From: Intestinibacillus massiliensis
Lineage (GTDB): Bacteria > Bacillota > Clostridia > Oscillospirales > Butyricicoccaceae
Direction of reading: 5' to 3'
Assembly (NCBI GenBank): GCA_029267335.1
Contig: JAJUJC010000002.1
Location: 186,001 to 250,000, forward strand
DNA length: 64,000 bases
This document shows positions 1 to 64,000 of the stretch, in pieces. The first letter of the stretch is position 1; each line of letters begins with the position of its first letter. A program made the translations under genes and the position numbers. The notes under the pieces are model-generated. The model was not told the DNA's origin. It saw only the letters and a list, made by a program, of their open reading frames with translations, and made no database searches.

Positions 1-754
1 CGGGCTGATAGTAGATCGGGAGGAAGAGCAGATCCGCGCCCGCCTTCTGTGCCTCGCCGAGCTGTACCGTGAAGTCGTTCGCGGAAGCGTCGGTGAAGGT
101 CGTGGTCGAGACAATGCTCAGACCCTTGGCATCGGCCTGCGCCTTAAACTTGTCGAAAATGCCCGAGGAGTACACGTCGTCGTTCTTGTAGATGACCGCG
201 ACCTTGGTGCCGAGCTTGTTCGTCGCGATGTAGTCCGCGGATGCGGTGCCCTGGTTCGGGTCTGCAAAGCACATCTGGAACATGTTGTCCTTGTCAGCGG
301 TGACTGCGACCGCGGAAGCGGACGGTGTCAGCGCGAAAATACGGTCGGAGTAGGTCTCAGCCGCAGTCGCCTCGCAGGGCTTGGACGTGACCGAGCCGAG
401 GGAGATCTGCATGCCCCAGTCCTTGAGCGCGTTGTAAGCGTTGACCGCCTTTTCCGCATCATGCTCGTCGTCCTCATACTTGAGTTCAAACTGAATATCG
501 CCGCCTGCCGCGTTGATCTCGTCGACCGCGATCTGCGCGCCGTTCTTTGCAGCGTTGCCGTAAATAGCGGCTGCGCCGGTCAGCGGGCCTGTGCCGCCGA
601 GCTTAAAGGCGGTGCCGGAAGCCGAGGTGGTGGAGTCGCCCGCCTTGGCGTCGGTGCCATCCTGCTTCGCAGTGCTGTCCGTGCTGCCCCCGCAGCCGGT
701 CAGAGCGGTCGCGAGCATTGCTGCGGCGAGAAGTGCGCTCAAAGTCTTTTTCAT
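1..754 (-). CDS. Branched-chain amino-acid-type ABC substrate-binding lipoprotein (3' truncated by window edge)
   Basis: The minus-strand product begins with a lipoprotein signal peptide: a Lys-rich start, an Ala/Leu-rich core and a lipobox ending in Cys21 (LTGC). A short Ser/Thr/Asp linker follows, then a fold type I periplasmic binding domain that opens FKLGGTGPLTG and contains VDEINAAGG. That pattern is typical of the LivJ family, which delivers amino acids or related solutes to a LivHMGF-type ABC importer. ATG at 752-754 has a clear GGAGGC Shine-Dalgarno site just upstream. About 251 codons are visible and the C-terminus lies beyond base 1. The permease and ATPase genes would be expected further left, so the substrate cannot be judged here. 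Confidence 0.85.
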   Translation of the reverse strand, partial: MKKTLSALLAAAMLATALTGCGGSTDSTAKQDGTDAKAGDSTTSASGTAFKLGGTGPLTGAAAIYGNAAKNGAQIAVDEINAAGGDIQFELKYEDDEHDAEKAVNAYNALKDWGMQISLGSVTSKPCEATAAETYSDRIFALTPSASAVAVTADKDNMFQMCFADPNQGTASADYIATNKLGTKVAVIYKNDDVYSSGIFDKFKAQADAKGLSIVSTTTFTDASANDFTVQLGEAQKAGADLLFLPIYYQP

Positions 755-832
755 GTAGAATGCCTCCTAACGTATGTGTGGACGCCCCGCCGCACCATAT
801 CAGACCGGCGCGGGCTGCCTGTATACTTAATC

Positions 833-859
833 ATTATACTACAAATCTGTGATTTGCAA
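833..859 (-). promoter_or_regulatory. SigA-type promoter for the LivJ-like gene
   Basis: On the minus strand TTGCAA (854-859) and TATAAT (833-838) are 15 bp apart, about 80 bp before the start codon. An inverted repeat CAAATC-TGT-GATTTG (842-856) covers the spacer and could be an operator. The short spacing makes this a probable rather than certain promoter. Confidence 0.5.
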
Positions 860-1137
860 CGTATTTTTATCGGGATTCCGACCCCTCACACACATTTTCG
901 GAGTTTTTAACGATTCTTGCGGGTTTTCTTCTACCGTTTTTGACATACATGACAGGGAGCGCTTTCACTCTTGCAGTTTTAGCCGATTTTTGCCTTATTT
1001 TCGCAGGTGACGAGAAATTTTTTGCAGCATGATAGAGGTGCTTCCCGCAAAGAAATCAGTGCTTTAATCTGCAAAACCATAAGCAGATGAAAGGGAAAAA
1101 CGCATGTGGGAGGTTTTTTTGTGTGCGAAAACGCGGC

Positions 1138-1168
1138 AAAAAGCGGACGCCAGTCGGCCGTCCGCTTT
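1138..1168 (-). terminator. Rho-independent terminator of the ECF S-component gene
   Basis: AAAGCGGACG (1140-1149) pairs perfectly with CGTCCGCTTT (1159-1168). Read on the minus strand the stem is followed by a short T run, and it lies about 90 bp past the stop codon. Confidence 0.75.
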
Positions 1169-1254
1169 GGATGGATCAAAAATTGCTGCGCGGCACATCC
1201 GCGCGCCGTCGGGCACGAAACGGGGGGTTCCGCCTGTGCTGCCGCTGCGCATGC

Positions 1255-1842
1255 TCAGGCGGTCTTGCCGATGTGCAGTTTGTCGTAAATATGTGCGGCG
1301 TCGAGCGCACGGCGCAGTCCGGGCAGGAGCGCCATCGACACCACGACCGCGATGACGATGTTGATGCTCGAGGACACGATCTTGGTCGCCTGTGCGACAA
1401 GCGCAGGCACGAACGCGCTGCCGCCGAGCAGGAGCACGACAACGCCCTTCACAATGTAAAATACGGTCGAAAACACCGACGCGACCACACCTGCGACCAG
1501 ATTGCGTGCGGGTTTGCGTCCCTGCGCGCCACCTGACCATGCAATGCCGCCGCAGATCGCGCCCATGAGGAAGAAGCGGATAAAGGTCAGCCACGCCTCC
1601 GCGACATAGTTCGGGTCGGTGAAATCATAGAACATCGAGCCAAGTCCTGCTGCCAGTCCGCCGCGCCAGCCGCCGAACAGCATGCCCGCGAGCAGCATGA
1701 AGGCGTTTGCAAGCTTGATCATAGTCTGACCTGCGGGGGTCGGGATTTTGATCGATAGCAATGAGGTCACAACGAACACGATCGCCGCCATGAGTGCGGT
1801 CACAATAATGTCGTACAAGCTGATTTTTGTCTTGGTTTCCAT
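1255..1842 (-). CDS. ECF-type transporter S component (vitamin-uptake family, substrate unknown)
   Basis: This 195-residue, highly hydrophobic protein has about five to six membrane segments. Its central region, IPTPAGQTMIKLANAF followed by GMLFGGWRGGLAAG and a YDFTDP stretch, is characteristic of energy-coupling factor substrate-binding (S) components of the ECF_trnsprt family. Such proteins bind a vitamin or similar micronutrient and recruit a shared EcfAAT module, which is not encoded here. ATG at 1840-1842 was chosen over a longer frame because GGGGGA lies directly upstream. A promoter (TTGAAT-16-TATGCT) precedes it and a terminator follows, so it appears monocistronic. No riboswitch was recognised that would name the ligand. 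Confidence 0.8.
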   Translation of the reverse strand: METKTKISLYDIIVTALMAAIVFVVTSLLSIKIPTPAGQTMIKLANAFMLLAGMLFGGWRGGLAAGLGSMFYDFTDPNYVAEAWLTFIRFFLMGAICGGIAWSGGAQGRKPARNLVAGVVASVFSTVFYIVKGVVVLLLGGSAFVPALVAQATKIVSSSINIVIAVVVSMALLPGLRRALDAAHIYDKLHIGKTA

Positions 1843-1879
1843 GAGAAATCCCCCTTTAACGGTATCTTGGATGATTCCT

Positions 1880-1907
1880 AGCATACGCGCAAGGTGGCTG
1901 GATTCAA
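1880..1907 (-). promoter_or_regulatory. Promoter for the ECF S component
   Basis: On the minus strand TTGAAT (1902-1907) and TATGCT (1880-1885) are separated by 16 bp and lie about 40 bp before the start codon. Confidence 0.5.
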
Positions 1908-1948
1908 AGTGCCAAAACATGATTATTTTACCATGCCAGTTTAGGCGC

Positions 1949-2788
1949 TCACACAAGGGTGCGATCGCGGTCGGGGTGCTCGCCTGACCAGCCCGTCTGG
2001 GGCATTGCGTCAAGTGCATTTACTTCGTCGTCGGTCAGCGCAAAGCCGAACACATCCAGATTTTGCGCCATACGCGTCGGGTCGGACGACTTGGGCAGCG
2101 GCATGACGCCCTTTTGCAGGGCATAGCGCAGGCACACCTGCGCGCCGGTCACGCCGTGTGCGGCGGCGATGCCGGCCAGCAGCGGGTCGGACAGCATGCG
2201 CATACGGCCGAGCGGGCTCCACGCCTGCGGCAGCACATCGCAGCGCTGACAGAACTCGACCGCTTCGATCTGCGGGTAGCCCGGATGGAACTCGAGCTGA
2301 TCGACCATCGGGAAGATGCGCGCCTCCTCCCCGAGATTTTCCAGGTGGTGCGGCAGGAAATTGCTTACGCCGATGGCGCGGGTGTAGCCGTCGTAGTACA
2401 GCTCCTCGAGCGCGCGCCACGTTTCGCGGTCGAGCGTGCGCCAGTCGCTCACCAGATCGGGGCGCGGCCAGTGGATGAGATAGAGGTCGACCTGGTCGAC
2501 GCCGAGCCGCTTGAGCGAATTTTCGCACGCCTGCTTGGCGTTTTCGTAGCCCATTTCGTCCTTCCACAGCTTGGTGGCGAGGAAAAATTCCTCCCGCGGC
2601 ACGCCGCTCTCGCGGATGGCGCGGCCGAGCGCGCCCTCGGTGCCATAGAACGAGGCGGTGTCAAAGTAGCGGTAGCCCACCTCGATCGCGGCGCGCAGCA
2701 CGCCCACGTCGTCGCCCTGCGCCGCCTTGTAGGTGCCGAAGCCGACCGGCGGCAGCTCCAACCCGTTTGCCAGTACGAACGGTTCCAT
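1949..2788 (-). CDS. Aldo/keto reductase
   Basis: This is a 279-residue NADPH-dependent aldo/keto reductase (AKR), a cytoplasmic TIM barrel that reduces aldehydes and ketones. The family tetrad is visible: Asp and Tyr in GYRYFDTASFYGTE, Lys in LATKLWKDEMG, and His in LYLIHWPRPD. The cofactor-binding C-terminal half has LPKSSDPTRMAQNL. ATG at 2786-2788 was chosen over an in-frame start nine codons upstream because GGAGGG sits 6 nt before it. It resembles the 2,5-diketo-gluconate reductase/YvgN type in length and layout. It stands alone under its own promoter, divergent from truA, and nothing nearby indicates the physiological substrate. Confidence 0.92.
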   Translation of the reverse strand: MEPFVLANGLELPPVGFGTYKAAQGDDVGVLRAAIEVGYRYFDTASFYGTEGALGRAIRESGVPREEFFLATKLWKDEMGYENAKQACENSLKRLGVDQVDLYLIHWPRPDLVSDWRTLDRETWRALEELYYDGYTRAIGVSNFLPHHLENLGEEARIFPMVDQLEFHPGYPQIEAVEFCQRCDVLPQAWSPLGRMRMLSDPLLAGIAAAHGVTGAQVCLRYALQKGVMPLPKSSDPTRMAQNLDVFGFALTDDEVNALDAMPQTGWSGEHPDRDRTLV

Positions 2789-2833
2789 CTTAAGCCCTCC
2801 TTGCACATGTTTCATATCTCTATTGCCGGGTTT

Positions 2834-2862
2834 AGTATATCACTTTTTTGCAAAAGCAACAA
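2834..2862 (-). promoter_or_regulatory. Promoter for aldo/keto reductase
   Basis: Minus-strand TTGTTG (2857-2862), 17 bp spacer, TATACT (2834-2839), in the divergent region with truA. Confidence 0.6.
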
Positions 2863-2870
2863 TCCCCGCA

Positions 2871-2899
2871 TTGCGCACAGCGGTGTACAATGCTACAAT
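2871..2899 (+). promoter_or_regulatory. Promoter for truA
   Basis: TTGCGC (2871-2876), 17 bp spacer, TACAAT (2894-2899), about 20 bp before the Shine-Dalgarno site of truA. Confidence 0.55.
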
Positions 2900-2922
2900 A
2901 GAAACAAAGTTTGGAGGTCATT

Positions 2923-3672
2923 ATGACAAATTTACGGTTCACCATACAATATGACGGCACGCGGTACGACGGCTGGCAGCGGCAGGACAATACGGGCAGC
3001 ACGATCCAGGGCAAACTCGAGCATGTGCTCGGGGAAATGGTCGGGCACGCGGTCGAGATCCACGGTGCGGGGCGCACGGATGCGGGCGTGCATGCGCGCG
3101 CTCAGATCGCGCACTGCAAGCTGAACACCGCGCTTTCGCCGCGCGAGATTCGCGATTACTGCAACCGCTATCTGCCCGAGGACATCGCCGTGACTGCGTG
3201 CGACCAAGCGGATGAGCGCTTTCACGCGCGGCTGAACGCGACCGGCAAGCGGTATGTTTACCGGCTGTGGACGGACGCGGTGCCCAACGTGTTCGAGCGG
3301 CGGTTCGTGTGCCCGTGGGAGCGCGCGCTCGATCTCGATGCGATGCGCCGCGCGGCGGCGCAGGTGTGCGGCACGCACGATTTCCGCGCGTTCTCCTCGA
3401 ATAAGCGCATGAAAAAATCGACGATGCGCACCGTGACGCGGCTCGACATCGAGCGCATCGGCGGCGAAGTGCGGCTGACCTTCGAGGGCGACGGTTTCCT
3501 CTACAATATGGTGCGCATCCTGGCTGGAACGCTCGTTGAGATCGGGCAGGGCGACCGCGCGCCGGACAGCATCCCCGCGATTTTGGACAGCTGCGACCGT
3601 GCGCAGGCAGGCATCACGCTGCCCGCGCGCGGGCTGATTTTGGACGAGGTGTTTTATTCGGTCGATTTTTAA
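2923..3672 (+). CDS. truA: tRNA pseudouridine synthase A
   Basis: TruA converts uridines 38-40 of the tRNA anticodon stem to pseudouridine. The 249-residue length is normal for the family. The catalytic aspartate is Asp53 in the signature GRTDAGVHA, and the family motifs KRYVYRL, HDFRAFSS and DGFLYNMVRI follow in order. ATG at 2923 was chosen because GGAGG (2913-2917) lies just upstream; a TTG in frame at 2911 overlaps that ribosome site and is unlikely. The gene is single, with its own promoter, and lies upstream of the pflB riboswitch. Confidence is very high because of full-length motif conservation. Confidence 0.97.
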   Translation: MTNLRFTIQYDGTRYDGWQRQDNTGSTIQGKLEHVLGEMVGHAVEIHGAGRTDAGVHARAQIAHCKLNTALSPREIRDYCNRYLPEDIAVTACDQADERFHARLNATGKRYVYRLWTDAVPNVFERRFVCPWERALDLDAMRRAAAQVCGTHDFRAFSSNKRMKKSTMRTVTRLDIERIGGEVRLTFEGDGFLYNMVRILAGTLVEIGQGDRAPDSIPAILDSCDRAQAGITLPARGLILDEVFYSVDF

Positions 3673-3708
3673 CGGTTTTACCGCGTCCTATTTTGTCGGA
3701 AGTCACGA

Positions 3709-3737
3709 TGGACATTCCGCGGATGCCATGCTATTAT
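3709..3737 (+). promoter_or_regulatory. SigA promoter for the pflB riboswitch leader
   Basis: TGGACA (3709-3714) and TATTAT (3732-3737) are 17 bp apart. Transcription should start near 3744, directly before the aptamer at 3751. Confidence 0.75.
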
Positions 3738-3750
3738 GAAACCATAGACA

Positions 3751-3863
3751 AAGCCCCCGCGACTGACGGACAAGGTGGATAAACCACCGGGGAACGAGGG
3801 CTTCTTTTATGCCGACCGTCTGGGCAGTGTCGCGATTTTGTCGTGGCGCTGCCCTTTTGTTTT
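3751..3863 (+). ncRNA. ZTP riboswitch (pfl motif) with transcription-termination platform
   Basis: The leader matches the two-domain ZTP/pfl aptamer. P1 is AAGCCC (3751-3756) with GGGCTT (3798-3803). Conserved CGCGACTGACGG follows, then the hairpin GGTGG-ATAAA-CCACC (3774-3788), GGGGAACGAG, and the terminal signature GCCGACCGTCTGGGCA (3811-3826). The class binds ZMP/ZTP, purine intermediates that accumulate when 10-formyl-tetrahydrofolate is short, and usually turns genes on. The last aptamer bases (GGGCA) are also the 5' arm of a terminator, so ligand binding should prevent termination. Placement before pflB fits the motif's original name and links formate production to one-carbon status. 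Confidence 0.9.
3822..3863 (+). terminator. Riboswitch-controlled terminator with competing antiterminator
   Basis: GGGCAGTGTCGCGA (3822-3835) pairs along its full 14 bp with TCGTGGCGCTGCCC (3841-3854), allowing G-U pairs, with a TTTTG loop and the run TTTTGTTTT (3855-3863). An alternative hairpin pairs GCGCTGCC plus TTTTG (3846-3859, one bulged C) with CAAAAGGCAGCGC (3867-3879). It would break the terminator's 3' arm. The two hairpins and the folded aptamer are mutually exclusive. Confidence 0.85.
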
Positions 3864-3944
3864 CTGCAAAAGGCAGCGCGCGGGCGGCACCCACGCACCG
3901 CGTCCCAATGGGGCGCGCACGAGACTAGAAAGGAAGCTTTCCAT

Positions 3945-6173
3945 ATGAATGCTTGGAATACCTTTGTAAGCGGCGACTGGCAGAACGACATCAACGTCCG
4001 CGATTTTATTCAGAAGAACTACACCCCCTACGACGGCGATAGCGCGTTTCTCACCGCGCCGACCGCGCGCACGCTCGCGATGCGCGACAAGTTCGACGCG
4101 CTGCTGCGCGAGGAGAGCGAGAAGAACGGCGTGCGCAATATCGACACCAACACCGTCATCACGATCACCGCGTTCGGTCCGGGCTATCTTGACCGCGACA
4201 ACGAGGTCATCGTCGGCTTGCAGACCGACGAGCCGCTCAAGCGCGCGTGCAATCCGTTCGGCGGCATGCGCATGGTGCACGACGCGTGCAAGGCATACGG
4301 CTATGAGGTCTCGCCCGAGATCGACAAGGCGTTCCGCTATCACAAGACCCACAACGACGGTGTCTTTTCCGCCTACACCAAGGACGTGCGCGAGGCGCGC
4401 CACGTCGGTCTGCTGACCGGACTGCCCGATGCGTACGGCAGAGGCCGCATCATCGGCGACTATCGCCGCGTCGCGCTCTACGGCGTCAACCGTCTGATCG
4501 CAGCAAAGCAGGCGGATAAGGAAGCGCTGGGCGAGGTCGCAACGACCGAAGCGCAGATCCGCACCGCCGAGGAGCTGACCGATCAGATCAAGGCACTCAA
4601 GGATATGATTGCAATGGCGGCGAGCTACGGCTTTGACATCACCCGCCCCGCGGAGACCGCGAAGGAAGCGGTGCAGTGGACGTATTTTGCGTATCTCGCG
4701 GGCATTAAGGAGCAAAACGGCGCGGCGATGAGCCTGGGCCGTGTGTCGACCTTCCTCGACATTTATTTCACGCGCGACCTCGCAGCGGGCGTGCTGACCG
4801 AGACCGAAGCGCAGGAGATCATGGACGATTTCGTGCTCCATCTGCGCATGGCGCGCCACCTGCGCACGCCGGAGTACAACGAGCTGTTCGGCGGCGACCC
4901 GATGTGGATCACCGAAGCGGTCGGCGGCATCGGTGAGGACGGTCGTCATCTGGTCACAAAAAACTGCTACCGCATGCTGCACACGCTTTACAACCTCAAC
5001 CCCGCGGCGGAACCCAACCTGACCGTGCTGTGGTCGGAACAGCTGCCGGAAAACTGGAAGCGCTTTGTCGCGCGCACCTCGATCGACACCGACGCGCTCC
5101 AGTACGAGAACGACGACGTCATGCGTCCCTACTTCGGCGACGACTACGCGATCGCGTGCTGCGTCTCCGCGATGCGCGTGGGCAAGGATATGCAGTTCTT
5201 CGGCGCGCGTGCGAACATTGCCAAGCTGCTCATGATGGCGATCAACGGCGGCCGCGACGAAAACAAGCTCGAGCAGGTCGGCCCCGAAATGCCGGTCTAT
5301 GAGGACGAGTATCTCAATTACGACAAGGTGCGCGCGCGCATGGACTTCTACCGCCCGTGGCTTGCCAAGACCTATGTGTCCGCGATGAACACCATTCACT
5401 ATATGCACGACAAATATGCCTACGAGAAGAGCCAGATGGCACTGCACGACACCGAGGTGCGCCGCCTGATGGCGTTCGGCATCGCAGGCATGAGCTGCAT
5501 GGCGGATTCGCTGTCTGCCATCAAGTACGCCAAGGTCAAGTGCGTACGCGACCCCGAGACCGGCATTGTCGTCGATTTCGAGATCGAGGGCAGCTATCCG
5601 CAGTTCGGCAACGACGATGACCGTGTCGACGCGATTGCGTGCGAGCAGGTCGAAGCGTTCTACGAAGCACTCAAGGCGTATCCGCTCTATCGCGATGCGC
5701 AGCACACGCTGTCCATTCTCACCATCACCTCGAACGTGATGTACGGCAAAAAGACGGGCAACACGCCGGACGGCCGTCGCCGCGGCGAGCCGCTCGCACC
5801 GGGCGCAAACCCGATGTCCGGGCGCGACCAGTCGGGCGCGCTTGCGTCGCTCAATTCGGTCGCGAAACTCAGCTATGAATACTGCCGCGACGGCATTTCC
5901 AACACGTTCTCCATCACGCCGGGGGCGCTTGGCAAGACCGAGGACGCACGCGTCGACAACCTCGTGACCATTTTGGGCGGCTATTTTGCGCAGAATGCGC
6001 ATCATCTAAACGTCAATGTTCTCAACCGGGAAACGCTCATGGCGGCGTATGAGCATCCGGAGGACTACCCGAACCTGACCATCCGTGTGTCGGGCTACGC
6101 GGTCAACTTCTACAAGCTCAGCCGCGAGCAGCAGCGCGAGGTCATCTCCCGCACCTTCCACGAAGCGGTCTGA
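3945..6173 (+). CDS. pflB: Formate C-acetyltransferase (pyruvate formate-lyase)
   Basis: PflB splits pyruvate with CoA into acetyl-CoA and formate by a glycyl-radical mechanism in the cytoplasm. The 742-residue protein has the adjacent catalytic cysteines Cys405-Cys406 (AIACCVSAM) and the C-terminal glycyl-radical loop [12 protein letters not shown] with Gly717. The length is close to the E. coli enzyme. ATG at 3945 follows AAAGGAAG; an upstream in-frame extension runs through the terminator and is not coding. The activating enzyme gene follows after about 105 bp. Expression should depend on the ZTP riboswitch upstream. Confidence 0.98.
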
Positions 6174-6278
6174 GCCGCTCACAGCGGGCCCCTCGCCGGC
6201 GCGGGGGAGTTATCCGCATACAACCGCGTCTCTTGTCCCGCCCGCAGGCGAGGCGCCCAGTGAAAGGAGAGGAAACCC

Positions 6279-6977
6279 ATGCTTGGTAACATCCATTCCA
6301 TCCAGACGCTCGGCGCGGTCGATGGGCCGGGCGTGCGGTTTGTCGTATTTTTGCAGGGCTGCCCGCTGCGCTGCGCCTACTGCCACAATCCGGACACCTG
6401 GGACGCGGCGGGCGGCGAGCAGACCGATGTCGACACCCTCGTGCGCCGTGCGCTGCGCTACCGCGCCTACTGGAAAAACGGCGGGGGCGTGACGGTTTCG
6501 GGCGGCGAACCGCTGATGCAGGCGGATTTTGTCGCGGAGTTGTTCGAGCGGCTGCATGCCGAGGGCGTGCACACTGCGCTCGATACCTCGGGCGTGGGCA
6601 GCTTGTCCGCAGCGGAGCGCGTGCTGCGCCACACCGATCTTGTGCTCGCCGACCTCAAATTTCTGACCGCCGCGGACTACCGCCGCTACTGCGCAGCAGA
6701 TTTCGCGCAGGTCGAGCGCTTTTTGCAGCTCACTGCGACGATGGGCGTGCCGCTCTGGATACGGCATGTGGTCGTGCCCGGGTTGACCGATTCGTTGCCG
6801 CATCTGCGGGCGGTCAAGGCGCGCGCAGAACGCTATCCCAACTTCCAAAAGCTCGAACTGTTGCCCTTCCACAAGCTGTGTCTGGAAAAATACGAGCGCA
6901 TGGGGCTGACCTTTCCGCTCGCGGACACGCCCGCAATGGACGCGGCACGGCTCGAGCAGCTCAAGGCGCAGCTCTGA
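6279..6977 (+). CDS. pflA: Pyruvate formate-lyase activating enzyme (radical SAM)
   Basis: PflA is a radical S-adenosylmethionine enzyme that abstracts hydrogen from the conserved glycine of PflB to make the glycyl radical. The [4Fe-4S] ligands are Cys28, Cys32 and Cys35 in GCPLRCAYCHNPDTW, and VTVSGGEPLMQ is the SAM-binding GGE motif. The length of 232 residues is normal. GAAAGGAGAGG precedes the ATG. The gene follows pflB on the same strand and the pair is closed by a strong terminator at 7011-7048, so the riboswitch probably controls both. Confidence 0.97.
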   Translation: MLGNIHSIQTLGAVDGPGVRFVVFLQGCPLRCAYCHNPDTWDAAGGEQTDVDTLVRRALRYRAYWKNGGGVTVSGGEPLMQADFVAELFERLHAEGVHTALDTSGVGSLSAAERVLRHTDLVLADLKFLTAADYRRYCAADFAQVERFLQLTATMGVPLWIRHVVVPGLTDSLPHLRAVKARAERYPNFQKLELLPFHKLCLEKYERMGLTFPLADTPAMDAARLEQLKAQL

Positions 6978-7010
6978 ACAAGTCCCTCACATTTCATTCT
7001 TCTCATACAT

Positions 7011-7048
7011 GAAAAGGCGGTTCTTTTGCAGAAAAGAACCGCCTTTTC
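7011..7048. terminator. Bidirectional terminator between pflA and Crp-family gene
   Basis: A perfect 17-bp stem, GAAAAGGCGGTTCTTTT (7011-7027) with its complement (7032-7048), has a 4-nt loop and A/T runs on both sides. It serves the converging pflA and Crp/Fnr genes. Confidence 0.9.
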
Positions 7049-7095
7049 GCGCGCCAAATGGACATAAAGTGCGTATTTTGCGGCATGGACGGCGG

Positions 7096-7767
7096 TCACA
7101 GCAGCTCCTGCAGCGCGTCGGGATCGGGCAGGGAGATGGCGCGCCCGTCCAGACGGATCAGCCCGTCCTCCTGCATTTTCATCAGTTCGCGCGAGAGCGA
7201 CGGACGCGCCACACCCAGAAAATCCGCAAGGGTCTCGCGATTCATGGACAGGTGCACCTGTCCGTCGGGGGTGCGCGCTTGAAGCAGCACCTTGGCGAGC
7301 TTTTGCCGCAGGGTCGCACTCGACAGCAGGCGCAGCTTCTGGTTTAGGTAGTATGCCTTCCCCGCGAGAATGGACAGCATATTGGAAATGACGCGCGTAT
7401 GGAAGGCGCAGTTCTCACCGCAGGTGTGGTAGAGGAACTCGCGCGGCAGTTCGAGCAGGCGCGCTGCCTCCAGTGCCTGCGCATAGTGGTCGTAGGGCTG
7501 GTTTTCGAGGAACAGAAATACCTCGCCAAACAGATCGCCCGCATTCTGGAAGCTCGCAATGATCGTGCGCCGACCGGCAGCCGAGTCGCTGCACACGGCA
7601 ACGCTGCCCGACAGCAGGATGTACAGCCGGCGCGGCGTGTCCTGCTGTGCAAAAATGATGTCGTCGCGCCGATACTCAACGATGCGCGCGCCGCCGCACG
7701 CAAGGTACTTGTCGATCTCGCCCTCGCCCAGTCCCGCGAACACCGGACAGTGCAGCAATTCTTTCAG
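7096..7767 (-). CDS. Crp/Fnr-family transcription regulator, probably with a CTG start
   Basis: About 223 residues: an N-terminal cyclic-nucleotide-type beta barrel (LYILLSGSVAVCSD, GDLFGEVFLF), a dimer helix, and a C-terminal winged HTH (LADFLGVARPSLSRELMKMQEDGLI). A CGENCAFH motif (Cys116, Cys120, His123) precedes the dimer helix, and Cys7 and Cys24 lie near the N-terminus, suggesting an Fe-S or redox ligand. No ATG, GTG or TTG lies near the good GGAGG site (7777-7781); the best-placed codon is CTG at 7765-7767, 9 nt away. An extended -10 promoter (TGATATAAT, box at 7799-7804) is upstream. It lies next to pflBA and may sense anaerobiosis, which is inference. Confidence 0.85.
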   Translation of the reverse strand: MKELLHCPVFAGLGEGEIDKYLACGGARIVEYRRDDIIFAQQDTPRRLYILLSGSVAVCSDSAAGRRTIIASFQNAGDLFGEVFLFLENQPYDHYAQALEAARLLELPREFLYHTCGENCAFHTRVISNMLSILAGKAYYLNQKLRLLSSATLRQKLAKVLLQARTPDGQVHLSMNRETLADFLGVARPSLSRELMKMQEDGLIRLDGRAISLPDPDALQELL

Positions 7768-7937
7768 GGTGACGCACCTCCTTTTTGATGATTTAATAAT
7801 TATATCACAGCCGCACGCTTTTTTTGAAACCTGTTTTTGGGAAAAGGCAAAAACCGTCACGCCGCGCTTGTCCCGCGCGTAGACTGATAGCGAACACACG
7901 GGCGTCCGCGTGTATCCTGGAAAGGAGGGATCACATC

Positions 7938-9644
7938 ATGGCGGATGACATCTGGCTGAACGATACTCTACAGAGCGATCCGAATAAGTGGGAGCTGATC
8001 GTCAAGTACCACGGCGATCTGGAGGCCATCGGGCGCGTCATCGGCGCAGAGGTCGAGGTGCTTTATGATGGCTACGCGATCGTGACACTCGAAAAGACCG
8101 CCATTGCAAAGCTGCTGACCTATCCCGAGGTCGAGCATGTCGAGCCACCCAAACGGCTGAGCATCGAAGCCTCCTTCGATCTGACCTCAAGCTGCATCCC
8201 GACCGTACAGGACCGCAACAGCCTCGGGCTGACCGGTCAGGGCGTGCTCATCGCGATCATTGACTCGGGCATCGACTATACCCATCCGGAGTTTCGCCGC
8301 CCAGATGGCACGAGCCGTGTGCTCTATCTGTGGGATCAAACCATCGAGGGCGCGCCGCCCGCGGGCTTTTTGGGCGGTACGGAGTATACGAATGCGCAGC
8401 TCAATGCCGCGCTCGCACAGGAGGCGCCGTTTTCGGTCGTGCCGGCTAAGGACACGAACGGACACGGCACGGCGGTCGCGGGCATCGCGGCGGGCAACGG
8501 CAGCCGCGCGGAAACGATCGGCGTTGCGCCCGACGCCGACCTGCTCATCGTCAAGATCGGACTGCGCGGTTTTCGCTCGTTTGCGCGCACGACCGAGATC
8601 ATGCGCGCGGTCAAATACGTCGTCGACCGCGCCGAGCAGCTTGGGCGGCCGGTGGCGGTCAATCTCAGTCTGGGCATGAACGACGGCTCGCATCGGGGCG
8701 ACAGCGTGTTTGAAACCTACTTAAACGACGCGTCCGCGCGCTGGAAAAGCGTGTTCGTCGTGCCGACCGGCAACGAGGCCGCGGCGGGGCATCATTATCA
8801 GGGCACGATCGCGACGAACGAAAAGCGCGAGATCGACTTTTTCACATCAAACGGCATCAGCGGCTTTTTTGTGTCGTTATGGAAGCATTTTGAGGATGAT
8901 TTTTCGATCGAAGTGGTGTTTCCAAACGGAAAATCCTCGGGCATCGTGGGCATCGAAAGTCAGGTCAAGACCGTACGCGAATCGGGGTTCGTCGCAACGA
9001 TCTTCTACGGTCAGCCCAGCCGCTACACGGTGCAGCAGGAGCTGCGCGTCGAGGTACAGGCGACCGAGGACGGCATACTGGACGCAGGGCTGTGGAAGCT
9101 GCGGCTGCACGCCGACCGCATCGTTGACGGCAATTTTGACATGTGGCTGCCCACGCTCGAGGAGGTCACCGCCAAGACCTTTTTCCCGGTCGCATCCGAG
9201 CTTGCGACGCTGACCATTCCCTCGACCGCCGCGCGAGTCGTGTGCGTTGCGGGCTACCAAAACCGCGTGGGCAATATCGCGGATTTTTCCGGACGCGGCT
9301 ACGCCAACACCGCGCTGCCCTGTCCCGATCTCGCCGCGCCCGCGGTCGGCATCGTGAGCGCGGCCGCGGGCGGCGGCTATGCGCCCTTCACGGGCACGAG
9401 CATGGCGTCGCCGTTTGTCGCGGGCGCGGCGGCGCTCATGATGCAGTGGGGCATCGTGCAGGGCAAGGACCCGTTCCTGTACGGCGAACGGGTCAAAGCG
9501 TTTCTGCGCATCGGCGCGGCGCGCAAGGCGGGCACGACCTACCCGAATCCGTCCTACGGCTACGGCACGCTGTGCCTTGCAAACACCATGAAAGCACTCG
9601 TCGACTATCAACTGGGGAGTTATGATCTATGGAGCAGACTGTAA
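7938..9644 (+). CDS. S8 (subtilisin-like) germination protease, Csp type, first copy
   Basis: This 568-residue subtilase has a complete catalytic triad: Asp109 (IDSGIDYTHPEF), His176 (NGHGTAVAGIAAG) and Ser488 (GTSMASPFVAGAAALMM), with the oxyanion Asn in PTGNEAAAGHH. Residues 1-80 form a short prodomain-like region and there is no secretion signal. The large insert between the His and Ser motifs is typical of clostridial CspA/B/C proteins, which cleave pro-SleC during spore germination. GGAGGG precedes the ATG. It overlaps the next protease gene by 16 bp and a SleC-like gene follows, so the operon itself supports the germination role. No cortex-germination promoter was identified with confidence. 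Confidence 0.88.
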   Translation: MADDIWLNDTLQSDPNKWELIVKYHGDLEAIGRVIGAEVEVLYDGYAIVTLEKTAIAKLLTYPEVEHVEPPKRLSIEASFDLTSSCIPTVQDRNSLGLTGQGVLIAIIDSGIDYTHPEFRRPDGTSRVLYLWDQTIEGAPPAGFLGGTEYTNAQLNAALAQEAPFSVVPAKDTNGHGTAVAGIAAGNGSRAETIGVAPDADLLIVKIGLRGFRSFARTTEIMRAVKYVVDRAEQLGRPVAVNLSLGMNDGSHRGDSVFETYLNDASARWKSVFVVPTGNEAAAGHHYQGTIATNEKREIDFFTSNGISGFFVSLWKHFEDDFSIEVVFPNGKSSGIVGIESQVKTVRESGFVATIFYGQPSRYTVQQELRVEVQATEDGILDAGLWKLRLHADRIVDGNFDMWLPTLEEVTAKTFFPVASELATLTIPSTAARVVCVAGYQNRVGNIADFSGRGYANTALPCPDLAAPAVGIVSAAAGGGYAPFTGTSMASPFVAGAAALMMQWGIVQGKDPFLYGERVKAFLRIGAARKAGTTYPNPSYGYGTLCLANTMKALVDYQLGSYDLWSRL

Positions 9645-11356
9645 ACGAAGAGGCGCTGTCGCTCGCGGAATTTGTCGCATTGCCGACCACGATCGACTTT
9701 AACGTCATCAATTCCGACCGGTTCAAGTTATATGCCGCCGCGCGCCCCTATCTGCGGGTGGGCACGGAGCTTGCCAACGGCTATGTACCGGTCTATACGA
9801 ATCAGGCGAATCTGGAAGCCGTGTTTCGCGATCTGGGCAGCGATTTTATTGGGTTTTATCCGCGTATTCTGTCGCCGCTCGATGATAAGAGCAACTTTGA
9901 GTCCGGTATCACGCAGGTGCTCAGCCAGCCCTATCTCAATCTGTCGGGTAAGGGCGTGGTCATCGGCATCGTCGATACCGGCATCGACTACCAAAGTCCC
10001 GCGTTCCGCACGCCGGAGGGCAAGAGCAAGATCCTTAGGCTGTGGGATCAGACGATCGAGGGCAGCCGACCGGATTATCTGTATTACGGTGCGGCGTATA
10101 GCAATGAGGACATCGACCGCGCGCTTGCCGCCCCCGATCCGTATGCGGTCGTGCCCTCGCGCGACACCGACGGACACGGCACGTTTCTCGCGTCCGTGGC
10201 GGCGAGCAGCGAGGAGAACGAGTACATCGGCGCGGCGCCGGGGGCATCCCTCATGGTCGTCAAGCTACGGCGCGCGCACCCCTATTACATCCAAAAATTC
10301 CTGCTGCCGCCCGAGAACCCCAACCTCTACGAGGTGACCGATTATCTGCTCGGGGTCAAATACATCCTCGACCGCACGGAGGAGCTGAACGTGCCCGTGG
10401 TCATCCTCATCGGCATGGGCACGAACCTGAGCGGGCACGACGGTACAACGCTGTTTGAGGAATATATTTCGTTCGTGTCCCAGCGTCCGGGGTATGTGTT
10501 TGTCACGGCGGCGGGCAACGAGAGCAATTTAAAGCACCACACGCAGGGCCGCATTGCGCGTACGGGCGCAACGGATACCGTCAACCTGCGCGTAGGCGAG
10601 CGCGACGCGTCGTTCTCGGTCATAATGTTTGCAAACGCCTACGATAAGCTGTCGGTCAGCATCACCTCCCCGACGGGCGAGGTCGTGCCCCGCCTGCCAT
10701 TTCGCGCGGGGGCATCCTTTGAGGAAAAACTCATTTTTGAAAAGACACTCATCAGCGTGGAATATTATCGCGACGTCAACTCCATCATTTTTCTCAAATT
10801 TCGCAATGCTACGCGCGGCATCTGGGAGATCAAGCTGTTTGGCGACGCGATCGTCGGCGGGGATTACTACGCGTGGCTGCCCGTCGCGGGGCAGGTCAGT
10901 CCGGATGTCGAGTTCCTGCGCCCCGTGCCGGAAAATACGATCGTGTCGCCCGCCACCTCGCAGCGCGGCATCGCGACCGGCGCGTATAACGGCGCGGACG
11001 GCAGTCTGTTCGTGTCCTCTTCGTGGGGGCCGACCCGCCTGCCGCGCATGGCGCCCGATCTGGTCGCGCCCGGCGTCAACGTGAAGGGCATCTACCCCAC
11101 GGGCACGGGCGTCATGTCGGGCACGAGTGTGGCGGCGTCAATTGTCGCAGGCGCGTGCGCGTTGCTGCTGGAATGGGGCGTGGTAAATGGCAATGAGCCG
11201 GCGATGGATGGCAACTATGTGCGCACACTGCTCATCGCCGGCTGCGACCGCGAGGAGGGCATTGTGTATCCCAATGTCAAATGGGGTTACGGCAAGCTCA
11301 ATCTGTTTGGCGCCTTTACCACACTCAAGGAGTCCAACGTCAATTATCAACCATAA
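9629..11356 (+). CDS. S8 (subtilisin-like) germination protease, Csp type, second copy
   Basis: A 575-residue paralogue of the preceding protease, translationally coupled to it by a 16-bp overlap. Its triad is also intact: Asp116 (IVDTGIDYQSPAF), His183 (TDGHGTFLASVAA) and Ser500 (MSGTSVAASIVAGA), with TAAGNESNLKHH holding the oxyanion Asn. In the C. difficile Csp set, CspA and CspC are pseudoproteases, so two apparently active copies is a notable difference. Around the catalytic serine ASIVAG replaces the usual SPFVAG. Its substrate is probably pro-SleC, encoded 15 bp downstream, or the partner protease; that is inferred from the family and operon. Confidence 0.86.
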   Translation: MEQTVNEEALSLAEFVALPTTIDFNVINSDRFKLYAAARPYLRVGTELANGYVPVYTNQANLEAVFRDLGSDFIGFYPRILSPLDDKSNFESGITQVLSQPYLNLSGKGVVIGIVDTGIDYQSPAFRTPEGKSKILRLWDQTIEGSRPDYLYYGAAYSNEDIDRALAAPDPYAVVPSRDTDGHGTFLASVAASSEENEYIGAAPGASLMVVKLRRAHPYYIQKFLLPPENPNLYEVTDYLLGVKYILDRTEELNVPVVILIGMGTNLSGHDGTTLFEEYISFVSQRPGYVFVTAAGNESNLKHHTQGRIARTGATDTVNLRVGERDASFSVIMFANAYDKLSVSITSPTGEVVPRLPFRAGASFEEKLIFEKTLISVEYYRDVNSIIFLKFRNATRGIWEIKLFGDAIVGGDYYAWLPVAGQVSPDVEFLRPVPENTIVSPATSQRGIATGAYNGADGSLFVSSSWGPTRLPRMAPDLVAPGVNVKGIYPTGTGVMSGTSVAASIVAGACALLLEWGVVNGNEPAMDGNYVRTLLIAGCDREEGIVYPNVKWGYGKLNLFGAFTTLKESNVNYQP

Positions 11357-11371
11357 GAGGTGCTTTTTTTC

Positions 11372-12613
11372 ATGAAATACAGTGTTTTTGCGGCATCGGA
11401 ACAAAATACGACGGGCGGTGTGGGCACGCTGCAGGTCAATGCGTTCGTCAATACCATCGCGCGCCCCGCGGAGGGTGCGACTGTGCGCATTTACGACGCG
11501 ACGCAGAATGCGACGCTCGAAGAACTGACGACCGACGCGGCAGGGCAGCTGCCGCCGGTCAGTCTGCCCGCGCCGCCGCTCGATTACTCCATGTCACCCG
11601 ATCAGCCGCGTCCGTTCAACGAATATTCCCTTCACGTCAAGCTCGAGGGCACGCAGCAGGCCGTCGTCAACAATGTGCAGGTCTACCCGGACGCGGTCGC
11701 GATCCAGAACGTCGTGCTGCGTCCGACCTATCAGATCGTCGACATCCCTTATCCCGTGCTGTGGGGCGACTATCCGCCTAAAATTCCGGAGGCGGAGATC
11801 AAGCCCATCACGCCGACCAATCTGGTCGTGCTGCCAAAGCCGGTCGTACCGGAGTTCGTCGTCGTGCATGCGGGCCGCCCGAACGACCGCACCGCGCCCA
11901 ACTACACCGTGGGCTTCAAGGACTACATCAAAAATGTCGCATCGAGCGAAATTTACGCGACATGGCCGGTGGAAGCGCTCAAGGCGAATATCCTCGCCAT
12001 GCTGTCCTTCACGCTCAACCGCGTGTATACCGAGTGGTATCGCGGCAAGGGCTATGATTTCACGGTCACGAACTCGACCGCATTCGATCAGGCATTCACC
12101 TACGGGCGCAATGTGTTCCGCGAGATCTCCGAGGTGGTGGACGATATTTTCACGACCTATATCGCAAAGCCCGACGTCCTTCAGCCGCTGTTCACGCAGT
12201 ATTCCGACGGGCGCAAGGTCGTGCGCGACGGCTGGCTCAGTCAGTGGGGCTCGAAGGGGCTTGCCGATCAGGGCTTGACCGCGCTACAGATCCTGCGCAA
12301 CTACTACGGGCGCGAGATCGAGCTGCGGCAGGCGGAAAAGGTCGAGGGCATCCCGCTGTCCTTCCCGGGGGAGGTGCTCGGCATCGGCTCGTCGGGCGAC
12401 GCGGTGCGCACGATCCAGGAGCAGCTGAACGCCATCGCCAAGAATTATCCGCTCATCGGCGCGCTGACCGCGGACGGGGTGTACGGCGATGCGACCGCGG
12501 AGGCGGTCAAGAAATTCCAGCGCATTTTTGATCTGCCGGTCACGGGGCAGGTCAATTTCCCGACGTGGTATAAGATCTCTGACGTGTTTGTCGCGGTCAA
12601 AAATCTCGCATAA
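11372..12613 (+). CDS. sleC: SleC-like spore cortex-lytic protein with SpoIID-type and peptidoglycan-binding domains
   Basis: About 413 residues. The N-terminal part (1-150) is a beta-rich prodomain-like segment. Residues about 170-310 resemble a SpoIID/LytB domain: FKDYIKNVASSEIYATWPVEALKAN, NRVYTEWYRGKGYDF and LSQWGSKGLADQGLTALQI. The C-terminal 75 residues are a peptidoglycan-binding_1 repeat (GSSGDAVRTIQEQLN, DGVYGDATAEAVKKFQ). This layout is that of clostridial SleC, which hydrolyses spore cortex after Csp cleavage. ATG at 11372 lies 11 nt after AAGAGG; the GTG at 11360 overlaps that site. It is the last gene of the operon and is followed by a terminator. Confidence 0.85.
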   Translation: MKYSVFAASEQNTTGGVGTLQVNAFVNTIARPAEGATVRIYDATQNATLEELTTDAAGQLPPVSLPAPPLDYSMSPDQPRPFNEYSLHVKLEGTQQAVVNNVQVYPDAVAIQNVVLRPTYQIVDIPYPVLWGDYPPKIPEAEIKPITPTNLVVLPKPVVPEFVVVHAGRPNDRTAPNYTVGFKDYIKNVASSEIYATWPVEALKANILAMLSFTLNRVYTEWYRGKGYDFTVTNSTAFDQAFTYGRNVFREISEVVDDIFTTYIAKPDVLQPLFTQYSDGRKVVRDGWLSQWGSKGLADQGLTALQILRNYYGREIELRQAEKVEGIPLSFPGEVLGIGSSGDAVRTIQEQLNAIAKNYPLIGALTADGVYGDATAEAVKKFQRIFDLPVTGQVNFPTWYKISDVFVAVKNLA

Positions 12614-12619
12614 CGTAAA

Positions 12620-12655
12620 AAAATCCCCCTGAACCGGTCGGCTCAGGGGGATTTT
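12620..12655. terminator. Terminator between sleC and the secG operon
   Basis: AAAATCCCCCTGA (12620-12632) pairs with TCAGGGGGATTTT (12643-12655). It has A/T runs on both sides and sits between two converging transcription units. Confidence 0.9.
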
Positions 12656-12657
12656 TG

Positions 12658-12888
12658 TCAGGCGATGTGGGTGAGTGCGCCCACCGCGATGCACAGCAGG
12701 AGCGCTGCCGCCGCGAGGATGGCGCTCAGTCGTGCGATGCGTTCCCATCGCACGCGCTGCAAAGCCGCCTCCGCTTCGGATACACGCTCGCGGGATACCG
12801 CGCCTTCGAGCATGCCGACGCGCAGACGCGCGAGAAAGCACACGACCGCACACACGGCAAACACCGCGAGCAGCACATATTGCAGCAT
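12658..12888 (-). CDS. Small two-helix membrane protein of unknown function
   Basis: The 76-residue product has a hydrophobic helix at residues 3-20 (YVLLAVFAVCAVVCFLA), a charged amphipathic middle (SRERVSEAEAALQRVRWERIAR), and a second hydrophobic helix at 54-71. It is not a family I recognise. The gene starts one base after the secG stop codon and has no strong ribosome site of its own, so it is probably translated by coupling to secG. A terminator follows immediately, making secG and this gene a two-gene operon. A link to the translocon is only suggested by position. Confidence 0.6.
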   Translation of the reverse strand: MLQYVLLAVFAVCAVVCFLARLRVGMLEGAVSRERVSEAEAALQRVRWERIARLSAILAAAALLLCIAVGALTHIA

Positions 12889-12889
12889 G

Positions 12890-13123
12890 TTACAGAATGT
12901 TCAGCGCGATCGCGATAACGACGAACGCAACGGCGACGACGGTCGAGATCTTGGCGAGCACCGCGTCGATGCCGCGCGCCTTGGTGGTGCCGAAGAAGGT
13001 ATCCGCGCCGCCCTCGATCGCGCCCAGACCCTGCTGCTTGCTCGGCTGGAGCAGGATGGTGACGATGAGGAAGATGCTTGCGATCACTTCAACGATCGAA
13101 AGTGCAAATTTTACGGTTTCCAT
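12890..13123 (-). CDS. secG: Protein translocase subunit SecG
   Basis: SecG is the small non-essential subunit of SecYEG and assists preprotein export. This 77-residue protein has two hydrophobic helices flanking the conserved loop LLQPSKQQGLGAIEGGADTFFG, which is diagnostic of the family. ATG at 13121-13123 is preceded by GGAGGA at 13133-13138; the in-frame ATG seven codons earlier would place that ribosome site inside the coding region. The gene heads a two-gene operon behind a SigA promoter. Confidence 0.95.
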   Translation of the reverse strand: METVKFALSIVEVIASIFLIVTILLQPSKQQGLGAIEGGADTFFGTTKARGIDAVLAKISTVVAVAFVVIAIALNIL

Positions 13124-13207
13124 AACGATTGATCCTCCACTCAAAAAGACTTATCAAATCCGGTTTATCGCTCAAAACAGATGTTGAGCGCTGATTACGC
13201 ATAAATC

Positions 13208-13236
13208 ATCATAGCACAAGCCCGGGGGTTTGGCAA
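13208..13236 (-). promoter_or_regulatory. Promoter for secG
   Basis: On the minus strand TTGCCA (13231-13236), 17 bp spacer, TATGAT (13208-13213), about 85 bp before the secG start. Confidence 0.65.
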
Positions 13237-13284
13237 GCAAAAAAGTGAAATTCCCACATGTTTTGCGCGCTTTTGCGCAGGTCG

Positions 13285-13809
13285 TCACAGCTTTTGCAGC
13301 GCGCTCTTCATGCGGTCGGCGAGCGCGGTGCCCGCCCGGTTGCAGACCATTTTGCGTCTCTCAAGGTCGACGAGCGCGACGCGCACGGACGACCAGCCGC
13401 GCTGCGGCTCGCGGTACTGCACATCTTCCACCAATTTTTTGATGCGCTTTGCGACGGCGCGGTCGGGTGCCCCGCCGGTCACGAGCACGAGCGACACGAG
13501 CGAGAACTCATGCGAGTGATCGGGCTGCACGCAGCTGTTCCGCACCCTGCCGAGATAGGCGAGCAACTCGTCCAGACCCGCTTCGTCCACGCGCTCGACG
13601 GGCAAAAAGATGCAGTATTCGTGGCTATGCGTGTGGTTTCCGGTCGACATGATGCCGAAAACCTTGCGCTCTGTGTTGAGCGTGAACTGCGCGTAGAGCG
13701 GCGTCCACCGCCCCTCGATAAGCGCATCGCGCTCACACACGAACGGCGCTTTGAGATCCTGCTCGCACAGCGTGAGGAAACGGGCGCATGCGCTTTCAAA
13801 GTCCTGCAT
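13285..13809 (-). CDS. Conserved hypothetical protein encoded after a sugar nucleotidyltransferase
   Basis: A 174-residue soluble protein, not recognised. It starts MQDFESACARFLTLCEQDL and contains HTHSHEYCIFLPVE and QPDHSHEFSLVSLVLVTGG, two histidine-rich beta-strand-like stretches, followed by a basic region (AKRIKKLVEDVQYREPQRGW). There is no signal peptide or membrane segment. AAGGAGC precedes the ATG. The gene begins 11 bp after the nucleotidyltransferase stop codon and should be co-transcribed with it. The paired HSHE motifs could bind metal, but this is speculative. Confidence 0.7.
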   Translation of the reverse strand: MQDFESACARFLTLCEQDLKAPFVCERDALIEGRWTPLYAQFTLNTERKVFGIMSTGNHTHSHEYCIFLPVERVDEAGLDELLAYLGRVRNSCVQPDHSHEFSLVSLVLVTGGAPDRAVAKRIKKLVEDVQYREPQRGWSSVRVALVDLERRKMVCNRAGTALADRMKSALQKL

Positions 13810-13820
13810 GGCGGTGCTCC

Positions 13821-14723
13821 TTAAAATTCCGCGGGGTATTCGCCCGCTTCGGTCATGGCGGCGATCGCGGCGACGACCGTGGGCTTGTCCTCGCGATAGG
13901 TCACGCCAAACCAGCGCGCGTCGGTCTGGAGCAGCTTGGCGCTCGCGCGTCCCTCGCGGATGAGGCGGTCGACCGCAAACGGCAGATAAAATTCGCCCTT
14001 TTCCGGGTTTTTGGGCAGCTCGGTCGCGATAAAGTCGCGCAGCAGCCCATCGAGCGCGGGCAGGAAGGACGGGGTGAAGCCCCACAGGTTCATGGACACC
14101 GGCGTGCCCTCGGGCAGCACGCGGTCGTCCTCGCAGCGGATGACGCCGTCCGCGCTGCGCGCGATCGCGGTGCGCTCGACGATCGAGGTCAGCAAGCCGT
14201 CCGCATCCGCGGTGCACACGCCGCGCGACACCGTGCCGCTTTCGCTGAGCGTGTTCTCGACGCGGTAGCCCACCATGCAGTAGCGCGCCTTGTCGTCGTC
14301 CTGCGCGCACGAAAGATGGTCGTATATGCGGCGAAATGCGTCCGCACCGTAAAAATCATCCGCATTGATGACCGCGAACGGCGCGTCGACCGTGCCCGTC
14401 ACGCACCAGACCGCGTGGCCCGTGCCGAGCGGCTTTGTGCGGCCCGCGGGCGCGGCGCAGCCCTCGGGCAGGCTTTCAAGCGTCTGGTAGACGTAGTCGA
14501 TGCGCATGCGCTGTGCCGCGCGCGCGCCGATCGCCTGCTCGAAGCTCTCGCGCAGCTCGGGGCGGATGATGAACACCGCGCGGCGGAAGCCCGCGCGATA
14601 CGCGTCATAGAGCGAATAGTCGAGAATGATCTGCCCGTGCGGACCGACCGGGTCGATCTGCTTGAGTCCGCCGTAGCGCGAGCCCATGCCCGCCGCCATA
14701 ATGACTAAAACCGGTTGTGTCAT
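13821..14723 (-). CDS. NTP-transferase family sugar-phosphate nucleotidyltransferase
   Basis: This 300-residue protein opens with the nucleotidyltransferase signature MAAGMGSRYGGLKQIDPVG, in which the glycine-rich loop, Arg and Lys bind NTP and sugar phosphate. A metal-binding Asp follows in FAVINADDFYG, and PVSMNLWGFTP and a closing KGEFYLP come later. The family makes NDP-sugars (for example UDP- or dTDP-sugars) from sugar 1-phosphates. It differs from typical GalU in motif details, so the exact substrate is open. GGAGGG precedes the ATG. It is first in a two-gene unit with the hypothetical protein downstream. Confidence 0.85.
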   Translation of the reverse strand: MTQPVLVIMAAGMGSRYGGLKQIDPVGPHGQIILDYSLYDAYRAGFRRAVFIIRPELRESFEQAIGARAAQRMRIDYVYQTLESLPEGCAAPAGRTKPLGTGHAVWCVTGTVDAPFAVINADDFYGADAFRRIYDHLSCAQDDDKARYCMVGYRVENTLSESGTVSRGVCTADADGLLTSIVERTAIARSADGVIRCEDDRVLPEGTPVSMNLWGFTPSFLPALDGLLRDFIATELPKNPEKGEFYLPFAVDRLIREGRASAKLLQTDARWFGVTYREDKPTVVAAIAAMTEAGEYPAEF

Positions 14724-14932
14724 GATCTATGATCCCTCCAAAAAGGTAAAATTACAGCGTTGTTTGCTATTATTATAAAGGATAACGGGTATGATTACAA
14801 GGGCGGGCACAAAAGCCCTGTCCACGCGCGCGGCGCTCTCGTGAAAATAACCGATTTATGGGATGCGCGGCACGGTGTTTTGTACGATTGTTAAAAATCT
14901 GCCAAGCTCTGCGCGGCGGTCTGCAAATTTCA

Positions 14933-14961
14933 TTGCAAAGCCCGTCACAAAATGATAAAAT
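14933..14961 (+). promoter_or_regulatory. Promoter for pyk
   Basis: TTGCAA (14933-14938), 17 bp spacer, TAAAAT (14956-14961), about 50 bp before the pyk start. Confidence 0.6.
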
Positions 14962-15009
14962 ACTTGCGTTGGTATGAAGAATGAACTGGAAAAAAGTGAG
15001 GTTTGTAAA

Positions 15010-16455
15010 ATGCGCAGAACAAAGATCATTTGCACTCTCGGCCCTGCTACGGATGTCCCCGGCGTCCTTGAAAATATGATGAAGGCGGGTATGAACGTTG
15101 CCCGTATGAATTTCAGCCACGGCGACCATGAGGAGCACAAGGGTCGTATGGATATGGTCAAGGCGGCGCGCGCCGCGCTCGGTCGTCCCTGCGGCATCAT
15201 GCTCGATACCCGCGGTCCCGAGATCCGCACCAAGACCTACAAGGAAGGCCGCATCGAGATTGAGGAGGGTCAGCTCTTCACCCTGACCACTCGTGACATC
15301 GAAGGCGACAACACCATCGTTTCCATCACCTACGAAGGTCTGCCGAACGATGTACAGCCCGGCACCAAGATCCTGATCGACGACGGTCTGGTCGGTTTTG
15401 TCGTCGAGAAGATCGAAAACGGCACCGACATCGTATGTCGCGCCACGAATGGCGGTCCGCTTTCCAATCGCAAGTCCATCAACGTACCCGGCATTACGCT
15501 CAACATGCCCTACCTGTCCGACAAGGACCGCGCAGACATCGAGTTCGGTCTGACGCAGGGCATTGACTTTATCGCGGCTTCCTTCTGCCGCTCCGCGCAG
15601 GATATGCGCGACATCAAGGCGATCCTCAAGGCGCACGGTCAGGAAGATGTCCAGATCATCGCGAAGATCGAGAACATGGAAGGCGTCAACAACCTGTGCG
15701 AGATCCTCGACGAGGTTGCGGGCGTCATGGTAGCGCGCGGCGACCTCGGCGTTGAGGTTCCGTTCGAGATGCTGCCGCAGATCCAGAAGGAGATCATCAA
15801 GGGCTGCATCGCGCGCGGCAAGCGCGTCGTCACCGCGACCCAGATGCTCGAGAGCATGGCAAAGAACCCGCGCCCGACCCGCGCCGAGGTTTCCGACGTC
15901 GCGAACGCGGTCTATGACGGCACCTCCGCGATCATGCTGTCCGGCGAGACCGCGACTGGCAAGTATCCGGTCGACACCGTTGCCGCAATGAGCTCCATCG
16001 CAGTCAATGCGGAGGCGAACATCCACTACAACACCCGCCGCATGACCCGCCCGGAGTTCCAGAGCCTGCACATGAAGGGCGACCACGTCACGAACGCGAT
16101 CTCCCACGCGACCTGCACGACCTCGCACGACCTCGACGCGAAGTGCATCGTGGCATTCACTGAGTCCGGTTCCACCGCGCGCGCGGTCGCGTCCTTCCGT
16201 CCGGAACATCCGATCGTCGGCGCGACCCCGAGCGAAAAGACCTATCACCGTCTGTCCATGTCCTGGGGCGTTTATCCGGTGCTCGTCGAGCGTCCGACCT
16301 CGGGCACGATGCTGTATGAGCAGTCCGTGATCGCGGCGCGCCGCGCAGTCGACTGCAAGCCGGGCGATCTCATCACGATCACCGCGGGCATGCCGGTCGG
16401 TCAGGCGACTTTCACGAACACGCTGCGCGTATTCCGCCTGCCGGAAGAGAAGTAA
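15010..16455 (+). CDS. pyk: Pyruvate kinase
   Basis: Pyruvate kinase converts phosphoenolpyruvate and ADP to pyruvate and ATP, the last step of glycolysis. The 481-residue protein begins RRTKIICTLGPA, includes NVARMNFSHGDHEEH, the catalytic IIAKIENMEGVNN and MVARGDLGVEVP metal/PEP site, and TATQMLESM. It ends after the allosteric C-domain and lacks the extra PEP-utiliser domain of Bacillus enzymes. ATG at 15010 follows GTGAGG; an upstream in-frame start (14974) would overlap the promoter start region. An LCP gene follows after 8 bp, so the two are probably co-transcribed. Confidence 0.97.
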   Translation: MRRTKIICTLGPATDVPGVLENMMKAGMNVARMNFSHGDHEEHKGRMDMVKAARAALGRPCGIMLDTRGPEIRTKTYKEGRIEIEEGQLFTLTTRDIEGDNTIVSITYEGLPNDVQPGTKILIDDGLVGFVVEKIENGTDIVCRATNGGPLSNRKSINVPGITLNMPYLSDKDRADIEFGLTQGIDFIAASFCRSAQDMRDIKAILKAHGQEDVQIIAKIENMEGVNNLCEILDEVAGVMVARGDLGVEVPFEMLPQIQKEIIKGCIARGKRVVTATQMLESMAKNPRPTRAEVSDVANAVYDGTSAIMLSGETATGKYPVDTVAAMSSIAVNAEANIHYNTRRMTRPEFQSLHMKGDHVTNAISHATCTTSHDLDAKCIVAFTESGSTARAVASFRPEHPIVGATPSEKTYHRLSMSWGVYPVLVERPTSGTMLYEQSVIAARRAVDCKPGDLITITAGMPVGQATFTNTLRVFRLPEEK

Positions 16456-16463
16456 GCGTTCCC

Positions 16464-17447
16464 ATGAGGCGTTTTGTGCGTATCCTGCGCCGCTGGACGC
16501 TGATGGCGGTCGTGCTCACGCTCGCCGTCACCCTTGGACTGTATGCCTACCGCACGGCGTTCGGTTATACCTATGACGACAGTCTCAAGGGCGCAGATCT
16601 TGCCGCGAATGTCACGCCCGATACCGGCGTGACCAACATTGCGCTCTTTGGCGTAGACACGCGTACAGTCGACATCGGCACGCGCTCGGATACCATGATG
16701 GTGCTGACGGTCGACAACAAGCGACACAAGCTCAAGCTGACCAGTCTGATGCGTGACAGCCGCGTCGAGGTCGAGGGGCACGGCGAGGACAAGCTGTGCC
16801 ACGCCTACGCCTACGGCGGCCCCAAGCTCGCCATCCGCGCGATCAACCGCAACTTCGGCATGGACATTCAGGACTATGTCACGGTCGATTTCGGGCAGAT
16901 GAAGACGCTGGTCGACGCGGTCGGCGGCGTGTGGATCGACGTTTCCGAAAAGGAACGCGTCGAGGCCAACAAGTTCATCAAGGCATACCAGAAGGAAAAG
17001 GGCGTGCCCAAGGACGAACGCACCCCGATCGAGCAGTCCGGCTATCAGCACCTGAACGGCGTGCAGGCGATGTGCTATGCACGCATCCGCAAGGGCGGCA
17101 CGGGCGACGACTGGGGACGCGTGGAGCGGCAGTCGGTCGTGCTGAATGCGATGTTTGCACAGGTCAAAAACCTGTCTACGGGCGAGCTGGTCTCGCTCAT
17201 GCAGACCATGATGGACGATGTGACGACCAGCCTGTCCCCGACAGAGCTGATGCCCCTCGCGCTCGGCGCGGTCAAGGGCGGCATGCCCGAACTGGTCCAT
17301 ACCCGCGTGCCGGTCGACGGCGCATGGGAGTATTCGTCCTCCGGACAGTACATCGTTTACGATCTCGCGCAGGCGTCCGATGCGCTGCACGCGTTCGTCT
17401 ACGACGATATTCTGCCGGTTTCCGCCACGCATACCGCCGCATCATAA
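16464..17447 (+). CDS. LytR-CpsA-Psr (LCP) family cell-wall ligase
   Basis: LCP proteins transfer wall teichoic acid or other glycopolymers from lipid carriers to peptidoglycan. The 327-residue protein has one N-terminal membrane anchor (residues about 11-29), then the extracellular LCP domain with NIALFGVDTR, RSDTMMVLTV, LTSLMRDSRV and CYARIRKGGTGDDWGRVERQ. Arg and Asp residues in these motifs bind the polyprenyl phosphate. The final residues are variable. It starts 8 bp after pyk, with a weak ribosome site, suggesting coupling. A terminator follows at 17457. Confidence 0.93.
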   Translation: MRRFVRILRRWTLMAVVLTLAVTLGLYAYRTAFGYTYDDSLKGADLAANVTPDTGVTNIALFGVDTRTVDIGTRSDTMMVLTVDNKRHKLKLTSLMRDSRVEVEGHGEDKLCHAYAYGGPKLAIRAINRNFGMDIQDYVTVDFGQMKTLVDAVGGVWIDVSEKERVEANKFIKAYQKEKGVPKDERTPIEQSGYQHLNGVQAMCYARIRKGGTGDDWGRVERQSVVLNAMFAQVKNLSTGELVSLMQTMMDDVTTSLSPTELMPLALGAVKGGMPELVHTRVPVDGAWEYSSSGQYIVYDLAQASDALHAFVYDDILPVSATHTAAS

Positions 17448-17456
17448 AGAGAATGC

Positions 17457-17488
17457 AAAAGGAGACACGCTTTGCCGTGTCTCCTTTT
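17457..17488 (+). terminator. Terminator of the pyk-LCP operon
   Basis: AAAAGGAGACACG (17457-17469) pairs with CGTGTCTCCTTTT (17476-17488) and is followed by more T. Confidence 0.9.
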
Positions 17489-17512
17489 TTGCGTCGGTAT
17501 TTATTTTTTCTA

Positions 17513-17541
17513 TGGACGAACACGGAAGAATATGGTACGAT
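17513..17541 (+). promoter_or_regulatory. Promoter for the pyrophosphatase gene
   Basis: TGGACG (17513-17518), 17 bp spacer, TACGAT (17536-17541), 30 bp before the start codon. The boxes are partial matches. Confidence 0.45.
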
Positions 17542-17571
17542 GATTTTATCGAAAGAGAAGGTGATTGTATA

Positions 17572-18204
17572 ATGAATATCTGGCATGATATCAGCCCGGA
17601 GAGCATTTCCGCCGAGGCGTTTATGGCGGTCATCGAAATCCCTGCGGGCAGCAAAAAGAAGTATGAACTTGATAAGAAAACCGGTTTGCTGCGTCTGGAT
17701 CGTATTCTCTATACCTCGACGCATTATCCGGCGAACTACGGCTTCATTCCGCGCACCTACGCCGACGATGGTGACCCGCTCGACGTGCTCGTGCTGTGCT
17801 CGGAAACGCTCGATCCCCTCGTCATGGTCGAGTGCTACCCCATCGGTGTCATTCGCATGATCGACGACGACGAGGTCGACGACAAGATTATCGCCATTCC
17901 CGCCGACGACCCGACGTGGAATTTCTATAAGGACATTGACCAACTCCCGCCCCATGTTGCCAACGAGATCGCGCACTTCTTTGAAGTGTACAAGGGACTG
18001 GAGCACACCCATACCACAACGTCGGATGCGCTCATGCGCAAGGAGGCGGAGGACGTCATCCGCGACTGTATGGAGCGTTATCAGGTGCACTTTTGCGGGA
18101 AACGTCCCTCTAAAGAGCGCCGCGGCAAGCCCAAACTGCCCTACAAGCCCGACGCACCGGAAGCGGCGCCGCTCGACACGATCGTGCCGGCGGTCGAGGA
18201 ATAA
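17572..18204 (+). CDS. ppa: Inorganic pyrophosphatase, family I
   Basis: The enzyme hydrolyses pyrophosphate to phosphate and pulls biosynthetic reactions forward. The family I signature DGDPLDVLVL, with three metal-binding aspartates, is present, together with EIPAGSKKKYELDKKTG near the N-terminus, YPANYGFIPRTYADD and DPTWNFYKDIDQLP. At 210 residues it is longer than the E. coli enzyme because of a C-terminal tail rich in Lys and Pro. ATG at 17572 follows GAAGGTG. It is monocistronic between two terminators. Confidence 0.95.
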   Translation: MNIWHDISPESISAEAFMAVIEIPAGSKKKYELDKKTGLLRLDRILYTSTHYPANYGFIPRTYADDGDPLDVLVLCSETLDPLVMVECYPIGVIRMIDDDEVDDKIIAIPADDPTWNFYKDIDQLPPHVANEIAHFFEVYKGLEHTHTTTSDALMRKEAEDVIRDCMERYQVHFCGKRPSKERRGKPKLPYKPDAPEAAPLDTIVPAVEE

Positions 18205-18242
18205 ACGCCGCCATCCCGTGTAGTGCCTGCTTTTTTGCACGC

Positions 18243-18289
18243 AAAAGGGCGTGCAGTCTGTCGATCGCAGACCGCACGCCCTTTTTTTG
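18243..18289. terminator. Bidirectional terminator between ppa and the GGDEF gene
   Basis: AAAAGGGCGTGC-A-GTCTG (18243-18260) pairs with CAGAC-C-GCACGCCCTTTT, with one mismatch and a T-rich flank. The neighbouring genes converge on it. Confidence 0.85.
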
Positions 18290-18293
18290 TGTC

Positions 18294-20198
18294 TTAAAAT
18301 TCTCCGTAGATCATAAAGCCGTTTTTGCCGCTGTGCTTGGTGTGATAAAGCGCCACGTCCGCGTGGCGGTACAGCGTTTCAAAGACGCCGCCCGATGCGG
18401 TCGACAGCGCGACGCCGATGCTTGCGGACAGGGGGATCTCCTGCCCCTCGAAAACCACGGTCTGCGAGAGAGCCGTGACCAGCTTCGCTGCCTTTTGTGC
18501 GGCGAGGTCGCGGCTCGAAAGCGCCAGCAGCGCGGCAAATTCGTCGCCGCCGATGCGCCCGATGATGTCGCTATCCCGCAGCGAGTTTGCCAACGTGTGC
18601 GCAAAGGCGATGATCGCAAAGTCACCCGCCGCATGTCCGAAGCGGTCATTTATCCCCTTGAAGTTGTCGATGTCAATGATAAAGAACGCGTAGGCATGCA
18701 GCGGAACCATACTGAGCGCCTCACGCATGTGCTCCTCGGTTGCCATTTTGTCGTACAGTCCGGTCATCGCGTCGCGCTGCATCTGGTCGAGCAGATGGGT
18801 CTCCTGCCGCTTTTCCGCGTCGATATTCTGCTGATAGGTGAGCAGGTGGATCGAGCCGTCTTGCTCCCAACGCAGGATGCGCGCTATGATGCGCATCCAA
18901 CCGTAATGCTCGCCGTCGCTCGTCATGATCGCGTCGTAGCGCAGGGAGTTGATGCCGCTGTCATAGGCGGTGAGGATGCTTTGGGGTGAGAACAGCCGCA
19001 GGTAGCCGTCCCGGAACTCGGGTTGGAGCTGCCCCTCGCACAGGATGGGCAGCAGCTCGCTGTAGGGCATAGCCGGATTGAGTCCGAGCTTGCGAAAATG
19101 CGCCATGCTGCATTCGTTTGACACGCGGTCATGGGTGATATCAATGTCCACAATACTTTCAAACATTTCCGCCGTTGCGCGCTCAAAGAAGCTGCGGCTT
19201 GCGCGCGCCGCCTCTTCGGTCAACGCGATGATACGCTTGTTATAGTAGCGCAGCGCCGCCGTGATGGTTGCGAGCACGCCGACCATGACTGCCAGCGCGA
19301 GCGCGATGCCCGCGTACATGCGCTGCCGCAGCGCGTGGATGACGGGTGTGGTGTCGTTTTCCACGACCAGATACCACGCAAGCCCCGGAATATAGCGCGA
19401 GCCGATGTAGATGCGTCCCAACTCGGTCTCATCCCAGAAAAACTTGGCGCCCGCCTGAGAATGCAGCAGTTTTTGCGTACTTTCCGCGCTGCCGGTGACC
19501 TCGGAAAGCCGCACGTTGTCCGACGAGCCGTGATCGGTCGAAAGCTGCACATTGCCGTCGTGTGAGACCAGAAATGCGCGCACATCAAAGCGTTTTTCGT
19601 AGCTTGCAAGCAACGTCTGCATCGTGTCCATGCGCAGACCCACGCCGATGACGCCGAGCGCCTGACCCTGCGCGCTGTTCAGGCGGGCGGTGACGAACAC
19701 GGTCTTGGCGTTCGCGGAGATCGGATCATCCGCGATCTGGATCTTCCACACCGCGCCGGAGGACAGAAAATCGTAATACCATGCGTTTTTCGGATCTTTG
19801 GGATCGAGCGATTTTGCCGCGCTGCCGTAATAGTAGTAGCGGTTGGTGACGGACGACACAAAAAACACAGAGGAATAGCCATAGCGCGCATGATAGCCCT
19901 GCAAATAGTCGCGCAGGGTGTCCGCAAAGGCGGGATCGTCGCTCCGCGCGGTCTCCTGCTCCATGAAAGAGCGCAACAGGGTGTCGTTTGCCATGGACTG
20001 CACGACCGTGATGGGGCGCGCGAGCATGGAGTCGAGCTGATAATAGATGCCCTCGCTCGCGAGGGAAGAAACCTCCTCCGCGTGCTGGGTATAGGTCTTA
20101 AAATAGGCGTGATACAGCGTCGCGACCGTCGCGGCAAAGCCGATCAGGATAATCGCGCAGACAAGTGCATAGGTACGCAGTTGAACTTTTTGTCGCAT
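18294..20198 (-). CDS. Membrane-bound diguanylate cyclase with dCache-type sensor
   Basis: This 634-residue protein probably makes the second messenger cyclic di-GMP. It has an N-terminal membrane helix (about 10-30) and an extracytoplasmic Cache-type sensor (about 35-280, with VFFVSSVTNRYYYYGS and GVIGVGLRMD). A second helix, a PAS-like linker and a C-terminal GGDEF domain follow. The active-site GGDEF is residues 550-554 and the RDSD product-inhibition (I) site is 541-544, both intact. ATG at 20196-20198 is preceded by AAGGAGCC. An extended -10 promoter (TGGTATAAT, box 20291-20296) lies upstream. No other c-di-GMP gene is in view. Confidence 0.93.
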   Translation of the reverse strand: MRQKVQLRTYALVCAIILIGFAATVATLYHAYFKTYTQHAEEVSSLASEGIYYQLDSMLARPITVVQSMANDTLLRSFMEQETARSDDPAFADTLRDYLQGYHARYGYSSVFFVSSVTNRYYYYGSAAKSLDPKDPKNAWYYDFLSSGAVWKIQIADDPISANAKTVFVTARLNSAQGQALGVIGVGLRMDTMQTLLASYEKRFDVRAFLVSHDGNVQLSTDHGSSDNVRLSEVTGSAESTQKLLHSQAGAKFFWDETELGRIYIGSRYIPGLAWYLVVENDTTPVIHALRQRMYAGIALALAVMVGVLATITAALRYYNKRIIALTEEAARASRSFFERATAEMFESIVDIDITHDRVSNECSMAHFRKLGLNPAMPYSELLPILCEGQLQPEFRDGYLRLFSPQSILTAYDSGINSLRYDAIMTSDGEHYGWMRIIARILRWEQDGSIHLLTYQQNIDAEKRQETHLLDQMQRDAMTGLYDKMATEEHMREALSMVPLHAYAFFIIDIDNFKGINDRFGHAAGDFAIIAFAHTLANSLRDSDIIGRIGGDEFAALLALSSRDLAAQKAAKLVTALSQTVVFEGQEIPLSASIGVALSTASGGVFETLYRHADVALYHTKHSGKNGFMIYGEF

Positions 20199-20571
20199 AG
20201 TTGGGAGGCTCCTTCCACTCCATCGCCGGCTGCACCCGGAGTATTTTGTCACCTGTCATCATGCCGGTGCATGTGCAGGAGAATAGTAATATTATACCAT
20301 GCACCGCGTCAAGAAAGATAGTCTCGGTTACAATGAAAACGAGCAAAAACACGGAAAAACATATAATTTTGTTAATAATATCCAGATAAAATGACCTAAA
20401 AATGTGAACTATGACAAAAATATCGCACAAAAGTGACAAAATAAAAATAATTTAGGAAATATTAGAACATTATGCAACCAAAAGTTGCAGAAAATATACA
20501 AAAATTCCACTTAAAGCAACAAAAAAAGACCACCAAAAGCGGGCAGAGTTCGCTCTTGGTGGTCTTGGGCG
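20199..20571. other. AT-rich non-coding region
   Basis: About 370 bp between two leftward genes. It holds the promoter of the GGDEF gene and, at 20525-20566, the terminator of the threonine aldolase gene. The stretch 20310-20520 is strikingly AT-rich compared with the surroundings. No gene with a ribosome site was found in it. Confidence 0.6.
20525..20566 (-). terminator. Terminator of the threonine aldolase gene
   Basis: Read on the minus strand AAGACCACCAAGAGCG pairs with the matching CGCTTTTGGTGGTCTT and is followed by a run of T, a few bases past the stop codon. Confidence 0.88.
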
Positions 20572-21609
20572 TTATAGCAGCGTGCGCAGGATGGCGAGCA
20601 GCGCGTCGACATCATCCGGCGTGGTCGACCAGCTTGTGGCGAAGCGCACGACCGTGTGCGTGTCGTCATATTTTTCCCAGAAGCCGAAGGCGACCTGGGA
20701 GCGCAGGTGGTCGAGCAGTTCGTTTGGCAGGATGAGGAACTGCTGGTTCGTCGGGGAGGGACGGAAGAACGTGCAGCCGAGATCGGCAAAGCCGCGCTTC
20801 ATGCGCTCCGCCATGTCGATCGCGTGGCGGCTGATGCGAAAGTACAGCTCGTCGGTGAACAGCGTGTCGAATTGCAGCCCGAGCAGCCGCCCCTTGGCGA
20901 GCAGCGCGCCGTGCTGCTTCATGATGCTGAAAAAGTGCGTGGGTGCATTGCCGCGCGGGAAAATGACCGCTTCGCCGCACAGCGCGCCGACCTTGGTGCC
21001 GCCGACATAGAACACATCGGTCAGGGCGGCGATGTCACGCAGTGTGACGTCCGTGTCGAGGCTCGCCAGACCGTAGCCCAGCCGCGCGCCGTCGAGGAAA
21101 AGCGGCAGACCGTGTGCGCGGCACACCTCATGCAGCGCAGTCAGCTCCGCGTGGGAATAGAGCGTGCCGTACTCGGTCGGGTGGGACACATAGACCATGC
21201 CCGGGCACACAACATGGTCGCGATTGTCGTCCGCGGCGTAGTCGCGCAGAAAGGCTTCGAGCGTCGCTGCGTCTAGCTTGCCGTCGCGCTCGGGCAGGGG
21301 GAGCACCTTGTGACCGGTGTATTCGATCGCGCCTGCCTCGTGCCCTGCAATGTGACCGGTTGCGGCGCACACCACGCCCAGATAGGGCGACAGCATCGCC
21401 GCGATGACGGTCGCGTTGGTCTGCGTGCCGCCCGACAGAAAATAAACGTCCGCCTCGGGGCAGCCGCACGCGGCGCGCAGCTTGTCACGCGCGCTCGCGC
21501 AGTAGTCGTCAAAGCCGTAGCCTGTCTGCGGCTCGAGGTTGGTTTCGAGCAGGCGGCGCAGGATGGCCTCGTGCGCGCCCGTGGTGTAGTCGCTTGCGAA
21601 GGATAACAT
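20572..21609 (-). CDS. ltaE: Low-specificity threonine aldolase / beta-eliminating lyase
   Basis: This PLP enzyme cleaves L-threonine or allo-threonine to glycine and acetaldehyde. The 345-residue protein starts FASDYTTGAHEAIL, has the PLP-contact regions YFLSGGTQTNATV and LFLDGARLGYGL, and the Schiff-base lysine in DVFYVGGTKVGAL. ATG at 21607-21609 follows a GGAG site; an upstream in-frame start would overlap the promoter. The promoter has an extended -10 (TGGTATACT, box 21642-21647). It is monocistronic. Confidence 0.93.
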   Translation of the reverse strand: MLSFASDYTTGAHEAILRRLLETNLEPQTGYGFDDYCASARDKLRAACGCPEADVYFLSGGTQTNATVIAAMLSPYLGVVCAATGHIAGHEAGAIEYTGHKVLPLPERDGKLDAATLEAFLRDYAADDNRDHVVCPGMVYVSHPTEYGTLYSHAELTALHEVCRAHGLPLFLDGARLGYGLASLDTDVTLRDIAALTDVFYVGGTKVGALCGEAVIFPRGNAPTHFFSIMKQHGALLAKGRLLGLQFDTLFTDELYFRISRHAIDMAERMKRGFADLGCTFFRPSPTNQQFLILPNELLDHLRSQVAFGFWEKYDDTHTVVRFATSWSTTPDDVDALLAILRTLL

Positions 21610-21668
21610 GTTGTCCGCTCCTTTTTTTGGTGATATAGTTGAGTATACCACCCGCACGGCGTGCGCGT

Positions 21669-22403
21669 CTATACCCGACCGCGCATGAGCTGCTCGACGT
21701 AGGCGCTGGCGGGGGCGGCGCGCAGCTCGTCCGGCGTGCCGTATTGCGCAACCGTGCCCGCCTCGATAACGAGCACATGCGTGCCCAGCCGCAGCGCTTC
21801 CGACATGTCGTGCGTGACGAACAGGATGGTGATGCCGGTCTGCGCATGGATGCGCGCGAGTTCCTCCTGCAGCTGTGCGCGGGTCAGCTCATCGACCGCG
21901 CCGAACGGCTCGTCCATGAGCAGGATGTCGGGCGAGGCGGCGAGGGAGCGCGCGATGCCGACGCGCTGCTGCTGTCCGCCGGAAAGCGCATCGGGATAGC
22001 GCGGCAGCAGCGATTCGTCCAGCCCGACGATGCCGAGCCACTTGCGCACCGCTGCAGCCGTGCGCGCGCGGTCGCGTCCGTTGAGCAGATTGGGGACGTA
22101 GGCGATGTTCTGCTCGACGGTCATGTGCGGGAAGAGCACACTCCCCTGAATGGCATAGCCCGTGTTGCGCCGCAGCTCGATGAGATTTTCCGTGCGGATG
22201 TCTCGACCGCGCACGAGCACCGTGCCGCCGTCGGGCGAGAGCAGCCCGTTCGTCAGCTTGAGCAGCGTGGTCTTGCCGCAGCCCGATGCGCCGACGATCG
22301 TGACGAATTCGCCCTGCTCGATGGTCAGGGAGAGCGCACGAATGACTTCCTGCTTCCCGTAAGACTTGGAAAGCGCCTGATATACGATTGCGGGAGTGCT
22401 CAT
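21669..22403 (-). CDS. OpuC-type osmoprotectant ABC transporter ATP-binding protein
   Basis: This 244-residue ATPase has Walker A GASGCGKTTLL, signature LSGGQQQRVGIARSL, Walker B ILLMDEPFGAVD and the switch His in FVTHD. Lys-Thr-Asn (LKLTNGLLSPDGG) and MDEPFGAVDELTR are typical of glycine betaine/carnitine/choline importers. It has no C-terminal CBS domains, unlike OpuCA of Bacillus. Its ATG overlaps the stop codon of the permease gene by 4 bp, so the two are coupled. AAGGAGGAAA precedes the start. Confidence 0.92.
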   Translation of the reverse strand: MSTPAIVYQALSKSYGKQEVIRALSLTIEQGEFVTIVGASGCGKTTLLKLTNGLLSPDGGTVLVRGRDIRTENLIELRRNTGYAIQGSVLFPHMTVEQNIAYVPNLLNGRDRARTAAAVRKWLGIVGLDESLLPRYPDALSGGQQQRVGIARSLAASPDILLMDEPFGAVDELTRAQLQEELARIHAQTGITILFVTHDMSEALRLGTHVLVIEAGTVAQYGTPDELRAAPASAYVEQLMRGRV

Positions 22404-23947
22404 GCGGTCTTTCCTCCTTCCGGAACCAGTCCTTGCGCGACAAGGAAAGCGTGTGCGACGGCAGCAGGCTCCTTGCCCATGCCCTCGACTTCGTAGTTCA
22501 TGCGTGCCATATCGTCGTCCGTGATGCGGTCGCTCAGCTTTTCGAGCAGCGGACGCAGGGACGGATGCGCGTCGAGCACCGCCTGCCGCACCACATTGCC
22601 GCAGCGGTAGGACGGATAGAAATTGCGGTCGTCGCGCAGCACCTTGACATCGGTCACGCTGAGCTGCCCGTCGGTCGTGAAGATGTTCATGACGTCGATC
22701 TTGTGGTCTGCGATCGCCTGATATTTGAGGCCGATGTCGAGGTCGACCGTCTTGCCGAACTTGAGCCCGTAGGCGCTGCACAGTGCGTTATAGCCGTCCT
22801 CGCGCTCGAAAAAATCGTACTCCGCGCCAAAGGTCAGTTGGGGCGCGATGGCCGCGAGGTCGGAATAGGTCTCGAGGTTGTACTTTTTCGCAACATCCGC
22901 GCGCACGACCATGCCGTAGGTGTTGTTGAAGCCGTACATGCCGACCCAGGTCATGCCGAGCGTGCTCTCATATGCGGACTGAAGCTGCGGGAACAGATTC
23001 TCGCCGTACAGCCCGTCGCGTTTCAGCACGACGTTCCAGCCCGTACCGGTGTATTCGGGATAGAGGTCGAACTCGCCCGCCACCATGCCGGGCTGGATAT
23101 TCGCGGTGCCGCCGCCTACGCCCGAGGTGATCTCGACCTTGAGGTCGCTCTCGTGTTCGATGTACTCCTTGAGCATTTCGCCAAGAATGTATTGCTCGGT
23201 CATGGGCTTGGTCGCGATGCGGATGACGCCTGTGTCATGCGGGAGCGCCATTGGCACGAGAATCGCCGCGATGACCGCGAGCGCGACTGCGGTGAACGCG
23301 GCACGGCGGCGCGGCGCACGCGCGCGGCGGCGTGTTGCGGCGCGTTCGAGCGCACCCAGTATGAAATCCGCGGCGAGCGCGAGCAGCGCGGTCAGCAGGC
23401 TGCCCGCGAGGGTGAGCGCCGTGTTGTTCGTGGTGATGCCGCGATAGATCGCGACACCTAGACCGCCTGCACCGATGAAGGACGCGATGCCCGCGAGCGC
23501 AATGGTCATTGTCACCATGCTGCGCACGCCCGCCAGAACAACCGGAAGCGCAAGCGGGAGCTTGATCTTCCATAGGATCTGCGCAGGGGTGCTGCCCATG
23601 CCCGCCGCCGCCTCGAGCAGCGCGGGCTCAACGCCCGTCAGACCCGCGTAGGTATTGCGCACCATCGGCAGCAGGGCATAGATGGTCAGTGCAATGACCG
23701 CAGTCGCGTTGCCGATGCCCGACAGCGGGATGAGAAAGCCCAGCAGCGAGATCGACGGGATCGTGTACACAAAGCTGACGATACCGAGGGTCAGCTTGGA
23801 TGCGCCGCGGTGCTCGCTGATGGCAATGCCGAGCGCGAGACCGACCACACACGCGATCGCACTCGACAGCAGCGAAATGCCGAGATGCTCGACAAGCAGC
23901 GCGAACAGCCAGTCGCCGCGCGCGGAAAAGAGGGTGAGAATGTCCAT
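22400..23947 (-). CDS. OpuC-type permease fused to substrate-binding protein
   Basis: A 515-residue fusion. Residues 1-205 are a permease with the EAA-type loop (LLEAAAGMGSTPAQILWKIKLPLALP). A basic linker and a membrane helix at about 217-235 follow. Residues 240-515 are an OpuAC/ProX-type binding domain (IRIATKPMTEQYILGEML, GEFDLYPEYTGTGW). It should import compatible solutes such as glycine betaine with the coupled ATPase. Fusions of this type are known in Firmicutes and Helicobacter. GGAGGC precedes ATG 23945-23947. It is divergent from a Crp/Fnr-family gene that may control it. Confidence 0.93.
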   Translation of the reverse strand: MDILTLFSARGDWLFALLVEHLGISLLSSAIACVVGLALGIAISEHRGASKLTLGIVSFVYTIPSISLLGFLIPLSGIGNATAVIALTIYALLPMVRNTYAGLTGVEPALLEAAAGMGSTPAQILWKIKLPLALPVVLAGVRSMVTMTIALAGIASFIGAGGLGVAIYRGITTNNTALTLAGSLLTALLALAADFILGALERAATRRRARAPRRRAAFTAVALAVIAAILVPMALPHDTGVIRIATKPMTEQYILGEMLKEYIEHESDLKVEITSGVGGGTANIQPGMVAGEFDLYPEYTGTGWNVVLKRDGLYGENLFPQLQSAYESTLGMTWVGMYGFNNTYGMVVRADVAKKYNLETYSDLAAIAPQLTFGAEYDFFEREDGYNALCSAYGLKFGKTVDLDIGLKYQAIADHKIDVMNIFTTDGQLSVTDVKVLRDDRNFYPSYRCGNVVRQAVLDAHPSLRPLLEKLSDRITDDDMARMNYEVEGMGKEPAAVAHAFLVAQGLVPEGGKTA

Positions 23948-23993
23948 GGAACGCCTCCTTCTGAAAAACCGCCGCACCGAAACGGCACGGGGC

Positions 23994-24023
23994 TTGACGA
24001 ATATAGTCACAGTATACTACTAT
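23994..24023 (+). promoter_or_regulatory. Promoter region for the Crp/Fnr gene, in divergent spacer
   Basis: TTGACG (23994-23999), 18 bp spacer, TACTAT (24018-24023). The minus-strand TATACT at 24011-24016 is a possible -10 for the transporter and overlaps it, so the two promoters may interfere. Confidence 0.4.
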
Positions 24024-24070
24024 AAAAACAAACCGTCTGTTTAATTTTCAACAGTGGGGGGAGGGTATCC

Positions 24071-24763
24071 ATGGAACAGGTGCTGGCATTGTGTAGCAAT
24101 ATCCCGCTGTTTGCGGGGGTGCGGCAGGACGCGCTGCCCGGTCTGCTCGCGTGTTTGCACGCGGAGGCACACACCTATGCACGGGGCGAGACCGTTGCGG
24201 CGAAGGGCGAGCGGTTTGACCGCATGGGCGTTGTGCTCAGGGGTCGCGTGAGCACGGTGTACGAGGATGCGTTTGGAGGGCGCAGCATCCTCGACACGGT
24301 CGAAGCGGGGCAGTTGTTCGGGGATGTATTCGGCTGTTCGTGCAGTCCGCACAGTCTGGTCGCAGTCATCGCCCAAACCGATGCGCTCGTGCTGCGGCTC
24401 GATACCGCGCGGGTGCTCGCACCCTGTGAACAGGGATGCACGGCGCATACCTGTCTGCCGCGCAATATGGTCGGTATCCTTGCGGAAAAGTATATCGCGC
24501 AGAACCGAAAAATGATCCACCTGTGCGGCCGCACGACACGGCGCAAGCTGCTGTCCTATTTGTCCGAATGCATGGACCGCGCGGGCGGCAATCCCTTTCC
24601 CGTGCCGTTTACCCAGCAGGAGCTTGCCGATTATCTGTTCCTCGACCGCAGCGGCCTGTCCACCGAGCTCAACAAGCTCAAAAAGGAGGGGCTGTTGCGC
24701 AGCGAGAACGGACAGTTCTCGCTGCAGGTGTCATCCTGCGTGGGCTACGACTGCGATGCTTGA
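24071..24763 (+). CDS. Crp/Fnr-family transcription regulator, second copy
   Basis: A 230-residue regulator with a cyclic-nucleotide-type barrel (RMGVVLRGRVSTVYED, EAGQLFGDVFG) and a C-terminal HTH (LADYLFLDRSGLSTELNKLKKEGLL). It carries Cys119-x3-Cys123-x2-His126-x-Cys128 before the dimer helix, and Cys8 and Cys28 near the N-terminus, in the same places as the copy at 7096. That suggests a bound metal or redox switch. GGGGGAGGG precedes the ATG. It is divergent from the osmoprotectant importer, its likely target. Its 3' end overlaps the end of the LysR gene by 19 bp. Confidence 0.88.
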   Translation: MEQVLALCSNIPLFAGVRQDALPGLLACLHAEAHTYARGETVAAKGERFDRMGVVLRGRVSTVYEDAFGGRSILDTVEAGQLFGDVFGCSCSPHSLVAVIAQTDALVLRLDTARVLAPCEQGCTAHTCLPRNMVGILAEKYIAQNRKMIHLCGRTTRRKLLSYLSECMDRAGGNPFPVPFTQQELADYLFLDRSGLSTELNKLKKEGLLRSENGQFSLQVSSCVGYDCDA

Positions 24764-25626
24764 GCGCCGAGCGCGAGTGCGAGTGTGCGGTACTCCGCCG
24801 CGAAAATGCTGTCGCGCCGCCAGATAAAGTTGATTTCATGTGCGACGGGAAACCCCTCGACTGCGAGCGTGCGCAGCGTGCCCGCGCGCAGCTCGTCCTC
24901 GACCGCCGCACCAAACAGGAACGCCACGCCGCACCCTGCGCGCACCAGCGCCTTCTGCGCGCTCACGTTGTCGACCTCGACCCGCGCGGCAAAGTCCTCG
25001 ACCGTGCGGTTTTCACGCTCGAGACAGTGCGTGAGGATCTCGCGGTTGCCCGAGCCCACCTCGCGCAGCACGAGCGTGTGCCCGAGCAGCGCTTCGAGCG
25101 TGCCGCCCGCGATCGGGCTGTCCGCCGCGCACACAGGCGCGAAAAGCTGCCGTGAAAACAACAGATGCGCGTAATCCTGCTTGGGAAAGTTGCCCTCGAC
25201 GACCGCAAAGTCGATCTCGCCCGCGTCGAGCAGCGTGAGCAGGCGCGCGGTGTTGCGCACGGTCATGCGCACCTCGGTGCAGGGCTGCGCCGCCAGATAG
25301 TCCGCCAGCCGCGCGGGCAGCAGGAACTGTCCCGGTGTCGGCGTGCAGCCCAGTCGGAGCACGCGCGGCGCGTGCGTCTTGAGTGCGCGCCGCAGCCGCT
25401 CCTCGTCCGCCCGCATCGCACGCGCCGCGCGCCGCAGCCGCTCGCCCGCCGCGGTGAGCACGAGCTTTTTGCCGGCGTAGTCGAACAGCGGCACGCCGTA
25501 GTGCGTTTCGAGCGCCTTCATCTGCCGGGAGACCGCGGGCTGGGTCAGACCGAGCGCGTCGCCTGCGTGCGTAAAATTCATGCGATCACAGACCTCTAAA
25601 AAAGTTTCCATGCGAATATCCTGCAT
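24745..25626 (-). CDS. LysR-family transcription regulator
   Basis: This 293-residue LysR protein has the N-terminal winged HTH (FLEVCDRMNFTHAGDALGLTQPAVSRQMKALE) and a C-terminal two-lobe effector domain (LRLGCTPTPGQFLLP, DFAVVEGNFP). ATG at 25624-25626 was chosen because GAGGTGA precedes it; a GTG three codons upstream overlaps that site. It is divergent from the chromate-type transporter pair and probably regulates it. Its promoter is TTTACT-17-TATGAT (25647-25675). The effector is unknown. Confidence 0.92.
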   Translation of the reverse strand: MQDIRMETFLEVCDRMNFTHAGDALGLTQPAVSRQMKALETHYGVPLFDYAGKKLVLTAAGERLRRAARAMRADEERLRRALKTHAPRVLRLGCTPTPGQFLLPARLADYLAAQPCTEVRMTVRNTARLLTLLDAGEIDFAVVEGNFPKQDYAHLLFSRQLFAPVCAADSPIAGGTLEALLGHTLVLREVGSGNREILTHCLERENRTVEDFAARVEVDNVSAQKALVRAGCGVAFLFGAAVEDELRAGTLRTLAVEGFPVAHEINFIWRRDSIFAAEYRTLALALGAQASQS

Positions 25627-25646
25627 TTTTGTCACCTCATGCGCCT

Positions 25647-25714
25647 ATCATAACAAATATTTATGGCGAAGTAAATAGTTATCATTTTACATTATGAATG
25701 ATCGCTGTTATACT
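25647..25714. promoter_or_regulatory. Divergent promoters and candidate LysR operator
   Basis: Leftward promoter: TTTACT (25670-25675), 17 bp, TATGAT (25647-25652). Rightward promoter: TTTACA (25686-25691), 17 bp, TATACT (25709-25714). An imperfect inverted repeat, ATAAC-n-TATTTA / TAAATA-GTTAT (25650-25681), overlaps the leftward promoter and abuts the rightward -35, as expected for a LysR autoregulatory site. Confidence 0.6.
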
Positions 25715-25755
25715 GAGGGCAGATGAAGTAAGACAAAAAAACAGGAGGGGTTTTC

Positions 25756-26352
25756 GTGCAGCAAACGCAAAGCAAGGCGAAAATGCTGTGGCAGCTTTTT
25801 CGCGCAACCTTCACGCTCAGCGCGTTCACGTTTGGCGGCGGGTTCGTCATCGTGTCGCTGATGAAGAAAAAATTTGTCGAGGAGCTGGGGTGGCTCGAGG
25901 AAAACGAGATGCTCGACATCACGGCGATCGCGCAGTCCTCGCCCGGACCGATCCCGATCAACGCATCGGTCATTCTGGGCTACCGTATGTGTGGCGTGGT
26001 CGGCTCGCTCGTGGCGATTTTGGGCACGGCGCTGCCCCCGATGGTGATTATTTCCCTCATCGCGGTCTTTTACACGCAGTTCCGGCAGAATACGGTCATC
26101 GCGACCGCGTTGCAGGTTATGCGTGCGGGCGTTGCGGCGGTCATCTTCGACGTCGTGCTCAACCTCGCGAAGAACGTGGTCAAAACGCGGCGTGCACTCT
26201 ATCTTGGGCTGATGGTCGGCGCGTTCTTTGCGGCGGTCGTGTGCAAGGTGAGTGCGATGCTCGTCATTCTGGTGTGCCTCGCGGTCGGGCTTGCCGATGT
26301 GTTCGTGCCCATGCTGCGGGATAAGCTGGCACAGAAGGGGGAAGAAACGTGA
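25756..26352 (+). CDS. Chromate transporter family protein, N-terminal-type half
   Basis: A 198-residue membrane protein of the CHR (ChrA) family in its short, single-domain form. Motifs include FRATFTLSAFTFGGGFVIV, the conserved AIAQSSPGPIPIN, and GTALPPMVII. Short CHR proteins occur as adjacent pairs that together form the transporter. The family moves chromate or sulfate-like oxyanions, but many clostridial members have untested substrates. The start is GTG at 25756 with GGAGGGG upstream. The next gene overlaps its stop by 4 bp. Confidence 0.9.
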   Translation: MQQTQSKAKMLWQLFRATFTLSAFTFGGGFVIVSLMKKKFVEELGWLEENEMLDITAIAQSSPGPIPINASVILGYRMCGVVGSLVAILGTALPPMVIISLIAVFYTQFRQNTVIATALQVMRAGVAAVIFDVVLNLAKNVVKTRRALYLGLMVGAFFAAVVCKVSAMLVILVCLAVGLADVFVPMLRDKLAQKGEET

Positions 26353-26903
26353 TTTTCAAGCTGTTTTTGAGTTTTATACAGGTCGGTCTGTTCAGCGTGG
26401 GCGGCGGCTATGCCGCGATCCCGCTCATTCAAAACCAGATCGTGAGCATCCATCACCTGATGACGCTCGAGGAGTTCACCGATCTCATCACAATCGCGGA
26501 AATGACGCCGGGACCGATCTCTATCAACTCCGCGACCTTCGTCGGCACGCGGCTCGCAGGCGTGCCCGGCGCGATCATCTGCACACTGGGCTGCGTGCTG
26601 CCCGCATTTTGCATCTGCCTTGCGCTCGCGTACTTCTATTATAAGTACCGTCAGCTCGGCGGCGTGCAAAAGGTGCTCGCCGCGCTGCGTCCTGCGGTGG
26701 TCGCGCTCATCGCATCGGCAGGACTGTCTATTCTGCTGCTCGGTCTGTTCGGCGGCGGCGCGCCCGCACTCGCAAATCTGCATGTCATCGAGCTGGGGCT
26801 GTTTGCGGTCGCGCTGTTCGCGCTGCGGCGCTGGCACTTAAGCGCCATCCAGATCATTTTCGGCACGGGCGTGGTCGGCACGCTGCTGTACGCTTTCATT
26901 TGA
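26349..26903 (+). CDS. Chromate transporter family protein, second half
   Basis: A 184-residue partner of the preceding CHR protein, with SFIQVGLFSVGGGYAAIPLIQ, IAEMTPGPISINSATFVG and LGCVLPAF. It starts at GTG 26349 within GTGA, overlapping the upstream stop, so the two are translationally coupled and probably made in equal amounts. The paired anti-oriented halves are typical of split CHR transporters. A bidirectional terminator follows. Confidence 0.9.
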   Translation: MIFKLFLSFIQVGLFSVGGGYAAIPLIQNQIVSIHHLMTLEEFTDLITIAEMTPGPISINSATFVGTRLAGVPGAIICTLGCVLPAFCICLALAYFYYKYRQLGGVQKVLAALRPAVVALIASAGLSILLLGLFGGGAPALANLHVIELGLFAVALFALRRWHLSAIQIIFGTGVVGTLLYAFI

Positions 26904-26906
26904 CGC

Positions 26907-26945
26907 AAAAAAAGACCACCCACAATTTGTGGGTGGTCTTTTTAT
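26907..26945. terminator. Bidirectional terminator between chromate transporter and bioD
   Basis: AAAAAGACCACCCACAA pairs with TTGTGGGTGGTCTTTTT with a minimal loop. It closes both convergent operons. Confidence 0.92.
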
Positions 26946-26946
26946 A

Positions 26947-27606
26947 TCACAACAAGGGGGAAAAGTCGATTGTTTGCGCGTTTGCCGCGACCGGAATGAC
27001 AGGCAGACCGGTCATGCGCGCAAGCTGCACGCGGTTGTCCTCGTGCACGGGGTCACCCGCGACAAAGCGGTTCATGTAGAGCACACGCGTGCGCAGGCCG
27101 TGCTGTTTGGCATAAGCGAGCGTCGTCATTGCGGCGTGCAACGCGCCCAGTCCGCTCGGGGTGACAAGCGCAAGCGGATAGCCGGTCGCGGCGATGACGT
27201 CGGTCAGGAAGAGCGGGGGCTCGCCCTCGTGCAGCGGGCAGAACAGCCCGCCGCAGCCCTCCGCCACGACATACGCGAAGCGGGCGCGCAGTACGTCAAG
27301 CCGCGCGAGCATATGCGGCAGTTCGGGCGGCTTGCCCGCCATGCGCGCCGCGAGATGGGGCGACACCGCAGGCTCGTACACATACGCGACATAGGTCTCG
27401 GGCGCGTCGGGCAGCGCGGCGGTGCGGCACACCGCGTCCGCGTCGCCCGGGATCAGCCGGTCGCCCTGCCGCACCGCGCCGGACAGCACCGGCTTCAAAT
27501 AGCCTGCATTGACATGATTCTGCCGCAGCGCGCGCACGAGCAGCGCGGAAACATAGGTTTTCCCCACATCGGTTCCCGTGCCTGTGACGAAAATGCCGCC
27601 CGTCAT
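26947..27606 (-). CDS. bioD: ATP-dependent dethiobiotin synthetase
   Basis: BioD forms the ureido ring of dethiobiotin from 7,8-diaminopelargonate, CO2 and ATP. The 219-residue protein has the P-loop GTGTDVGKT (residues 9-17), YLKPVLSG, VAEGCGGLFCP and LVTPSGLGALHA. Its start codon overlaps the bioB stop by 4 bp. It is the last gene of bioY-bioB-bioD. No bioA or bioF is present here, so the cell must obtain the diamine precursor elsewhere or encode those genes at another locus. Confidence 0.95.
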   Translation of the reverse strand: MTGGIFVTGTGTDVGKTYVSALLVRALRQNHVNAGYLKPVLSGAVRQGDRLIPGDADAVCRTAALPDAPETYVAYVYEPAVSPHLAARMAGKPPELPHMLARLDVLRARFAYVVAEGCGGLFCPLHEGEPPLFLTDVIAATGYPLALVTPSGLGALHAAMTTLAYAKQHGLRTRVLYMNRFVAGDPVHEDNRVQLARMTGLPVIPVAANAQTIDFSPLL

Positions 27607-28568
27607 AGCAATCCCTCCCGATAGCCGAGGTCGCGCACGAGGGCGCGGTCGGTCTCGATGGTCACGCCTGCGGTCGTCAGCATGTCGCCCGTGATTGCGG
27701 CATTTGCCCCACCCGAGAACACTGCGCGTCCGCGGTCGGGCAGCAGCCCGCGTCCCCCCGCCATGCGCAGCACGGTGCCCGGCAGAATGAAGCGATAAAT
27801 GGCGATCGCGCGGCGCGTTTCATCCGGGGAGAGCGGCGGCTGTGCGCCGAGCGGCGTGCCCGCGATGGGGCTCAGCACATTGAGCGGCACGGAGTTTACA
27901 CCCAGATCACGCAATGCAAGCGCCATGTCGATGCGGTCGACCGCGGTCTCGCCCAGACCGAAGATGCCGCCGCTGCACAGCGTCAGCCCCGCGCGGCGCG
28001 CATCGTGCAGCGTGCGCAGCTTGTCGTCATAGGTGTGCGTGGTGCAGATGGAGGGGAAAAACCGGCGTGAGGTCTCCAGGTTGCAGTGGTAGCGCGTCAC
28101 GCCCGCGTCCCGCAGCCGCACAAGCTGCTCATAGGACAGCAGCCCGTGCGACGCGCACATCGAAACGCCGCAGCGCGCGCGAATTGCCTGGAACGCACGG
28201 CAAACGTGCGCGGTCTCGCCCTCGGTCAGCGCGCGCCCCGCCGTGACGATGGAAAAACGCCGCACGCCGCGCGCGTGGTGGGCTGCCGCCTGCTGTGCGA
28301 TGCCGTCCTCCGGCAGCAGAGCATAGACCTCCGCACCCGTTGCGTGGTGCGCGGATTGTGCGCAAAAGGCGCAGTTTTCCGGACAGTGTCCGCTTTTGCC
28401 GTTGATGATCGCGCACAGCTCGAAGCGGTCGCCGCACCGCGCGCGCCGGATGTCGTTCGCCGCGTCGCATAGCGCGTCAAGCGGCGCATCGAGCAGGGAG
28501 AGCGCCTCGTCGCGGTCGGCCGCGCCGCCCTCGAGTACGCGCGCGGTCAGTGTTTCCAGTAAATTCAC
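27603..28568 (-). CDS. bioB: Biotin synthase (radical SAM)
   Basis: BioB inserts sulfur into dethiobiotin. The 321-residue protein has the radical-SAM cluster Cys62, Cys66 and Cys69 in GHCPENCAFCAQS, with YHCNLETS and the NVLSPIAGTPLG region of the TIM barrel. The start is GTG (28566-28568), supported by GGAGGG 6 nt upstream. A much longer open frame on this strand reaches 29441, but it runs through bioY in the wrong frame. It overlaps bioY and bioD by 4 bp at each end. Confidence 0.96.
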   Translation of the reverse strand: MNLLETLTARVLEGGAADRDEALSLLDAPLDALCDAANDIRRARCGDRFELCAIINGKSGHCPENCAFCAQSAHHATGAEVYALLPEDGIAQQAAAHHARGVRRFSIVTAGRALTEGETAHVCRAFQAIRARCGVSMCASHGLLSYEQLVRLRDAGVTRYHCNLETSRRFFPSICTTHTYDDKLRTLHDARRAGLTLCSGGIFGLGETAVDRIDMALALRDLGVNSVPLNVLSPIAGTPLGAQPPLSPDETRRAIAIYRFILPGTVLRMAGGRGLLPDRGRAVFSGGANAAITGDMLTTAGVTIETDRALVRDLGYREGLL

Positions 28569-29128
28569 AGTAATCCCTCCCTGTGGAGCGCCGCGCGCAG
28601 CCGCACGGCAAGCCCGGAAGCGAGGATGCACAGCACCGTGTCGCCGGGCAGATCGAGCGGAAACGCGGACAGCAGCACGACGCCAAGCGGCGTGGGCTGG
28701 CCAAGATAGGCGTTTAAAATGACATATTTGTACGCAAAGCCGATAATATAGGTCACCACCATGCCTGCGAGCGCGATGGGCAGCAGCTGCGCAAAGCGCG
28801 TCGCGCCCGTGCGCGCACACAGCAGCCCGACGAGCCACGCGGTCACGAGGAAGCCGAGCAGATAGCCGAAGCTCGGGCGCAGCACATATTGCAGCCCGCC
28901 GCCTGCCGCGAAGATGGGCAGACCCGCAAGCCCGAGCACGAGGTATGCGCTGACCGCCGCCGCGCCGCGCCGCGCGCCGAGCAGCATGCCCGCGAGCACG
29001 ACGAACAGGAATTGCAGCGTGAAATAGTCGAGGTAGGGCACGGGGATCTGGAGGAATGCGCCGATGGCGATGAGTGCGGTGAACAGGCCGCATAGCACGA
29101 TGCGGTGTGTGCGTGACGATGTGGTCAT
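28565..29128 (-). CDS. bioY: Biotin transporter BioY (ECF S component)
   Basis: BioY binds and imports biotin, alone or with an EcfAAT module. The 187-residue protein has six hydrophobic stretches and family motifs FLQIPVPYLDYFTLQFLFVVLAG, LGARRGAAAVSAYLVLGLAGLPIFA and RPSFGYLLGF. GGAGGAT precedes ATG 29126-29128. It heads the bio operon, behind a promoter covered by a BirA box. Combining uptake and late synthesis genes in one operon is common in Clostridia. Confidence 0.95.
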   Translation of the reverse strand: MTTSSRTHRIVLCGLFTALIAIGAFLQIPVPYLDYFTLQFLFVVLAGMLLGARRGAAAVSAYLVLGLAGLPIFAAGGGLQYVLRPSFGYLLGFLVTAWLVGLLCARTGATRFAQLLPIALAGMVVTYIIGFAYKYVILNAYLGQPTPLGVVLLSAFPLDLPGDTVLCILASGLAVRLRAALHREGLL

Positions 29129-29164
29129 GAAAAAAATCCTCCCAAGATGGTTTGTATGACCACC

Positions 29165-29217
29165 AGTATAGCACGCGCGGGACGGTCTGTAAACCTAGAA
29201 AGACAAAATGGTTTACG
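29165..29217 (-). promoter_or_regulatory. bioY promoter with BirA operator
   Basis: TGTAAACC (29188-29195), 14-nt spacer, GGTTTACG (29210-29217) matches the Firmicute BirA box. On the minus strand the -35 TTTACA (29188-29193) lies inside the box, followed by a 17-bp spacer and -10 TATACT (29165-29170). BirA with biotinyl-AMP should therefore block RNA polymerase directly. The right half-site overlaps the stop codon of the upstream phosphodiesterase gene. Confidence 0.88.
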
Positions 29218-29863
29218 GGCGCAGCGCGGGCAGCAGCACACCCGGCGCGCGCGTCGTCAGGTTGAACGCACCCGCCGCCTGAAAGCGCAGCGCGTCCGCA
29301 GGCGCGTCGACCGTCCACACGGAAACGCCGATGCCATGCGCCGCGAGTGTTTCGCGGAAGCGGTCGGTACACGCGCGATAGTACACGTTCGCGACCGTGA
29401 CGCCGTCTGCGAGGCAGCGCGCCGCGATATCTTGCGCACACGCGACCTCCTCGCCCGCGCGCATGCGGTCATAGAAGCCGCCCACAAGTTCCTCCGCGTT
29501 GCGCAGCACGGTCACGCCGCGCGGCGTTTGTGCGGGCGCGACCGTGCCCGAAAAGAACAGCGGATTTGCGCCGCCGCAGTCTGCAAACAGCGCGCCGACC
29601 GCACGCTCCAGTCCTGCGTCCTTGAGGTCGCAGTTGATGGCGAGCGCGGGACGCTGCGCCGCAAGCGTGAACACCTCGCGCAGGGTGGGACAGCCGTCGT
29701 AGCGCCCCGTGGGGTCGCTGTCGTGGGCGATGACGAGCACGCCGTCCGCGCGGCGGTGCGCGTCGATCTCAAACGCATCGACGGGCAGCGTGAGCGCGTG
29801 GCGCACGAACGCCAGAGAATTGTCCGGCGTGCCGTCTGCACCGGAATGTGCTGTAATGAACAT
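29213..29863 (-). CDS. Glycerophosphodiester phosphodiesterase, short form
   Basis: A 216-residue GDPD-family TIM barrel that hydrolyses glycerophosphodiesters to glycerol 3-phosphate and an alcohol. Conserved elements include ITAHSGADGTPDNSLAF (an HRG-like motif with HSG in place of HRG), DAFEIDAHRRADGVLVIAHDSD (metal-binding Glu and Asp, catalytic His) and a C-terminal VSVWTVDAPADA. ATG 29861-29863 follows AAGGAGAG. It is divergent from a second GDPD gene. The HSG change and short length suggest a specialised substrate. Confidence 0.85.
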   Translation of the reverse strand: MFITAHSGADGTPDNSLAFVRHALTLPVDAFEIDAHRRADGVLVIAHDSDPTGRYDGCPTLREVFTLAAQRPALAINCDLKDAGLERAVGALFADCGGANPLFFSGTVAPAQTPRGVTVLRNAEELVGGFYDRMRAGEEVACAQDIAARCLADGVTVANVYYRACTDRFRETLAAHGIGVSVWTVDAPADALRFQAAGAFNLTTRAPGVLLPALRP

Positions 29864-29883
29864 GTTTTTTTCTCTCCTTTTAC

Positions 29884-29912
29884 TTGAAACCCGGGCGGTA
29901 ATCCAGTATAAT
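29884..29912 (+). promoter_or_regulatory. Promoter for the second glycerophosphodiesterase leader
   Basis: TTGAAA (29884-29889), 17 bp spacer, TATAAT (29907-29912). Transcription should begin near 29919, giving a leader of about 148 nt. Confidence 0.8.
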
Positions 29913-29991
29913 AAAACATATGAATAGAATACTCCAAACGCAGCCCCACGGCAAGTGCGCGCGCTGCGGTGCACGGTGATTTTGAGACAGT

Positions 29992-30043
29992 CGCACAGAG
30001 AAACACGCCCCAAACAGGCGTAGGTTTCTCTGTGCGCTTTTTT
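29992..30043 (+). terminator. Leader terminator (possible attenuator) just before glycerophosphodiesterase gene
   Basis: CGCACAGAGAAAC (29992-30004) pairs with GTTTCTCTGTGCG (30024-30036), extended by ACGCC/GGCGT, and is followed by TTTTTT (30038-30043). It ends 8 nt before the Shine-Dalgarno site of the gene it precedes. Upstream leader bases GTGC could compete for the 5' arm. This geometry suggests regulated read-through. Confidence 0.75.
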
Positions 30044-30066
30044 ATGAAGAAAGAGGGATGCTTTTT

Positions 30067-30813
30067 ATGAAAAAACCCATGCTGCTTGCCCATCGTGGCT
30101 TTTCCGGCGACTATCCGGAGAACAGCCCGCTCGCGTTCCGCAAGGCGGTCGAGCTGACGCACGCGGACGGCTTTGAATCCGACGTGCACATCACAAAGGA
30201 CGGCAAGCTGGTCATTTTCCATGACGCGACGCTCGAGCGCACCTCGAACGGCACGGGCTACATTAAAGACTACACCTACGACGAGCTGCTCGCGCTCGAC
30301 ATCGGCGCATGGAAGTCCCCCGACTATGCCGGAGAGCACATCTGGACCTTCGACGAATTGCTCGACTTCTGCGACGAGACCCATATGCTGCTCAACATGG
30401 AGCTGAAAAATTACGAGGTGTTCTACGACGGTCTGGAGCAGCGCGTGATCGACGCGATCCGCGCGCACAAAATGCAGGATCGCGTATTTGTGTCGTCCTT
30501 CAACCACATTTCCATGCAGCTTTTCAAGCAGCTTGACGGCGATATCGAGACCGGTCTGCTCTACGACAAGCCGCTGCTTGACATCGGTGCGTATATCGCG
30601 CGCTCGAGCGCGGACAACATGCACCCGCGCTACATGCTGCTGCAATATCAGCCCGAGCTGGTCGGGCTGTACCACGAGCGCGGCATGAAGGTCAACACAT
30701 GGACGGTCAACGACGAGGAAAACATGCGCGACATGATCGCGCGCGGCGTCGACTGCATCATCTCCAATCACCCTGATGTGCTGTGCCGCGTCGCGGATGC
30801 GCTGTGCAAATAA
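30067..30813 (+). CDS. Glycerophosphodiester phosphodiesterase
   Basis: A 248-residue cytoplasmic GDPD with the full set of motifs: LLAHRGFSGDYPENS, GFESDVHITKDGKLVIFHD (metal-binding Glu, Asp and catalytic His), MELKN, and NTWTVNDEENMRDMIARGVDCIISNHPD. It should yield glycerol 3-phosphate from glycerophosphodiesters. ATG at 30067 was chosen because GAGGG (30052-30056) is 10 nt upstream; the ATG at 30058 is too close to it. It lies behind a leader with an intrinsic terminator, and near the glycerol-3-phosphate dehydrogenase operon. Confidence 0.95.
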   Translation: MKKPMLLAHRGFSGDYPENSPLAFRKAVELTHADGFESDVHITKDGKLVIFHDATLERTSNGTGYIKDYTYDELLALDIGAWKSPDYAGEHIWTFDELLDFCDETHMLLNMELKNYEVFYDGLEQRVIDAIRAHKMQDRVFVSSFNHISMQLFKQLDGDIETGLLYDKPLLDIGAYIARSSADNMHPRYMLLQYQPELVGLYHERGMKVNTWTVNDEENMRDMIARGVDCIISNHPDVLCRVADALCK

Positions 30814-30825
30814 GCAGCAGACAGG

Positions 30826-30853
30826 AAAAGACGACTTTGGGTCGTCTTTTTTT
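30826..30853 (+). terminator. Terminator of the glycerophosphodiesterase gene
   Basis: AAAAGACGAC (30826-30835) pairs with GTCGTCTTTT (30841-30850), followed by TTT. Confidence 0.88.
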
Positions 30854-30896
30854 GCGCGCTGCGGGTTTGCGCGCTTTGACTGCACGGCATAACGCC

Positions 30897-30938
30897 AAAA
30901 AAAACGGAAGCGCCCGTGCGGCCGCTTCCGTTTTTTTT
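30897..30938 (-). terminator. Terminator of the 37-codon gene
   Basis: AAAAAAAACGGAAGCG (30897-30912) pairs with CGCTTCCGTTTTTTTT. It lies about 20 bp past the stop codon of the small leftward gene at 30957. Confidence 0.85.
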
Positions 30939-30956
30939 GTGTCTGTATTGTGAGAG

Positions 30957-31070
30957 TTACTGGTTGACGCGGAAGATCGTCGCCGGGACGCTCAGGGAAT
31001 TCCAACGGGCTTCGAGCTCGGCTGCACGCGCTGCCTTGGCTGCACGCTTCTTTTCAATAAAACGGAACAT
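30957..31070 (-). CDS. Small basic protein of 37 residues
   Basis: The product reads MFRFIEKKRAAKAARAAELE, then ARWNSLSVPATIFRVNQ. The N-terminal half is an amphipathic, strongly basic helix rich in Ala, Lys and Arg; the C-terminal half is neutral and ends in Gln. I do not recognise it. The gene is supported by a complete transcription unit: promoter TTGTTT-17-TACAAT, AAGGAGAA ribosome site 9 nt before ATG, and a strong terminator. It lies downstream of the glycerol-3-phosphate dehydrogenase operon, which has no clear terminator of its own. Nucleic-acid or membrane binding would fit the composition, as a guess. Confidence 0.7.
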   Translation of the reverse strand: MFRFIEKKRAAKAARAAELEARWNSLSVPATIFRVNQ

Positions 31071-31114
31071 ATTGTTGTTCTCCTTCCATAAAAACGGTAT
31101 TTTTTATCGTCTTT

Positions 31115-31143
31115 ATTGTACTAGTTTTGCAAGGAGAAAACAA
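31115..31143 (-). promoter_or_regulatory. Promoter for the 37-codon gene
   Basis: Minus-strand TTGTTT (31138-31143), 17 bp spacer, TACAAT (31115-31120), about 45 bp before the start codon. Confidence 0.6.
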
Positions 31144-31213
31144 GACATACACTTGACAAATTACATAAAACAGCGATTGTATTTATGTGCAGTTTGTTCA
31201 AATCAAAGAGAAA

Positions 31214-31567
31214 TCATACCGCATTGACGCTCTTGGTCGCGACGATGTTGACTTCGGTACCGCATACGTTCGGCACGAGCACCTGTCCGACCGTGACGGG
31301 TGCGGTCGCGGTGACGCGGGTGAGCGCGTCCATGCAGTCGAACATGTTTTCCTTGGGCAGCGGCTTGTCGGTCTTGACGGGCAGCCGCGCGAGCGCCGCG
31401 CCGGTCAGCCGCACGGTCGAGGTCACGACGCGCACGGGATGCTGCAATTCGTTTTTGCCGTAAATTTCGCCGCGCGGGCACGCATTGCCCGTGACCGCGT
31501 AGCCGTGTTCTTCGTCCACGGTCAGATGACAGCCCTTGGGGCAGGTGATACAGATGAGTTCGGTCAT
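31214..31567 (-). CDS. DUF1667 Fe-S-type protein of the glycerol-3-phosphate dehydrogenase operon
   Basis: A 117-residue protein with cysteines at Cys6, Cys9 and Cys13 (CITCPKGCHL) and Cys30 (NACPRG), the pattern of the DUF1667 family. These proteins are encoded next to FAD-dependent glycerol-3-phosphate dehydrogenase subunits in Clostridia and probably carry an Fe-S cluster, acting like GlpC as an electron-transfer partner. Its ATG overlaps the stop of the upstream oxidoreductase gene by 4 bp. It is the last gene of the operon. Confidence 0.88.
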   Translation of the reverse strand: MTELICITCPKGCHLTVDEEHGYAVTGNACPRGEIYGKNELQHPVRVVTSTVRLTGAALARLPVKTDKPLPKENMFDCMDALTRVTATAPVTVGQVLVPNVCGTEVNIVATKSVNAV

Positions 31568-32823
31568 TGCTTGGCACTCCCTTCGATCGAAACGGTCAGG
31601 TCGCCGCGCGCCTTGTCGAGCAGCGCATGCGGCAGACGGATGGTCTCCATCTCACCCGGGGCAAGCCGCTCGCGCGGGAACGCCGCGATGCGCGTGCCCT
31701 CGCCGTCGGTGACAAGGATTTTGCTCGCACCGTACTCCGCGCGTACGCGGAAGAAGAGCGAGACTTCGCGCGTGTCGAGTGCCACACGCTGTGGCACGAC
31801 ATAGCCTACGCCCGCGCCGGGCACGGTGCTTCGCAGGGCGGAGGAGGAGCCGGCGGTCGCCTGACAGAACGCGGCGGCGGCTTCGCCCGCGCGGATGCTT
31901 TCCGCGGTGACAAAATCGACCAGATCGTGCACATGCACCACGTTGCCGCAGGCGAACACGCCGGGAAGGGAGGTCTCCATGGTTTCGCGCACGACGGGAC
32001 CGTTCGTGCGCGGGTCGATGTCCAGACCGACCGCGCGGCTGAGCTCGTTTTCCGGAATGAGACCGACCGAGAGCAGCACGGTGTCGCAGTCGAAGGTCAT
32101 TTCCGTGCCCGGAATGGGGCGGCGGTCGCTGTCGACCTGCGCGACGACGACGCGCTCCACGCGGTCGTGTCCCTGAATGTCGGTAATCGTGTGCGAAAGG
32201 TAGAGCGGAATGTCGAAATCGTGCAGGCACTGCACGATATTGCGCGTCAGACCGCCGGAATAGGGCAGCACCTCGACGCAGGCGAGCACCTTTGCGCCCT
32301 CAAGCGTCATGCGCCGCGCCATAATGAGTCCGATGTCGCCCGAGCCGAGGATGACGACGCGCTTGCCGACGAGATACCCCTCAATGTTGAGATAGCGCTG
32401 CGCCGCGCCCGCGGTGAACACGCCCGCCGGACGCGTGCCGGGAATCGCGATTGCGCCGCGCGTGCGCTCGCGGCAGCCCATGGCGAGCACGACCGCCTTG
32501 GCTTCGAGCACTTCGTAGCCGTGCGCCGCGCTCACGACATGCACCTGACGGTTCGGCGTCAGCTCGAGCACCATCGCGTCCGTGCGCGTTTCCACGCCGG
32601 TCTGCGCGAGCAGCTCGATGAAACGTCCCGCGTATTCCGGGCCAGTCAGCTCTTCTTTAAAGTGATGCAGACCAAAGCCGTTGTGGATGCACTGGTTGAG
32701 GATGCCGCCCAGCTCGCGGTCGCGCTCGACGATGCAGATGGAGCGGCAGCCGCGGTTCCACGCCGCCCATGCCGCCGCAAGCCCCGCGGGACCGCCGCCG
32801 ACAACGATGAGATCGTATTTCAT
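31564..32823 (-). CDS. FAD/NAD(P)-dependent oxidoreductase, GlpB-like subunit
   Basis: A 419-residue flavoprotein with the N-terminal FAD-binding GGGPAGLAAAWAAWNRGC, a GILNQCIHNGFGLHHF cysteine region, a second dinucleotide-binding loop VVILGSGDIGLIMARR, and the ATG-like GVFACGNVVHVHDL near the C-terminus. Its place between a GlpA-like dehydrogenase and DUF1667 suggests it passes electrons from glycerol-3-phosphate oxidation. It overlaps its neighbours by 4 bp on both sides. The CxxC-like cysteine resembles the redox site of related pyridine-nucleotide oxidoreductases, which needs testing. Confidence 0.88.
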   Translation of the reverse strand: MKYDLIVVGGGPAGLAAAWAAWNRGCRSICIVERDRELGGILNQCIHNGFGLHHFKEELTGPEYAGRFIELLAQTGVETRTDAMVLELTPNRQVHVVSAAHGYEVLEAKAVVLAMGCRERTRGAIAIPGTRPAGVFTAGAAQRYLNIEGYLVGKRVVILGSGDIGLIMARRMTLEGAKVLACVEVLPYSGGLTRNIVQCLHDFDIPLYLSHTITDIQGHDRVERVVVAQVDSDRRPIPGTEMTFDCDTVLLSVGLIPENELSRAVGLDIDPRTNGPVVRETMETSLPGVFACGNVVHVHDLVDFVTAESIRAGEAAAAFCQATAGSSSALRSTVPGAGVGYVVPQRVALDTREVSLFFRVRAEYGASKILVTDGEGTRIAAFPRERLAPGEMETIRLPHALLDKARGDLTVSIEGSAKQ

Positions 32824-34265
32824 GCCTGTGCACCTCCCTGCTTGGTCTCTTGGAGCAGCAGGAGGGAACCGTCGCCGTCCTGCGGAATGGTCTTGGGGTC
32901 AATTTTCAGCTCGCGCGCGAGAATCTCGAGCACACGCGGGCCGCAAAAGCCGCCCTGACACCGCCCCATGCCCGCGCCCGCGCGGCGCTTGATGCCGTCG
33001 ATTGAGCAGGGGGGGACGGGCGAGTGGATCGCGTCGACAATCTCGCCCTCGGTAATGGTCTCGCAGCGGCAGATGATGCGGCCGTACAGCGGATTTTCCG
33101 CGATGCGCGCGGCTTTTTCTGCAGCAGAGAGGTGGCGGAACACAACACGGCGGCGCGTGCCGTCAAAATGCAGCTTGTCGCGCAGGGTCAGCCCCATGCC
33201 CGCGAGCAGTTCGACCGCGTATTCCCCGATCGCGGGGGCGGCGGACAGTCCGGGCGACTTGATGCCTGCGACGTGCAGCAGACCGGGTGTGTGCGCGGAC
33301 GGCTCGAGGATGAAATCGCCGCGGTCGGTGTTGGCGCGCACGCCCGCAAAGGTGCGGATGCACGCGCGGATGTCGACGGCAGGCACGCTCTTCTGTGCGG
33401 AAAGACGTACGCTTTCCAGTCCGGCGCCCGTGGTCTTGGTGTCCTCGGGGCTTTCCGCGGGGATGGCGCTCGGCCCGACGATGAGGTTGCCGTGCACGGT
33501 CGGTGCGACGAGCACGCCCTTGCCTGCGGCGGTCGGACACTGGAAGATGACGCGGTGCACCAGATCGCCCGCGGATTTGTCCATCAGATAATATTCCCCG
33601 CGCGAGGGCAGCGGCTTCCACACCGCGTCGCCTGCGCGCGCGGCGAGCGTATGGCCGTGGCCGCCTGCGCAGCTCACCGCGTAGCGCGTTTTCACATCGC
33701 CGCGCGGCGTGTGCAGCACGAGATGATCGCCTGCACGCTCCACGCCGGTCACCTCGGTGCGCAGCCGCAGCTCTACGCCGTTCTTGACGGCGGTCTCGGC
33801 CATCGCGAGGCACAGCCCCCACGGGTCGACGACCGCGGCGGTCGGTGCATAGAGCGCGCCGCGCACGGCGGGCGACACCGACGGCTCCATCGCGAGCGTT
33901 TCGGACGCATCGAGCAGCCGCATCGCGGGCACACCGTTTGCCACGCCGTTTTCATAGATGTGCGCAAGCTGCTCGTTCTCTTCGTCTGTGAACGCGAGCA
34001 CGAGCGAGCCGGTGCGCCGGTAAAAGACCGACAGGTCGCGGCACAGCGCTTCCATGCACGCAGACCCGCGCACATTGAGCTTTGCCATGAGCGTGCCGGG
34101 TTCCGGGTCAAAGCCCGCGTGCACGATGGCGCTGTTCGCGCGGGTCGCCCCCATCGCGACGTCGTTTTCGCGCTCGAGCACGAGCACGCGCAGATCGTAC
34201 CGCGCGAGCTGATAGGCGATCGCCGCGCCGGTCACGCCGCAGCCGATCACAGTCACGTCATACAT
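32820..34265 (-). CDS. Anaerobic glycerol-3-phosphate dehydrogenase, catalytic subunit type
   Basis: A 481-residue FAD-dependent enzyme of the DAO family with GCGVTGAAIAYQLARYDLRVLVLE at the start, NSAIVHAGFDPEPGTL, and a C-terminal BFD-like [2Fe-2S] domain (ICRCETITEGEI ... CSIDGIKRRAGAGMGRCQGGFCGPRV). This is GlpA-like architecture: it oxidises glycerol 3-phosphate to dihydroxyacetone phosphate. ATG 34263-34265 follows GGAGGG; the in-frame start further up runs through the leader terminator and is not used. It is the first gene of a three-gene operon controlled by the upstream terminator and GlpP. Confidence 0.92.
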   Translation of the reverse strand: MYDVTVIGCGVTGAAIAYQLARYDLRVLVLERENDVAMGATRANSAIVHAGFDPEPGTLMAKLNVRGSACMEALCRDLSVFYRRTGSLVLAFTDEENEQLAHIYENGVANGVPAMRLLDASETLAMEPSVSPAVRGALYAPTAAVVDPWGLCLAMAETAVKNGVELRLRTEVTGVERAGDHLVLHTPRGDVKTRYAVSCAGGHGHTLAARAGDAVWKPLPSRGEYYLMDKSAGDLVHRVIFQCPTAAGKGVLVAPTVHGNLIVGPSAIPAESPEDTKTTGAGLESVRLSAQKSVPAVDIRACIRTFAGVRANTDRGDFILEPSAHTPGLLHVAGIKSPGLSAAPAIGEYAVELLAGMGLTLRDKLHFDGTRRRVVFRHLSAAEKAARIAENPLYGRIICRCETITEGEIVDAIHSPVPPCSIDGIKRRAGAGMGRCQGGFCGPRVLEILARELKIDPKTIPQDGDGSLLLLQETKQGGAQA

Positions 34266-34289
34266 CAGAAAAAAACCCTCCTTACAATG

Positions 34290-34356
34290 AAAAAGAGTCA
34301 AAGCATCAAAAACCGCGACCTTTTTGACCAAAAGGGCGGTTCTTCATGCTTTGACT
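34290..34356 (-). terminator. Leader terminator of the glycerol-3-phosphate dehydrogenase operon, probable GlpP target
   Basis: Minus-strand GAGTCAAAGCAT (34345-34356) pairs with ATGCTTTGACTC (34295-34306). AACCGC/GCGGTT extends the stem and CTTTTT follows. It lies between glpP and its target gene, about 25 nt before the start codon. In Bacillus, GlpP with glycerol 3-phosphate prevents termination at such a site. Confidence 0.85.
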
Positions 34357-34442
34357 CAAAACTCCAAGCAAATATGCACTTGTACTTTGACACAAATATA
34401 ACACGTTCGCGGCGCGAATGCAAGGGGGAATTTTCGGGCGGT

Positions 34443-35021
34443 TTACACAAACCACAGCGCGGCGTTGGTCGTCGAGACCGCGCTCGCGCCCGCAGACAGC
34501 GCGGCGATGATGTCCTCTTTGTCCGAGATGAGCCCGCTCGCAATGATGGGGCAGCGCACCTCGGCGGCGAGCCGCTGAATGATCTTGGGCATCGTGCCGG
34601 GCAGGATGTCGATGGCATCGCCCTCGGCGTGCTGACGCAGCACGTTGTTAAACGCGAGCGAATCGAGCAGGAAAAAGCGCTGGATGGCGATGAGTCCGCG
34701 CGCTTTGGCGTGGCGCACGAGGGCGGGGCGCGTGGAAATGACGCCGTGGGCGCGCGTGCACTCACAGATGAAGTCCACGACCACGTCGCGCTTGGTCGAC
34801 AGCCCGTCGACGAGGTCAATGTGTACGAGGGCGTATTTGTCCGCGTCGGCGACGCGGTCGACGAGCGAAGCGATGTTCATGAGCGTGCCGTACAGGATGA
34901 AAACGATGCGGCAGTCCGAGGACAGCGCCTTTTGCAGTTCGTCGTCGTTCTTGACCGCCGCGATGATGGGCGCGTCGCTCAGCAGCTCGAATAATTTATC
35001 GTTGGATGCCTTTGATGCCAT
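34443..35021 (-). CDS. glpP: Glycerol-3-phosphate-responsive antiterminator GlpP
   Basis: GlpP binds glycerol 3-phosphate and the leader mRNA of glpD to allow read-through. The 192-residue protein has the family's TIM-barrel-like pattern: PIIAAVKNDDELQKAL, VFILYGTLMNIASLV, LVHIDLVDGLSTKRDVVVDFI, LIAIQRFFLLDS, DILPGTMPKII and PIIASGLISDKEDIIAAL. ATG 35019-35021 was chosen with GGAGG upstream. Its extended -10 promoter TGGTATACT (box 35055-35060) lies upstream. It is placed directly before the operon whose leader terminator it should control. Confidence 0.95.
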   Translation of the reverse strand: MASKASNDKLFELLSDAPIIAAVKNDDELQKALSSDCRIVFILYGTLMNIASLVDRVADADKYALVHIDLVDGLSTKRDVVVDFICECTRAHGVISTRPALVRHAKARGLIAIQRFFLLDSLAFNNVLRQHAEGDAIDILPGTMPKIIQRLAAEVRCPIIASGLISDKEDIIAALSAGASAVSTTNAALWFV

Positions 35022-35204
35022 AGGGGTGTGTCCTCCCAAACTGTTCTCTTTCTTAGTATACCACACAAAAGCCGCGTGCGGTGCAGTTTTCTGCGATGCG
35101 GCAGTCCACGAAAGTATGTGTGCGGGTTTTGTAAATAATAGATAAAATTTGCAAAAAGGAATTGTAAGAACTGGATAAATCACCAGGAAAACGGCAGTTT
35201 GCGC

Positions 35205-35411
35205 TTGCCACGGGTAGGGGGCTATGGTATACTGACACCAGAAAACAAAACACGGCGTTGCTTGAGAAGATTGAGTCAAGGCAGCAGAGGGCGAATCCGC
35301 ATCCGTCCAAAACGGAGAGGGTTTGTTTGGTTGCGCTTGGCTTTTTTTAATTAGGCGGGGTAAGCGCGGTGCTTTGCAGGGGCGTATCAGAAAAGAAGGT
35401 GGAGAGAGCGT
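35205..35411 (+). promoter_or_regulatory. Promoter and long structured leader of the ABC importer operon
   Basis: TTGCCA (35205-35210), 17 bp spacer with TGG, TATACT (35228-35233) start a leader of about 170 nt. It includes a hairpin TCCGT-CCAAA-ACGGA (near 35302-35316), a stem TGC-TTGA/TCAA-GGCA (near 35257-35285), and GTTTGTTTGG that could pair back to CCAGAAAACAAAAC at the leader's 5' end. TTTTTTTAATT follows at 35342. It does not match a riboswitch class I recognise. The remaining 35022-35200 holds only the glpP promoter. Confidence 0.6.
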
Positions 35412-36254
35412 ATGTTCAAATTTTTAAACCCGAAGCGATTTTATCACGCGGTCGGTAAACAGCACTTTTGGGAGTTCCTCATACTGGCTGTGTTTATTCT
35501 GTTTTTCTACGGCCCGATGCTCAATATGTTGATGCTCGCGTTCGCGGACAAATACGAAGCACCCGCGGTGCTCCCACAGCAGTGGGGCGTCAAGTGGTGG
35601 GGGTTCATCTTCGCGCAGAAGAGTCTGGTGTCCTCGATGATCCAGTCCTTTCTCATCGCGATCATCACGACGGCGTGCTCGATGCTGCTTTGCATCCCCG
35701 CCGCATACGCACTGGCGCGTTTCAAGTTCCCGGGACGCAAGATTTTCATGCTGTCCTTCCTGCTGACGAACGCGTTCCCGAAGATCGGTATCTTCACCTC
35801 GATTGGTATTCTGTTTTATAAGTATAACCTCATGGGTACTTATCCGGGCGTCGTCATCATCCATATGATCAACTCCATGATGTTCATGGTCTGGCTGCCC
35901 GCGAGCGCGTTCCGCTCAGTGCACCGGCAGCAGGAGGAAGCCGCGCGCGATGTCGGCGCAGGTCCGCTGCGCACGTTCTGGAAGGTCTCGCTGCCGATGG
36001 CGATGCCGGGCATCGCGGTCGCAACGCTCTATACCTTCCTCGGCTCGATGGAAGAAGCACAGGGCACGCTGCTCGTCGGTCTTGCAAAAATCAAGACCAT
36101 GCCGGTCGAAATGTACGGCATCATCCTGGACTATCCCGGTCAGGCGGGCGCGGTGTTCGCGATCCTGCTCATCATCCCGTCGGCGCTGCTGATCTTTATG
36201 ATGCGCAAGTACATTGGCCCCGAAGCGATCGCGGGCGGTTTCAAGATGAAGTAA
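35412..36254 (+). CDS. ABC transporter permease (MalG/PotC-like)
   Basis: A 280-residue inner-membrane permease with six hydrophobic segments and the EAA loop EEAARDVGAGPLRTFWKVSLPMAMP that contacts the ATPase. AAGGTGGAGAG precedes the ATG. It is first in the operon permease, ATPase, binding protein, permease. The whole set is of the sugar/polyamine/glycerol-phosphate importer type. Position beside glpP and two glycerophosphodiesterases makes glycerol 3-phosphate or its diesters reasonable candidates, but the sequence alone does not decide. Confidence 0.9.
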   Translation: MFKFLNPKRFYHAVGKQHFWEFLILAVFILFFYGPMLNMLMLAFADKYEAPAVLPQQWGVKWWGFIFAQKSLVSSMIQSFLIAIITTACSMLLCIPAAYALARFKFPGRKIFMLSFLLTNAFPKIGIFTSIGILFYKYNLMGTYPGVVIIHMINSMMFMVWLPASAFRSVHRQQEEAARDVGAGPLRTFWKVSLPMAMPGIAVATLYTFLGSMEEAQGTLLVGLAKIKTMPVEMYGIILDYPGQAGAVFAILLIIPSALLIFMMRKYIGPEAIAGGFKMK

Positions 36255-36270
36255 GGAGATAAGAGAGATT

Positions 36271-37233
36271 ATGGGTGAACGTACAGTCAAGCTGAAGATC
36301 AGCGACATGACGAAAAAATACGGCAACGGCGACGGCGTCGAGCACATCAACCTGGAGATCTACGAAGGCGAGATCGTCACCATGCTCGGCCCCTCGGGCT
36401 GCGGCAAGTCGACCATCCTGCGCACGATCGGCGGTTTCCTCGATGTGACGAGCGGCGACATTTCCATCGACGGCAAGTCGATCGTCAATCTCCCGCCGGA
36501 GAAGCGCCCCACCGCAATGGTGTTCCAGAGCTACAACCTGTGGACGCACATGACGATCTACGAAAACCTTGCGTTCGGTCTCAAGCTGCGCAAGGTGCCC
36601 AAGGCGGAGATCGACGCATCCATCAAGCATCACCTCGCTCTCGTTTCCATGAGCGGCACGGAAAAGAAATATCCCGGACAGCTCTCCGGTGGACAGCAGC
36701 AGCGTATCGCGATCGCGCGTTCGCTCATGCTCAAGCCCTCGGTGCTGCTGCTCGACGAGCCGTTCTCCGCGCTCGACGCGAAGATCCGCCAGCAGATGCG
36801 TGAGGAGCTGAAAAAGATTCAGTCCGAGCTGGGCATCACGGTCGTGTTCGTCACCCACGATCAGGAGGAGGCCATGGCGCTCTCCCACCGTATCGTGGTC
36901 ATGAACAAGGGCGTATTCGAGCAGGTCGGCACGCCGACCGAGATCTATGACAATCCGGCATCCAAATATGTCGCGTCCTTCATCGGTGAAATGAACTTCA
37001 TCGAGCAGGGCGGCAAGACCATCGCGGTGCGCCCCGAGGACGTCGCCATTTCGGCGAACCCCGCGGACATCACCGGCACGGTGCGCACAATCATGATCCT
37101 CGGACACTATGTCGAGGTCAACGTCCAGTGCGGCGACACCGTTGTGAAGAGCTTCGTACAGCGCGAGCAAGCTGACCAATTAAATGTAGGAGACACCGTC
37201 CATCTGGCATTCGCAAAACACAAGGAGTTCTGA
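36271..37233 (+). CDS. ABC transporter ATP-binding protein (UgpC/PotA-like)
   Basis: A 320-residue ATPase with Walker A GPSGCGKSTIL, LSGGQQQRIAIARSLML signature, Walker B VLLLDEPFSALDAKIR and FVTHDQEEAM switch. The C-terminal 80 residues form a TOBE-type domain (KTIAVRPEDVAIS), as in MalK, UgpC and PotA. It starts 16 bp after the permease gene with AAGGAGAT upstream and would power both permeases of the operon. Confidence 0.94.
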   Translation: MGERTVKLKISDMTKKYGNGDGVEHINLEIYEGEIVTMLGPSGCGKSTILRTIGGFLDVTSGDISIDGKSIVNLPPEKRPTAMVFQSYNLWTHMTIYENLAFGLKLRKVPKAEIDASIKHHLALVSMSGTEKKYPGQLSGGQQQRIAIARSLMLKPSVLLLDEPFSALDAKIRQQMREELKKIQSELGITVVFVTHDQEEAMALSHRIVVMNKGVFEQVGTPTEIYDNPASKYVASFIGEMNFIEQGGKTIAVRPEDVAISANPADITGTVRTIMILGHYVEVNVQCGDTVVKSFVQREQADQLNVGDTVHLAFAKHKEF

Positions 37234-37267
37234 TGCAGAACTTCGGGAGAAAAGAGGAGGAAACATC

Positions 37268-38464
37268 ATGAAAGGCATGAAAAAACTTCTGGCAGCGGTT
37301 ATGGCGGGCACAATGCTGCTCTCGATGACGGCGTGCGGCGGCGCAAAGACCGACGGCGCAGCAGCGGGTGACGGCAAGGACGCAGCGGCATCCGGTGCGA
37401 AGAGCACGGTCAACATCTATGCGACTGGCTCGGACAACGTCCGTTCCGTATGGGAGAAGCTCATCACCGACTTCAACACGAACTCCGAGTACAAGGACAA
37501 GTATGAAGCCAAACTGCAGTTCGTGCTGTCCGGCACAGGCGCACAGAACATGCGCGACATGCTGGTCGCAGCGTACAAGGCTGGTCAGACCAAGAGCGAT
37601 TTCGACATCGTCGACCTGAACGATACCGATATGTCGGTGTGCCTGTCGCAGGGCGGCGAGGACATGTTCGTCAAGATTGACAAGACCAAGGTGCCCAACG
37701 CGGCGACCGTTAAGGCAAAGCCGGTACAGGGCGAGAACGTGTTCCAGCCGTATCGCGGCACGACCGTCGTTCTGGCATACAACTCCGAGACCGTACCGAC
37801 CCCGCCCAAGACCATGGACGAACTCGTCAAGTGGATCAAGGCAAATCCGGGCCGCTTCTCCTATAACGTACCGGGCACCGGCGGCGCAGGCGACTCCTTC
37901 GTGCGCACCGCGATCTACAACCAGATCCCCGACGAAAGTGCGCTGATGAGCGACGACCCGAAGTGGGAGAAACAGTGGGATGCGGGCTTTGCGTTCCTCA
38001 AGGATCTGCACTCGTCCATGTACAAGTCCGGCGGCGCGATCCTCTACCCGAACAAGAACCAGGGCACGCTCGACCTGCTCGGCAACAAGGAAATCGACAT
38101 GTGCCCGGCATGGGCAGACATGGTTCTGTCTCAGCGCCGCGCAGGCACACTGCCTGAGTCCATCAAGATCACGACGATCGACCCGTCCTTCACCGGCGCG
38201 GTACAGTCGCTTGCAATTCCGGCATTCGGCTCCAACACGGAGGGCGCTTACGCGGTCATGAATTACATGCTCAGCGAGCAGGGGCAGAAGATCCTGGTCG
38301 ACGACATGGCAGCGATCCCGCTGATCGACGCTTCCAAGCTCGATATGACCGGTGTTGAGGATCTCGCGACCCTCGATGTCTCCAAGTTCCGCACGCAGTC
38401 CATCGGCGACCTCGTCACCGATCTGAACAAGCGCTGGGAGCAGGAAATCGGCTCTGTCGGCTGA
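37268..38464 (+). CDS. ABC transporter substrate-binding lipoprotein (extracellular solute-binding)
   Basis: A 398-residue lipoprotein with a signal peptide ending at the lipobox MTAC (Cys23), then a Gly/Ala/Asp linker and an SBP_bac domain: NIYATGSDNVRSVWEKLITDFN, FDIVDLNDTDM, TTVVLAYNSETVPTPPKTMDEL and GTGGAGDSFVRTAIYN. It should capture the substrate outside the membrane. GGAGGAAAC precedes the ATG. It lies between the ATPase and the second permease. Confidence 0.93.
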   Translation: MKGMKKLLAAVMAGTMLLSMTACGGAKTDGAAAGDGKDAAASGAKSTVNIYATGSDNVRSVWEKLITDFNTNSEYKDKYEAKLQFVLSGTGAQNMRDMLVAAYKAGQTKSDFDIVDLNDTDMSVCLSQGGEDMFVKIDKTKVPNAATVKAKPVQGENVFQPYRGTTVVLAYNSETVPTPPKTMDELVKWIKANPGRFSYNVPGTGGAGDSFVRTAIYNQIPDESALMSDDPKWEKQWDAGFAFLKDLHSSMYKSGGAILYPNKNQGTLDLLGNKEIDMCPAWADMVLSQRRAGTLPESIKITTIDPSFTGAVQSLAIPAFGSNTEGAYAVMNYMLSEQGQKILVDDMAAIPLIDASKLDMTGVEDLATLDVSKFRTQSIGDLVTDLNKRWEQEIGSVG

Positions 38465-38499
38465 TGCTGCCTCGCAAAGCTGTATGAAGGTGTTTTTTA

Positions 38500-39345
38500 A
38501 TGAGTAAAGCTATCAAGCAAAAACTGACCGCGTACGGACTGGTGCTGCCGGCGTTTCTCGTCGTCATGCTGGTCGTCGCGTATCCGATCCTCGCCTCGGT
38601 GGTGCGCTCCTTTAAGGACAGCAAGACCGGTGAATTTACGTTCGACAACTACACCTACTTTTTCACCGATCCCGCCGAGCTTAAGAACCTCGCGTATACG
38701 ATGTTCGTCGTTGTCGTCACGGTCGTCCTCGCCATTGTGATCGCGTATTTGCTCGCGCTCTATCTGCGCTTTGTCAAATCGCCGATCTCGCGCACGATCG
38801 GCAGCCTTTATCTGCTGCCCCGCTTCGTGCCCGGTCTGGTCGCGGTCTACGCGATGATTACGATCATCCGCGACTCCGGTTTCATCAACCGAATGTCGCA
38901 TCTGTTCGGCGGCGACGTCAAACTCGGTCTCATGTACCACGCAAGCGGCATGATCGTCATGAACCTGTGGTTCAACATTCCGTTTGCCGCGCTCATGATC
39001 ACCGCGGGACTGGGCGCCATTCCGGACTCCATCATCGAAAGCGCGCGCGACGTGGGCGCATCCAAGCTGCGCGTGTTCCGCTCGATGATTCTGCCCCTGT
39101 CCGTCAAGGATGTCGTGGTCGCGTCGACCTTCGTCTTTATGTCGAATGTCGGCTCCTTCACGACACCGTACCTGATGGGCGCGAATGCGCCGAAAATGCT
39201 GGGCATCTCGCTGTACTCGCAGTTCAACCTCTATATGGAATATGAAAAGGCAGCGGCGCTGTCGGTCATCATGTTCCTGATCTGCTCGGTATCGGCGGGC
39301 GTGTACATCTACACAAACCTCAAGGAAAAGGAATGGGAAAAGTGA
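38500..39345 (+). CDS. ABC transporter permease (MalF/PotB-like)
   Basis: A 281-residue permease with about six membrane segments and the EAA loop IIESARDVGASKLRVFRSMILPLSVKD. It partners the first permease of the operon. AAGGTG lies upstream of the ATG. A GC-rich hairpin followed by T (39374-39420) closes the operon. Confidence 0.92.
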   Translation: MSKAIKQKLTAYGLVLPAFLVVMLVVAYPILASVVRSFKDSKTGEFTFDNYTYFFTDPAELKNLAYTMFVVVVTVVLAIVIAYLLALYLRFVKSPISRTIGSLYLLPRFVPGLVAVYAMITIIRDSGFINRMSHLFGGDVKLGLMYHASGMIVMNLWFNIPFAALMITAGLGAIPDSIIESARDVGASKLRVFRSMILPLSVKDVVVASTFVFMSNVGSFTTPYLMGANAPKMLGISLYSQFNLYMEYEKAAALSVIMFLICSVSAGVYIYTNLKEKEWEK

Positions 39346-39373
39346 CCCGTTCCCTCGCGTAAATGCATTTCGC

Positions 39374-39420
39374 GGCGGCGACGGCTCCTATCTGTACAGA
39401 TGGGGGCCGCCGCCTGTTTT
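39374..39420 (+). terminator. Terminator of the ABC importer operon
   Basis: GGCGGC-GACGGCTCCTA pairs with TGGGGGCCGCCGCC, with a TCTGTACAGA tip, and is followed by TGTTTT. Confidence 0.7.
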
Positions 39421-39453
39421 CCTATCCGGACATCCACTCGAAGGAGGCAAACT

Positions 39454-40155
39454 ATGGAGCATATCACCCTGCTCGATATGGTGCTGCGTCTGCTTGCGGC
39501 GATGGCGATCGGGATCGTCGTCGGCGGTCAGCGCACATTGACCGCGCATCCTGCGGGTCTGCGCACGCACACGCTCGTGGCGCTCGGTTCCTGCATCGTG
39601 ATGCTGACCGGCTGCCTGCTCTTTCAGGACACCAAGCTCATGTACGGCACCGGACCGGACCCCGCCCGACTGGGCGCGCAGGTCATCAACGGCATCGGCT
39701 TTCTCGGCGCGGGCACGATCCTGCGCGACGGCATCTCGGTGCGCGGGCTGACGACCGCCGCAAGCCTGTGGTCGGTTGCATGCCTCGGTCTTGCCGCAGG
39801 CGTGGGCTACTATAAACTCGTTGTCGTCGGCTGTATCGCGCTCTTTGTCACGCTGACCTGCTTTGATTTTTTGCAGGAAAAGCTGCGGCAGGATGGTCAT
39901 TCCTCGCTCGATACGCAGATTGAGTGCGACGAGCATTTGAGTGAGATCCTCGTGCGGCTCGACCAGTTGACCGAGCGCTATTTTGCGTCGCTGTCCAACC
40001 TGTCGTTCCGCCGCACCTCGCATAATACTTACGTTTTGACCTTCCGCGTATCCTTTCAGACCAAGGATCGGCTGTTCGTGCAGTCGGAATTCATGCGCGA
40101 GCTTGCAAAAACGCCCGGGATCCTGCGTATGGATCACACGGGCAACGTCACTTAA
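39454..40155 (+). CDS. MgtC/SapB-family membrane protein
   Basis: A 233-residue protein with an N-terminal MgtC domain of four to five helices (LLAAMAIGIVVGGQR, GSCIVMLTGCLLF, INGIGFLGAGTIL) and a C-terminal soluble ACT-like domain (ECDEHLSEILVRLDQLTE). MgtC proteins modulate P-type ATPase or F-ATPase activity and help growth at low magnesium. AAGGAGG precedes the ATG at 39454; an upstream frame extension is not supported. The next two genes follow on the same strand, including a CorA-like magnesium channel. Confidence 0.9.
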   Translation: MEHITLLDMVLRLLAAMAIGIVVGGQRTLTAHPAGLRTHTLVALGSCIVMLTGCLLFQDTKLMYGTGPDPARLGAQVINGIGFLGAGTILRDGISVRGLTTAASLWSVACLGLAAGVGYYKLVVVGCIALFVTLTCFDFLQEKLRQDGHSSLDTQIECDEHLSEILVRLDQLTERYFASLSNLSFRRTSHNTYVLTFRVSFQTKDRLFVQSEFMRELAKTPGILRMDHTGNVT

Positions 40156-40169
40156 AAGGAGGCGCGCCC

Positions 40170-40688
40170 ATGACGGTAAGCTATCGGCTGACGCCGGAGG
40201 ACTATGTCGCGTTCAACCGCTATCTCCTACAGCATGACCCCGCGATGCGGCGGCGCATCCGCACCGTGCAGTTCGGCGGCGCGGCGGCGGTGCTCGTACT
40301 CGGCGCGGCGGTGTGCCGGTTTGCGCTGCACGGCGCGTATTTCCCCACGATGGGGCTGTTTGCGCTCGCGGCGGTGCTGTTTTTTGTGTATGTGGAAAAT
40401 CAGGCGCGCAGCAGCCTGTCCCGTCGTGTCGAGCTGCAAGTGCGCGAGGGCGAGGGCATTGCGCTCGGGGAACGCTCGCTCACCGTCGTGTCGGACGGAC
40501 TCACGCTGTCCACACCCGAGGGCGTCGAGCACTTTCCGGCGGCGGCGCTGTCCTGCGTCGCGCGCGACAAGACCCATCTGTTCGTGCTCACACACGACCG
40601 GCAGGCGATCACCGTGCCGCTCGCCGCATTTGAAAACGCGGACGATGCACAGAATTTCTACAGCGCCGCGCTCGCGCTATGCACATAA
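40170..40688 (+). CDS. YcxB-like membrane protein
   Basis: A 172-residue protein with two adjacent membrane helices (about residues 33-50 and 58-74) followed by a soluble C-terminal domain, SLSRRVELQVREGEGIALGERSLTVVSDGLTL. This is the layout of YcxB-like proteins, whose function is not known. It starts 15 bp after the MgtC-like gene, with AAAGGAGGC upstream. The C-terminal fold resembles a PH-like beta structure. Confidence 0.75.
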   Translation: MTVSYRLTPEDYVAFNRYLLQHDPAMRRRIRTVQFGGAAAVLVLGAAVCRFALHGAYFPTMGLFALAAVLFFVYVENQARSSLSRRVELQVREGEGIALGERSLTVVSDGLTLSTPEGVEHFPAAALSCVARDKTHLFVLTHDRQAITVPLAAFENADDAQNFYSAALALCT

Positions 40689-40753
40689 GACTGGCGCGGC
40701 GGTTTGTGATAGGATAGAGCCAAAGCCAACCGAACCGTAAAGGGGAATCACAC

Positions 40754-41614
40754 ATGAAATTTGATGGGGAAGCACTCGGCGGTACCGTCGAGGTGCTGCC
40801 GCTCGCGGAGGGGCTTGCGCGTGTCGAGCAGCAGGGACTGTCCAAAACGCTCGGCAGGGCGCTGACCAATATCCACTTCTGCAAGGCGGAGCGCTATGCT
40901 GACCTTGTGCTCGGCACGATCGCCGCACCCGAGAAGAGCGAACGCCGTAAAACCGGCGTGTTTGCATTCCTGCTCGTGCCCGATCGGCTGATTTTTCTCG
41001 ACGATCACGGCGTGGTCGACGGTCTGCTCGCCCGCGCGCAGGAAAACGGGAGCTGGACGACGCTGCCGACCTTTCTCATCGCCGTGCTCGAAACGCTGAT
41101 CGAAAATGACCTTGCCTACTTGCAGCAGCTTGAGAGCAGCATCGTCTCCTATGAGGAAACACTGCTTGCAGGCGAATTTGCAGATTTTTCCGCGCGTTAT
41201 ATGCTGCTCAACCATAAAATCGTTGCGTTCGACCGCTATTATTTGCAGCTCATCGACCTGTGCGATACCCTGTTCGACAGCGCGCTGCTGGGCGATACCG
41301 ACCGCGCACAGCTTGAGCGTTTTTCCGCGCGCTGCGCACGGCTCGAGGGCGAGGCACAGATGCTGCGTGAGAGCCTGCTCCAACTGCGCAGCGAATATCA
41401 GGCGCAGATCGAACTGAAACAGAACAATATCATGCAGATCCTGACCGTTGTCACCACGGTTTTCATGCCGCTCACCCTCATCGTCGGGTGGTACGGCATG
41501 AACTTCAATATTCCGGAGCTGTCGTGGCGCTACGGCTACCCCGCCGTGTGCGTGCTCAGCGCGGTCATCGTCGTGGTCACGGTCTGGCTGTGCAAACGCA
41601 AAAAATTTTTCTGA
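40754..41614 (+). CDS. corA: CorA-family magnesium/divalent-cation transporter
   Basis: A 286-residue CorA protein: a cytoplasmic alpha/beta domain (1-220), then two C-terminal membrane helices with the GMN signature in IVGWYGMNFNIPELSW and FMPLTLIVG before it. The last residues are a basic tail (LCKRKKFF). It forms a pentameric Mg2+ channel. The usual long N-terminal domain is shortened. It follows MgtC-like and YcxB-like genes and is closed by a terminator. Confidence 0.93.
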   Translation: MKFDGEALGGTVEVLPLAEGLARVEQQGLSKTLGRALTNIHFCKAERYADLVLGTIAAPEKSERRKTGVFAFLLVPDRLIFLDDHGVVDGLLARAQENGSWTTLPTFLIAVLETLIENDLAYLQQLESSIVSYEETLLAGEFADFSARYMLLNHKIVAFDRYYLQLIDLCDTLFDSALLGDTDRAQLERFSARCARLEGEAQMLRESLLQLRSEYQAQIELKQNNIMQILTVVTTVFMPLTLIVGWYGMNFNIPELSWRYGYPAVCVLSAVIVVVTVWLCKRKKFF

Positions 41615-41617
41615 GGC

Positions 41618-41651
41618 ACACCCCCGCCCGAATGCTTGGACGGGGGTGTTT
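41618..41651 (+). terminator. Terminator after corA
   Basis: CACCCCCGCCC pairs with GGACGGGGGTG and is followed by TTTTGCC. Confidence 0.75.
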
Positions 41652-41730
41652 TGCCTTTGCACGGAATGCCTAAAAAACGTACAGAATTTTGGTGCATCAG
41701 CTAAAAAATAACCGGTTAACCAGCGCAATA

Positions 41731-41758
41731 TTGACATTGTTACGAAAAATGCTATGAT
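41731..41758 (+). promoter_or_regulatory. Promoter for the hydrogenase operon
   Basis: TTGACA (41731-41736), 16 bp spacer, TATGAT (41753-41758). Palindromes TAACCGGTTA (41708-41717) and GGTTAACC (41713-41720) lie just before the -35 and could bind a redox regulator such as Rex; the match to the Rex consensus is only partial. Confidence 0.75.
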
Positions 41759-41805
41759 TAAAAAGGTTCTATTTCGCACTCAAATTTTTCTAGGAGGTCG
41801 ACCCT

Positions 41806-42291
41806 ATGCAGGAGCAGCAGCTCGCACGCGTGCGGGAAATTGTCACGGCATACGACGCGAATCCGGCAAACCTGATCGCCATTTTACAGGAGATCCAGGC
41901 GGACGCGAAGTATCTCAGTGAAGAAGCATTGACACTGGTCGCCCAGCTTTTGGGCGTGAGCACAGCGAAGGTTTACAGTGTAGCCACCTTTTACGAAAAC
42001 TTTTCTTTGGAGTCGAAGGGGCGACACATCATCAAGGTCTGCGCGGGCACGGCGTGCCATGTGCGCAAATCGCAGCCGATTTATGACGCGATCGCGTCCT
42101 ATCTGGAGCTGACGGGCAAGAAAAAGACCTCGGCGGACGGCATGTTCACGCTCGAGACCGTCGCCTGTCTGGGTGCGTGCGGGCTTGCGCCCGTCATGAC
42201 GATCGACGGCGAGGTCTATGCGAAAATGACGCCTGACGCAGCGCTCGCGCTGCTGCAGGACATCCGCAGCAAGGAGGCGCAGGCAGGATGA
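41806..42291 (+). CDS. hydC: [FeFe] hydrogenase subunit HydC (NuoE-like)
   Basis: HydC carries a [2Fe-2S] cluster and is the smallest subunit of the trimeric hydrogenase. The 161-residue protein has a helical N-terminal domain and the thioredoxin-like cluster domain, with cysteines in KVCAGTACHV and VACLGACGLAP. AGGAGG precedes the ATG. Its stop codon overlaps the hydB start. It is the first gene of hydC-hydB-hydA. Confidence 0.95.
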   Translation: MQEQQLARVREIVTAYDANPANLIAILQEIQADAKYLSEEALTLVAQLLGVSTAKVYSVATFYENFSLESKGRHIIKVCAGTACHVRKSQPIYDAIASYLELTGKKKTSADGMFTLETVACLGACGLAPVMTIDGEVYAKMTPDAALALLQDIRSKEAQAG

Positions 42292-44180
42292 GAACCAAAA
42301 TGACACGCGACAGCTTCCACGTTTTTCAGGCGAATGCGCGCAATGCCCTGCGCCAGAGCGAACGCATCACCTCGGTGCTCATTTGCGCGGGCACGGGCTG
42401 TATCGCGGGCGGCGCGATGAACATCTATGAGAACATTCAGGCGGAGTGCGCGGCGCGCGGTCTGCCCGTCTATGTCGGTCTCAAGCACGATTCCGACGAG
42501 GAAAAGAGCCTGCACGTTAAGATGAGCGGCTGCCACGGCTTCTGCGAAATGGGACCGCTCGTCCATATCGAACCGCAGGGCATCATGTACATCCACGTCA
42601 AGCCCGAGGACTGCCACGAGATCATCGAAAAGACCATCCTCGGCGGCGAGATCATCGACCGTCTGGTCTACCATCTGGACGGCGTAGCCTATCCCAAGCA
42701 GGAGGACATCCCCTTCTACAAAAAACAGCACCGCGTCGTGCTCGAAAACTGCGGCAAGAGCGACGCGGAGGACATCGAAGAATACATCGCCAAGGGCGGC
42801 TATGAGGGTTTTGAAAAGGCGCTCTTCGAGATGACCGGCGAGGACATCTGCAAGGTCATCACGGATTCCGGTCTGCGCGGACGCGGCGGCGGCGGCTTCC
42901 CCGCCGGACGCAAGTGGGACGGCGCGCGCCGCCAGAACGCACCGCAGAAGTTCATCGTGTGCAACGGCGACGAGGGCGATCCGGGCGCGTTCATGGATCG
43001 CTCGGTCATGGAGGGCAACCCGCACAGCACGCTCGAGGGCATGATGATCGCGGGCCTCGCTGTGGGCGCGCGCGAGGGCTATGTCTATGTGCGTGCGGAG
43101 TATCCGCTCGCGGTCAGCCGCCTCAAGACTGCCATCGCCAAGGCGGAGGACTACGGTCTGCTCGGTGACCACATCATGGGTACGGATTTCAGCTTCCATA
43201 TCCATGTCAACCGCGGCGCGGGCGCGTTCGTATGCGGCGAGGGCAGCGCGCTGACCGCGTCGATCGAGGGCAACCGCGGCATGCCGCGCGTCAAGCCCCC
43301 GCGCACCATCGAGCACGGTCTGTGGGACTCGCCCACGGTGCTCAATAACGTCGAGACCTTCTCGAACGTGCCGCTCATCATCCGCAACGGTGTGGATTGG
43401 TATCGCTCGATCGGCACCAAGACCAGCCCGGGTACCAAGGCGTTCGCGCTCACCGGCAACGTCGTCAACACCGGTCTCATCGAGGTGCCCATGGGCACGA
43501 CCGTGCGCGAGGTCGTCTTTGACATCGGCGGCGGTATCCAGAGCGGCAAGCAGTTCAAGGCGGTGCAGATCGGCGGCCCCTCGGGCGGCTGCTGCTGTGC
43601 CTCCAAGGAGCATCTCGACCTGCCGCTCGACTTTGACTCGCTTAAGGGCATCGGCGCGATGATCGGCTCGGGCGGTCTGGTCGTTATGGACGAGGACACC
43701 TGCATGGTCGAGGTGGCGCGCTTCTTCATGCGCTTCACCCAGAACGAATCGTGCGGCAAGTGCGTGCCGTGTCGCGAGGGTACCAAGCGCATGCTGGAAA
43801 TCCTCGACCGCATTCTCGACAACAAGGGCACGCTCGAGGATCTCGACCTGCTTGAGGAGCTGTCGAGCACGATCACGAACACCGCGCTGTGCGGCCTCGG
43901 CAAGAGCGCGTGCAAGCCGGTGCAGAGCACGCTCAAATATTTCCGCGACGAATATCTGCGCCATGTCGTCGACCACCACTGCCCGATCTGCAATAAGGAA
44001 AAACCGCACCCGAAGATCGTCGCGGAGCTGTGTAAGGGCTGCGGCAAGTGCCGCAAGAACTGCCCGATGGACGCGATCGAGGGTGCACCCAAGCAGGTGC
44101 ACACCATCACCGCGGACAAGTGCGTCAACTGCGGCGCGTGCATCCAGAACTGCCCGTTCGGGGCGATCAAGGAGGGTTAA
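42288..44180 (+). CDS. hydB: [FeFe] hydrogenase flavoprotein subunit HydB (NuoF-like)
   Basis: HydB binds FMN and NAD(H) and is the flavin site of electron bifurcation or NADH-coupled hydrogen cycling. The 630-residue protein has, in order: a thioredoxin-like [2Fe-2S] domain (Cys33, 38, 82, 86), the FMN-binding GRGGGGFPAGRKW (198-210), NGDEGDPGAFMDR, an SLBB domain, the NuoF [4Fe-4S] site CGKCVPC (489-495) with Cys535, and two C-terminal [4Fe-4S] ferredoxin motifs. It starts in ATGA overlapping hydC and is followed by hydA after 3 bp. Confidence 0.96.
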   Translation: MRTKMTRDSFHVFQANARNALRQSERITSVLICAGTGCIAGGAMNIYENIQAECAARGLPVYVGLKHDSDEEKSLHVKMSGCHGFCEMGPLVHIEPQGIMYIHVKPEDCHEIIEKTILGGEIIDRLVYHLDGVAYPKQEDIPFYKKQHRVVLENCGKSDAEDIEEYIAKGGYEGFEKALFEMTGEDICKVITDSGLRGRGGGGFPAGRKWDGARRQNAPQKFIVCNGDEGDPGAFMDRSVMEGNPHSTLEGMMIAGLAVGAREGYVYVRAEYPLAVSRLKTAIAKAEDYGLLGDHIMGTDFSFHIHVNRGAGAFVCGEGSALTASIEGNRGMPRVKPPRTIEHGLWDSPTVLNNVETFSNVPLIIRNGVDWYRSIGTKTSPGTKAFALTGNVVNTGLIEVPMGTTVREVVFDIGGGIQSGKQFKAVQIGGPSGGCCCASKEHLDLPLDFDSLKGIGAMIGSGGLVVMDEDTCMVEVARFFMRFTQNESCGKCVPCREGTKRMLEILDRILDNKGTLEDLDLLEELSSTITNTALCGLGKSACKPVQSTLKYFRDEYLRHVVDHHCPICNKEKPHPKIVAELCKGCGKCRKNCPMDAIEGAPKQVHTITADKCVNCGACIQNCPFGAIKEG

Positions 44181-44183
44181 GCG

Positions 44184-45875
44184 ATGGCAAAGGGAATTAT
44201 GTATATCGACGGTCAGCGCGTGCCCTTCGACGGGGAGAAAAACGTGCTGGCAGTCATCCGCAAGGCGGGCATCGACATGCCGACATTCTGCTATTATTCC
44301 GAACTTTCGGTCTACGGCGCGTGCCGCATGTGCGTGGTCGAGGACGAGCGCGGCAACATTGACGCTTCGTGCTCAATGGAGCCCAAGGACGGCATGAAGA
44401 TCCGCACGAACACGGCCAAGCTGCTCAAGCACCGCCGTATGATTCTGGAGCTCATGCTGTCCTCGCACTGCCGCGACTGCACAACCTGCGAAAAGAGCGG
44501 CGACTGCCGTTTGCAGGAGCTGGCGCTGCGCTTCGGCGTGCGCCGCGTGCGTTTTGCCGACACCCGTCCGGAGTACGAGACCGACGATTCCTCGCCCGCG
44601 ATCGTGCGCGACCCCAATAAGTGCATCCTGTGCGGCGACTGCATCCGTGTGTGCGATGAAATGCAGGGCATGGGCATCCTGAACTTTGCGTTCCGCGGCA
44701 GCGAATTGCAGGTCATGCCTGCGTTCGACCGCAAGCTCGCCCAGACCGACTGCGTCAGCTGCGGACAGTGCGCGGCGGCATGTCCGACCGGCGCGATCAC
44801 GATCTTCAACGAGATCGGTCGTGCGTGGCGAGCGCTGCACAATCCAAACAAGCGTGTCGTGTTCCAGATCGCGCCTGCTGTGCGTGTCGCCGTGGGCGAA
44901 GCGTTCGGTCTGTCGTCCTCGGTCAACGCGATCGACAAGCTGGTCGCGGCGCTCAAGATGATGGGCGCGGACGAGGTGTTCGACACGACCTTCGGCGCGG
45001 ATCTGACCGTTATGGAGGAGTCCGCCGAGTTTCTCGAGCGTCTCAAGGCGGGCGGACCGTTCCCGATGTTCACCTCGTGCTGTCCGGCATGGGTGAAATA
45101 CGTCGAAAAGAAGCGTCCGCACTTCCTCAAGAATATTTCGACCTGCAAGTCTCCGATGGAGATGTTCGCCGCCGTGCTGCGTGACCAGTATGCCGCAAAG
45201 GACGCGGCGGACGGACGCGAGACCTTCCACATCGCGATCATGCCGTGCACCGCGAAGAAAATGGAAGCAGCGCGCGACGAGTTCCTTCATGAGGGCAAGC
45301 GCGACGTTGATCTCGTGCTCACGACGCAGGAAATCATCAACATGATCAAGGAATCCGGCATCCGCTTTGCGGAGCTGGACGGCGAAGCGCCCGATCTGCC
45401 ATTCGGCATGGGCACGGGTGCGGCCACCATCTTCGGCACGACGGGCGGTGTCGCGGAAGCAGTCGTGCGCCGCGTGGTCGAGGACAAGTCCAAGAACACG
45501 CTGCAAGCGATCCAGTTCTCCGGTCTGCGCGGCACGGATTGCATCCGCGCGATCTCCATTCCGGTCGGTGACCGCGCGCTGCGCATCGCGGTCGTGCACG
45601 GTCTGGTGCACGCGCAGAAGCTGCTTGACGACATCGAAGCGGGCAACGAGTACTTCGATCTGGTCGAGGTCATGACCTGCAAGACCGGCTGTGTCGGCGG
45701 CGCGGGACAGCCCTACGGCTTGAGCCCGCTCAAGCGGCAGCGCGCTCAGGGTCTGTACGAAGCCGACCGAAACGCGCTCATCAAAAGCTCGGAGTGCAAC
45801 CCCTATGTCACCGAGCTGTACGCCGGCGCACTCAAGGGGCGCAGCCACGAGCTGCTGCATGTCCACTATAAGTAA
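44184..45875 (+). CDS. hydA: [FeFe] hydrogenase catalytic subunit HydA
   Basis: The 563-residue catalytic subunit reduces protons to hydrogen or the reverse. N-terminal clusters: [2Fe-2S] Cys36, 47, 50, 63; His95-Cys99-Cys102-Cys108 [4Fe-4S]; two ferredoxin-type [4Fe-4S]. H-cluster motifs: TSCCPAW (297-303), MPCTAKKME (353-361) and EVMTCKTGCVGGAGQP (Cys499, Cys503). The third motif departs from the common MACPGGCxxGGGQP: Lys500 replaces Pro and Ala507 replaces Gly. All cluster-binding cysteines are present, so activity is expected. The operon is closed by a strong terminator. Confidence 0.96.
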   Translation: MAKGIMYIDGQRVPFDGEKNVLAVIRKAGIDMPTFCYYSELSVYGACRMCVVEDERGNIDASCSMEPKDGMKIRTNTAKLLKHRRMILELMLSSHCRDCTTCEKSGDCRLQELALRFGVRRVRFADTRPEYETDDSSPAIVRDPNKCILCGDCIRVCDEMQGMGILNFAFRGSELQVMPAFDRKLAQTDCVSCGQCAAACPTGAITIFNEIGRAWRALHNPNKRVVFQIAPAVRVAVGEAFGLSSSVNAIDKLVAALKMMGADEVFDTTFGADLTVMEESAEFLERLKAGGPFPMFTSCCPAWVKYVEKKRPHFLKNISTCKSPMEMFAAVLRDQYAAKDAADGRETFHIAIMPCTAKKMEAARDEFLHEGKRDVDLVLTTQEIINMIKESGIRFAELDGEAPDLPFGMGTGAATIFGTTGGVAEAVVRRVVEDKSKNTLQAIQFSGLRGTDCIRAISIPVGDRALRIAVVHGLVHAQKLLDDIEAGNEYFDLVEVMTCKTGCVGGAGQPYGLSPLKRQRAQGLYEADRNALIKSSECNPYVTELYAGALKGRSHELLHVHYK

Positions 45876-45880
45876 AAAGC

Positions 45881-45918
45881 AAATAAGGGCTGCCGCGTAT
45901 GCGGCAGCCCTTATTTTA
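45881..45918 (+). terminator. Terminator of the hydrogenase operon
   Basis: AAATAAGGGCTGCCGC (45881-45896) pairs with GCGGCAGCCCTTATTT (45901-45916), loop GTAT, followed by T. Confidence 0.93.
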
Positions 45919-45928
45919 GTGTCGGAGG

Positions 45929-45990
45929 AAAGGTGGAGGCAGCGAGCGCAAGCAATGAAAAAAGCACCTGTCGTTTGACAAGTGCTTTGT
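45929..45990. repeat. 62-bp direct repeat, copy A (contains tRNA-type terminator)
   Basis: Identical over 62 bp to 46195-46256. The central part reads as a minus-strand terminator, AAGCACTTGTC / GACAGGTGCTT followed by T. A GC-rich tail with GCGCTCGC-like repeats extends to the left. Confidence 0.85.
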
Positions 45991-46074
45991 GCGAGCGCGA
46001 GCGAGCCGCCGCCCCTGCGACGTGCGACTTCCGGACGATTCATTCGTCCGGAAGTATTAAATTCTCACGGATTC

Positions 46075-46115
46075 CAAAAGAAAAGAACCAATCTTGTGAT
46101 TGGTTCTTTTCTTTT
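46075..46115. terminator. Hairpin next to the tRNA remnant
   Basis: AAAAGAAAAGAACCAATC pairs with GATTGGTTCTTTTCTTTT around a short loop. It would terminate transcription in either direction and follows the tRNA-like remnant read on the minus strand. Confidence 0.75.
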
Positions 46116-46144
46116 GGAGCGGCTGACGAGGCTCGAACTCGCTA
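46114..46144 (-). pseudogene. Duplicated 3' end of tRNA-Gly (T arm, acceptor and CCA)
   Basis: The 31 bp match exactly 46260-46290, which is the T arm, acceptor 3' strand and CCA of the intact tRNA-Gly. The 5' half of the tRNA is missing; instead a hairpin CCCCGTGAAAG/CTTTCACGGGG (near 46150-46177) precedes it. This may be a tRNA remnant or an attachment-site duplication left by an integrated element. Confidence 0.75.
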
Positions 46145-46194
46145 TCACACCCCGTGAAAGACGAGCTTTCACGGGGACCCCACCTCGATTATAA

Positions 46195-46256
46195 AAAGGT
46201 GGAGGCAGCGAGCGCAAGCAATGAAAAAAGCACCTGTCGTTTGACAAGTGCTTTGT
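46195..46256. repeat. 62-bp direct repeat, copy B (terminator of tRNA-Gly)
   Basis: Same 62 bp as 45929-45990, offset 266 bp. Read on the minus strand it begins 4 bp after the tRNA CCA end and forms the tRNA terminator hairpin AAGCACTTGTC/GACAGGTGCTT plus T6. Confidence 0.88.
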
Positions 46257-46260
46257 TTCT

Positions 46261-46336
46261 TGGAGCGGCTGACGAGGCTCGAACTCGCTACCTCCACCTT
46301 GGCAAGGTGGCGCTCTACCAGATGAGCTACAGCCGC
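46261..46336 (-). tRNA. tRNA-Gly (anticodon GCC)
   Basis: The cloverleaf reads on the minus strand from 46336: acceptor GCGGCTG/CAGCCGC, D arm with AGCTCATCTGGTAGAGC, anticodon stem CCACC/GGTGG enclosing TT-GCC-AA, T arm GAGGTAGCGAGTTCGAGCCTC-like region, then T and an encoded CCA (46261-46263). Its promoter is TTGACG-17-TATAAT (46381-46409) and its terminator is the 62-bp repeat. A perfect inverted repeat TTGACA-n5-TGTCAA (46356-46372) lies in its 5' leader. Confidence 0.97.
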
Positions 46337-46380
46337 ATATTTTGTTTTTGTTTTGTTGACATGTCGTGTCAACGTTGATT

Positions 46381-46409
46381 ATTATATCAACTCATTCACG
46401 TTTCGTCAA
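46381..46409 (-). promoter_or_regulatory. Promoter for tRNA-Gly
   Basis: Minus-strand TTGACG (46404-46409), 17 bp spacer, TATAAT (46381-46386), about 45 bp before the mature tRNA 5' end. Confidence 0.75.
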
Positions 46410-46434
46410 GCGTTTTTCCGAAATATTTTCAAAA

Positions 46435-46465
46435 TATTTTGGGAGCACCGCAGCGCCCCCAAAAT
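46435..46465 (-). terminator. Terminator after the LUD-domain gene
   Basis: Minus-strand ATTTTGGGGGC pairs with GCTCCCAAAAT with one bulge, then A/T-rich sequence. Confidence 0.55.
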
Positions 46466-46492
46466 CGCTCCAATCGCAGGAAAACCGCGGGA

Positions 46493-47077
46493 TTAATACC
46501 CCAAGTCCTGTCCGATGAGTACAAGCTCATAGTGCGCAAAGCTCATCGGCGGGGCAAACAGCACGCTGAGCGCGCGGCAGATGCGCGCGGGGCTTTGGCA
46601 GTCATGGCACACGCCGTCGACCGCGCAGGGCGTTTTGCATTGCAGGCGCTGCGCATTGCGGGGCGCGGCGATCTCGCGCGTGCGGCGGATCGCATCGGCA
46701 AGCGTCGGCTCGAGTTTGTTGACGCCGCACACGGTGTAGCAGCGCTTCGGCCCGTAGATCGCGGCGGACACGCGGTTACCCGAGCCGTCCAGGTTGACAA
46801 TCTCGCCGGTTTGGGACAGCCCGTTCGCAGAGGTCACATAAATTTCGCTGTCCTGCACGCGTACGCCGCCGTTTTTCCAGTGCCAGTGCACGGTCGCGCC
46901 CGCGTTGGTCAGTGCATCATAAGCGCCGAGCGTATCCAGTGTCATCGAGCCGCCGAACGATACGCTGTGCCCCGCGCACGCGGTCGCGAGGTAAGCGGTC
47001 GCGTCCGCAGCGCGCTCAAAATAGGTCACAGCGAAGCCGTGCGCGCGAAACGCTGCGCATACCTTGTCGAGTTCCAT
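46493..47077 (-). CDS. LUD-domain (lactate utilisation-type) protein
   Basis: A 194-residue protein of the LutC/LUD family with TYFERAADATAYL, VSFGGSMTLDTLGAYDAL, VYVTSANGLSQTGEIVNLDGSGNRV and a cysteine-containing end (CHDCQSPARICRALSVL). Members act in lactate oxidation (LutABC) or in other poorly understood roles; single-domain clostridial forms are common and mostly uncharacterised. ATG at 47075-47077 with GGAG upstream was preferred to a GTG at 47086. It follows the HAD phosphatase closely and converges on no other gene. Confidence 0.85.
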   Translation of the reverse strand: MELDKVCAAFRAHGFAVTYFERAADATAYLATACAGHSVSFGGSMTLDTLGAYDALTNAGATVHWHWKNGGVRVQDSEIYVTSANGLSQTGEIVNLDGSGNRVSAAIYGPKRCYTVCGVNKLEPTLADAIRRTREIAAPRNAQRLQCKTPCAVDGVCHDCQSPARICRALSVLFAPPMSFAHYELVLIGQDLGY

Positions 47078-47082
47078 GAAAA

Positions 47083-47733
47083 TCACAGCTCCAGTTTGTC
47101 CAAAAGCGCCATCGGCGTGTCGATCAGCACATCCGCGCCGTTTTCAAGCAGAATTTCACGCGAGCGAAATCCCCATGTTACGCCGACTGCGAACAGTCCT
47201 GCATTTTTTGCGGTCTGCATATCCACGCCGCTGTCTCCGACATAGAGCACATGAGCCGCATCCGTGCCGAAGGCGGTCAGCATGTCGTGCACGGCGGTCG
47301 GGTCGGGCTTGCGCGGCACGCCGGCACGCTCGCCGCGAATATCCGCGAAGCGCGTTTTTCCAAAATAGTGGTGTACGAGCGCGCGGCTCGCGGGGTCGTA
47401 TTTGTTGGACAGCACGCCGAGTATCACGCCGCGCGCGGTGAGCGCGTCGAGTAAGGCGGGGATGCCGTCGTAGGGCGCGGTGCGCACGGTCATATGGTCG
47501 TTGTAGTACACGCGGAAATCCGCGAGGCAGTCGTCGCGTTCGCGCACATGTGCTTCAGGCAGTGCGCGCTCGATGAGCTTGCCCACGCCGTTGCCGACGA
47601 ACTGCCGCACCTCCTCGACGGTGCGGGTGGGATAGCTGCGCTTTGATAACGAAAAGTTGACTGCGTCCGTTAAATCACCAAGCGTATTTAAAAGAGTGCC
47701 GTCCAGATCAAAAATTACATGGGTATATTGCAT
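47083..47733 (-). CDS. HAD-superfamily phosphatase (phosphoglycolate phosphatase-like)
   Basis: A 216-residue HAD hydrolase with the nucleophile motif FDLDGTLLNTLGDL, motif II VLSNKYD, motif III lysine in RKPDP and motif IV YVGDSGVDMQTAKNAG. The cap domain and length match Gph-like phosphoglycolate phosphatases or related sugar-phosphate phosphatases. ATG 47731-47733 was chosen; a TTG five codons earlier overlaps the malQ stop region. It is read after malQ on the same strand. Confidence 0.9.
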   Translation of the reverse strand: MQYTHVIFDLDGTLLNTLGDLTDAVNFSLSKRSYPTRTVEEVRQFVGNGVGKLIERALPEAHVRERDDCLADFRVYYNDHMTVRTAPYDGIPALLDALTARGVILGVLSNKYDPASRALVHHYFGKTRFADIRGERAGVPRKPDPTAVHDMLTAFGTDAAHVLYVGDSGVDMQTAKNAGLFAVGVTWGFRSREILLENGADVLIDTPMALLDKLEL

Positions 47734-47748
47734 GTTAAACTTCACCAA

Positions 47749-49245
47749 TCATCGTTTGTAGGTTTTTGTGATCTCGCGCAGCATGGATGCGACCTGTGGG
47801 TTGATCGCATCGCGGCGCACGCGCCAACGCCAGTTGCCGCCGACCGTCGCGGGGATGTTCATACGCGCATCCGCGCCGAGGGACAGAATGTCCTGCATCG
47901 TGGTCATGGCGATGCACGCGGGCGAGGCAAAGACCGATTTGATCGCGCTCCAGCCCAGTGCCTCGGACATCGACGAGCGCAGATAGCGATAAGCGAACTG
48001 CTTTTCTTCCGCGGTACACACGTCCATGACCTGCTCGCACACAGTCTGGGAGTCGTGCGTCGAGGTGTAGACGATGGAGTGCACCGGATAGTTGTGCGGC
48101 AAATGGTCGCTGTCGCCCTCGGCGTCGAAGCCGAAGATGAGCACACGCATGCCGGGGAAGCCGGTTGCCGTGAGCAGGGCGCGCATGCGCTCGGTCTGCA
48201 CCCCCAGATCCTCCGCGATGAAGGGCACGTCACCGAGTGCGGTGCCGATGGCGCGGAAGAGCTTCATGCCCGGACCGCGCTTCCACGCGCCGTGAATCGC
48301 GGTCTGCTCGCCCGCCTTGACCTCCCAGAACGCCTCGAAGCCACGGAAGTGGTCGAGTCGGATGACGTCGAACAGTGCCATATTGGTGTGGATACGCCAA
48401 ATCCACCACGCATAGCCTGTGCGTTCGTGCTCCTTCCAGTCGTAGACCGGATTGCCCCAGAGCTGACCCGTTGCAGAGAAATAATCGGGCGGCACGCCCG
48501 CGATCATGCGGGGGCTGCGATCGGGGCGCAGCTTGAAGAGCGGGGGATGCGCCCACACATCCGCAGAGTCGGGCGAAACATAGATCGGAATGTCCCCGAT
48601 GATGTGAATGCCCTTTTTGTTTGCATAGCGGTGCAGTTCGTCCCATTGCGTGAAGAAAAGAAACTGCACGAAGGTGTAAAACGCGATGTCATCCGCGAGC
48701 AGCGCGCGGTAGGTGGAGAGCGCTTCGGGGCGGCGCTCGACGATCGAAGGGTCGTCCCACTCCCACAGCGCGCGGCCGCCAAAGTGGTCTTTGAGCGCCA
48801 TGAACAGCGCGTAATCGGGCAGCCAGTCCGCGTGTGCGGCACAAAAGATGTCGAGCTGCTTTTGCTCCAGCACATGGACGCGCGCCGCTGCACGGCGCAG
48901 CAGCGGCCAGCGTGTCGCCGCGAGCGAGACAAAATCGACATGATCGGGCATTGCGCATGCGTCCATTGCCGCGTCCGCAGCGGCAACCTCGTCGGCGGTC
49001 AGCAGACCGTCGCGCACGAGCAGATCAAGGTCGATGAGGTAGGGATTGCCTGCCGCCGCGGAATAGCACTGATAGGGTGACTCGCCAAAGCCGATGTGCC
49101 CGAGGGGCAGAACCTGCCAGTAGGTCTGCCCGGCATCCGCGAGAAAATCGACGAAGTCGTGCGCGGTCTTGCCGAGCGAGCCGATGCCATGGGGCGAGGG
49201 CAGGGATGTGATGTGCATGAGCACACCGCTGGAACGATCAAACAT
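47749..49245 (-). CDS. malQ: 4-alpha-glucanotransferase
   Basis: MalQ disproportionates malto-oligosaccharides. The 498-residue protein begins RSSGVLMHITSLPSPHGIGSLG and has the GH77 landmarks WQVLPLGHIGFGESPYQCYSAAAGNPYLIDL, IGDIPIYVSPDSADVWAHP, VIRLDHFRGFEAFWEV, and FIAEDLGVQT with the catalytic Glu. GGAGGAGAC precedes ATG 49243-49245. It is the first gene of a unit with the phosphatase and LUD genes. No glycogen phosphorylase is nearby. Confidence 0.96.
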   Translation of the reverse strand: MFDRSSGVLMHITSLPSPHGIGSLGKTAHDFVDFLADAGQTYWQVLPLGHIGFGESPYQCYSAAAGNPYLIDLDLLVRDGLLTADEVAAADAAMDACAMPDHVDFVSLAATRWPLLRRAAARVHVLEQKQLDIFCAAHADWLPDYALFMALKDHFGGRALWEWDDPSIVERRPEALSTYRALLADDIAFYTFVQFLFFTQWDELHRYANKKGIHIIGDIPIYVSPDSADVWAHPPLFKLRPDRSPRMIAGVPPDYFSATGQLWGNPVYDWKEHERTGYAWWIWRIHTNMALFDVIRLDHFRGFEAFWEVKAGEQTAIHGAWKRGPGMKLFRAIGTALGDVPFIAEDLGVQTERMRALLTATGFPGMRVLIFGFDAEGDSDHLPHNYPVHSIVYTSTHDSQTVCEQVMDVCTAEEKQFAYRYLRSSMSEALGWSAIKSVFASPACIAMTTMQDILSLGADARMNIPATVGGNWRWRVRRDAINPQVASMLREITKTYKR

Positions 49246-49380
49246 GGTGTCTCCTCCGATGGGCGCAAAGCGCCGCTGATGATACTGTTATTATACGCGG
49301 TTTGGGACAAAACTGTCAATTTGTGCGTGAAAAATGCTGCAGAATTCTGGCAGATACCGCGCGCGTCCATGCGATTTTTC

Positions 49381-49409
49381 TTGCAAAGCGATTTTGAAGT
49401 CAGTATAAT
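49381..49409 (+). promoter_or_regulatory. Promoter for trmB
   Basis: TTGCAA (49381-49386), 17 bp spacer, TATAAT (49404-49409), 40 bp before the start codon. Confidence 0.8.
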
Positions 49410-49448
49410 AGAAAAAGTAAGAAAAACGACACGGGGGATGCCGCAGTT

Positions 49449-50108
49449 ATGAGAATGAGAAAGAAAAAACATCTGGATGAGCGCTTTGCTGCGTGCGAAG
49501 CGGTGCTCGTCACCGAACCGGCGGCGCAGCGCGGACAATGGCGTGCGCTGTTCGGCAACGACCACCCGCTGCATGTCGAGATCGGCTGCGGCAAGGGACG
49601 CTTCGTGCTGGGCATGGCGCAGCAGCATCCCGACATCAACTTTGTCGCGATCGAACGCGAAGAGGGCGCGCTCATCATGGCGACCGAAAAGGCGATGGAA
49701 ACGCGCCCCGCGAACGTGCGCTTTTTGTCCTATGATGCGGCGGCGCTCGGCGAGGTGTTCGCCCCGGGCGAGGTCGACCTCATCTATCTCAACTTTTCCG
49801 ACCCGTGGCCGCCCAACCGGCAGCGCAAGCGCCGTCTGACCTGGCGCGCGTTCCTCGATGTATATGATAGCATCCTGACCCAGACGGGCGCGCTCTACTT
49901 CAAGACCGACAACCAGCGGCTGTTTGAGTGGACGCTCGGAGAGATCTGCCAGTACGGTTGGCTGCTGCAAAACATCTCGCTCGACCTGCATGCGTCCGAC
50001 TTTGTCGGCAATGTCATGACCGAGTATGAGGAGCGCTTTTCCTCGCAGGGCAGCCGCATCTACCGGCTCGAAGCGCGCCGTCGCCTGCCCGAATTCCTCA
50101 AAAAGTAA
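49449..50108 (+). CDS. trmB: tRNA (guanine-N7-)-methyltransferase
   Basis: TrmB makes m7G46 in the tRNA variable loop with S-adenosylmethionine. The 219-residue protein has the SAM site HVEIGCGKGRFVLG, IEREEGALIMA, and the catalytic region LNFSDPWPPNRQRKRRLT. The Asp-Pro-Trp-Pro motif is diagnostic. The start at 49449 has a G-rich ribosome site; the ATG at 49455 is an alternative. It stands alone under its own promoter and is followed by a terminator. Confidence 0.95.
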   Translation: MRMRKKKHLDERFAACEAVLVTEPAAQRGQWRALFGNDHPLHVEIGCGKGRFVLGMAQQHPDINFVAIEREEGALIMATEKAMETRPANVRFLSYDAAALGEVFAPGEVDLIYLNFSDPWPPNRQRKRRLTWRAFLDVYDSILTQTGALYFKTDNQRLFEWTLGEICQYGWLLQNISLDLHASDFVGNVMTEYEERFSSQGSRIYRLEARRRLPEFLKK

Positions 50109-50121
50109 CCGGAAGCCGCAT

Positions 50122-50181
50122 GCCGCACCCCGTTTGTCGCGCAGACCGTCTGCTGTGACCGACGCGGTGCGGCTTTTTTTT
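50122..50181 (+). terminator. Terminator of trmB
   Basis: GCCGCACC (50122-50129) pairs with GGTGCGGC (50166-50173), followed by T8. The loop is long. Confidence 0.7.
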
Positions 50182-50268
50182 ACGCACCATGCATCGATCC
50201 CGCCATGCCGCCTTTTCTTTTGGCCGGCGATGTGGTAAACTGGGAAAATAAGCGGGAGGGAATGGATC

Positions 50269-51168
50269 ATGTGGGGAGAAAAGGGGCGTATTGCGGGGGT
50301 TTTGGCGCTGTTCGCCGTCACGGCGGCGCTGCTGTACGGCGGCGTGCGCACACAGCCTGCGGCGGCGAGCGCGCCGGTCATGGGCGTGGTGTATGCCTCG
50401 TCGGAGGACGAATGGAAGGACGAACAGTACGCCGCGCTGACCGAACAGGCGCAGGCGGCGGGCTTTTCCGTCATGCCCATGCCGGTCGAGCGCACGCAGG
50501 CGGCGCAGATCGAGGCGCTGCGCGCGCTCACGGTCTATCAGGTCGATGTCATCGTGTTTTCGCCGGTCGTGGAGAGCGGCTGGGACAACGTGCTGCGGGA
50601 GGCGCGCGAAGCGGGTGTGCCCGTGATCGCGATGGACAAATCCGTGCGTGGGGGCGCGGCGTCCTATGTCGGGTTCGACTATGAGGGGCTTGCGCGCGAG
50701 GCGATGGCGGCGCTGCTGCGCCGACCGGCGGCGAAACGCGGCGTTGCGGAGCTGTATGGCACGCTCGGCTCGTCTCCCGCGCGTGAAATTGCACGCGGCT
50801 GCCGCGAGACCGCGGGCGCGATCCCGGAAAGTCTGTGCGGCGACGGCATGCGCTCACGCGGCTATGAAATTATGGAGAGTCTGCGGCTCGAGCAGGTGGG
50901 CTATCTCGTGTGCCACAACGACGCGATGGCGCGCGGCGCGGTCGATTATGCGCACGACCACGGACTGGACGGCGCGCTCGCGGTGTGCACATTCGGCGGC
51001 GGAGCGGATGTGCTGCGGCTGCTTGACGAGGGACGCATCGCGGTGGTCGGTGTGTGCGACAACGCTTCGCTCGCCCGCAAGACGGTCGAGACCGCGCGGC
51101 AGCTTGTGGACGACCCGACGCGCACGGTGCGCCGCTTTGCCGAGGCGCGCGTGCAGGTGGCGGCGTGA
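50269..51168 (+). CDS. Sugar-binding-protein-like sensor, membrane anchored, in a kinase operon
   Basis: A 299-residue protein with an N-terminal membrane helix (residues 8-24, no lipobox cysteine), then a type I periplasmic binding fold: VMGVVYASSEDEWKDEQYAALTEQAQAAGF, YQVDVIVFSPVVESGWDNVL, VPVIAMDK and VCHNDAMARGAVDYAHDHGLDGALAVCTFGG. It resembles ribose/galactose-type binding proteins but has no permease beside it. The start of the kinase gene overlaps its stop in GTGA. It probably presents a sugar signal to the kinase, as in known binding-protein/kinase/regulator trios. Confidence 0.85.
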   Translation: MWGEKGRIAGVLALFAVTAALLYGGVRTQPAAASAPVMGVVYASSEDEWKDEQYAALTEQAQAAGFSVMPMPVERTQAAQIEALRALTVYQVDVIVFSPVVESGWDNVLREAREAGVPVIAMDKSVRGGAASYVGFDYEGLAREAMAALLRRPAAKRGVAELYGTLGSSPAREIARGCRETAGAIPESLCGDGMRSRGYEIMESLRLEQVGYLVCHNDAMARGAVDYAHDHGLDGALAVCTFGGGADVLRLLDEGRIAVVGVCDNASLARKTVETARQLVDDPTRTVRRFAEARVQVAA

Positions 51169-52589
51169 GCGGCGCGCGGGGCACGCGCAGCATCCATGAT
51201 ATGCTGCGGCGGTCATTCGCCGGACTGGTCGCGGGGCTGCTCGCCCCGACCGTGCTGCTCGCGGGGCTGCTCGTGCTGCTCACGCAGCGGTATGACGCGG
51301 TCATCGCGGATACCTCACGCGCGGCGGTCGTGAGCGAAACGCTGGAAAGCGCGCTGCCGGATGAGATTTGGCGCGTCATTTCCGGACGCGTGCGCTTTGA
51401 GGAGGGCGCGCAGGAGACCATGCTCGCGGGCGCGGAGCGCGAACTTTCCGGTATGCTTGCCCGCGCGGACGACGATGGGCAGCGGCGCACGCTCGGCGCG
51501 GCACTGCGTGCGGTGGGCACGGCGCGGCGTTATGTGGCACAGCTTGGCGTGCAGATGGCGCGGGGCGGCGCGGTCAGCCGCAACGAGAGCCTGTATCGCG
51601 AGATTACCGATGTGTCGAGCCTCGCGGCGACCATGCTGCGCCGCTATGTGTCCGAGGAGACCGTGCGGCTCGGACAGCTCAATGCGCATATCCAGATTGC
51701 CACAGGGATCACGCTGCTCGCGCTTGCGGTGCTGCTCGGGGTGCTGCTGCGGCAGGCGGGGCGTTCGCTGCGCACGGTCGACGACGCGATCCGCGACTCG
51801 CTCGCGCGGCTCGAGGGTATGGCGGCGCGTATTGCGCAGGGCGATCTGTCCGCGCGCGTGCCGCCTGCAGGCGTTGCGGAGCTGTACCGACTGACCGGCG
51901 ACCTCAACGATATGGCGGGACAGCTCGAGCGGCTGCTCGAGGAGCGCGCGCGGCAGGAGGCACGCACCCGCAAGGCGGAGCTGCGCGCGCTGCAAGCACA
52001 GATCACGCCGCATTTTGTCTATAACACGCTCGAAACCATCGTTTGGCTTGCGGAAGAGGGCAGAAACCGTGAGGTCGTCGACATGACGATGGCATTCACG
52101 GACTTTTTGCGCATCTCGCTCAGCCGCGGCCAGGACTGGATCACGGTCGCGCGCGAGGAACAGCATGTGCGCAGCTACCTTGCCATCCAGTCCGTGCGCT
52201 ACGGCAGCATCATGCGCTATGAGATCGACATCGACCCCGCGCTCGGCGCGTGCCGCATGCTCAAGCTCATGTTGCAGCCGCTCGTTGAGAACGCGATCTA
52301 TCACGGCATCAAGGGCAAGCGCGGGCGCGGTTTTCTGCGCATCACGGGACGGCGCGAGGGCGACTGCATGCGCTTTACGGTCGAGGACGACGGCGTGGGC
52401 ATGACGCCCGAAAGACTGGACGGTCTGCGCCGCAGTCTGCGCGACCCCGACAGCCGATCGGGGTACGGGCTGCGCAATGTCGACGAGCGCCTGCGGCTGT
52501 ACTGGGGCGCGGGGCTGACCATCGAAAGCGAATACCGCAAGGGCACACGGGTGGGCTTTGTCGTGCCCTGCATACAGGAGGAGGGATGA
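51165..52589 (+). CDS. Sensor histidine kinase, YesM/LytS type
   Basis: A 474-residue kinase with two membrane helices (about 18-40 and 180-200), an extracytoplasmic region, a HAMP domain, and a His_kinase domain. The phospho-acceptor is His283 in ITPHFVYNTLE, typical of YesM-type kinases. The ATPase part has LVENAIYHGIKGK and DDGVGMTPERL with GYGLRNVDERL. The start is GTG 51165, overlapping the previous stop. It should phosphorylate the AraC-type regulator encoded next, with which it overlaps by 4 bp. Confidence 0.93.
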   Translation: MSGARGTRSIHDMLRRSFAGLVAGLLAPTVLLAGLLVLLTQRYDAVIADTSRAAVVSETLESALPDEIWRVISGRVRFEEGAQETMLAGAERELSGMLARADDDGQRRTLGAALRAVGTARRYVAQLGVQMARGGAVSRNESLYREITDVSSLAATMLRRYVSEETVRLGQLNAHIQIATGITLLALAVLLGVLLRQAGRSLRTVDDAIRDSLARLEGMAARIAQGDLSARVPPAGVAELYRLTGDLNDMAGQLERLLEERARQEARTRKAELRALQAQITPHFVYNTLETIVWLAEEGRNREVVDMTMAFTDFLRISLSRGQDWITVAREEQHVRSYLAIQSVRYGSIMRYEIDIDPALGACRMLKLMLQPLVENAIYHGIKGKRGRGFLRITGRREGDCMRFTVEDDGVGMTPERLDGLRRSLRDPDSRSGYGLRNVDERLRLYWGAGLTIESEYRKGTRVGFVVPCIQEEG

Positions 52590-54100
52590 ACATGCGCATT
52601 TTTATCGCGGACGACGAGGAAATCATACGCGACGGCATCCGGCGCTGCATCGAAAACGAGGGCTTTGCCTTTGCCGGAGAAGCGCCCGACGGCGAGATGG
52701 CGCTGCCCATGCTGCTCGAAATGAAGCCCGATGTGCTCATCACCGATGTGCGCATGCCGTTTCTCGACGGGTTGGAGCTTGCGCGCGCAGTGCGCCGCGC
52801 CCTGCCGTGGACGCGCATCGTGTTCCTGAGCGGTCACGACGAGTTCGAGTATGCGCAAAAGGCGGTGTCCCTGCGCGCGGACGCGTATCTGCTCAAGCCG
52901 GTCGATTCCGCGCGGCTCGTGCACACGCTGCACGAGATCGCCGCGCGCATCGAGCAGGAGCGGCAGAGCTATCTGCGCGCCGCAGACCGCGGGGAGCAGG
53001 ACATTCTGCACGGCTACTTTTTGAATGAACTGCTGTCCGGCCGCGTGAGCACCGCGACCGCGATGGAGCAGGACTGGGGGCTCAAGCTTGCTGCGCGCCG
53101 CTATATCGTGTGCCAGTGCAAGATCGGCGGCACGGCGGAAACGCTCGGGCAGGTGCGTGCGGTCGTCACGCGCGCGTTTGAGGAGCGCACGGAGATCGTG
53201 TGGTTTTTTCGCGGCAGCCGGCTCGTGCTGCTGCTCAAGGGCGAGGACGGGGACGAGGTGCGCGAGCGCGCCTACGAGACCGCGCAGGCGCTGCGCCACG
53301 AGATGGACGCGTTTCTCGGGCTGACCGTGCGCGTGGGCATCGGCACGGTCGTCGAGCGGCTGGGCGCGCTGCCCGAATCTTACCGCTGTGCGCGCGAGGC
53401 GGAGGCGGCAAGCGGCGCAATCGTGGGCTATGCGGACCTGCCCGCGCAGCCGCGCTTCGACTTCACCGCGAACGTGTCCCTCGAGGAAAAGCTGCGCCAT
53501 GCAACGGCAGAGGATGTGCCGCGGCTGCTCGCGGCGTATTTCGGCTCCGCCGAGGAGGACGACGTCAAGAGCGTGCTCTACCGCAACTACCTGCTCATGG
53601 ATCTGCTCGTCACCGCCGCGCGCATGCATGGCGAGGGCGGCGAGACCCCACGCCCGCCCGATCCGCAGGAGGTGCTGCGCCGCGCCGCGACGCTCGAGGG
53701 CACGAAGCAATGCGCCGCGGAAACGCTGACCGCGCTGCTAAGGAGTGCGCCGCAGCGGGAAAACGTGCGCTATGGCGCGGAAATTCGACGCGCGAAGCGG
53801 TTTATTCAGGAAAATTATGCGGATGGAGGTCTATCCCTGCACACGGTCGCCGCGGAGGTCGGCTTCAGCCCCAACCATTTTTCCACCGTGTTTTCGCAGG
53901 AGACCGGCGAGACCTTTGTCGAGTGCCTGACGCGCGTGCGCATTGAGGCGGCGTGCCGCGCGCTGCGCGAGGGCGATGCGCGCATGAGTGACGTCGCGTT
54001 TGCGGTCGGTTATCACGAGCCGCACTATTTCAGCTATCTGTTCAAGAAGATCACGGGCATGACCCCGAGCGACTACCGCCGCAGCGCGCGCGAGGGATAA
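52586..54100 (+). CDS. AraC-type response regulator, YesN-like
   Basis: A 504-residue regulator: receiver domain with phospho-acceptor Asp54 (VLITDVRMPFLDGLE) and switch Lys in AYLLKPVDS; a long middle region; and a C-terminal AraC double HTH (LHTVAAEVGFSPNHFSTVFSQETGETF, MSDVAFAVGYHEPHYFSYLFKKITGMTPSDYR). The start ATG overlaps the kinase stop. Such pairs commonly control sugar transport operons. The ribose-type importer at 59.3 kb is a candidate target, by proximity only. Confidence 0.93.
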   Translation: MNMRIFIADDEEIIRDGIRRCIENEGFAFAGEAPDGEMALPMLLEMKPDVLITDVRMPFLDGLELARAVRRALPWTRIVFLSGHDEFEYAQKAVSLRADAYLLKPVDSARLVHTLHEIAARIEQERQSYLRAADRGEQDILHGYFLNELLSGRVSTATAMEQDWGLKLAARRYIVCQCKIGGTAETLGQVRAVVTRAFEERTEIVWFFRGSRLVLLLKGEDGDEVRERAYETAQALRHEMDAFLGLTVRVGIGTVVERLGALPESYRCAREAEAASGAIVGYADLPAQPRFDFTANVSLEEKLRHATAEDVPRLLAAYFGSAEEDDVKSVLYRNYLLMDLLVTAARMHGEGGETPRPPDPQEVLRRAATLEGTKQCAAETLTALLRSAPQRENVRYGAEIRRAKRFIQENYADGGLSLHTVAAEVGFSPNHFSTVFSQETGETFVECLTRVRIEAACRALREGDARMSDVAFAVGYHEPHYFSYLFKKITGMTPSDYRRSAREG

Positions 54101-54121
54101 AAATTTCCCGTAAAAAAACAT

Positions 54122-54222
54122 ACGTCCCCGTCATGCAGGTGCGATTTTATCGGATTGCCCTCGGTAGAAAGCGGGGACGTGTTTTGTTATACTCACAGGG
54201 TGGAAGAATTCCACCCTTTTTT
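54122..54222 (+). promoter_or_regulatory. Structured intergenic element with promoter and terminator before the orphan binding protein
   Basis: ACGTCCCCG (54122-54130) pairs with CGGGGACGT (54172-54180) around a 41-nt interior with its own CGAT-TTT-ATCG hairpin; T-rich sequence follows. TAGAAA (54165-54170), 17 bp, TATACT (54188-54193) is a possible promoter. GGGTGGAA-GAA-TTCCACCC (54198-54216) then TTTTTT forms a terminator only a few nt before the AAAAGGAGAGG ribosome site. The last hairpin may end the upstream operon or gate the downstream gene. Confidence 0.6.
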
Positions 54223-54239
54223 AAAAGGAGAGGAAGTCC

Positions 54240-55322
54240 ATGAAACGTCAGCCGCCCGCGCGCACCCGCGCGCTTGCCGTCCTGCTCGTCTGCCTGCTCA
54301 CCGGTTGTGCCGCGAACGCCCCCGCGCCGCCGCCGACAGCCGCGCCCGTCGTGCCGGAACAGGCGCCGCCCGCCTATGACGGGCTGACGATCTACAGCGC
54401 GCTGCCCGATGACGAGATCCCGGTGTATCTCAACGCGTTTCGGCGGGATACCGGCATCGAGGTGACCTATGAGCGGCTGAGCGCGGGCGAGATGATCGCG
54501 CGCGTACAGCGGGAACAGGACGCGCCGCGTGTGTCCGTGCTGCTCGGCGGTCCGGCGGAGAGCTACGCCCAGGCCGACGCGGAGGGGCTGCTCGAACCGT
54601 ACCAAAGCCCCGCATTGTCCTATGTACCCGAGCGGTATCTCGACAAAAACCGCGTGTGGAACCCCATTTACATCGGCGTCATCTGCTTTGCCTGCAACGA
54701 GGACTGGTTTCTCGCGCACGGTGAGCCGCTGCCCGACAGCTGGGATGCGCTGCTCGCGCCCGCGCTGCGCGGACAGATCGCGATGGCGTCACCCGAGACC
54801 TCGGGCACGTCCTACACGGTGCTCGCGGCGCTCACGCGGCAGCGCGGCGAGCGCGATGCGCTGCGGTATCTGCGCGCGCTGAGCGATTCCATCCCCGCTT
54901 ACACGCGCTCGGGCATTGCGCCCGCGGAGCAGGTGCGGCGGGGCGAACGCGCCGTCGCGGTCGTGTTTTCGCACGACGGCAGACGCGCCGCGCTCGACGG
55001 CTATCCCATCGCGCTGCGCTATCCCGCGGATGGCGTGCCCTATGAGGTCGGCGCGTGCGCACTCGTGCGCGGCGGCCCCGCAAAGGAGCGTGAAAATGCC
55101 ATGCGGCTCATCGACTGGATGACGAGCGAGCGCGGGCAGGAGTGCTATCTCGAGGCAAAGAGCAGCCGTTTGCCCGCGAACACGAACGCACGCGCTGCGG
55201 ACGGGCTGCCCGAACCGGACACACTGCCGCTCATCGAGTGCGACCCCGCATGGGCGGGCACAAACCGAACCGGTCTGACACAGGCGTTCCGGCAGCAGAC
55301 CGATGCGCGCAAGCTCCCGTAA
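54240..55322 (+). CDS. Extracellular solute-binding lipoprotein (FbpA-like), no permease nearby
   Basis: A 360-residue lipoprotein with a twin-Arg-like basic start, hydrophobic core and lipobox LLTGC (Cys23). A Pro/Ala linker follows, then a type II binding fold: LTIYSALPDDEIPVYLNAFRRDTGIEVTYERLSAGEMIARV, VLLGGPAESYAQ, FACNEDWFL, TSGTSYTVLAAL and VGACALVRGG. This is typical of ferric-iron, 2-aminoethylphosphonate or similar importers. AAAAGGAGAGG precedes the ATG. No permease or ATPase follows, so it may serve as a sensor for the adjacent kinase or share a remote importer. Confidence 0.85.
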   Translation: MKRQPPARTRALAVLLVCLLTGCAANAPAPPPTAAPVVPEQAPPAYDGLTIYSALPDDEIPVYLNAFRRDTGIEVTYERLSAGEMIARVQREQDAPRVSVLLGGPAESYAQADAEGLLEPYQSPALSYVPERYLDKNRVWNPIYIGVICFACNEDWFLAHGEPLPDSWDALLAPALRGQIAMASPETSGTSYTVLAALTRQRGERDALRYLRALSDSIPAYTRSGIAPAEQVRRGERAVAVVFSHDGRRAALDGYPIALRYPADGVPYEVGACALVRGGPAKERENAMRLIDWMTSERGQECYLEAKSSRLPANTNARAADGLPEPDTLPLIECDPAWAGTNRTGLTQAFRQQTDARKLP

Positions 55323-55378
55323 GGGCGCACACAGGAACGCAAGAAGAGAGAGAAATGAAAAGAAAAGAGGGAAAACAC

Positions 55379-58300
55379 ATGAAAAGGCTCGGAAAACGTG
55401 TGGTCAGCGCGCTGCTGACCTGCGCGATGCTGCTCATGATGCTGCCGACCGCGTTTGCCGCGGATGCGGACAGCTTCCTGAACGGCCCCTATCTGATGGC
55501 GCCCAAGTCCGACAGCATGGTCGTCGTTTGGGAGCTTTCCAAGGCGATGAAGTCGACGATCACCTATGGTGTGACGGGCGGCGAGACCAAGAGCGTCGAC
55601 GTGCCGGTTGAGGACGGCACTGCCTACAAGGGCGAAAAGATGCACATGTACCGTGCGCGCCTGACCGGTCTGACCGCAGGCACGACCTACAGCTACACGG
55701 TCGCGCTGGAGAACGGACAGAAGGCGGAGGGGAGCTTCCGCACGCTGCCGGCAGACCCGAAGGAGCTGCGCTTCGTCGTTGTCAGCGACAGCCACCGCTT
55801 TGAGACCGCCAAGCAGGTCTCTGACGCGATCGCAAAGTTCGATCCCGATTTTATCCTGCACACGGGCGACATGGTCGAGGGCACCGGCTCGCAGAAGGAG
55901 CAGTTCTCCTACTGGTTCCACAACGCAGGCGATTTCCTGCGCCGCGTGCCGGTCATCTATAATACCGGCAACCACGACTATGGCGATTACTATCAGGAAT
56001 ACGTCACCAAGGTGCAGAAGGAAGCTTATGCGTCCAACAAAAACGGACATAACATCTCCTTCACCTACGGTCCGGTGCACTTCACGATGGTCGACAGCAA
56101 CCCGTGGTCGCTGCTCGGTCTGAACGCGGTCACCGGCGGCACGGTCAACGCGGAAACGCAGGCGCTCGTCGACGAGTCGCTCAGCTGGATCAAGAGCGAT
56201 CTCGCCTCCGATGCGGCGAAGAACGCGGATTTCCGTGTCATGACCATGCACCATCCCTATGAGGACGACCTGACCCGCAAGAACATTCCGCCGATCGCGG
56301 AAGCGGGCAACGTCAATCTCATGCTCGGCGGTCACACCCATGTGTATTCGCGCACAGCTTCCGCCGATCCCGCACGCGGCACGCGCACGCTGTATGTCAC
56401 GCAGGGTGACGCGCGCATCGGCGACGGCAAGATCGACGCGGGCAAGCTGGACGCGCGCGTCAACGAGAATTTTGCGGAAACGCTTGCGACCGGTAAGGGC
56501 GACATGCTCCAGGTCACCGTCAAGGACGGCGTGCTGACCTATGCCAATGTCGGCCTGAAGAGCGGCAGCGAGGAGGTCTATGAGACCATTTCGCTGACCA
56601 AGGACGCACCCAAACTCGATGTGACCGATGTCAAGATCACGCCGAACGCCGTGCAGTCGGGCGACGCGGTCACCGTGTCCGCGAAGGTCACGAACAGCGG
56701 CAAGGGTCTGGCGGCGGTCGCGCTGCCCGTCGTGGACAACGGCAAAACGCGCTACCTCTATCACTTCGGCAAGCAGGGGCGCGTGGTCGCGCTCAAGCCG
56801 GGCGAATCGGTCGAGCTGTCCGCCGGACTGTCTATGGTCGCGCTCGGCGCCCATAAGCTGACACTCGGCAATGTGTCGCAGACCGTCAATGTTGCGTTCC
56901 GCAAGGCGGATTATCAGTATTCCAACCTGCGCGTCAAGCTGGGCGACGGCGAGGTCAGCGACCTGACGAGCGACCGCCTGCATGTGCGCGCGGACGTCAA
57001 GAACATCGGCAACGAAGCGGGCACGTCGAGCGCGACGCTCTATGTCGCGGACAAGGCAGTCGAGACCAAGCGCGTTGCGCTGACCGCGGGTCAGACCCGT
57101 TCGGTCGAATTTGCCTATGATTTCGCACAGGGCGGCGACTATAAGGTGCGCGTCGGCACCTCTCCGGAGCAGACGGTTACCGTGCTGGGCACGATCCAGT
57201 CCACCCCGATCGTGCGCGACAAGTCCGGTCTGGGCAACGACGGCATCCTGCGCGGCGCGCCGACCCTCGTCAAGTACGACGGCGGCTACGGTCTGAAGCT
57301 TGACGGCAAGAAGGATTACGTCGAGATCCCCGACCGCGGCAACTATAAGGTGACCGACGGTCTGACCGGCATGGTCTGGGCAAATGTCGCGCGTCTGGCA
57401 CAGGCGGGCGAGTGGGATCACAACCCGCTGCTCATGAAGGGCGCATCCATCAGCTACGGCACAAACTATCTCTACCGCATGGCGGTGCGCCAGACCGGCA
57501 TGGTCACCTATGGCGTAGGCTTTGACAACGACAACGGCGAATATTTCTGGAACGACGACGATAAGATCAAGGACGCGGGCGTCGATCTCGGCAAGTGGGT
57601 GCAGTACACGGGCGGCTTTGACCGCGCGACCGGCGGCACAAGCTGGGAAAACACCGCGCTGAGCGGTCAGATCGACGCGCCGGACTTCGATTCCGCAATC
57701 AAGAACTGGGAAGGCAAGTCCATGTATGCGGGCTTCTCGTTCCACCGTCATCTGCTCGCAGAGCGCGGACGCGGCAAGACGCACACCATGCTGACCGGCG
57801 ATCTCGGACAGATCCGTTTCTACACCGCGAAGCTGACCGAGGCGGAGAACAAGGCGATCTATGCTGCACCGGCTGCCAAGGGCCCGAAGGGCGACAAGCT
57901 GGTCGTCTGGCTGGACTTTGATCCCAAGAACATCGACACCGACGGCACACATGTCACCGAGTGGCGTCCGGTCGTGGGCGCGCTCACGAGCATGAACTAT
58001 GACGTATCCGTACCGGGTGCGGCGACCGCCAAGGCGACGGTCGAGGCTTCGGCGGACGGCAAGACCGTGCTGTCGAGCGTGAACGCCGACCTGAAGGACG
58101 GCAAGGGCACGATCGACCTGTCCGCGCTGACCGGCGCAAAGTATGTGCGCGTTACGACCGCGCTGCACGCGTCCGTCACCGAGCAGGCGACCGATATCCC
58201 CGTGCTGCGCAGCTATCAGATCGACGCGGGCAACCGCAACACCTGGGCGACGCTTGCGGCGTGGAACCGCGGCACGCTGACCGGTGCGATCGGCTATCAG

Positions 58301-58900
58301 CCGACCGATGTGTTCGTCGATCACTCCAAGGATTTTGACGATCTCTCGGGCAAGGCGGACGTGAGCGCAACGAGCATCGGCACAGACGTGGCAAAGAGCC
58401 ACTGGGCGTATGCAAACCTCCAGACCATGATCCAAAAGAACCTTGTGCGCGGCGACGCGGGCACAGGCTTTGTCCGTCCCGACGAGCGCATCACACGCGA
58501 GGAAGTCGCCTCTGCGCTGCTTGCGACCCTGCATGTGCAGCCGGACGCGACCGGCACGCTCGCCGCAGGTGACCCGTCCTCCGACTGGGCGAAGGGCGTG
58601 CTGTCCGCCGCAAAGGCGCGCGGCATCCTGAAGGGCGACGAGAAGGGCTTTATGGACGGTCAGGCGACCGCGACCCGTGCCGAGGTCATCACGATGCTCG
58701 CACGCGTCGCGGGCGTGCACAGCGACAAGGCCCTCACGCGCTTTGCCGACGGTGCGACCGTGCCGTCGTGGGCGGCGGCATCTGTATCGGGCATGGTGGA
58801 AAACGGACTGCTGTCCGGTTATGAGGACAACACCCTGCGCGTGAACGATCCGATCACCCGTGCGGAAACCTTTACTCTTTTGGCAAAACTTAGCGCATAA
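55379..58900 (+). CDS. Large S-layer-anchored metallophosphatase
   Basis: A 1173-residue secreted protein with a signal peptide ending near Ala30. After it come a purple-acid-phosphatase-like N-domain (fibronectin type), a calcineurin-type phosphoesterase, two CARDB-like Ig domains, a LamG-like carbohydrate-binding region and three C-terminal S-layer homology (SLH) domains. Metal ligands are visible: Asp137 and His139 (DSH), Asp164 (GDMVEG), Asn198-His199-Asp200 (NHD), His291-292 and His319/His321 (GGHTHV). It should release phosphate from extracellular esters at the cell surface. ATG 55379 with AAGAGGGA upstream was preferred over ATG 55355. Confidence 0.9.
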   Translation: MKRLGKRVVSALLTCAMLLMMLPTAFAADADSFLNGPYLMAPKSDSMVVVWELSKAMKSTITYGVTGGETKSVDVPVEDGTAYKGEKMHMYRARLTGLTAGTTYSYTVALENGQKAEGSFRTLPADPKELRFVVVSDSHRFETAKQVSDAIAKFDPDFILHTGDMVEGTGSQKEQFSYWFHNAGDFLRRVPVIYNTGNHDYGDYYQEYVTKVQKEAYASNKNGHNISFTYGPVHFTMVDSNPWSLLGLNAVTGGTVNAETQALVDESLSWIKSDLASDAAKNADFRVMTMHHPYEDDLTRKNIPPIAEAGNVNLMLGGHTHVYSRTASADPARGTRTLYVTQGDARIGDGKIDAGKLDARVNENFAETLATGKGDMLQVTVKDGVLTYANVGLKSGSEEVYETISLTKDAPKLDVTDVKITPNAVQSGDAVTVSAKVTNSGKGLAAVALPVVDNGKTRYLYHFGKQGRVVALKPGESVELSAGLSMVALGAHKLTLGNVSQTVNVAFRKADYQYSNLRVKLGDGEVSDLTSDRLHVRADVKNIGNEAGTSSATLYVADKAVETKRVALTAGQTRSVEFAYDFAQGGDYKVRVGTSPEQTVTVLGTIQSTPIVRDKSGLGNDGILRGAPTLVKYDGGYGLKLDGKKDYVEIPDRGNYKVTDGLTGMVWANVARLAQAGEWDHNPLLMKGASISYGTNYLYRMAVRQTGMVTYGVGFDNDNGEYFWNDDDKIKDAGVDLGKWVQYTGGFDRATGGTSWENTALSGQIDAPDFDSAIKNWEGKSMYAGFSFHRHLLAERGRGKTHTMLTGDLGQIRFYTAKLTEAENKAIYAAPAAKGPKGDKLVVWLDFDPKNIDTDGTHVTEWRPVVGALTSMNYDVSVPGAATAKATVEASADGKTVLSSVNADLKDGKGTIDLSALTGAKYVRVTTALHASVTEQATDIPVLRSYQIDAGNRNTWATLAAWNRGTLTGAIGYQPTDVFVDHSKDFDDLSGKADVSATSIGTDVAKSHWAYANLQTMIQKNLVRGDAGTGFVRPDERITREEVASALLATLHVQPDATGTLAAGDPSSDWAKGVLSAAKARGILKGDEKGFMDGQATATRAEVITMLARVAGVHSDKALTRFADGATVPSWAAASVSGMVENGLLSGYEDNTLRVNDPITRAETFTLLAKLSA

Positions 58901-58907
58901 ATCACAG

Positions 58908-58943
58908 CCCGGCGACCGCTAAAACGCGGTCGCCGCCTGTTTT
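58908..58943 (+). terminator. Terminator of the SLH phosphatase gene
   Basis: GGCGACCGC (58911-58919) pairs with GCGGTCGCC (58926-58934), followed by GCCTGTTTTTT. Confidence 0.85.
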
Positions 58944-59233
58944 TTCGTTATGCGTGCGCGTGCCCAAGTGTAAAAAGTGGGAAAACGTGCAAAGCCATTC
59001 CATCAAACTGCAAGAATTTCATCAAATTGTAATCTTTGTTTGCACGAAACGACACCATAATATTACCAAACAACTCATAATTTGACCGTAAGTTCTTTAT
59101 GAATCTTGCTTAAAAAAACTGGAATTGCACAATGCACAGTGCATTTAAGTGGGGCTTTCATGCATTTTTTTGTGAACCTGCACAAAGCACTTCCGCTACA
59201 ATCTGCACTTATGACGAAAATTTGGGCGTATAC

Positions 59234-59262
59234 TTGTCAAAGCACACGGATTGAATTAGAAT
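59234..59262 (+). promoter_or_regulatory. Promoter for the sugar importer
   Basis: TTGTCA (59234-59239), 17 bp spacer, TAGAAT (59257-59262). Upstream TGCAC elements at 59126, 59133, 59179 and 59204 could bind an activator. Confidence 0.7.
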
Positions 59263-59334
59263 GTAACCAGAACGCGAGGGCGTTTCAGAGGACCTTACAC
59301 CAGAGTAAGGAAAAAGAAGGAGAGAGGTATTCAC

Positions 59335-60369
59335 ATGAAGAAGAGATTACTGGCACTGCTCATGGCCGGCGCAATGGCGGCTACGATGACCGCTTGCGGC
59401 GAGGCTAAGACCGACGCGGCAACCGACACCAAGACCGATGCTGCGGCAACCGACACCAAGACGGACGCGACGGCTGCGACTGACGAGGTCGCTGTTGACG
59501 TAATCCTCAAGACCACCGCTTCCGAGTACTGGGGCTATGTAGTCGCCGGTGCAAACGCCTACATGAAGGAAAATCCGAACGTCAAGGTTGACGTAAAGGG
59601 CGCTACCTCTGAGACTGCTTACGACGAGCAGCTCAACATGATCGAGACCGACCTCGCATCTGATAAGTATGACGGCTTCGTCATCGCTCCGCTGCAGGCT
59701 GACATGGTCGCTAACAAGATCAAGGGTCAGACCAAGCCGATCGTCGCGGTCGACACCAACATCGACGCTCCCGAAGTGCTGTCCTTCGTCGGCACCGGTA
59801 ACGAAGCTGCAGGCGCACTCGGCGGCAAGGCTGCTGTAGAGGCTGCTAAGGCTGCAGGCTGGACCGATATCAAGTGCATCGAGATCGCAGGCGTTCAGGG
59901 CGACTCCACGAACACCGCTCGTATGAACGGCTACAAGAAGGGCGTCACCGAGGCTGGCGGCACTTTCCTCGACGCAGAAGTTCAGTACGCTGACGCAGTT
60001 GCGGATAAGGCAGTGGCTTCCATGGAAGCAATTATGCAGAACCATCCGGAAGGCATCGCGATCATCTGCGCGAACAACGATGATATGGCAATGGCAGCAG
60101 CACGTGCCGCTAAGGGCAACCCGGCTTACGCTAAGACCGTATTCCTCGGCTTTGACGGTATCCAGTCCGCTTGCACCGCAATCCTCAACGGCGGCCTGAC
60201 CATGTCTGTTGCACAGCAGGGCTATGACATGGGTTACAAGTCTGTCGACGCAGTCGTAAAGGCTCTCAAGGGCGAGACCCTGGAGAAGTTCATCGACTCC
60301 GGTGCGGAAGTTGTTGATAAGAACAATGCCCAGAAGCGTCTGGACACCCTGAAGGGCTACCTCGCCTAA
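59335..60369 (+). CDS. Ribose-type sugar ABC substrate-binding lipoprotein
   Basis: A 344-residue lipoprotein with lipobox MTAC (Cys21) and a low-complexity linker with near-repeats of ATDTKTDA (about residues 28-45). It then has a type I binding fold (VILKTTASEYWGYVVAGANAYMKENPNVKVD, YDGFVIAPLQADMVAN, ICANNDDMAMAAARAAKGN, FLGFDGIQSACTAIL). It should bind a monosaccharide, possibly ribose- or allose-like. AAGGAGAGAGG precedes the ATG. Codon use is richer in T-ending codons than its neighbours, consistent with high expression. A hairpin separates it from the ATPase gene. Confidence 0.95.
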   Translation: MKKRLLALLMAGAMAATMTACGEAKTDAATDTKTDAAATDTKTDATAATDEVAVDVILKTTASEYWGYVVAGANAYMKENPNVKVDVKGATSETAYDEQLNMIETDLASDKYDGFVIAPLQADMVANKIKGQTKPIVAVDTNIDAPEVLSFVGTGNEAAGALGGKAAVEAAKAAGWTDIKCIEIAGVQGDSTNTARMNGYKKGVTEAGGTFLDAEVQYADAVADKAVASMEAIMQNHPEGIAIICANNDDMAMAAARAAKGNPAYAKTVFLGFDGIQSACTAILNGGLTMSVAQQGYDMGYKSVDAVVKALKGETLEKFIDSGAEVVDKNNAQKRLDTLKGYLA

Positions 60370-60389
60370 TTTCCAGATAGTCAAGAGCT

Positions 60390-60463
60390 GAGAACGCGAG
60401 AATAAACCGTGCGCCCCTGCTCCGATTTATGCAATAAATCAGTGCAGGGGCCGCGTTTTCTCA
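60390..60463 (+). terminator. Intercistronic hairpin between binding protein and ATPase
   Basis: GCCCCTGC (60413-60420) pairs with GCAGGGGC (60444-60451), with an upper stem GATTTAT/ATAAATC. Outer arms GAGAACGCG and CGCGTTTTCTC enclose it. The following T tract is weak. It probably gives partial termination or stabilises the binding-protein mRNA. Confidence 0.65.
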
Positions 60464-60603
60464 AAACAGCCTTTTGTGGATCGGCTTTCGATTGACCGCA
60501 CGCTCAGCGTCGCGCGGCAGTAATTTCAAGACCCGCGCCGAGAGCGGCGATTGACCTGAGCCAATCCTCCCTACCCTAATCTCGGAGAAAAAGGTGAAAT
60601 GCA

Positions 60604-62106
60604 ATGAGCGAATATGTAGTAGAATTGAAAGACGCGGTCAAGCGCTTCCCGGGCGTCGTTGCATTAAAGAACATGCATCTGGCAGTCAAACCGGGCGAGA
60701 TCCTCGGTTTGATCGGTGAAAACGGCGCAGGTAAGTCGACGCTTATCAAGGTGCTGACCGGCGTACATCAGCCGGACGAAGGCACGATTCTGGTTGACGG
60801 CAAACCGATGGTCTTTAAGAACCCGAATGAGTCCGCAGCGGCGGGCATCGCATGTGTCTATCAGGAGCTGAACATTGAAAAGCTGCTGAGCGTGACGGAC
60901 AATATCTTTATCAACAAGTGGATCCGCAAGGGTGCGTTGCTTGATTATGACACCATGCACAAAAAGGCCAAGGAAGTTATGCAGTCCTTGGGTCAGGACA
61001 TTGATCCGCATAAGGCGGCAGGTACGTTCGGTATGGGCGTACAACAGATGATCGAAATCGCGAAGGCGGTTCTGATCGATGCAAAGATGATTATTATGGA
61101 CGAGCCGACCTCTTCGCTGGGCGAAAAGGAAGTACAGCAGCTCATGAAGACCTGCCGCGACCTCAAGGCGCGCGGCATCGGCATCGTCTTTGTATCCCAT
61201 AAGCTCGAGGAGTTGTTTGAGCTGTGCGACCGCGTCACGGTCATCCGCGACGGCGAGTACATCGACACCAAGCCGATCGATCAGTGGAACAACGATTCCC
61301 TCATCACCGCGATGGTCGGTCGTACCCTCGAGAACCAGTTCCCGAAGGAATTCGGCGTCAAGGGCGAATGCGCGCTCAAGGCGGAGAACATCTGCGAAGC
61401 AGGCGTTCTGGACCATGTCAGCTTTGAAGCTTACCGCGGTCAGATTCTGGGCTTTGCGGGTCTGGTCGGTGCAGGTCGCACCGAGACCATGCGCGCCATT
61501 TTTGGCGCGGATCCGATCGACAGCGGCAAGATTTATATTAGCGGCAAGGAAGTTGCGATTAAAGATCCCCGTGCGGCGATCAAGGCAGGTATTGCATTCC
61601 TGACCGAGGATCGTAAGGGTCAGGGCTTGGTTCTCGCACAGACCATCCGTACGAACCTCGTTCTTGCCAACATGAAGGGCTTCTCCAAGGGCATGTTCCT
61701 GGATGAGAAGCGCATTCTGGAGAGCGGCAAGAAAAATATCGAATCGCTGCGTATCAAGACCCCGTCGATCGACGAGATCGTCGGTCAGTTGTCCGGCGGC
61801 AACCAGCAGAAGGTCGTTATCGGCAAGTGGGTCAACACCGACGCGGAGATCTTTATTTTTGACGAGCCGACCCGCGGTATCGACGTCGGCGCGAAGGTCG
61901 AGGTCTACAACGTCATGAACAGCCTCGTTAAGCAAGGCAAATGCGTTATCATGGTATCGTCGGAAATGCCGGAAATTCTCGGCATGTCGGATCGCGTCGT
62001 GGTCATGCGCGGCGGTAAGGTCATGGCGACGGTAGAGCGTGACAGCAAGCATTTCAATCAGGAATCCATTATGAAGGCTGCATGGGGAGGAACATTAGAT
62101 GACTAA
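60604..62106 (+). CDS. Ribose-type sugar ABC transporter ATP-binding protein, tandem domains
   Basis: A 500-residue RbsA/MglA-type ATPase with two ABC domains. Domain 1 has Walker A GENGAGKSTLIKVLTG and an unusually weak signature, FGMGVQQMIEIAKAV. Domain 2 has a signature LSGGNQQKVVIGKWV, Walker B FIFDEPTRGIDVGAKVEVYNVMN, and a degenerate Walker A (GLVGAGRTETMRAI). It powers uptake through the permease encoded next, with which it overlaps by 8 bp. AAGGTGAAA lies upstream of the ATG. Confidence 0.95.
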   Translation: MSEYVVELKDAVKRFPGVVALKNMHLAVKPGEILGLIGENGAGKSTLIKVLTGVHQPDEGTILVDGKPMVFKNPNESAAAGIACVYQELNIEKLLSVTDNIFINKWIRKGALLDYDTMHKKAKEVMQSLGQDIDPHKAAGTFGMGVQQMIEIAKAVLIDAKMIIMDEPTSSLGEKEVQQLMKTCRDLKARGIGIVFVSHKLEELFELCDRVTVIRDGEYIDTKPIDQWNNDSLITAMVGRTLENQFPKEFGVKGECALKAENICEAGVLDHVSFEAYRGQILGFAGLVGAGRTETMRAIFGADPIDSGKIYISGKEVAIKDPRAAIKAGIAFLTEDRKGQGLVLAQTIRTNLVLANMKGFSKGMFLDEKRILESGKKNIESLRIKTPSIDEIVGQLSGGNQQKVVIGKWVNTDAEIFIFDEPTRGIDVGAKVEVYNVMNSLVKQGKCVIMVSSEMPEILGMSDRVVVMRGGKVMATVERDSKHFNQESIMKAAWGGTLDD

Positions 62107-63082
62107 GGCAAAGAAGGACAATAAAATTCTGTCCCAACTCGGAACGCTGATCGCGCTGCTGCTGCTGTGCGTGATCCTGGCGATCGCATCTCCGAACTTT
62201 TTGAAATTATCCAACTTTATGAGTATCCTGAAGCAGACATCGTTTAACGCGATGCTGTCGACCGGTATGCTCCTGTGCCTGATCACCGCAGGTATCGATC
62301 TGTCGGTCGGCGCAAACGCAACGTTCTGCGCTTGTATGGCAGGTATGATGGTGCAGAGAGGCGTCACCAACTCCGCACTCATCATTGCTATTATTCTGGT
62401 CAGCGGTCTGCTGATCGGCTGGATCAACGGCATGCTGCTGACTCGTCTGCACCTGCCCCATCCGTTCGTATCTACCCTGGGTATGAAGAACACCCTGTGG
62501 GGCCTTGCGCTGCTGGTTACCGGCTCGCAGATGGTCTCCGGCTTCCCCGCTGGTGTTACCTGGCTGGGCGACGCTACCCTGCCGGGCGGCTTCCCGATCA
62601 GCTTCGTACTCGTTATCATCCTGTTCGTCGGCATGCACGTATTCCTGTCCCGCACTGCGCTGGGCCGTTCCATCTACTGCGTCGGCGGCAACCCGGAAGC
62701 AACCCGTCTGTCCGGTATCCACTCTGACAATGTCCTGACCTTCTGCTACACCGTATCCGGTGTGTGCGCAGCAGTTGCAGGTCTGATCTCCATCGGCCGT
62801 TCGGGCATCAGTAACGGTGCAAATGCGGTTCAGCCGTTCGATACCGACGCGATCGCAGCGTGCATCATCGGCGGCGCATCCTTCATGGGCGGCAAGGGCA
62901 CCATGTGGGGCACCATGGTCGGCGCACTCATCATCGCGGTACTGCGTAACGGCTTTACCCTGCTGTCTGCTCCGTCTTCCATCCAGAACATCGTCCTCGG
63001 CCTCGTTATCATCGCTGCGGTATTCATCGACGTTACCCGTGAGCGCATGGAAGCTAAGGCACGTCGTCTGGCTGCAAAGTAA
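62099..63082 (+). CDS. Ribose-type sugar ABC transporter permease
   Basis: A 327-residue RbsC-type permease with eight to ten membrane segments and the family motif TAGIDLSVGANATFCACMAGMM, HPFVSTLGMKNTLWGLA, and GGNPEATRLSGIHSDNV. Its start overlaps the ATPase gene end by 8 bp and GGGAGGAAC is upstream. It completes the binding protein-ATPase-permease importer. A terminator follows at 63111-63146. Confidence 0.95.
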   Translation: MTKAKKDNKILSQLGTLIALLLLCVILAIASPNFLKLSNFMSILKQTSFNAMLSTGMLLCLITAGIDLSVGANATFCACMAGMMVQRGVTNSALIIAIILVSGLLIGWINGMLLTRLHLPHPFVSTLGMKNTLWGLALLVTGSQMVSGFPAGVTWLGDATLPGGFPISFVLVIILFVGMHVFLSRTALGRSIYCVGGNPEATRLSGIHSDNVLTFCYTVSGVCAAVAGLISIGRSGISNGANAVQPFDTDAIAACIIGGASFMGGKGTMWGTMVGALIIAVLRNGFTLLSAPSSIQNIVLGLVIIAAVFIDVTRERMEAKARRLAAK

Positions 63083-63110
63083 GCACATTCGCTTCTCTCT
63101 GAAACCATCG

Positions 63111-63146
63111 AAAAAGCCGTTCCCGTTTATGCGGGAACGGCTTTTT
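63111..63146. terminator. Terminator after the sugar importer and spoVAC
   Basis: AAAAAGCCGTTCCCG (63111-63125) pairs with CGGGAACGGCTTTTT (63132-63146). It works in both directions between convergent genes. Confidence 0.92.
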
Positions 63147-63157
63147 CGTATCTGTGG

Positions 63158-63244
63158 TTACAGCGAGGGGCGCAAGATACCCTGCATGAGATAGTAGTAC
63201 AGTGCGCTCGTGCCGGTGGGCAGGTGGATGAACGTGTTGGGCAT
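63158..63244 (-). CDS. Possible 28-codon ORF downstream of and in frame with spoVAC
   Basis: After the spoVAC stop codon the same frame continues through four codons to ATG 63242-63244 and then 28 codons, MPNTFIHLPTGTSALYYYLM and QGILRPSL, ending in TAA. There is no ribosome site before the ATG. It may be a small gene, the remnant of a lost spoVA gene, or stop-codon read-through. It is not recognised. Confidence 0.25.
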   Translation of the reverse strand: MPNTFIHLPTGTSALYYYLMQGILRPSL

Positions 63245-63256
63245 CGGGCGGCGGGT

Positions 63257-63700
63257 TCAGTCGATGCCCAATGCGCACAAGATCAGCCCGTAGAGCACGC
63301 TCGCGGAGATGCCGTAGACAAGCACCGGCCCGGCGATGACAAACATTTTTGCGGCGAGTCCGAGCACGAGCCCTTCGCTTTTGAACTCCATTGCGGGCGA
63401 AACGATCGCGTTGGCAAAGCCCGTGATGGGCACGATGGTACCCGCGCCCGCGTGCTTCGCGAGCTTGTCATACAGCCCGAGACCGGTCAGCAGCGCGCCG
63501 AGAAAGATCATCGTGATGCTGGTCGCAGCGGCGACGTCGCCTTCCGACAGTCCGAGCGCCTTCCAACCGTTTGAGACCGCCTGCCCGATCGTGCAGATCA
63601 GTCCGCCGACCACGAACGCCCACACAAGATTCTTGCCGAGCGGCGAATTGGGCGACTTGCTCTTGAGCAGCTCGTCATATTCTTTCTTAGAAAGCTCCAT
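63257..63700 (-). CDS. spoVAC: Stage V sporulation protein AC
   Basis: SpoVAC is an inner-forespore-membrane protein that forms the channel for dipicolinic acid with the other SpoVA proteins. The 147-residue protein has the family start KKEYDELLKSKSPNSPLGKNLVWAFVVGGLICTIGQAV, SITMIFLGALLTGLGLYDKLAKHAGAGTIVPITGFANAIVSPAMEFKSEG and a C-terminal GPVLVYGISASVLYG. ATG 63698-63700 follows GGAGGG. No spoVAD or spoVAE follows; the next sequence ends in a terminator. A forespore promoter candidate (TGCATA, 14 bp, GCACAAACT) lies at 63726-63755 on this strand. Confidence 0.95.
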   Translation of the reverse strand: MELSKKEYDELLKSKSPNSPLGKNLVWAFVVGGLICTIGQAVSNGWKALGLSEGDVAAATSITMIFLGALLTGLGLYDKLAKHAGAGTIVPITGFANAIVSPAMEFKSEGLVLGLAAKMFVIAGPVLVYGISASVLYGLILCALGID

Positions 63701-63725
63701 ACGCAATCCCTCCAACGTTTTTCCA

Positions 63726-63755
63726 CAGTTTGTGCAAAACTGCGCGGCTTATGCA
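63726..63755 (-). promoter_or_regulatory. Candidate forespore (SigF/SigG) promoter for spoVAC
   Basis: On the minus strand TGCATA (63750-63755) is followed after 14 bp by GCACAAACTG (63726-63735). This partly matches the SigF/SigG pattern, with a good -35 and weak -10. Confidence 0.35.
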
Positions 63756-63776
63756 CCCTGAAGTGAATTCCAGTCT

Positions 63777-63804
63777 TTGCAAGCGCCCGGCACTGTGGTA
63801 TGAT
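63777..63804 (+). promoter_or_regulatory. Promoter for queH
   Basis: TTGCAA (63777-63782), 16 bp spacer with TGG, TATGAT (63799-63804), 16 bp before the start codon. Confidence 0.75.
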
Positions 63805-63819
63805 ACATCTGGTGATGAC

Positions 63820-64000
63820 ATGAACAAGGTAAATTATGATCGCGAAATGGAGGCTGTGCTCGCGCGGCTCGCGGCGGAGGATCGCCGCCCGCGGCTGCTG
63901 CTGCATAGCTGCTGCGGGCCGTGCTCAAGCGCGGTGCTCGAACGACTCGCGCCGCATTTTGCGCTCACAGTCTTTTTTTGCAACCCCAATATTTTCCCGC
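63820..64000 (+). CDS. queH: Epoxyqueuosine reductase QueH (5' part, truncated by window edge)
   Basis: The visible 60 residues read MNKVNYDREMEAVLARLAAE, followed by RPRLLLHSCCGPCSSAVLERLAPHFALTVFFCNPNIFP. The HSCCGPCSS and FFCNPNI motifs, with paired cysteines, are diagnostic of QueH (DUF208), which reduces epoxyqueuosine to queuosine in tRNA using an Fe-S-type centre. ATG at 63820 has GGTGAT upstream. The remainder lies beyond the window. Confidence 0.9.
   Translation, partial: MNKVNYDREMEAVLARLAAEDRRPRLLLHSCCGPCSSAVLERLAPHFALTVFFCNPNIFP

Follow-up and report, generated by a model that had tools for sequence, protein, structure and literature searches.

Copies of a putative short non-coding mobile element beside a tRNA-Gly gene of Intestinibacillus massiliensis

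Introduction

What has placed a second copy of a tRNA end, together with a pair of longer repeats, behind an intact tRNA-Gly gene? The question arises in Intestinibacillus massiliensis (Oscillospirales, Butyricicoccaceae), in a stretch of 64,000 nucleotides (contig JAJUJC010000002.1, positions 186,001 to 250,000) called here the window. A sequence-only reading had proposed two origins for the arrangement, an attachment site left by an integrative element or the decay of a tandem tRNA array. Integrases do usually target the ends of genes and tRNAs, and an integrase attachment site is specific to one integrase, which the element encodes.

We argue here that the copied tRNA-Gly end was probably made by a small non-coding mobile element that copies the end of its target gene. 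This element often carries, again probably, a reversed copy of its own landing site. Comparison of the sequences leads us to give a probability of about 0.62 to the reading that the window locus carries copies belonging to a family of short mobile elements of Oscillospirales, non-coding and RNA-like, characterized by long target duplications and a target-derived inverted segment.

Results

The tRNA-Gly locus

The T arm, acceptor strand and CCA of tRNA-Gly are repeated in a 31-bp exact copy (30 tRNA bases and one outside base) 146 bp downstream of the original, at 46114-46144 against 46260-46290. The two copies of the 62-bp repeat are 100% identical and lie at an offset of 266 (Table 1). On these points, as on the integrity of the tRNA gene, the sequence-only reading was exact, and the terminator that it placed behind the copied end is a 21-bp perfect hairpin at 46073-46118. 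Two features had escaped it: the 62-bp repeat is in part an inverted copy of tRNA-Gly itself (83% match), and a further structured hairpin, P3, lies between the copies. Along the tRNA strand, the order is tRNA, T1, segment A, the AATC-GAGGT block, P3, S' and the second terminator hairpin.

In Rfam searches of the window, only tRNA and a distant riboswitch reached the gathering score; the low-threshold matches, tRNA aside, all lay below gathering scores. The riboswitch, of the ZMP/ZTP type, is at 3749-3832 on the plus strand (RF01750, 66.3 bits).

Table 1. Features of the tRNA-Gly region, in window coordinates
Feature	Position	Strand	Remark
tRNA-Gly(GCC)	46261..46336	minus	intact; its 3' part (S) is the duplicated target
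T1, intrinsic-terminator-like hairpin	46224..46254	minus	directly behind tRNA-Gly
Segment A (CTCGCTGCCTCCACC)	46198..46212	minus	antisense to the anticodon-stem 3' strand, variable loop and T-stem 5' strand of the tRNA (inverted copy)
Segment A, looser inverted match to the tRNA	46196-46219		
AATC-GAGGT block of the core	46178..46192	minus	
Hairpin P3 of the core	46150..46176	minus	conserved by compensatory change
S', displaced copy of the tRNA 3' end (T arm, acceptor strand, CCA)	46115..46143	minus	
T2, hairpin able to act as second terminator	46069..46118	plus	on the plus strand resembles the end hairpin of a putative second element, E2 (by eye, from likeness to L101, L104, L141 and L302)
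Part of putative E2: ATTCA-loop hairpin, then GTATTAAATTCTCAC	46028..46068	plus	likeness judged by eye
Putative extent of E2, bounded by the left 62-bp copy and by S'	45991..46118	plus	128 bp, which with 138 bp makes the offset of 266
62-bp repeat, left copy	45929..45990		T1 and A from a truncated unit; interpreted as what remains of the target duplication of E2
62-bp repeat, right copy	46195..46256		T1 and A of the complete unit

The module recurs behind tRNA-Gly genes

A search of the same genome for the 62-bp repeat revealed a third copy, aligned over 59 of the 62 positions with 97% identity. It follows the second tRNA-Gly(GCC) gene, which belongs to an Asp-Phe-Gly cluster and bears the same module. 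Of the 46 tRNA matches in the genome, 38 were inspected, including one that the script could not read; among these 38, a partial copy of a tRNA's own 3' region is found, besides the two tRNA-Gly(GCC), only at tRNA-Val. Downstream of this tRNA-Val(TAC), at locus L024, the whole tRNA-Val and its terminator are present again as a decayed tandem copy. This is ordinary tRNA duplication followed by decay, unlike the Gly module.

To follow the module in other genomes, we used two covariance models, the first (R1) built from 12 copies and the second from 85; R1 matches below about 45 bits are mostly the tRNA itself. With the second model, the module is present in 12 of the 87 genomes of the window's family (E 1e-10); for a sister family the figure is 46 of 400 (E 1e-12). 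A model of the core gave two matches at E 1e-7 in 206 genomes of the class, both in the window's order. A strict pattern matched 51 stretches in one-per-species genomes, in which A is fixed by construction since the pattern demands it. Many of these stretches are labelled Oscillospiraceae, Agathobaculum, Pseudoflavonifractor, Oscillibacter, Flavonifractor or Evtepia; the remaining ones bear only the labels Clostridiales, Eubacteriales or Clostridia, plus one Merdimonas. The comparison of related genomes that had been suggested thus uncovers a structured module in many of them, and this recurrence excludes chance as the origin of the window repeats.

After removal of duplicates and of two tRNA rows (L118, L119), 88 modules were retained. 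Seventy-four of them are placed behind a tRNA and in every case this is tRNA-Gly(GCC); the other 14 have no upstream tRNA on the fetched stretch. At L111 the module stands without tRNA despite long upstream DNA, a situation that would arise if it had outlived its tRNA gene. Relatives also display tandem and truncated units, each tandem unit holding the tRNA 3' end. The last unit of an array is often truncated, breaking off inside A or immediately behind it (L055, L069, L105, L109, L115, L116, L183, L216). In one lineage (L114-L117), A and the core are present and the acceptor copy is absent. At L077 (38 bits) the module is genuine, though expanded by roughly 100-150 bp in the P3 region. At L079, L091 and L092, which have no module, another repeat follows the tRNA-Gly terminator, with a GAGGCTCGAAAGGGCG-like stretch, then GATTAGGCCGACT and, further on, GGAGC.

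Decay of a tandem tRNA-Gly array, the second of the two origins proposed, would account for the direct 3' copy, and the decayed tRNA-Val copy gives it a precedent in the same genome. We find it scarcely credible. Only the 3' part of the module copies the tRNA directly, so that the similarity does not run over the whole tRNA: in several families the 5' part is replaced by the antisense segment and a conserved core, which decay fails to explain, as it does the same layout at protein genes described below.

Segment A and S' follow the host tRNA

In 60 of the 74 modules, the acceptor strand, discriminator and CCA of the copy are those of the host tRNA itself; the acceptor strand alone matches in 6 more and neither does in 8, one of which is cut by a contig end. 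When A is located by its best match to the tRNA, its inner 16 positions are complementary to that of the host in 63-66 of 66 modules, of which 36 were fetched by the pattern; the fairer count, without these, is 27-30 of 30. The match survives changes of the tRNA. In G395 a GGTCG stem in the tRNA is answered by CGACC in A, both differing from the rest together while the neighbouring G of A is unchanged, and in G722 a T stem GCGGG faces CCCGC in A.

Moreover, the target itself can change. In G742 the module lies behind tRNA-Thr(GGT), and A and S' both copy tRNA-Thr; further Thr versions, in G550 and G438, each match their own T stem. A Thr-type array whose tRNA is absent from the locus read occurs in G465, and the G332 version is cut by a contig end. 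Modules at tRNA-Phe, in G001, G455 and G003, have a similar layout around another core. The tRNA-Phe modules of L067/L006, L193 and L225 contain a different two-hairpin core, with a GGAATCGAA-like stretch inverted to the T loop on the left and a copy of the tRNA-Phe 3' end on the right. Wherever inverted ends were found, they equal the target and change with it, unlike the terminal inverted repeats of MITEs.

The sequence-only reading had held that repeats at many tRNAs without any element would point to simple duplication. The stretches examined, which were fetched mainly for Gly modules, do not bear this out, with repeats at other tRNAs in 0/22 for Asp, 0/20 for Cys, 4/36 for Phe, 1/17 for Val and 1/3 for Thr(GGT).

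The tRNA-sense strand seems constrained as RNA

In a model-fitted alignment, P3 is paired in 97.9% of cells, with two-sided changes in 9 of its 11 pairs, and P1, P2 and P3 together in 97.5%, against 33-49% when the pairing is slid. The cells paired, the cells changed on both sides and the covariation score were above all 500 shuffles. Two measures were not beyond the shuffles, namely how many pairs show two-sided change (152 of 500 shuffles) and how many further pair types occur (41 of 500), and P1 and P2 show no two-sided change in this alignment. RNAalifold, applied to a MAFFT alignment of 50 cores, recovered the same P3 hairpin with 9 of 11 pairs compensated. On the tRNA-sense strand of the model-fitted alignment, G-U outnumbers A-C by 73:1 in P3, 39:1 in P2 and 20:4 in P1, other mismatches being 18, 6 and 15, respectively; for P3 the MAFFT alignment gives 41:2. 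In 61 of 70 distinct P3 sequences the sense strand gives the better fold. All these sequences are related to one another, so that the counts are not independent tests. Since P3 pairing is kept by two-sided changes and G-U is far above A-C, it is the RNA of the tRNA-sense strand that seems, from these alignments, to be constrained.

Palindromes are also subject to pure DNA processes, cruciform formation and quasi-palindrome correction. As the sole cause of the perfect hairpins they were rejected, the one-strand excess of G-U over A-C speaking against them. Such processes may nevertheless contribute to the continued match of A.

In several operons the module lies between tRNA-Gly and tRNA-Cys with no T1 visible, and it should therefore be transcribed there. 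We folded 56 tRNA-plus-module transcripts in which the module is at most 75 bases from the tRNA. In 55 of them, pairing of A with the tRNA 3' half gives a lower energy than pairing with S' (means -124.7 vs -117.9 kcal/mol), and in 51 this fold is also the free minimum. Three structures were inspected, and in each S' joins the tRNA 5' half to complete a second tRNA-like fold.

These folds call to mind a functional RNA switch: in read-through RNA, A would pair with either S' or the tRNA's own 3' half, and the tRNA 5' half would fold with S or S' in an exchange of 3' halves that tunes tRNA folding or processing. The energies agree with such a device, as do the paired change of tRNA stem and A in G395, the strand bias towards G-U and the modules of tRNA operons. 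The exchange between the two folds is a computed possibility, however, and the tRNA, being made first, may not refold. We judge the switch unlikely as an explanation of the module, because the same architecture at unrelated protein-gene ends needs no tRNA, the L114-L117 lineage does without the acceptor copy and most genomes do without the module.

Two other RNA candidates were set aside. Excision of the unit as an intron, between the tRNA 5' half and S', has only the folding in its favour, and a T-box, considered for GGTGG-like strings, had no Rfam match. At 12 module loci Rfam returned only tRNA, with no intron or T-box match.

The same layout at the ends of protein genes

The core-only model (R3) also matched places without tRNA genes. 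There, a gene end including the stop codon (X) is followed by a spacer, sometimes A, hairpins, AAATC or a similar sequence, a GGGG/CCCC hairpin and a second copy, X'. The GGGG/CCCC hairpin is the last part of the element and abuts the second target copy. Flanking duplication was found at 15 of 29 core-model match positions and was missing at 14. R3 also matches plain GGGG/CCCC hairpins, and in family f19 seems to do so often. Duplication was seen at 29 of at most 290 positions drawn at random from these loci, whose repeats were included. Eight further copies, found through internal similarity in one genus, are all flanked by duplicated target (controls, 0 of 63 windows). Three of these eight, apparently at the same target gene, include what looks by eye like a gene start on the opposite strand. 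Target duplications measure about 19-106 bp, the tandem copy L286 aside.

At protein genes too, A matches the target in some copies. In six clear cases it spans the left border of X, from -5 to +5, -6 to +5, -6 to +7, -12 to +6 and, twice, -5 to +9. A match of at least 9 nt occurs in 8 of 20 protein-gene copies, against 14 of 1200 null windows; the best A match of a copy exceeds all of that copy's 60 null windows in 9 of the 20 and is reached by some of them in 11. For whole protein-gene elements the sense strand bias is weak (13 of 18).

The targets are diverse. Their best NCBIfam matches include aspartate--tRNA ligase, IMP dehydrogenase, NusA, TrmL and IF-2, of which only IF-2 passes the curated cut-off, the other targets being gene fragments on the fetched stretches. 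Between X and X' we counted 19 synonymous and 12 non-synonymous differences over 13 rows (two of which, L294 and L308, are the same locus), 8 of the 12 falling in one locus. Core features, namely AATC, the GGGG/CCCC hairpin and the ATTCA hairpin, are common to unrelated targets and families.

These shared features weigh on two further explanations. Without any mobile element, replication slippage with template switching at hairpins could have duplicated sequence locally; this would fit the tandem and truncated units with their inverted and direct copies, and the tandem repeats of a tRNA 3' end at E. coli tyrV offer a parallel. Slippage brings no foreign sequence, however, and the common core makes it quite unlikely. 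A remnant integrase site, attL or attR, of a genomic island or phage would leave the gene intact at a usual type of target, as is seen here. Yet the inserts are 100-200 bp long, too small for an integrase, and share a core, and related cores flank copies of many unrelated targets. Two strict patterns had no match in viral contigs. We regard such a remnant as highly improbable, and the integrative element first proposed gives way to a non-coding structured repeat of that size.

Filled and empty sites

In one genus, a gene ending in LKAYFEKKYL (LKEYFEKKYL in one case) carries the element and the duplication in 7 of 20 genomes; 8 are empty, with a single gene end and other sequence directly after it, and 5 were not classed. 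The second copy is visibly changed in two of the 7 filled sites. In the empty sites of G166 and G789, the right flank is that found after X' in G284, at 81% and 78% identity. As far as genome comparison goes, this pair of filled and empty sites is the main evidence for insertion. It also makes a duplication left by an inserted element the better of the two ideas advanced by the sequence-only reading.

A putative second element in the window

The 62-bp repeat probably marks a second copy of the element, E2, in the opposite orientation. The plus strand of 46028-46118 resembles the protein-gene elements, by eye, in its ATTCA-loop hairpin, AAATTC stretch and end hairpin, which could also act as the second terminator. 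An E2 lying at about 45991-46118 and duplicating 46119-46256 would make the left copy end at 45990 and the right one at 46256, with the offset of 266 that is seen; of the left target copy, just the final 62 bp would then remain. Reversed elements of this kind are also seen, again by eye, behind or next to the tRNA modules of L049, L101, L104, L111, L141 and L114-L117. The E2 window folds slightly better on the other strand (-70.4 vs -66.6), and no convincing A was seen in E2.

Discussion

A mobile element that copies its target on both sides would account for these observations along the following lines. Copying would begin at the junction on which A is centred, from a template that could be RNA or a single strand with a recognized 3' hairpin, in a manner like target-primed synthesis. 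A strand switch at the same junction would leave A, and a staggered second cut would give rise to the long duplication. Because the target is then present on both sides of the element, the gene stays intact; in the tRNA-Gly version, the duplicated target is the tRNA 3' end. Recombination between the direct copies would add tandem units and could also lose or truncate them. In the window, a second, opposite insertion, E2, would have produced the 62-bp repeats.

The tRNA modules are alike within genera and the tRNA is broken at the same place, by eye, and they look inherited rather than freshly inserted. A single insertion also leaves the long-lasting match between A and the tRNA unexplained. 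A more elaborate form of the mobile-element reading, which we hold to be doubtful, is a self-guided non-coding mobile RNA: A would be an antisense guide spanning the insertion junction, rewritten at every insertion and kept complementary, while the gene-end copy keeps the host gene whole. If this were true, the transcript of the tRNA gene could fold the tRNA with either of two 3' halves.

MITEs are short, have no open reading frame of their own and generate target duplications of about 2-10 bp. The elements described here are likewise short, lack a reading frame and duplicate their target, and they depart from MITEs in the length of their duplications and in inverted ends that derive from the target, not from the element. 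Group II introns and non-LTR elements combine structured RNA and a defined 3' end with variable target duplication and junction complementarity. Our elements echo these target-primed retroelements on all four counts, being RNA-like in structure; an RNA element is suggested here only by the G-U strand bias, with no Rfam intron match at the 12 tRNA-module loci.

Two groups of bacterial repeats are also comparable. The 178-bp repeats of E. coli tyrT/tyrV (rttR/rtT region) reproduce the 19-nt 3' end of tRNA-Tyr three times downstream of tyrV, at 178-bp spacing. They share with the relatives studied here tandem units that each hold a tRNA 3' end; unlike the tRNA modules with A, the longest inverted tRNA match downstream of tyrV is 10 nt, with no clear A. 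Relatives of rtT have been reported inside BIME repeats (PMC2965389). The bcr1-bcr18 elements of the Bacillus cereus group are short intergenic repeats, some MITE-like and some with conserved RNA structure, about half of them transcribed; the sections consulted of their description mention neither a long target duplication nor a target-derived inverted segment, both present here (PMC3446304). A further bacterial type, the REP/RAYT repeats, is characterized by a short tag at the foot of the hairpin and by a RAYT transposase. We found no description of such an element in the open-access literature.

The duplicated gene ends seen beside tRNAs need not be integrase sites. If the mobile-element reading is true, common gut bacteria would harbour mobile elements that need no gene of their own and that target the ends of essential genes: among the loci read, tRNA-Gly and genes matching aspartate--tRNA ligase, NusA, IF-2 and IMP dehydrogenase. 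The landing site would often be recorded as an antisense segment. The natural filled and empty sites make the copying of a target on both strands by a non-coding structured sequence directly testable.
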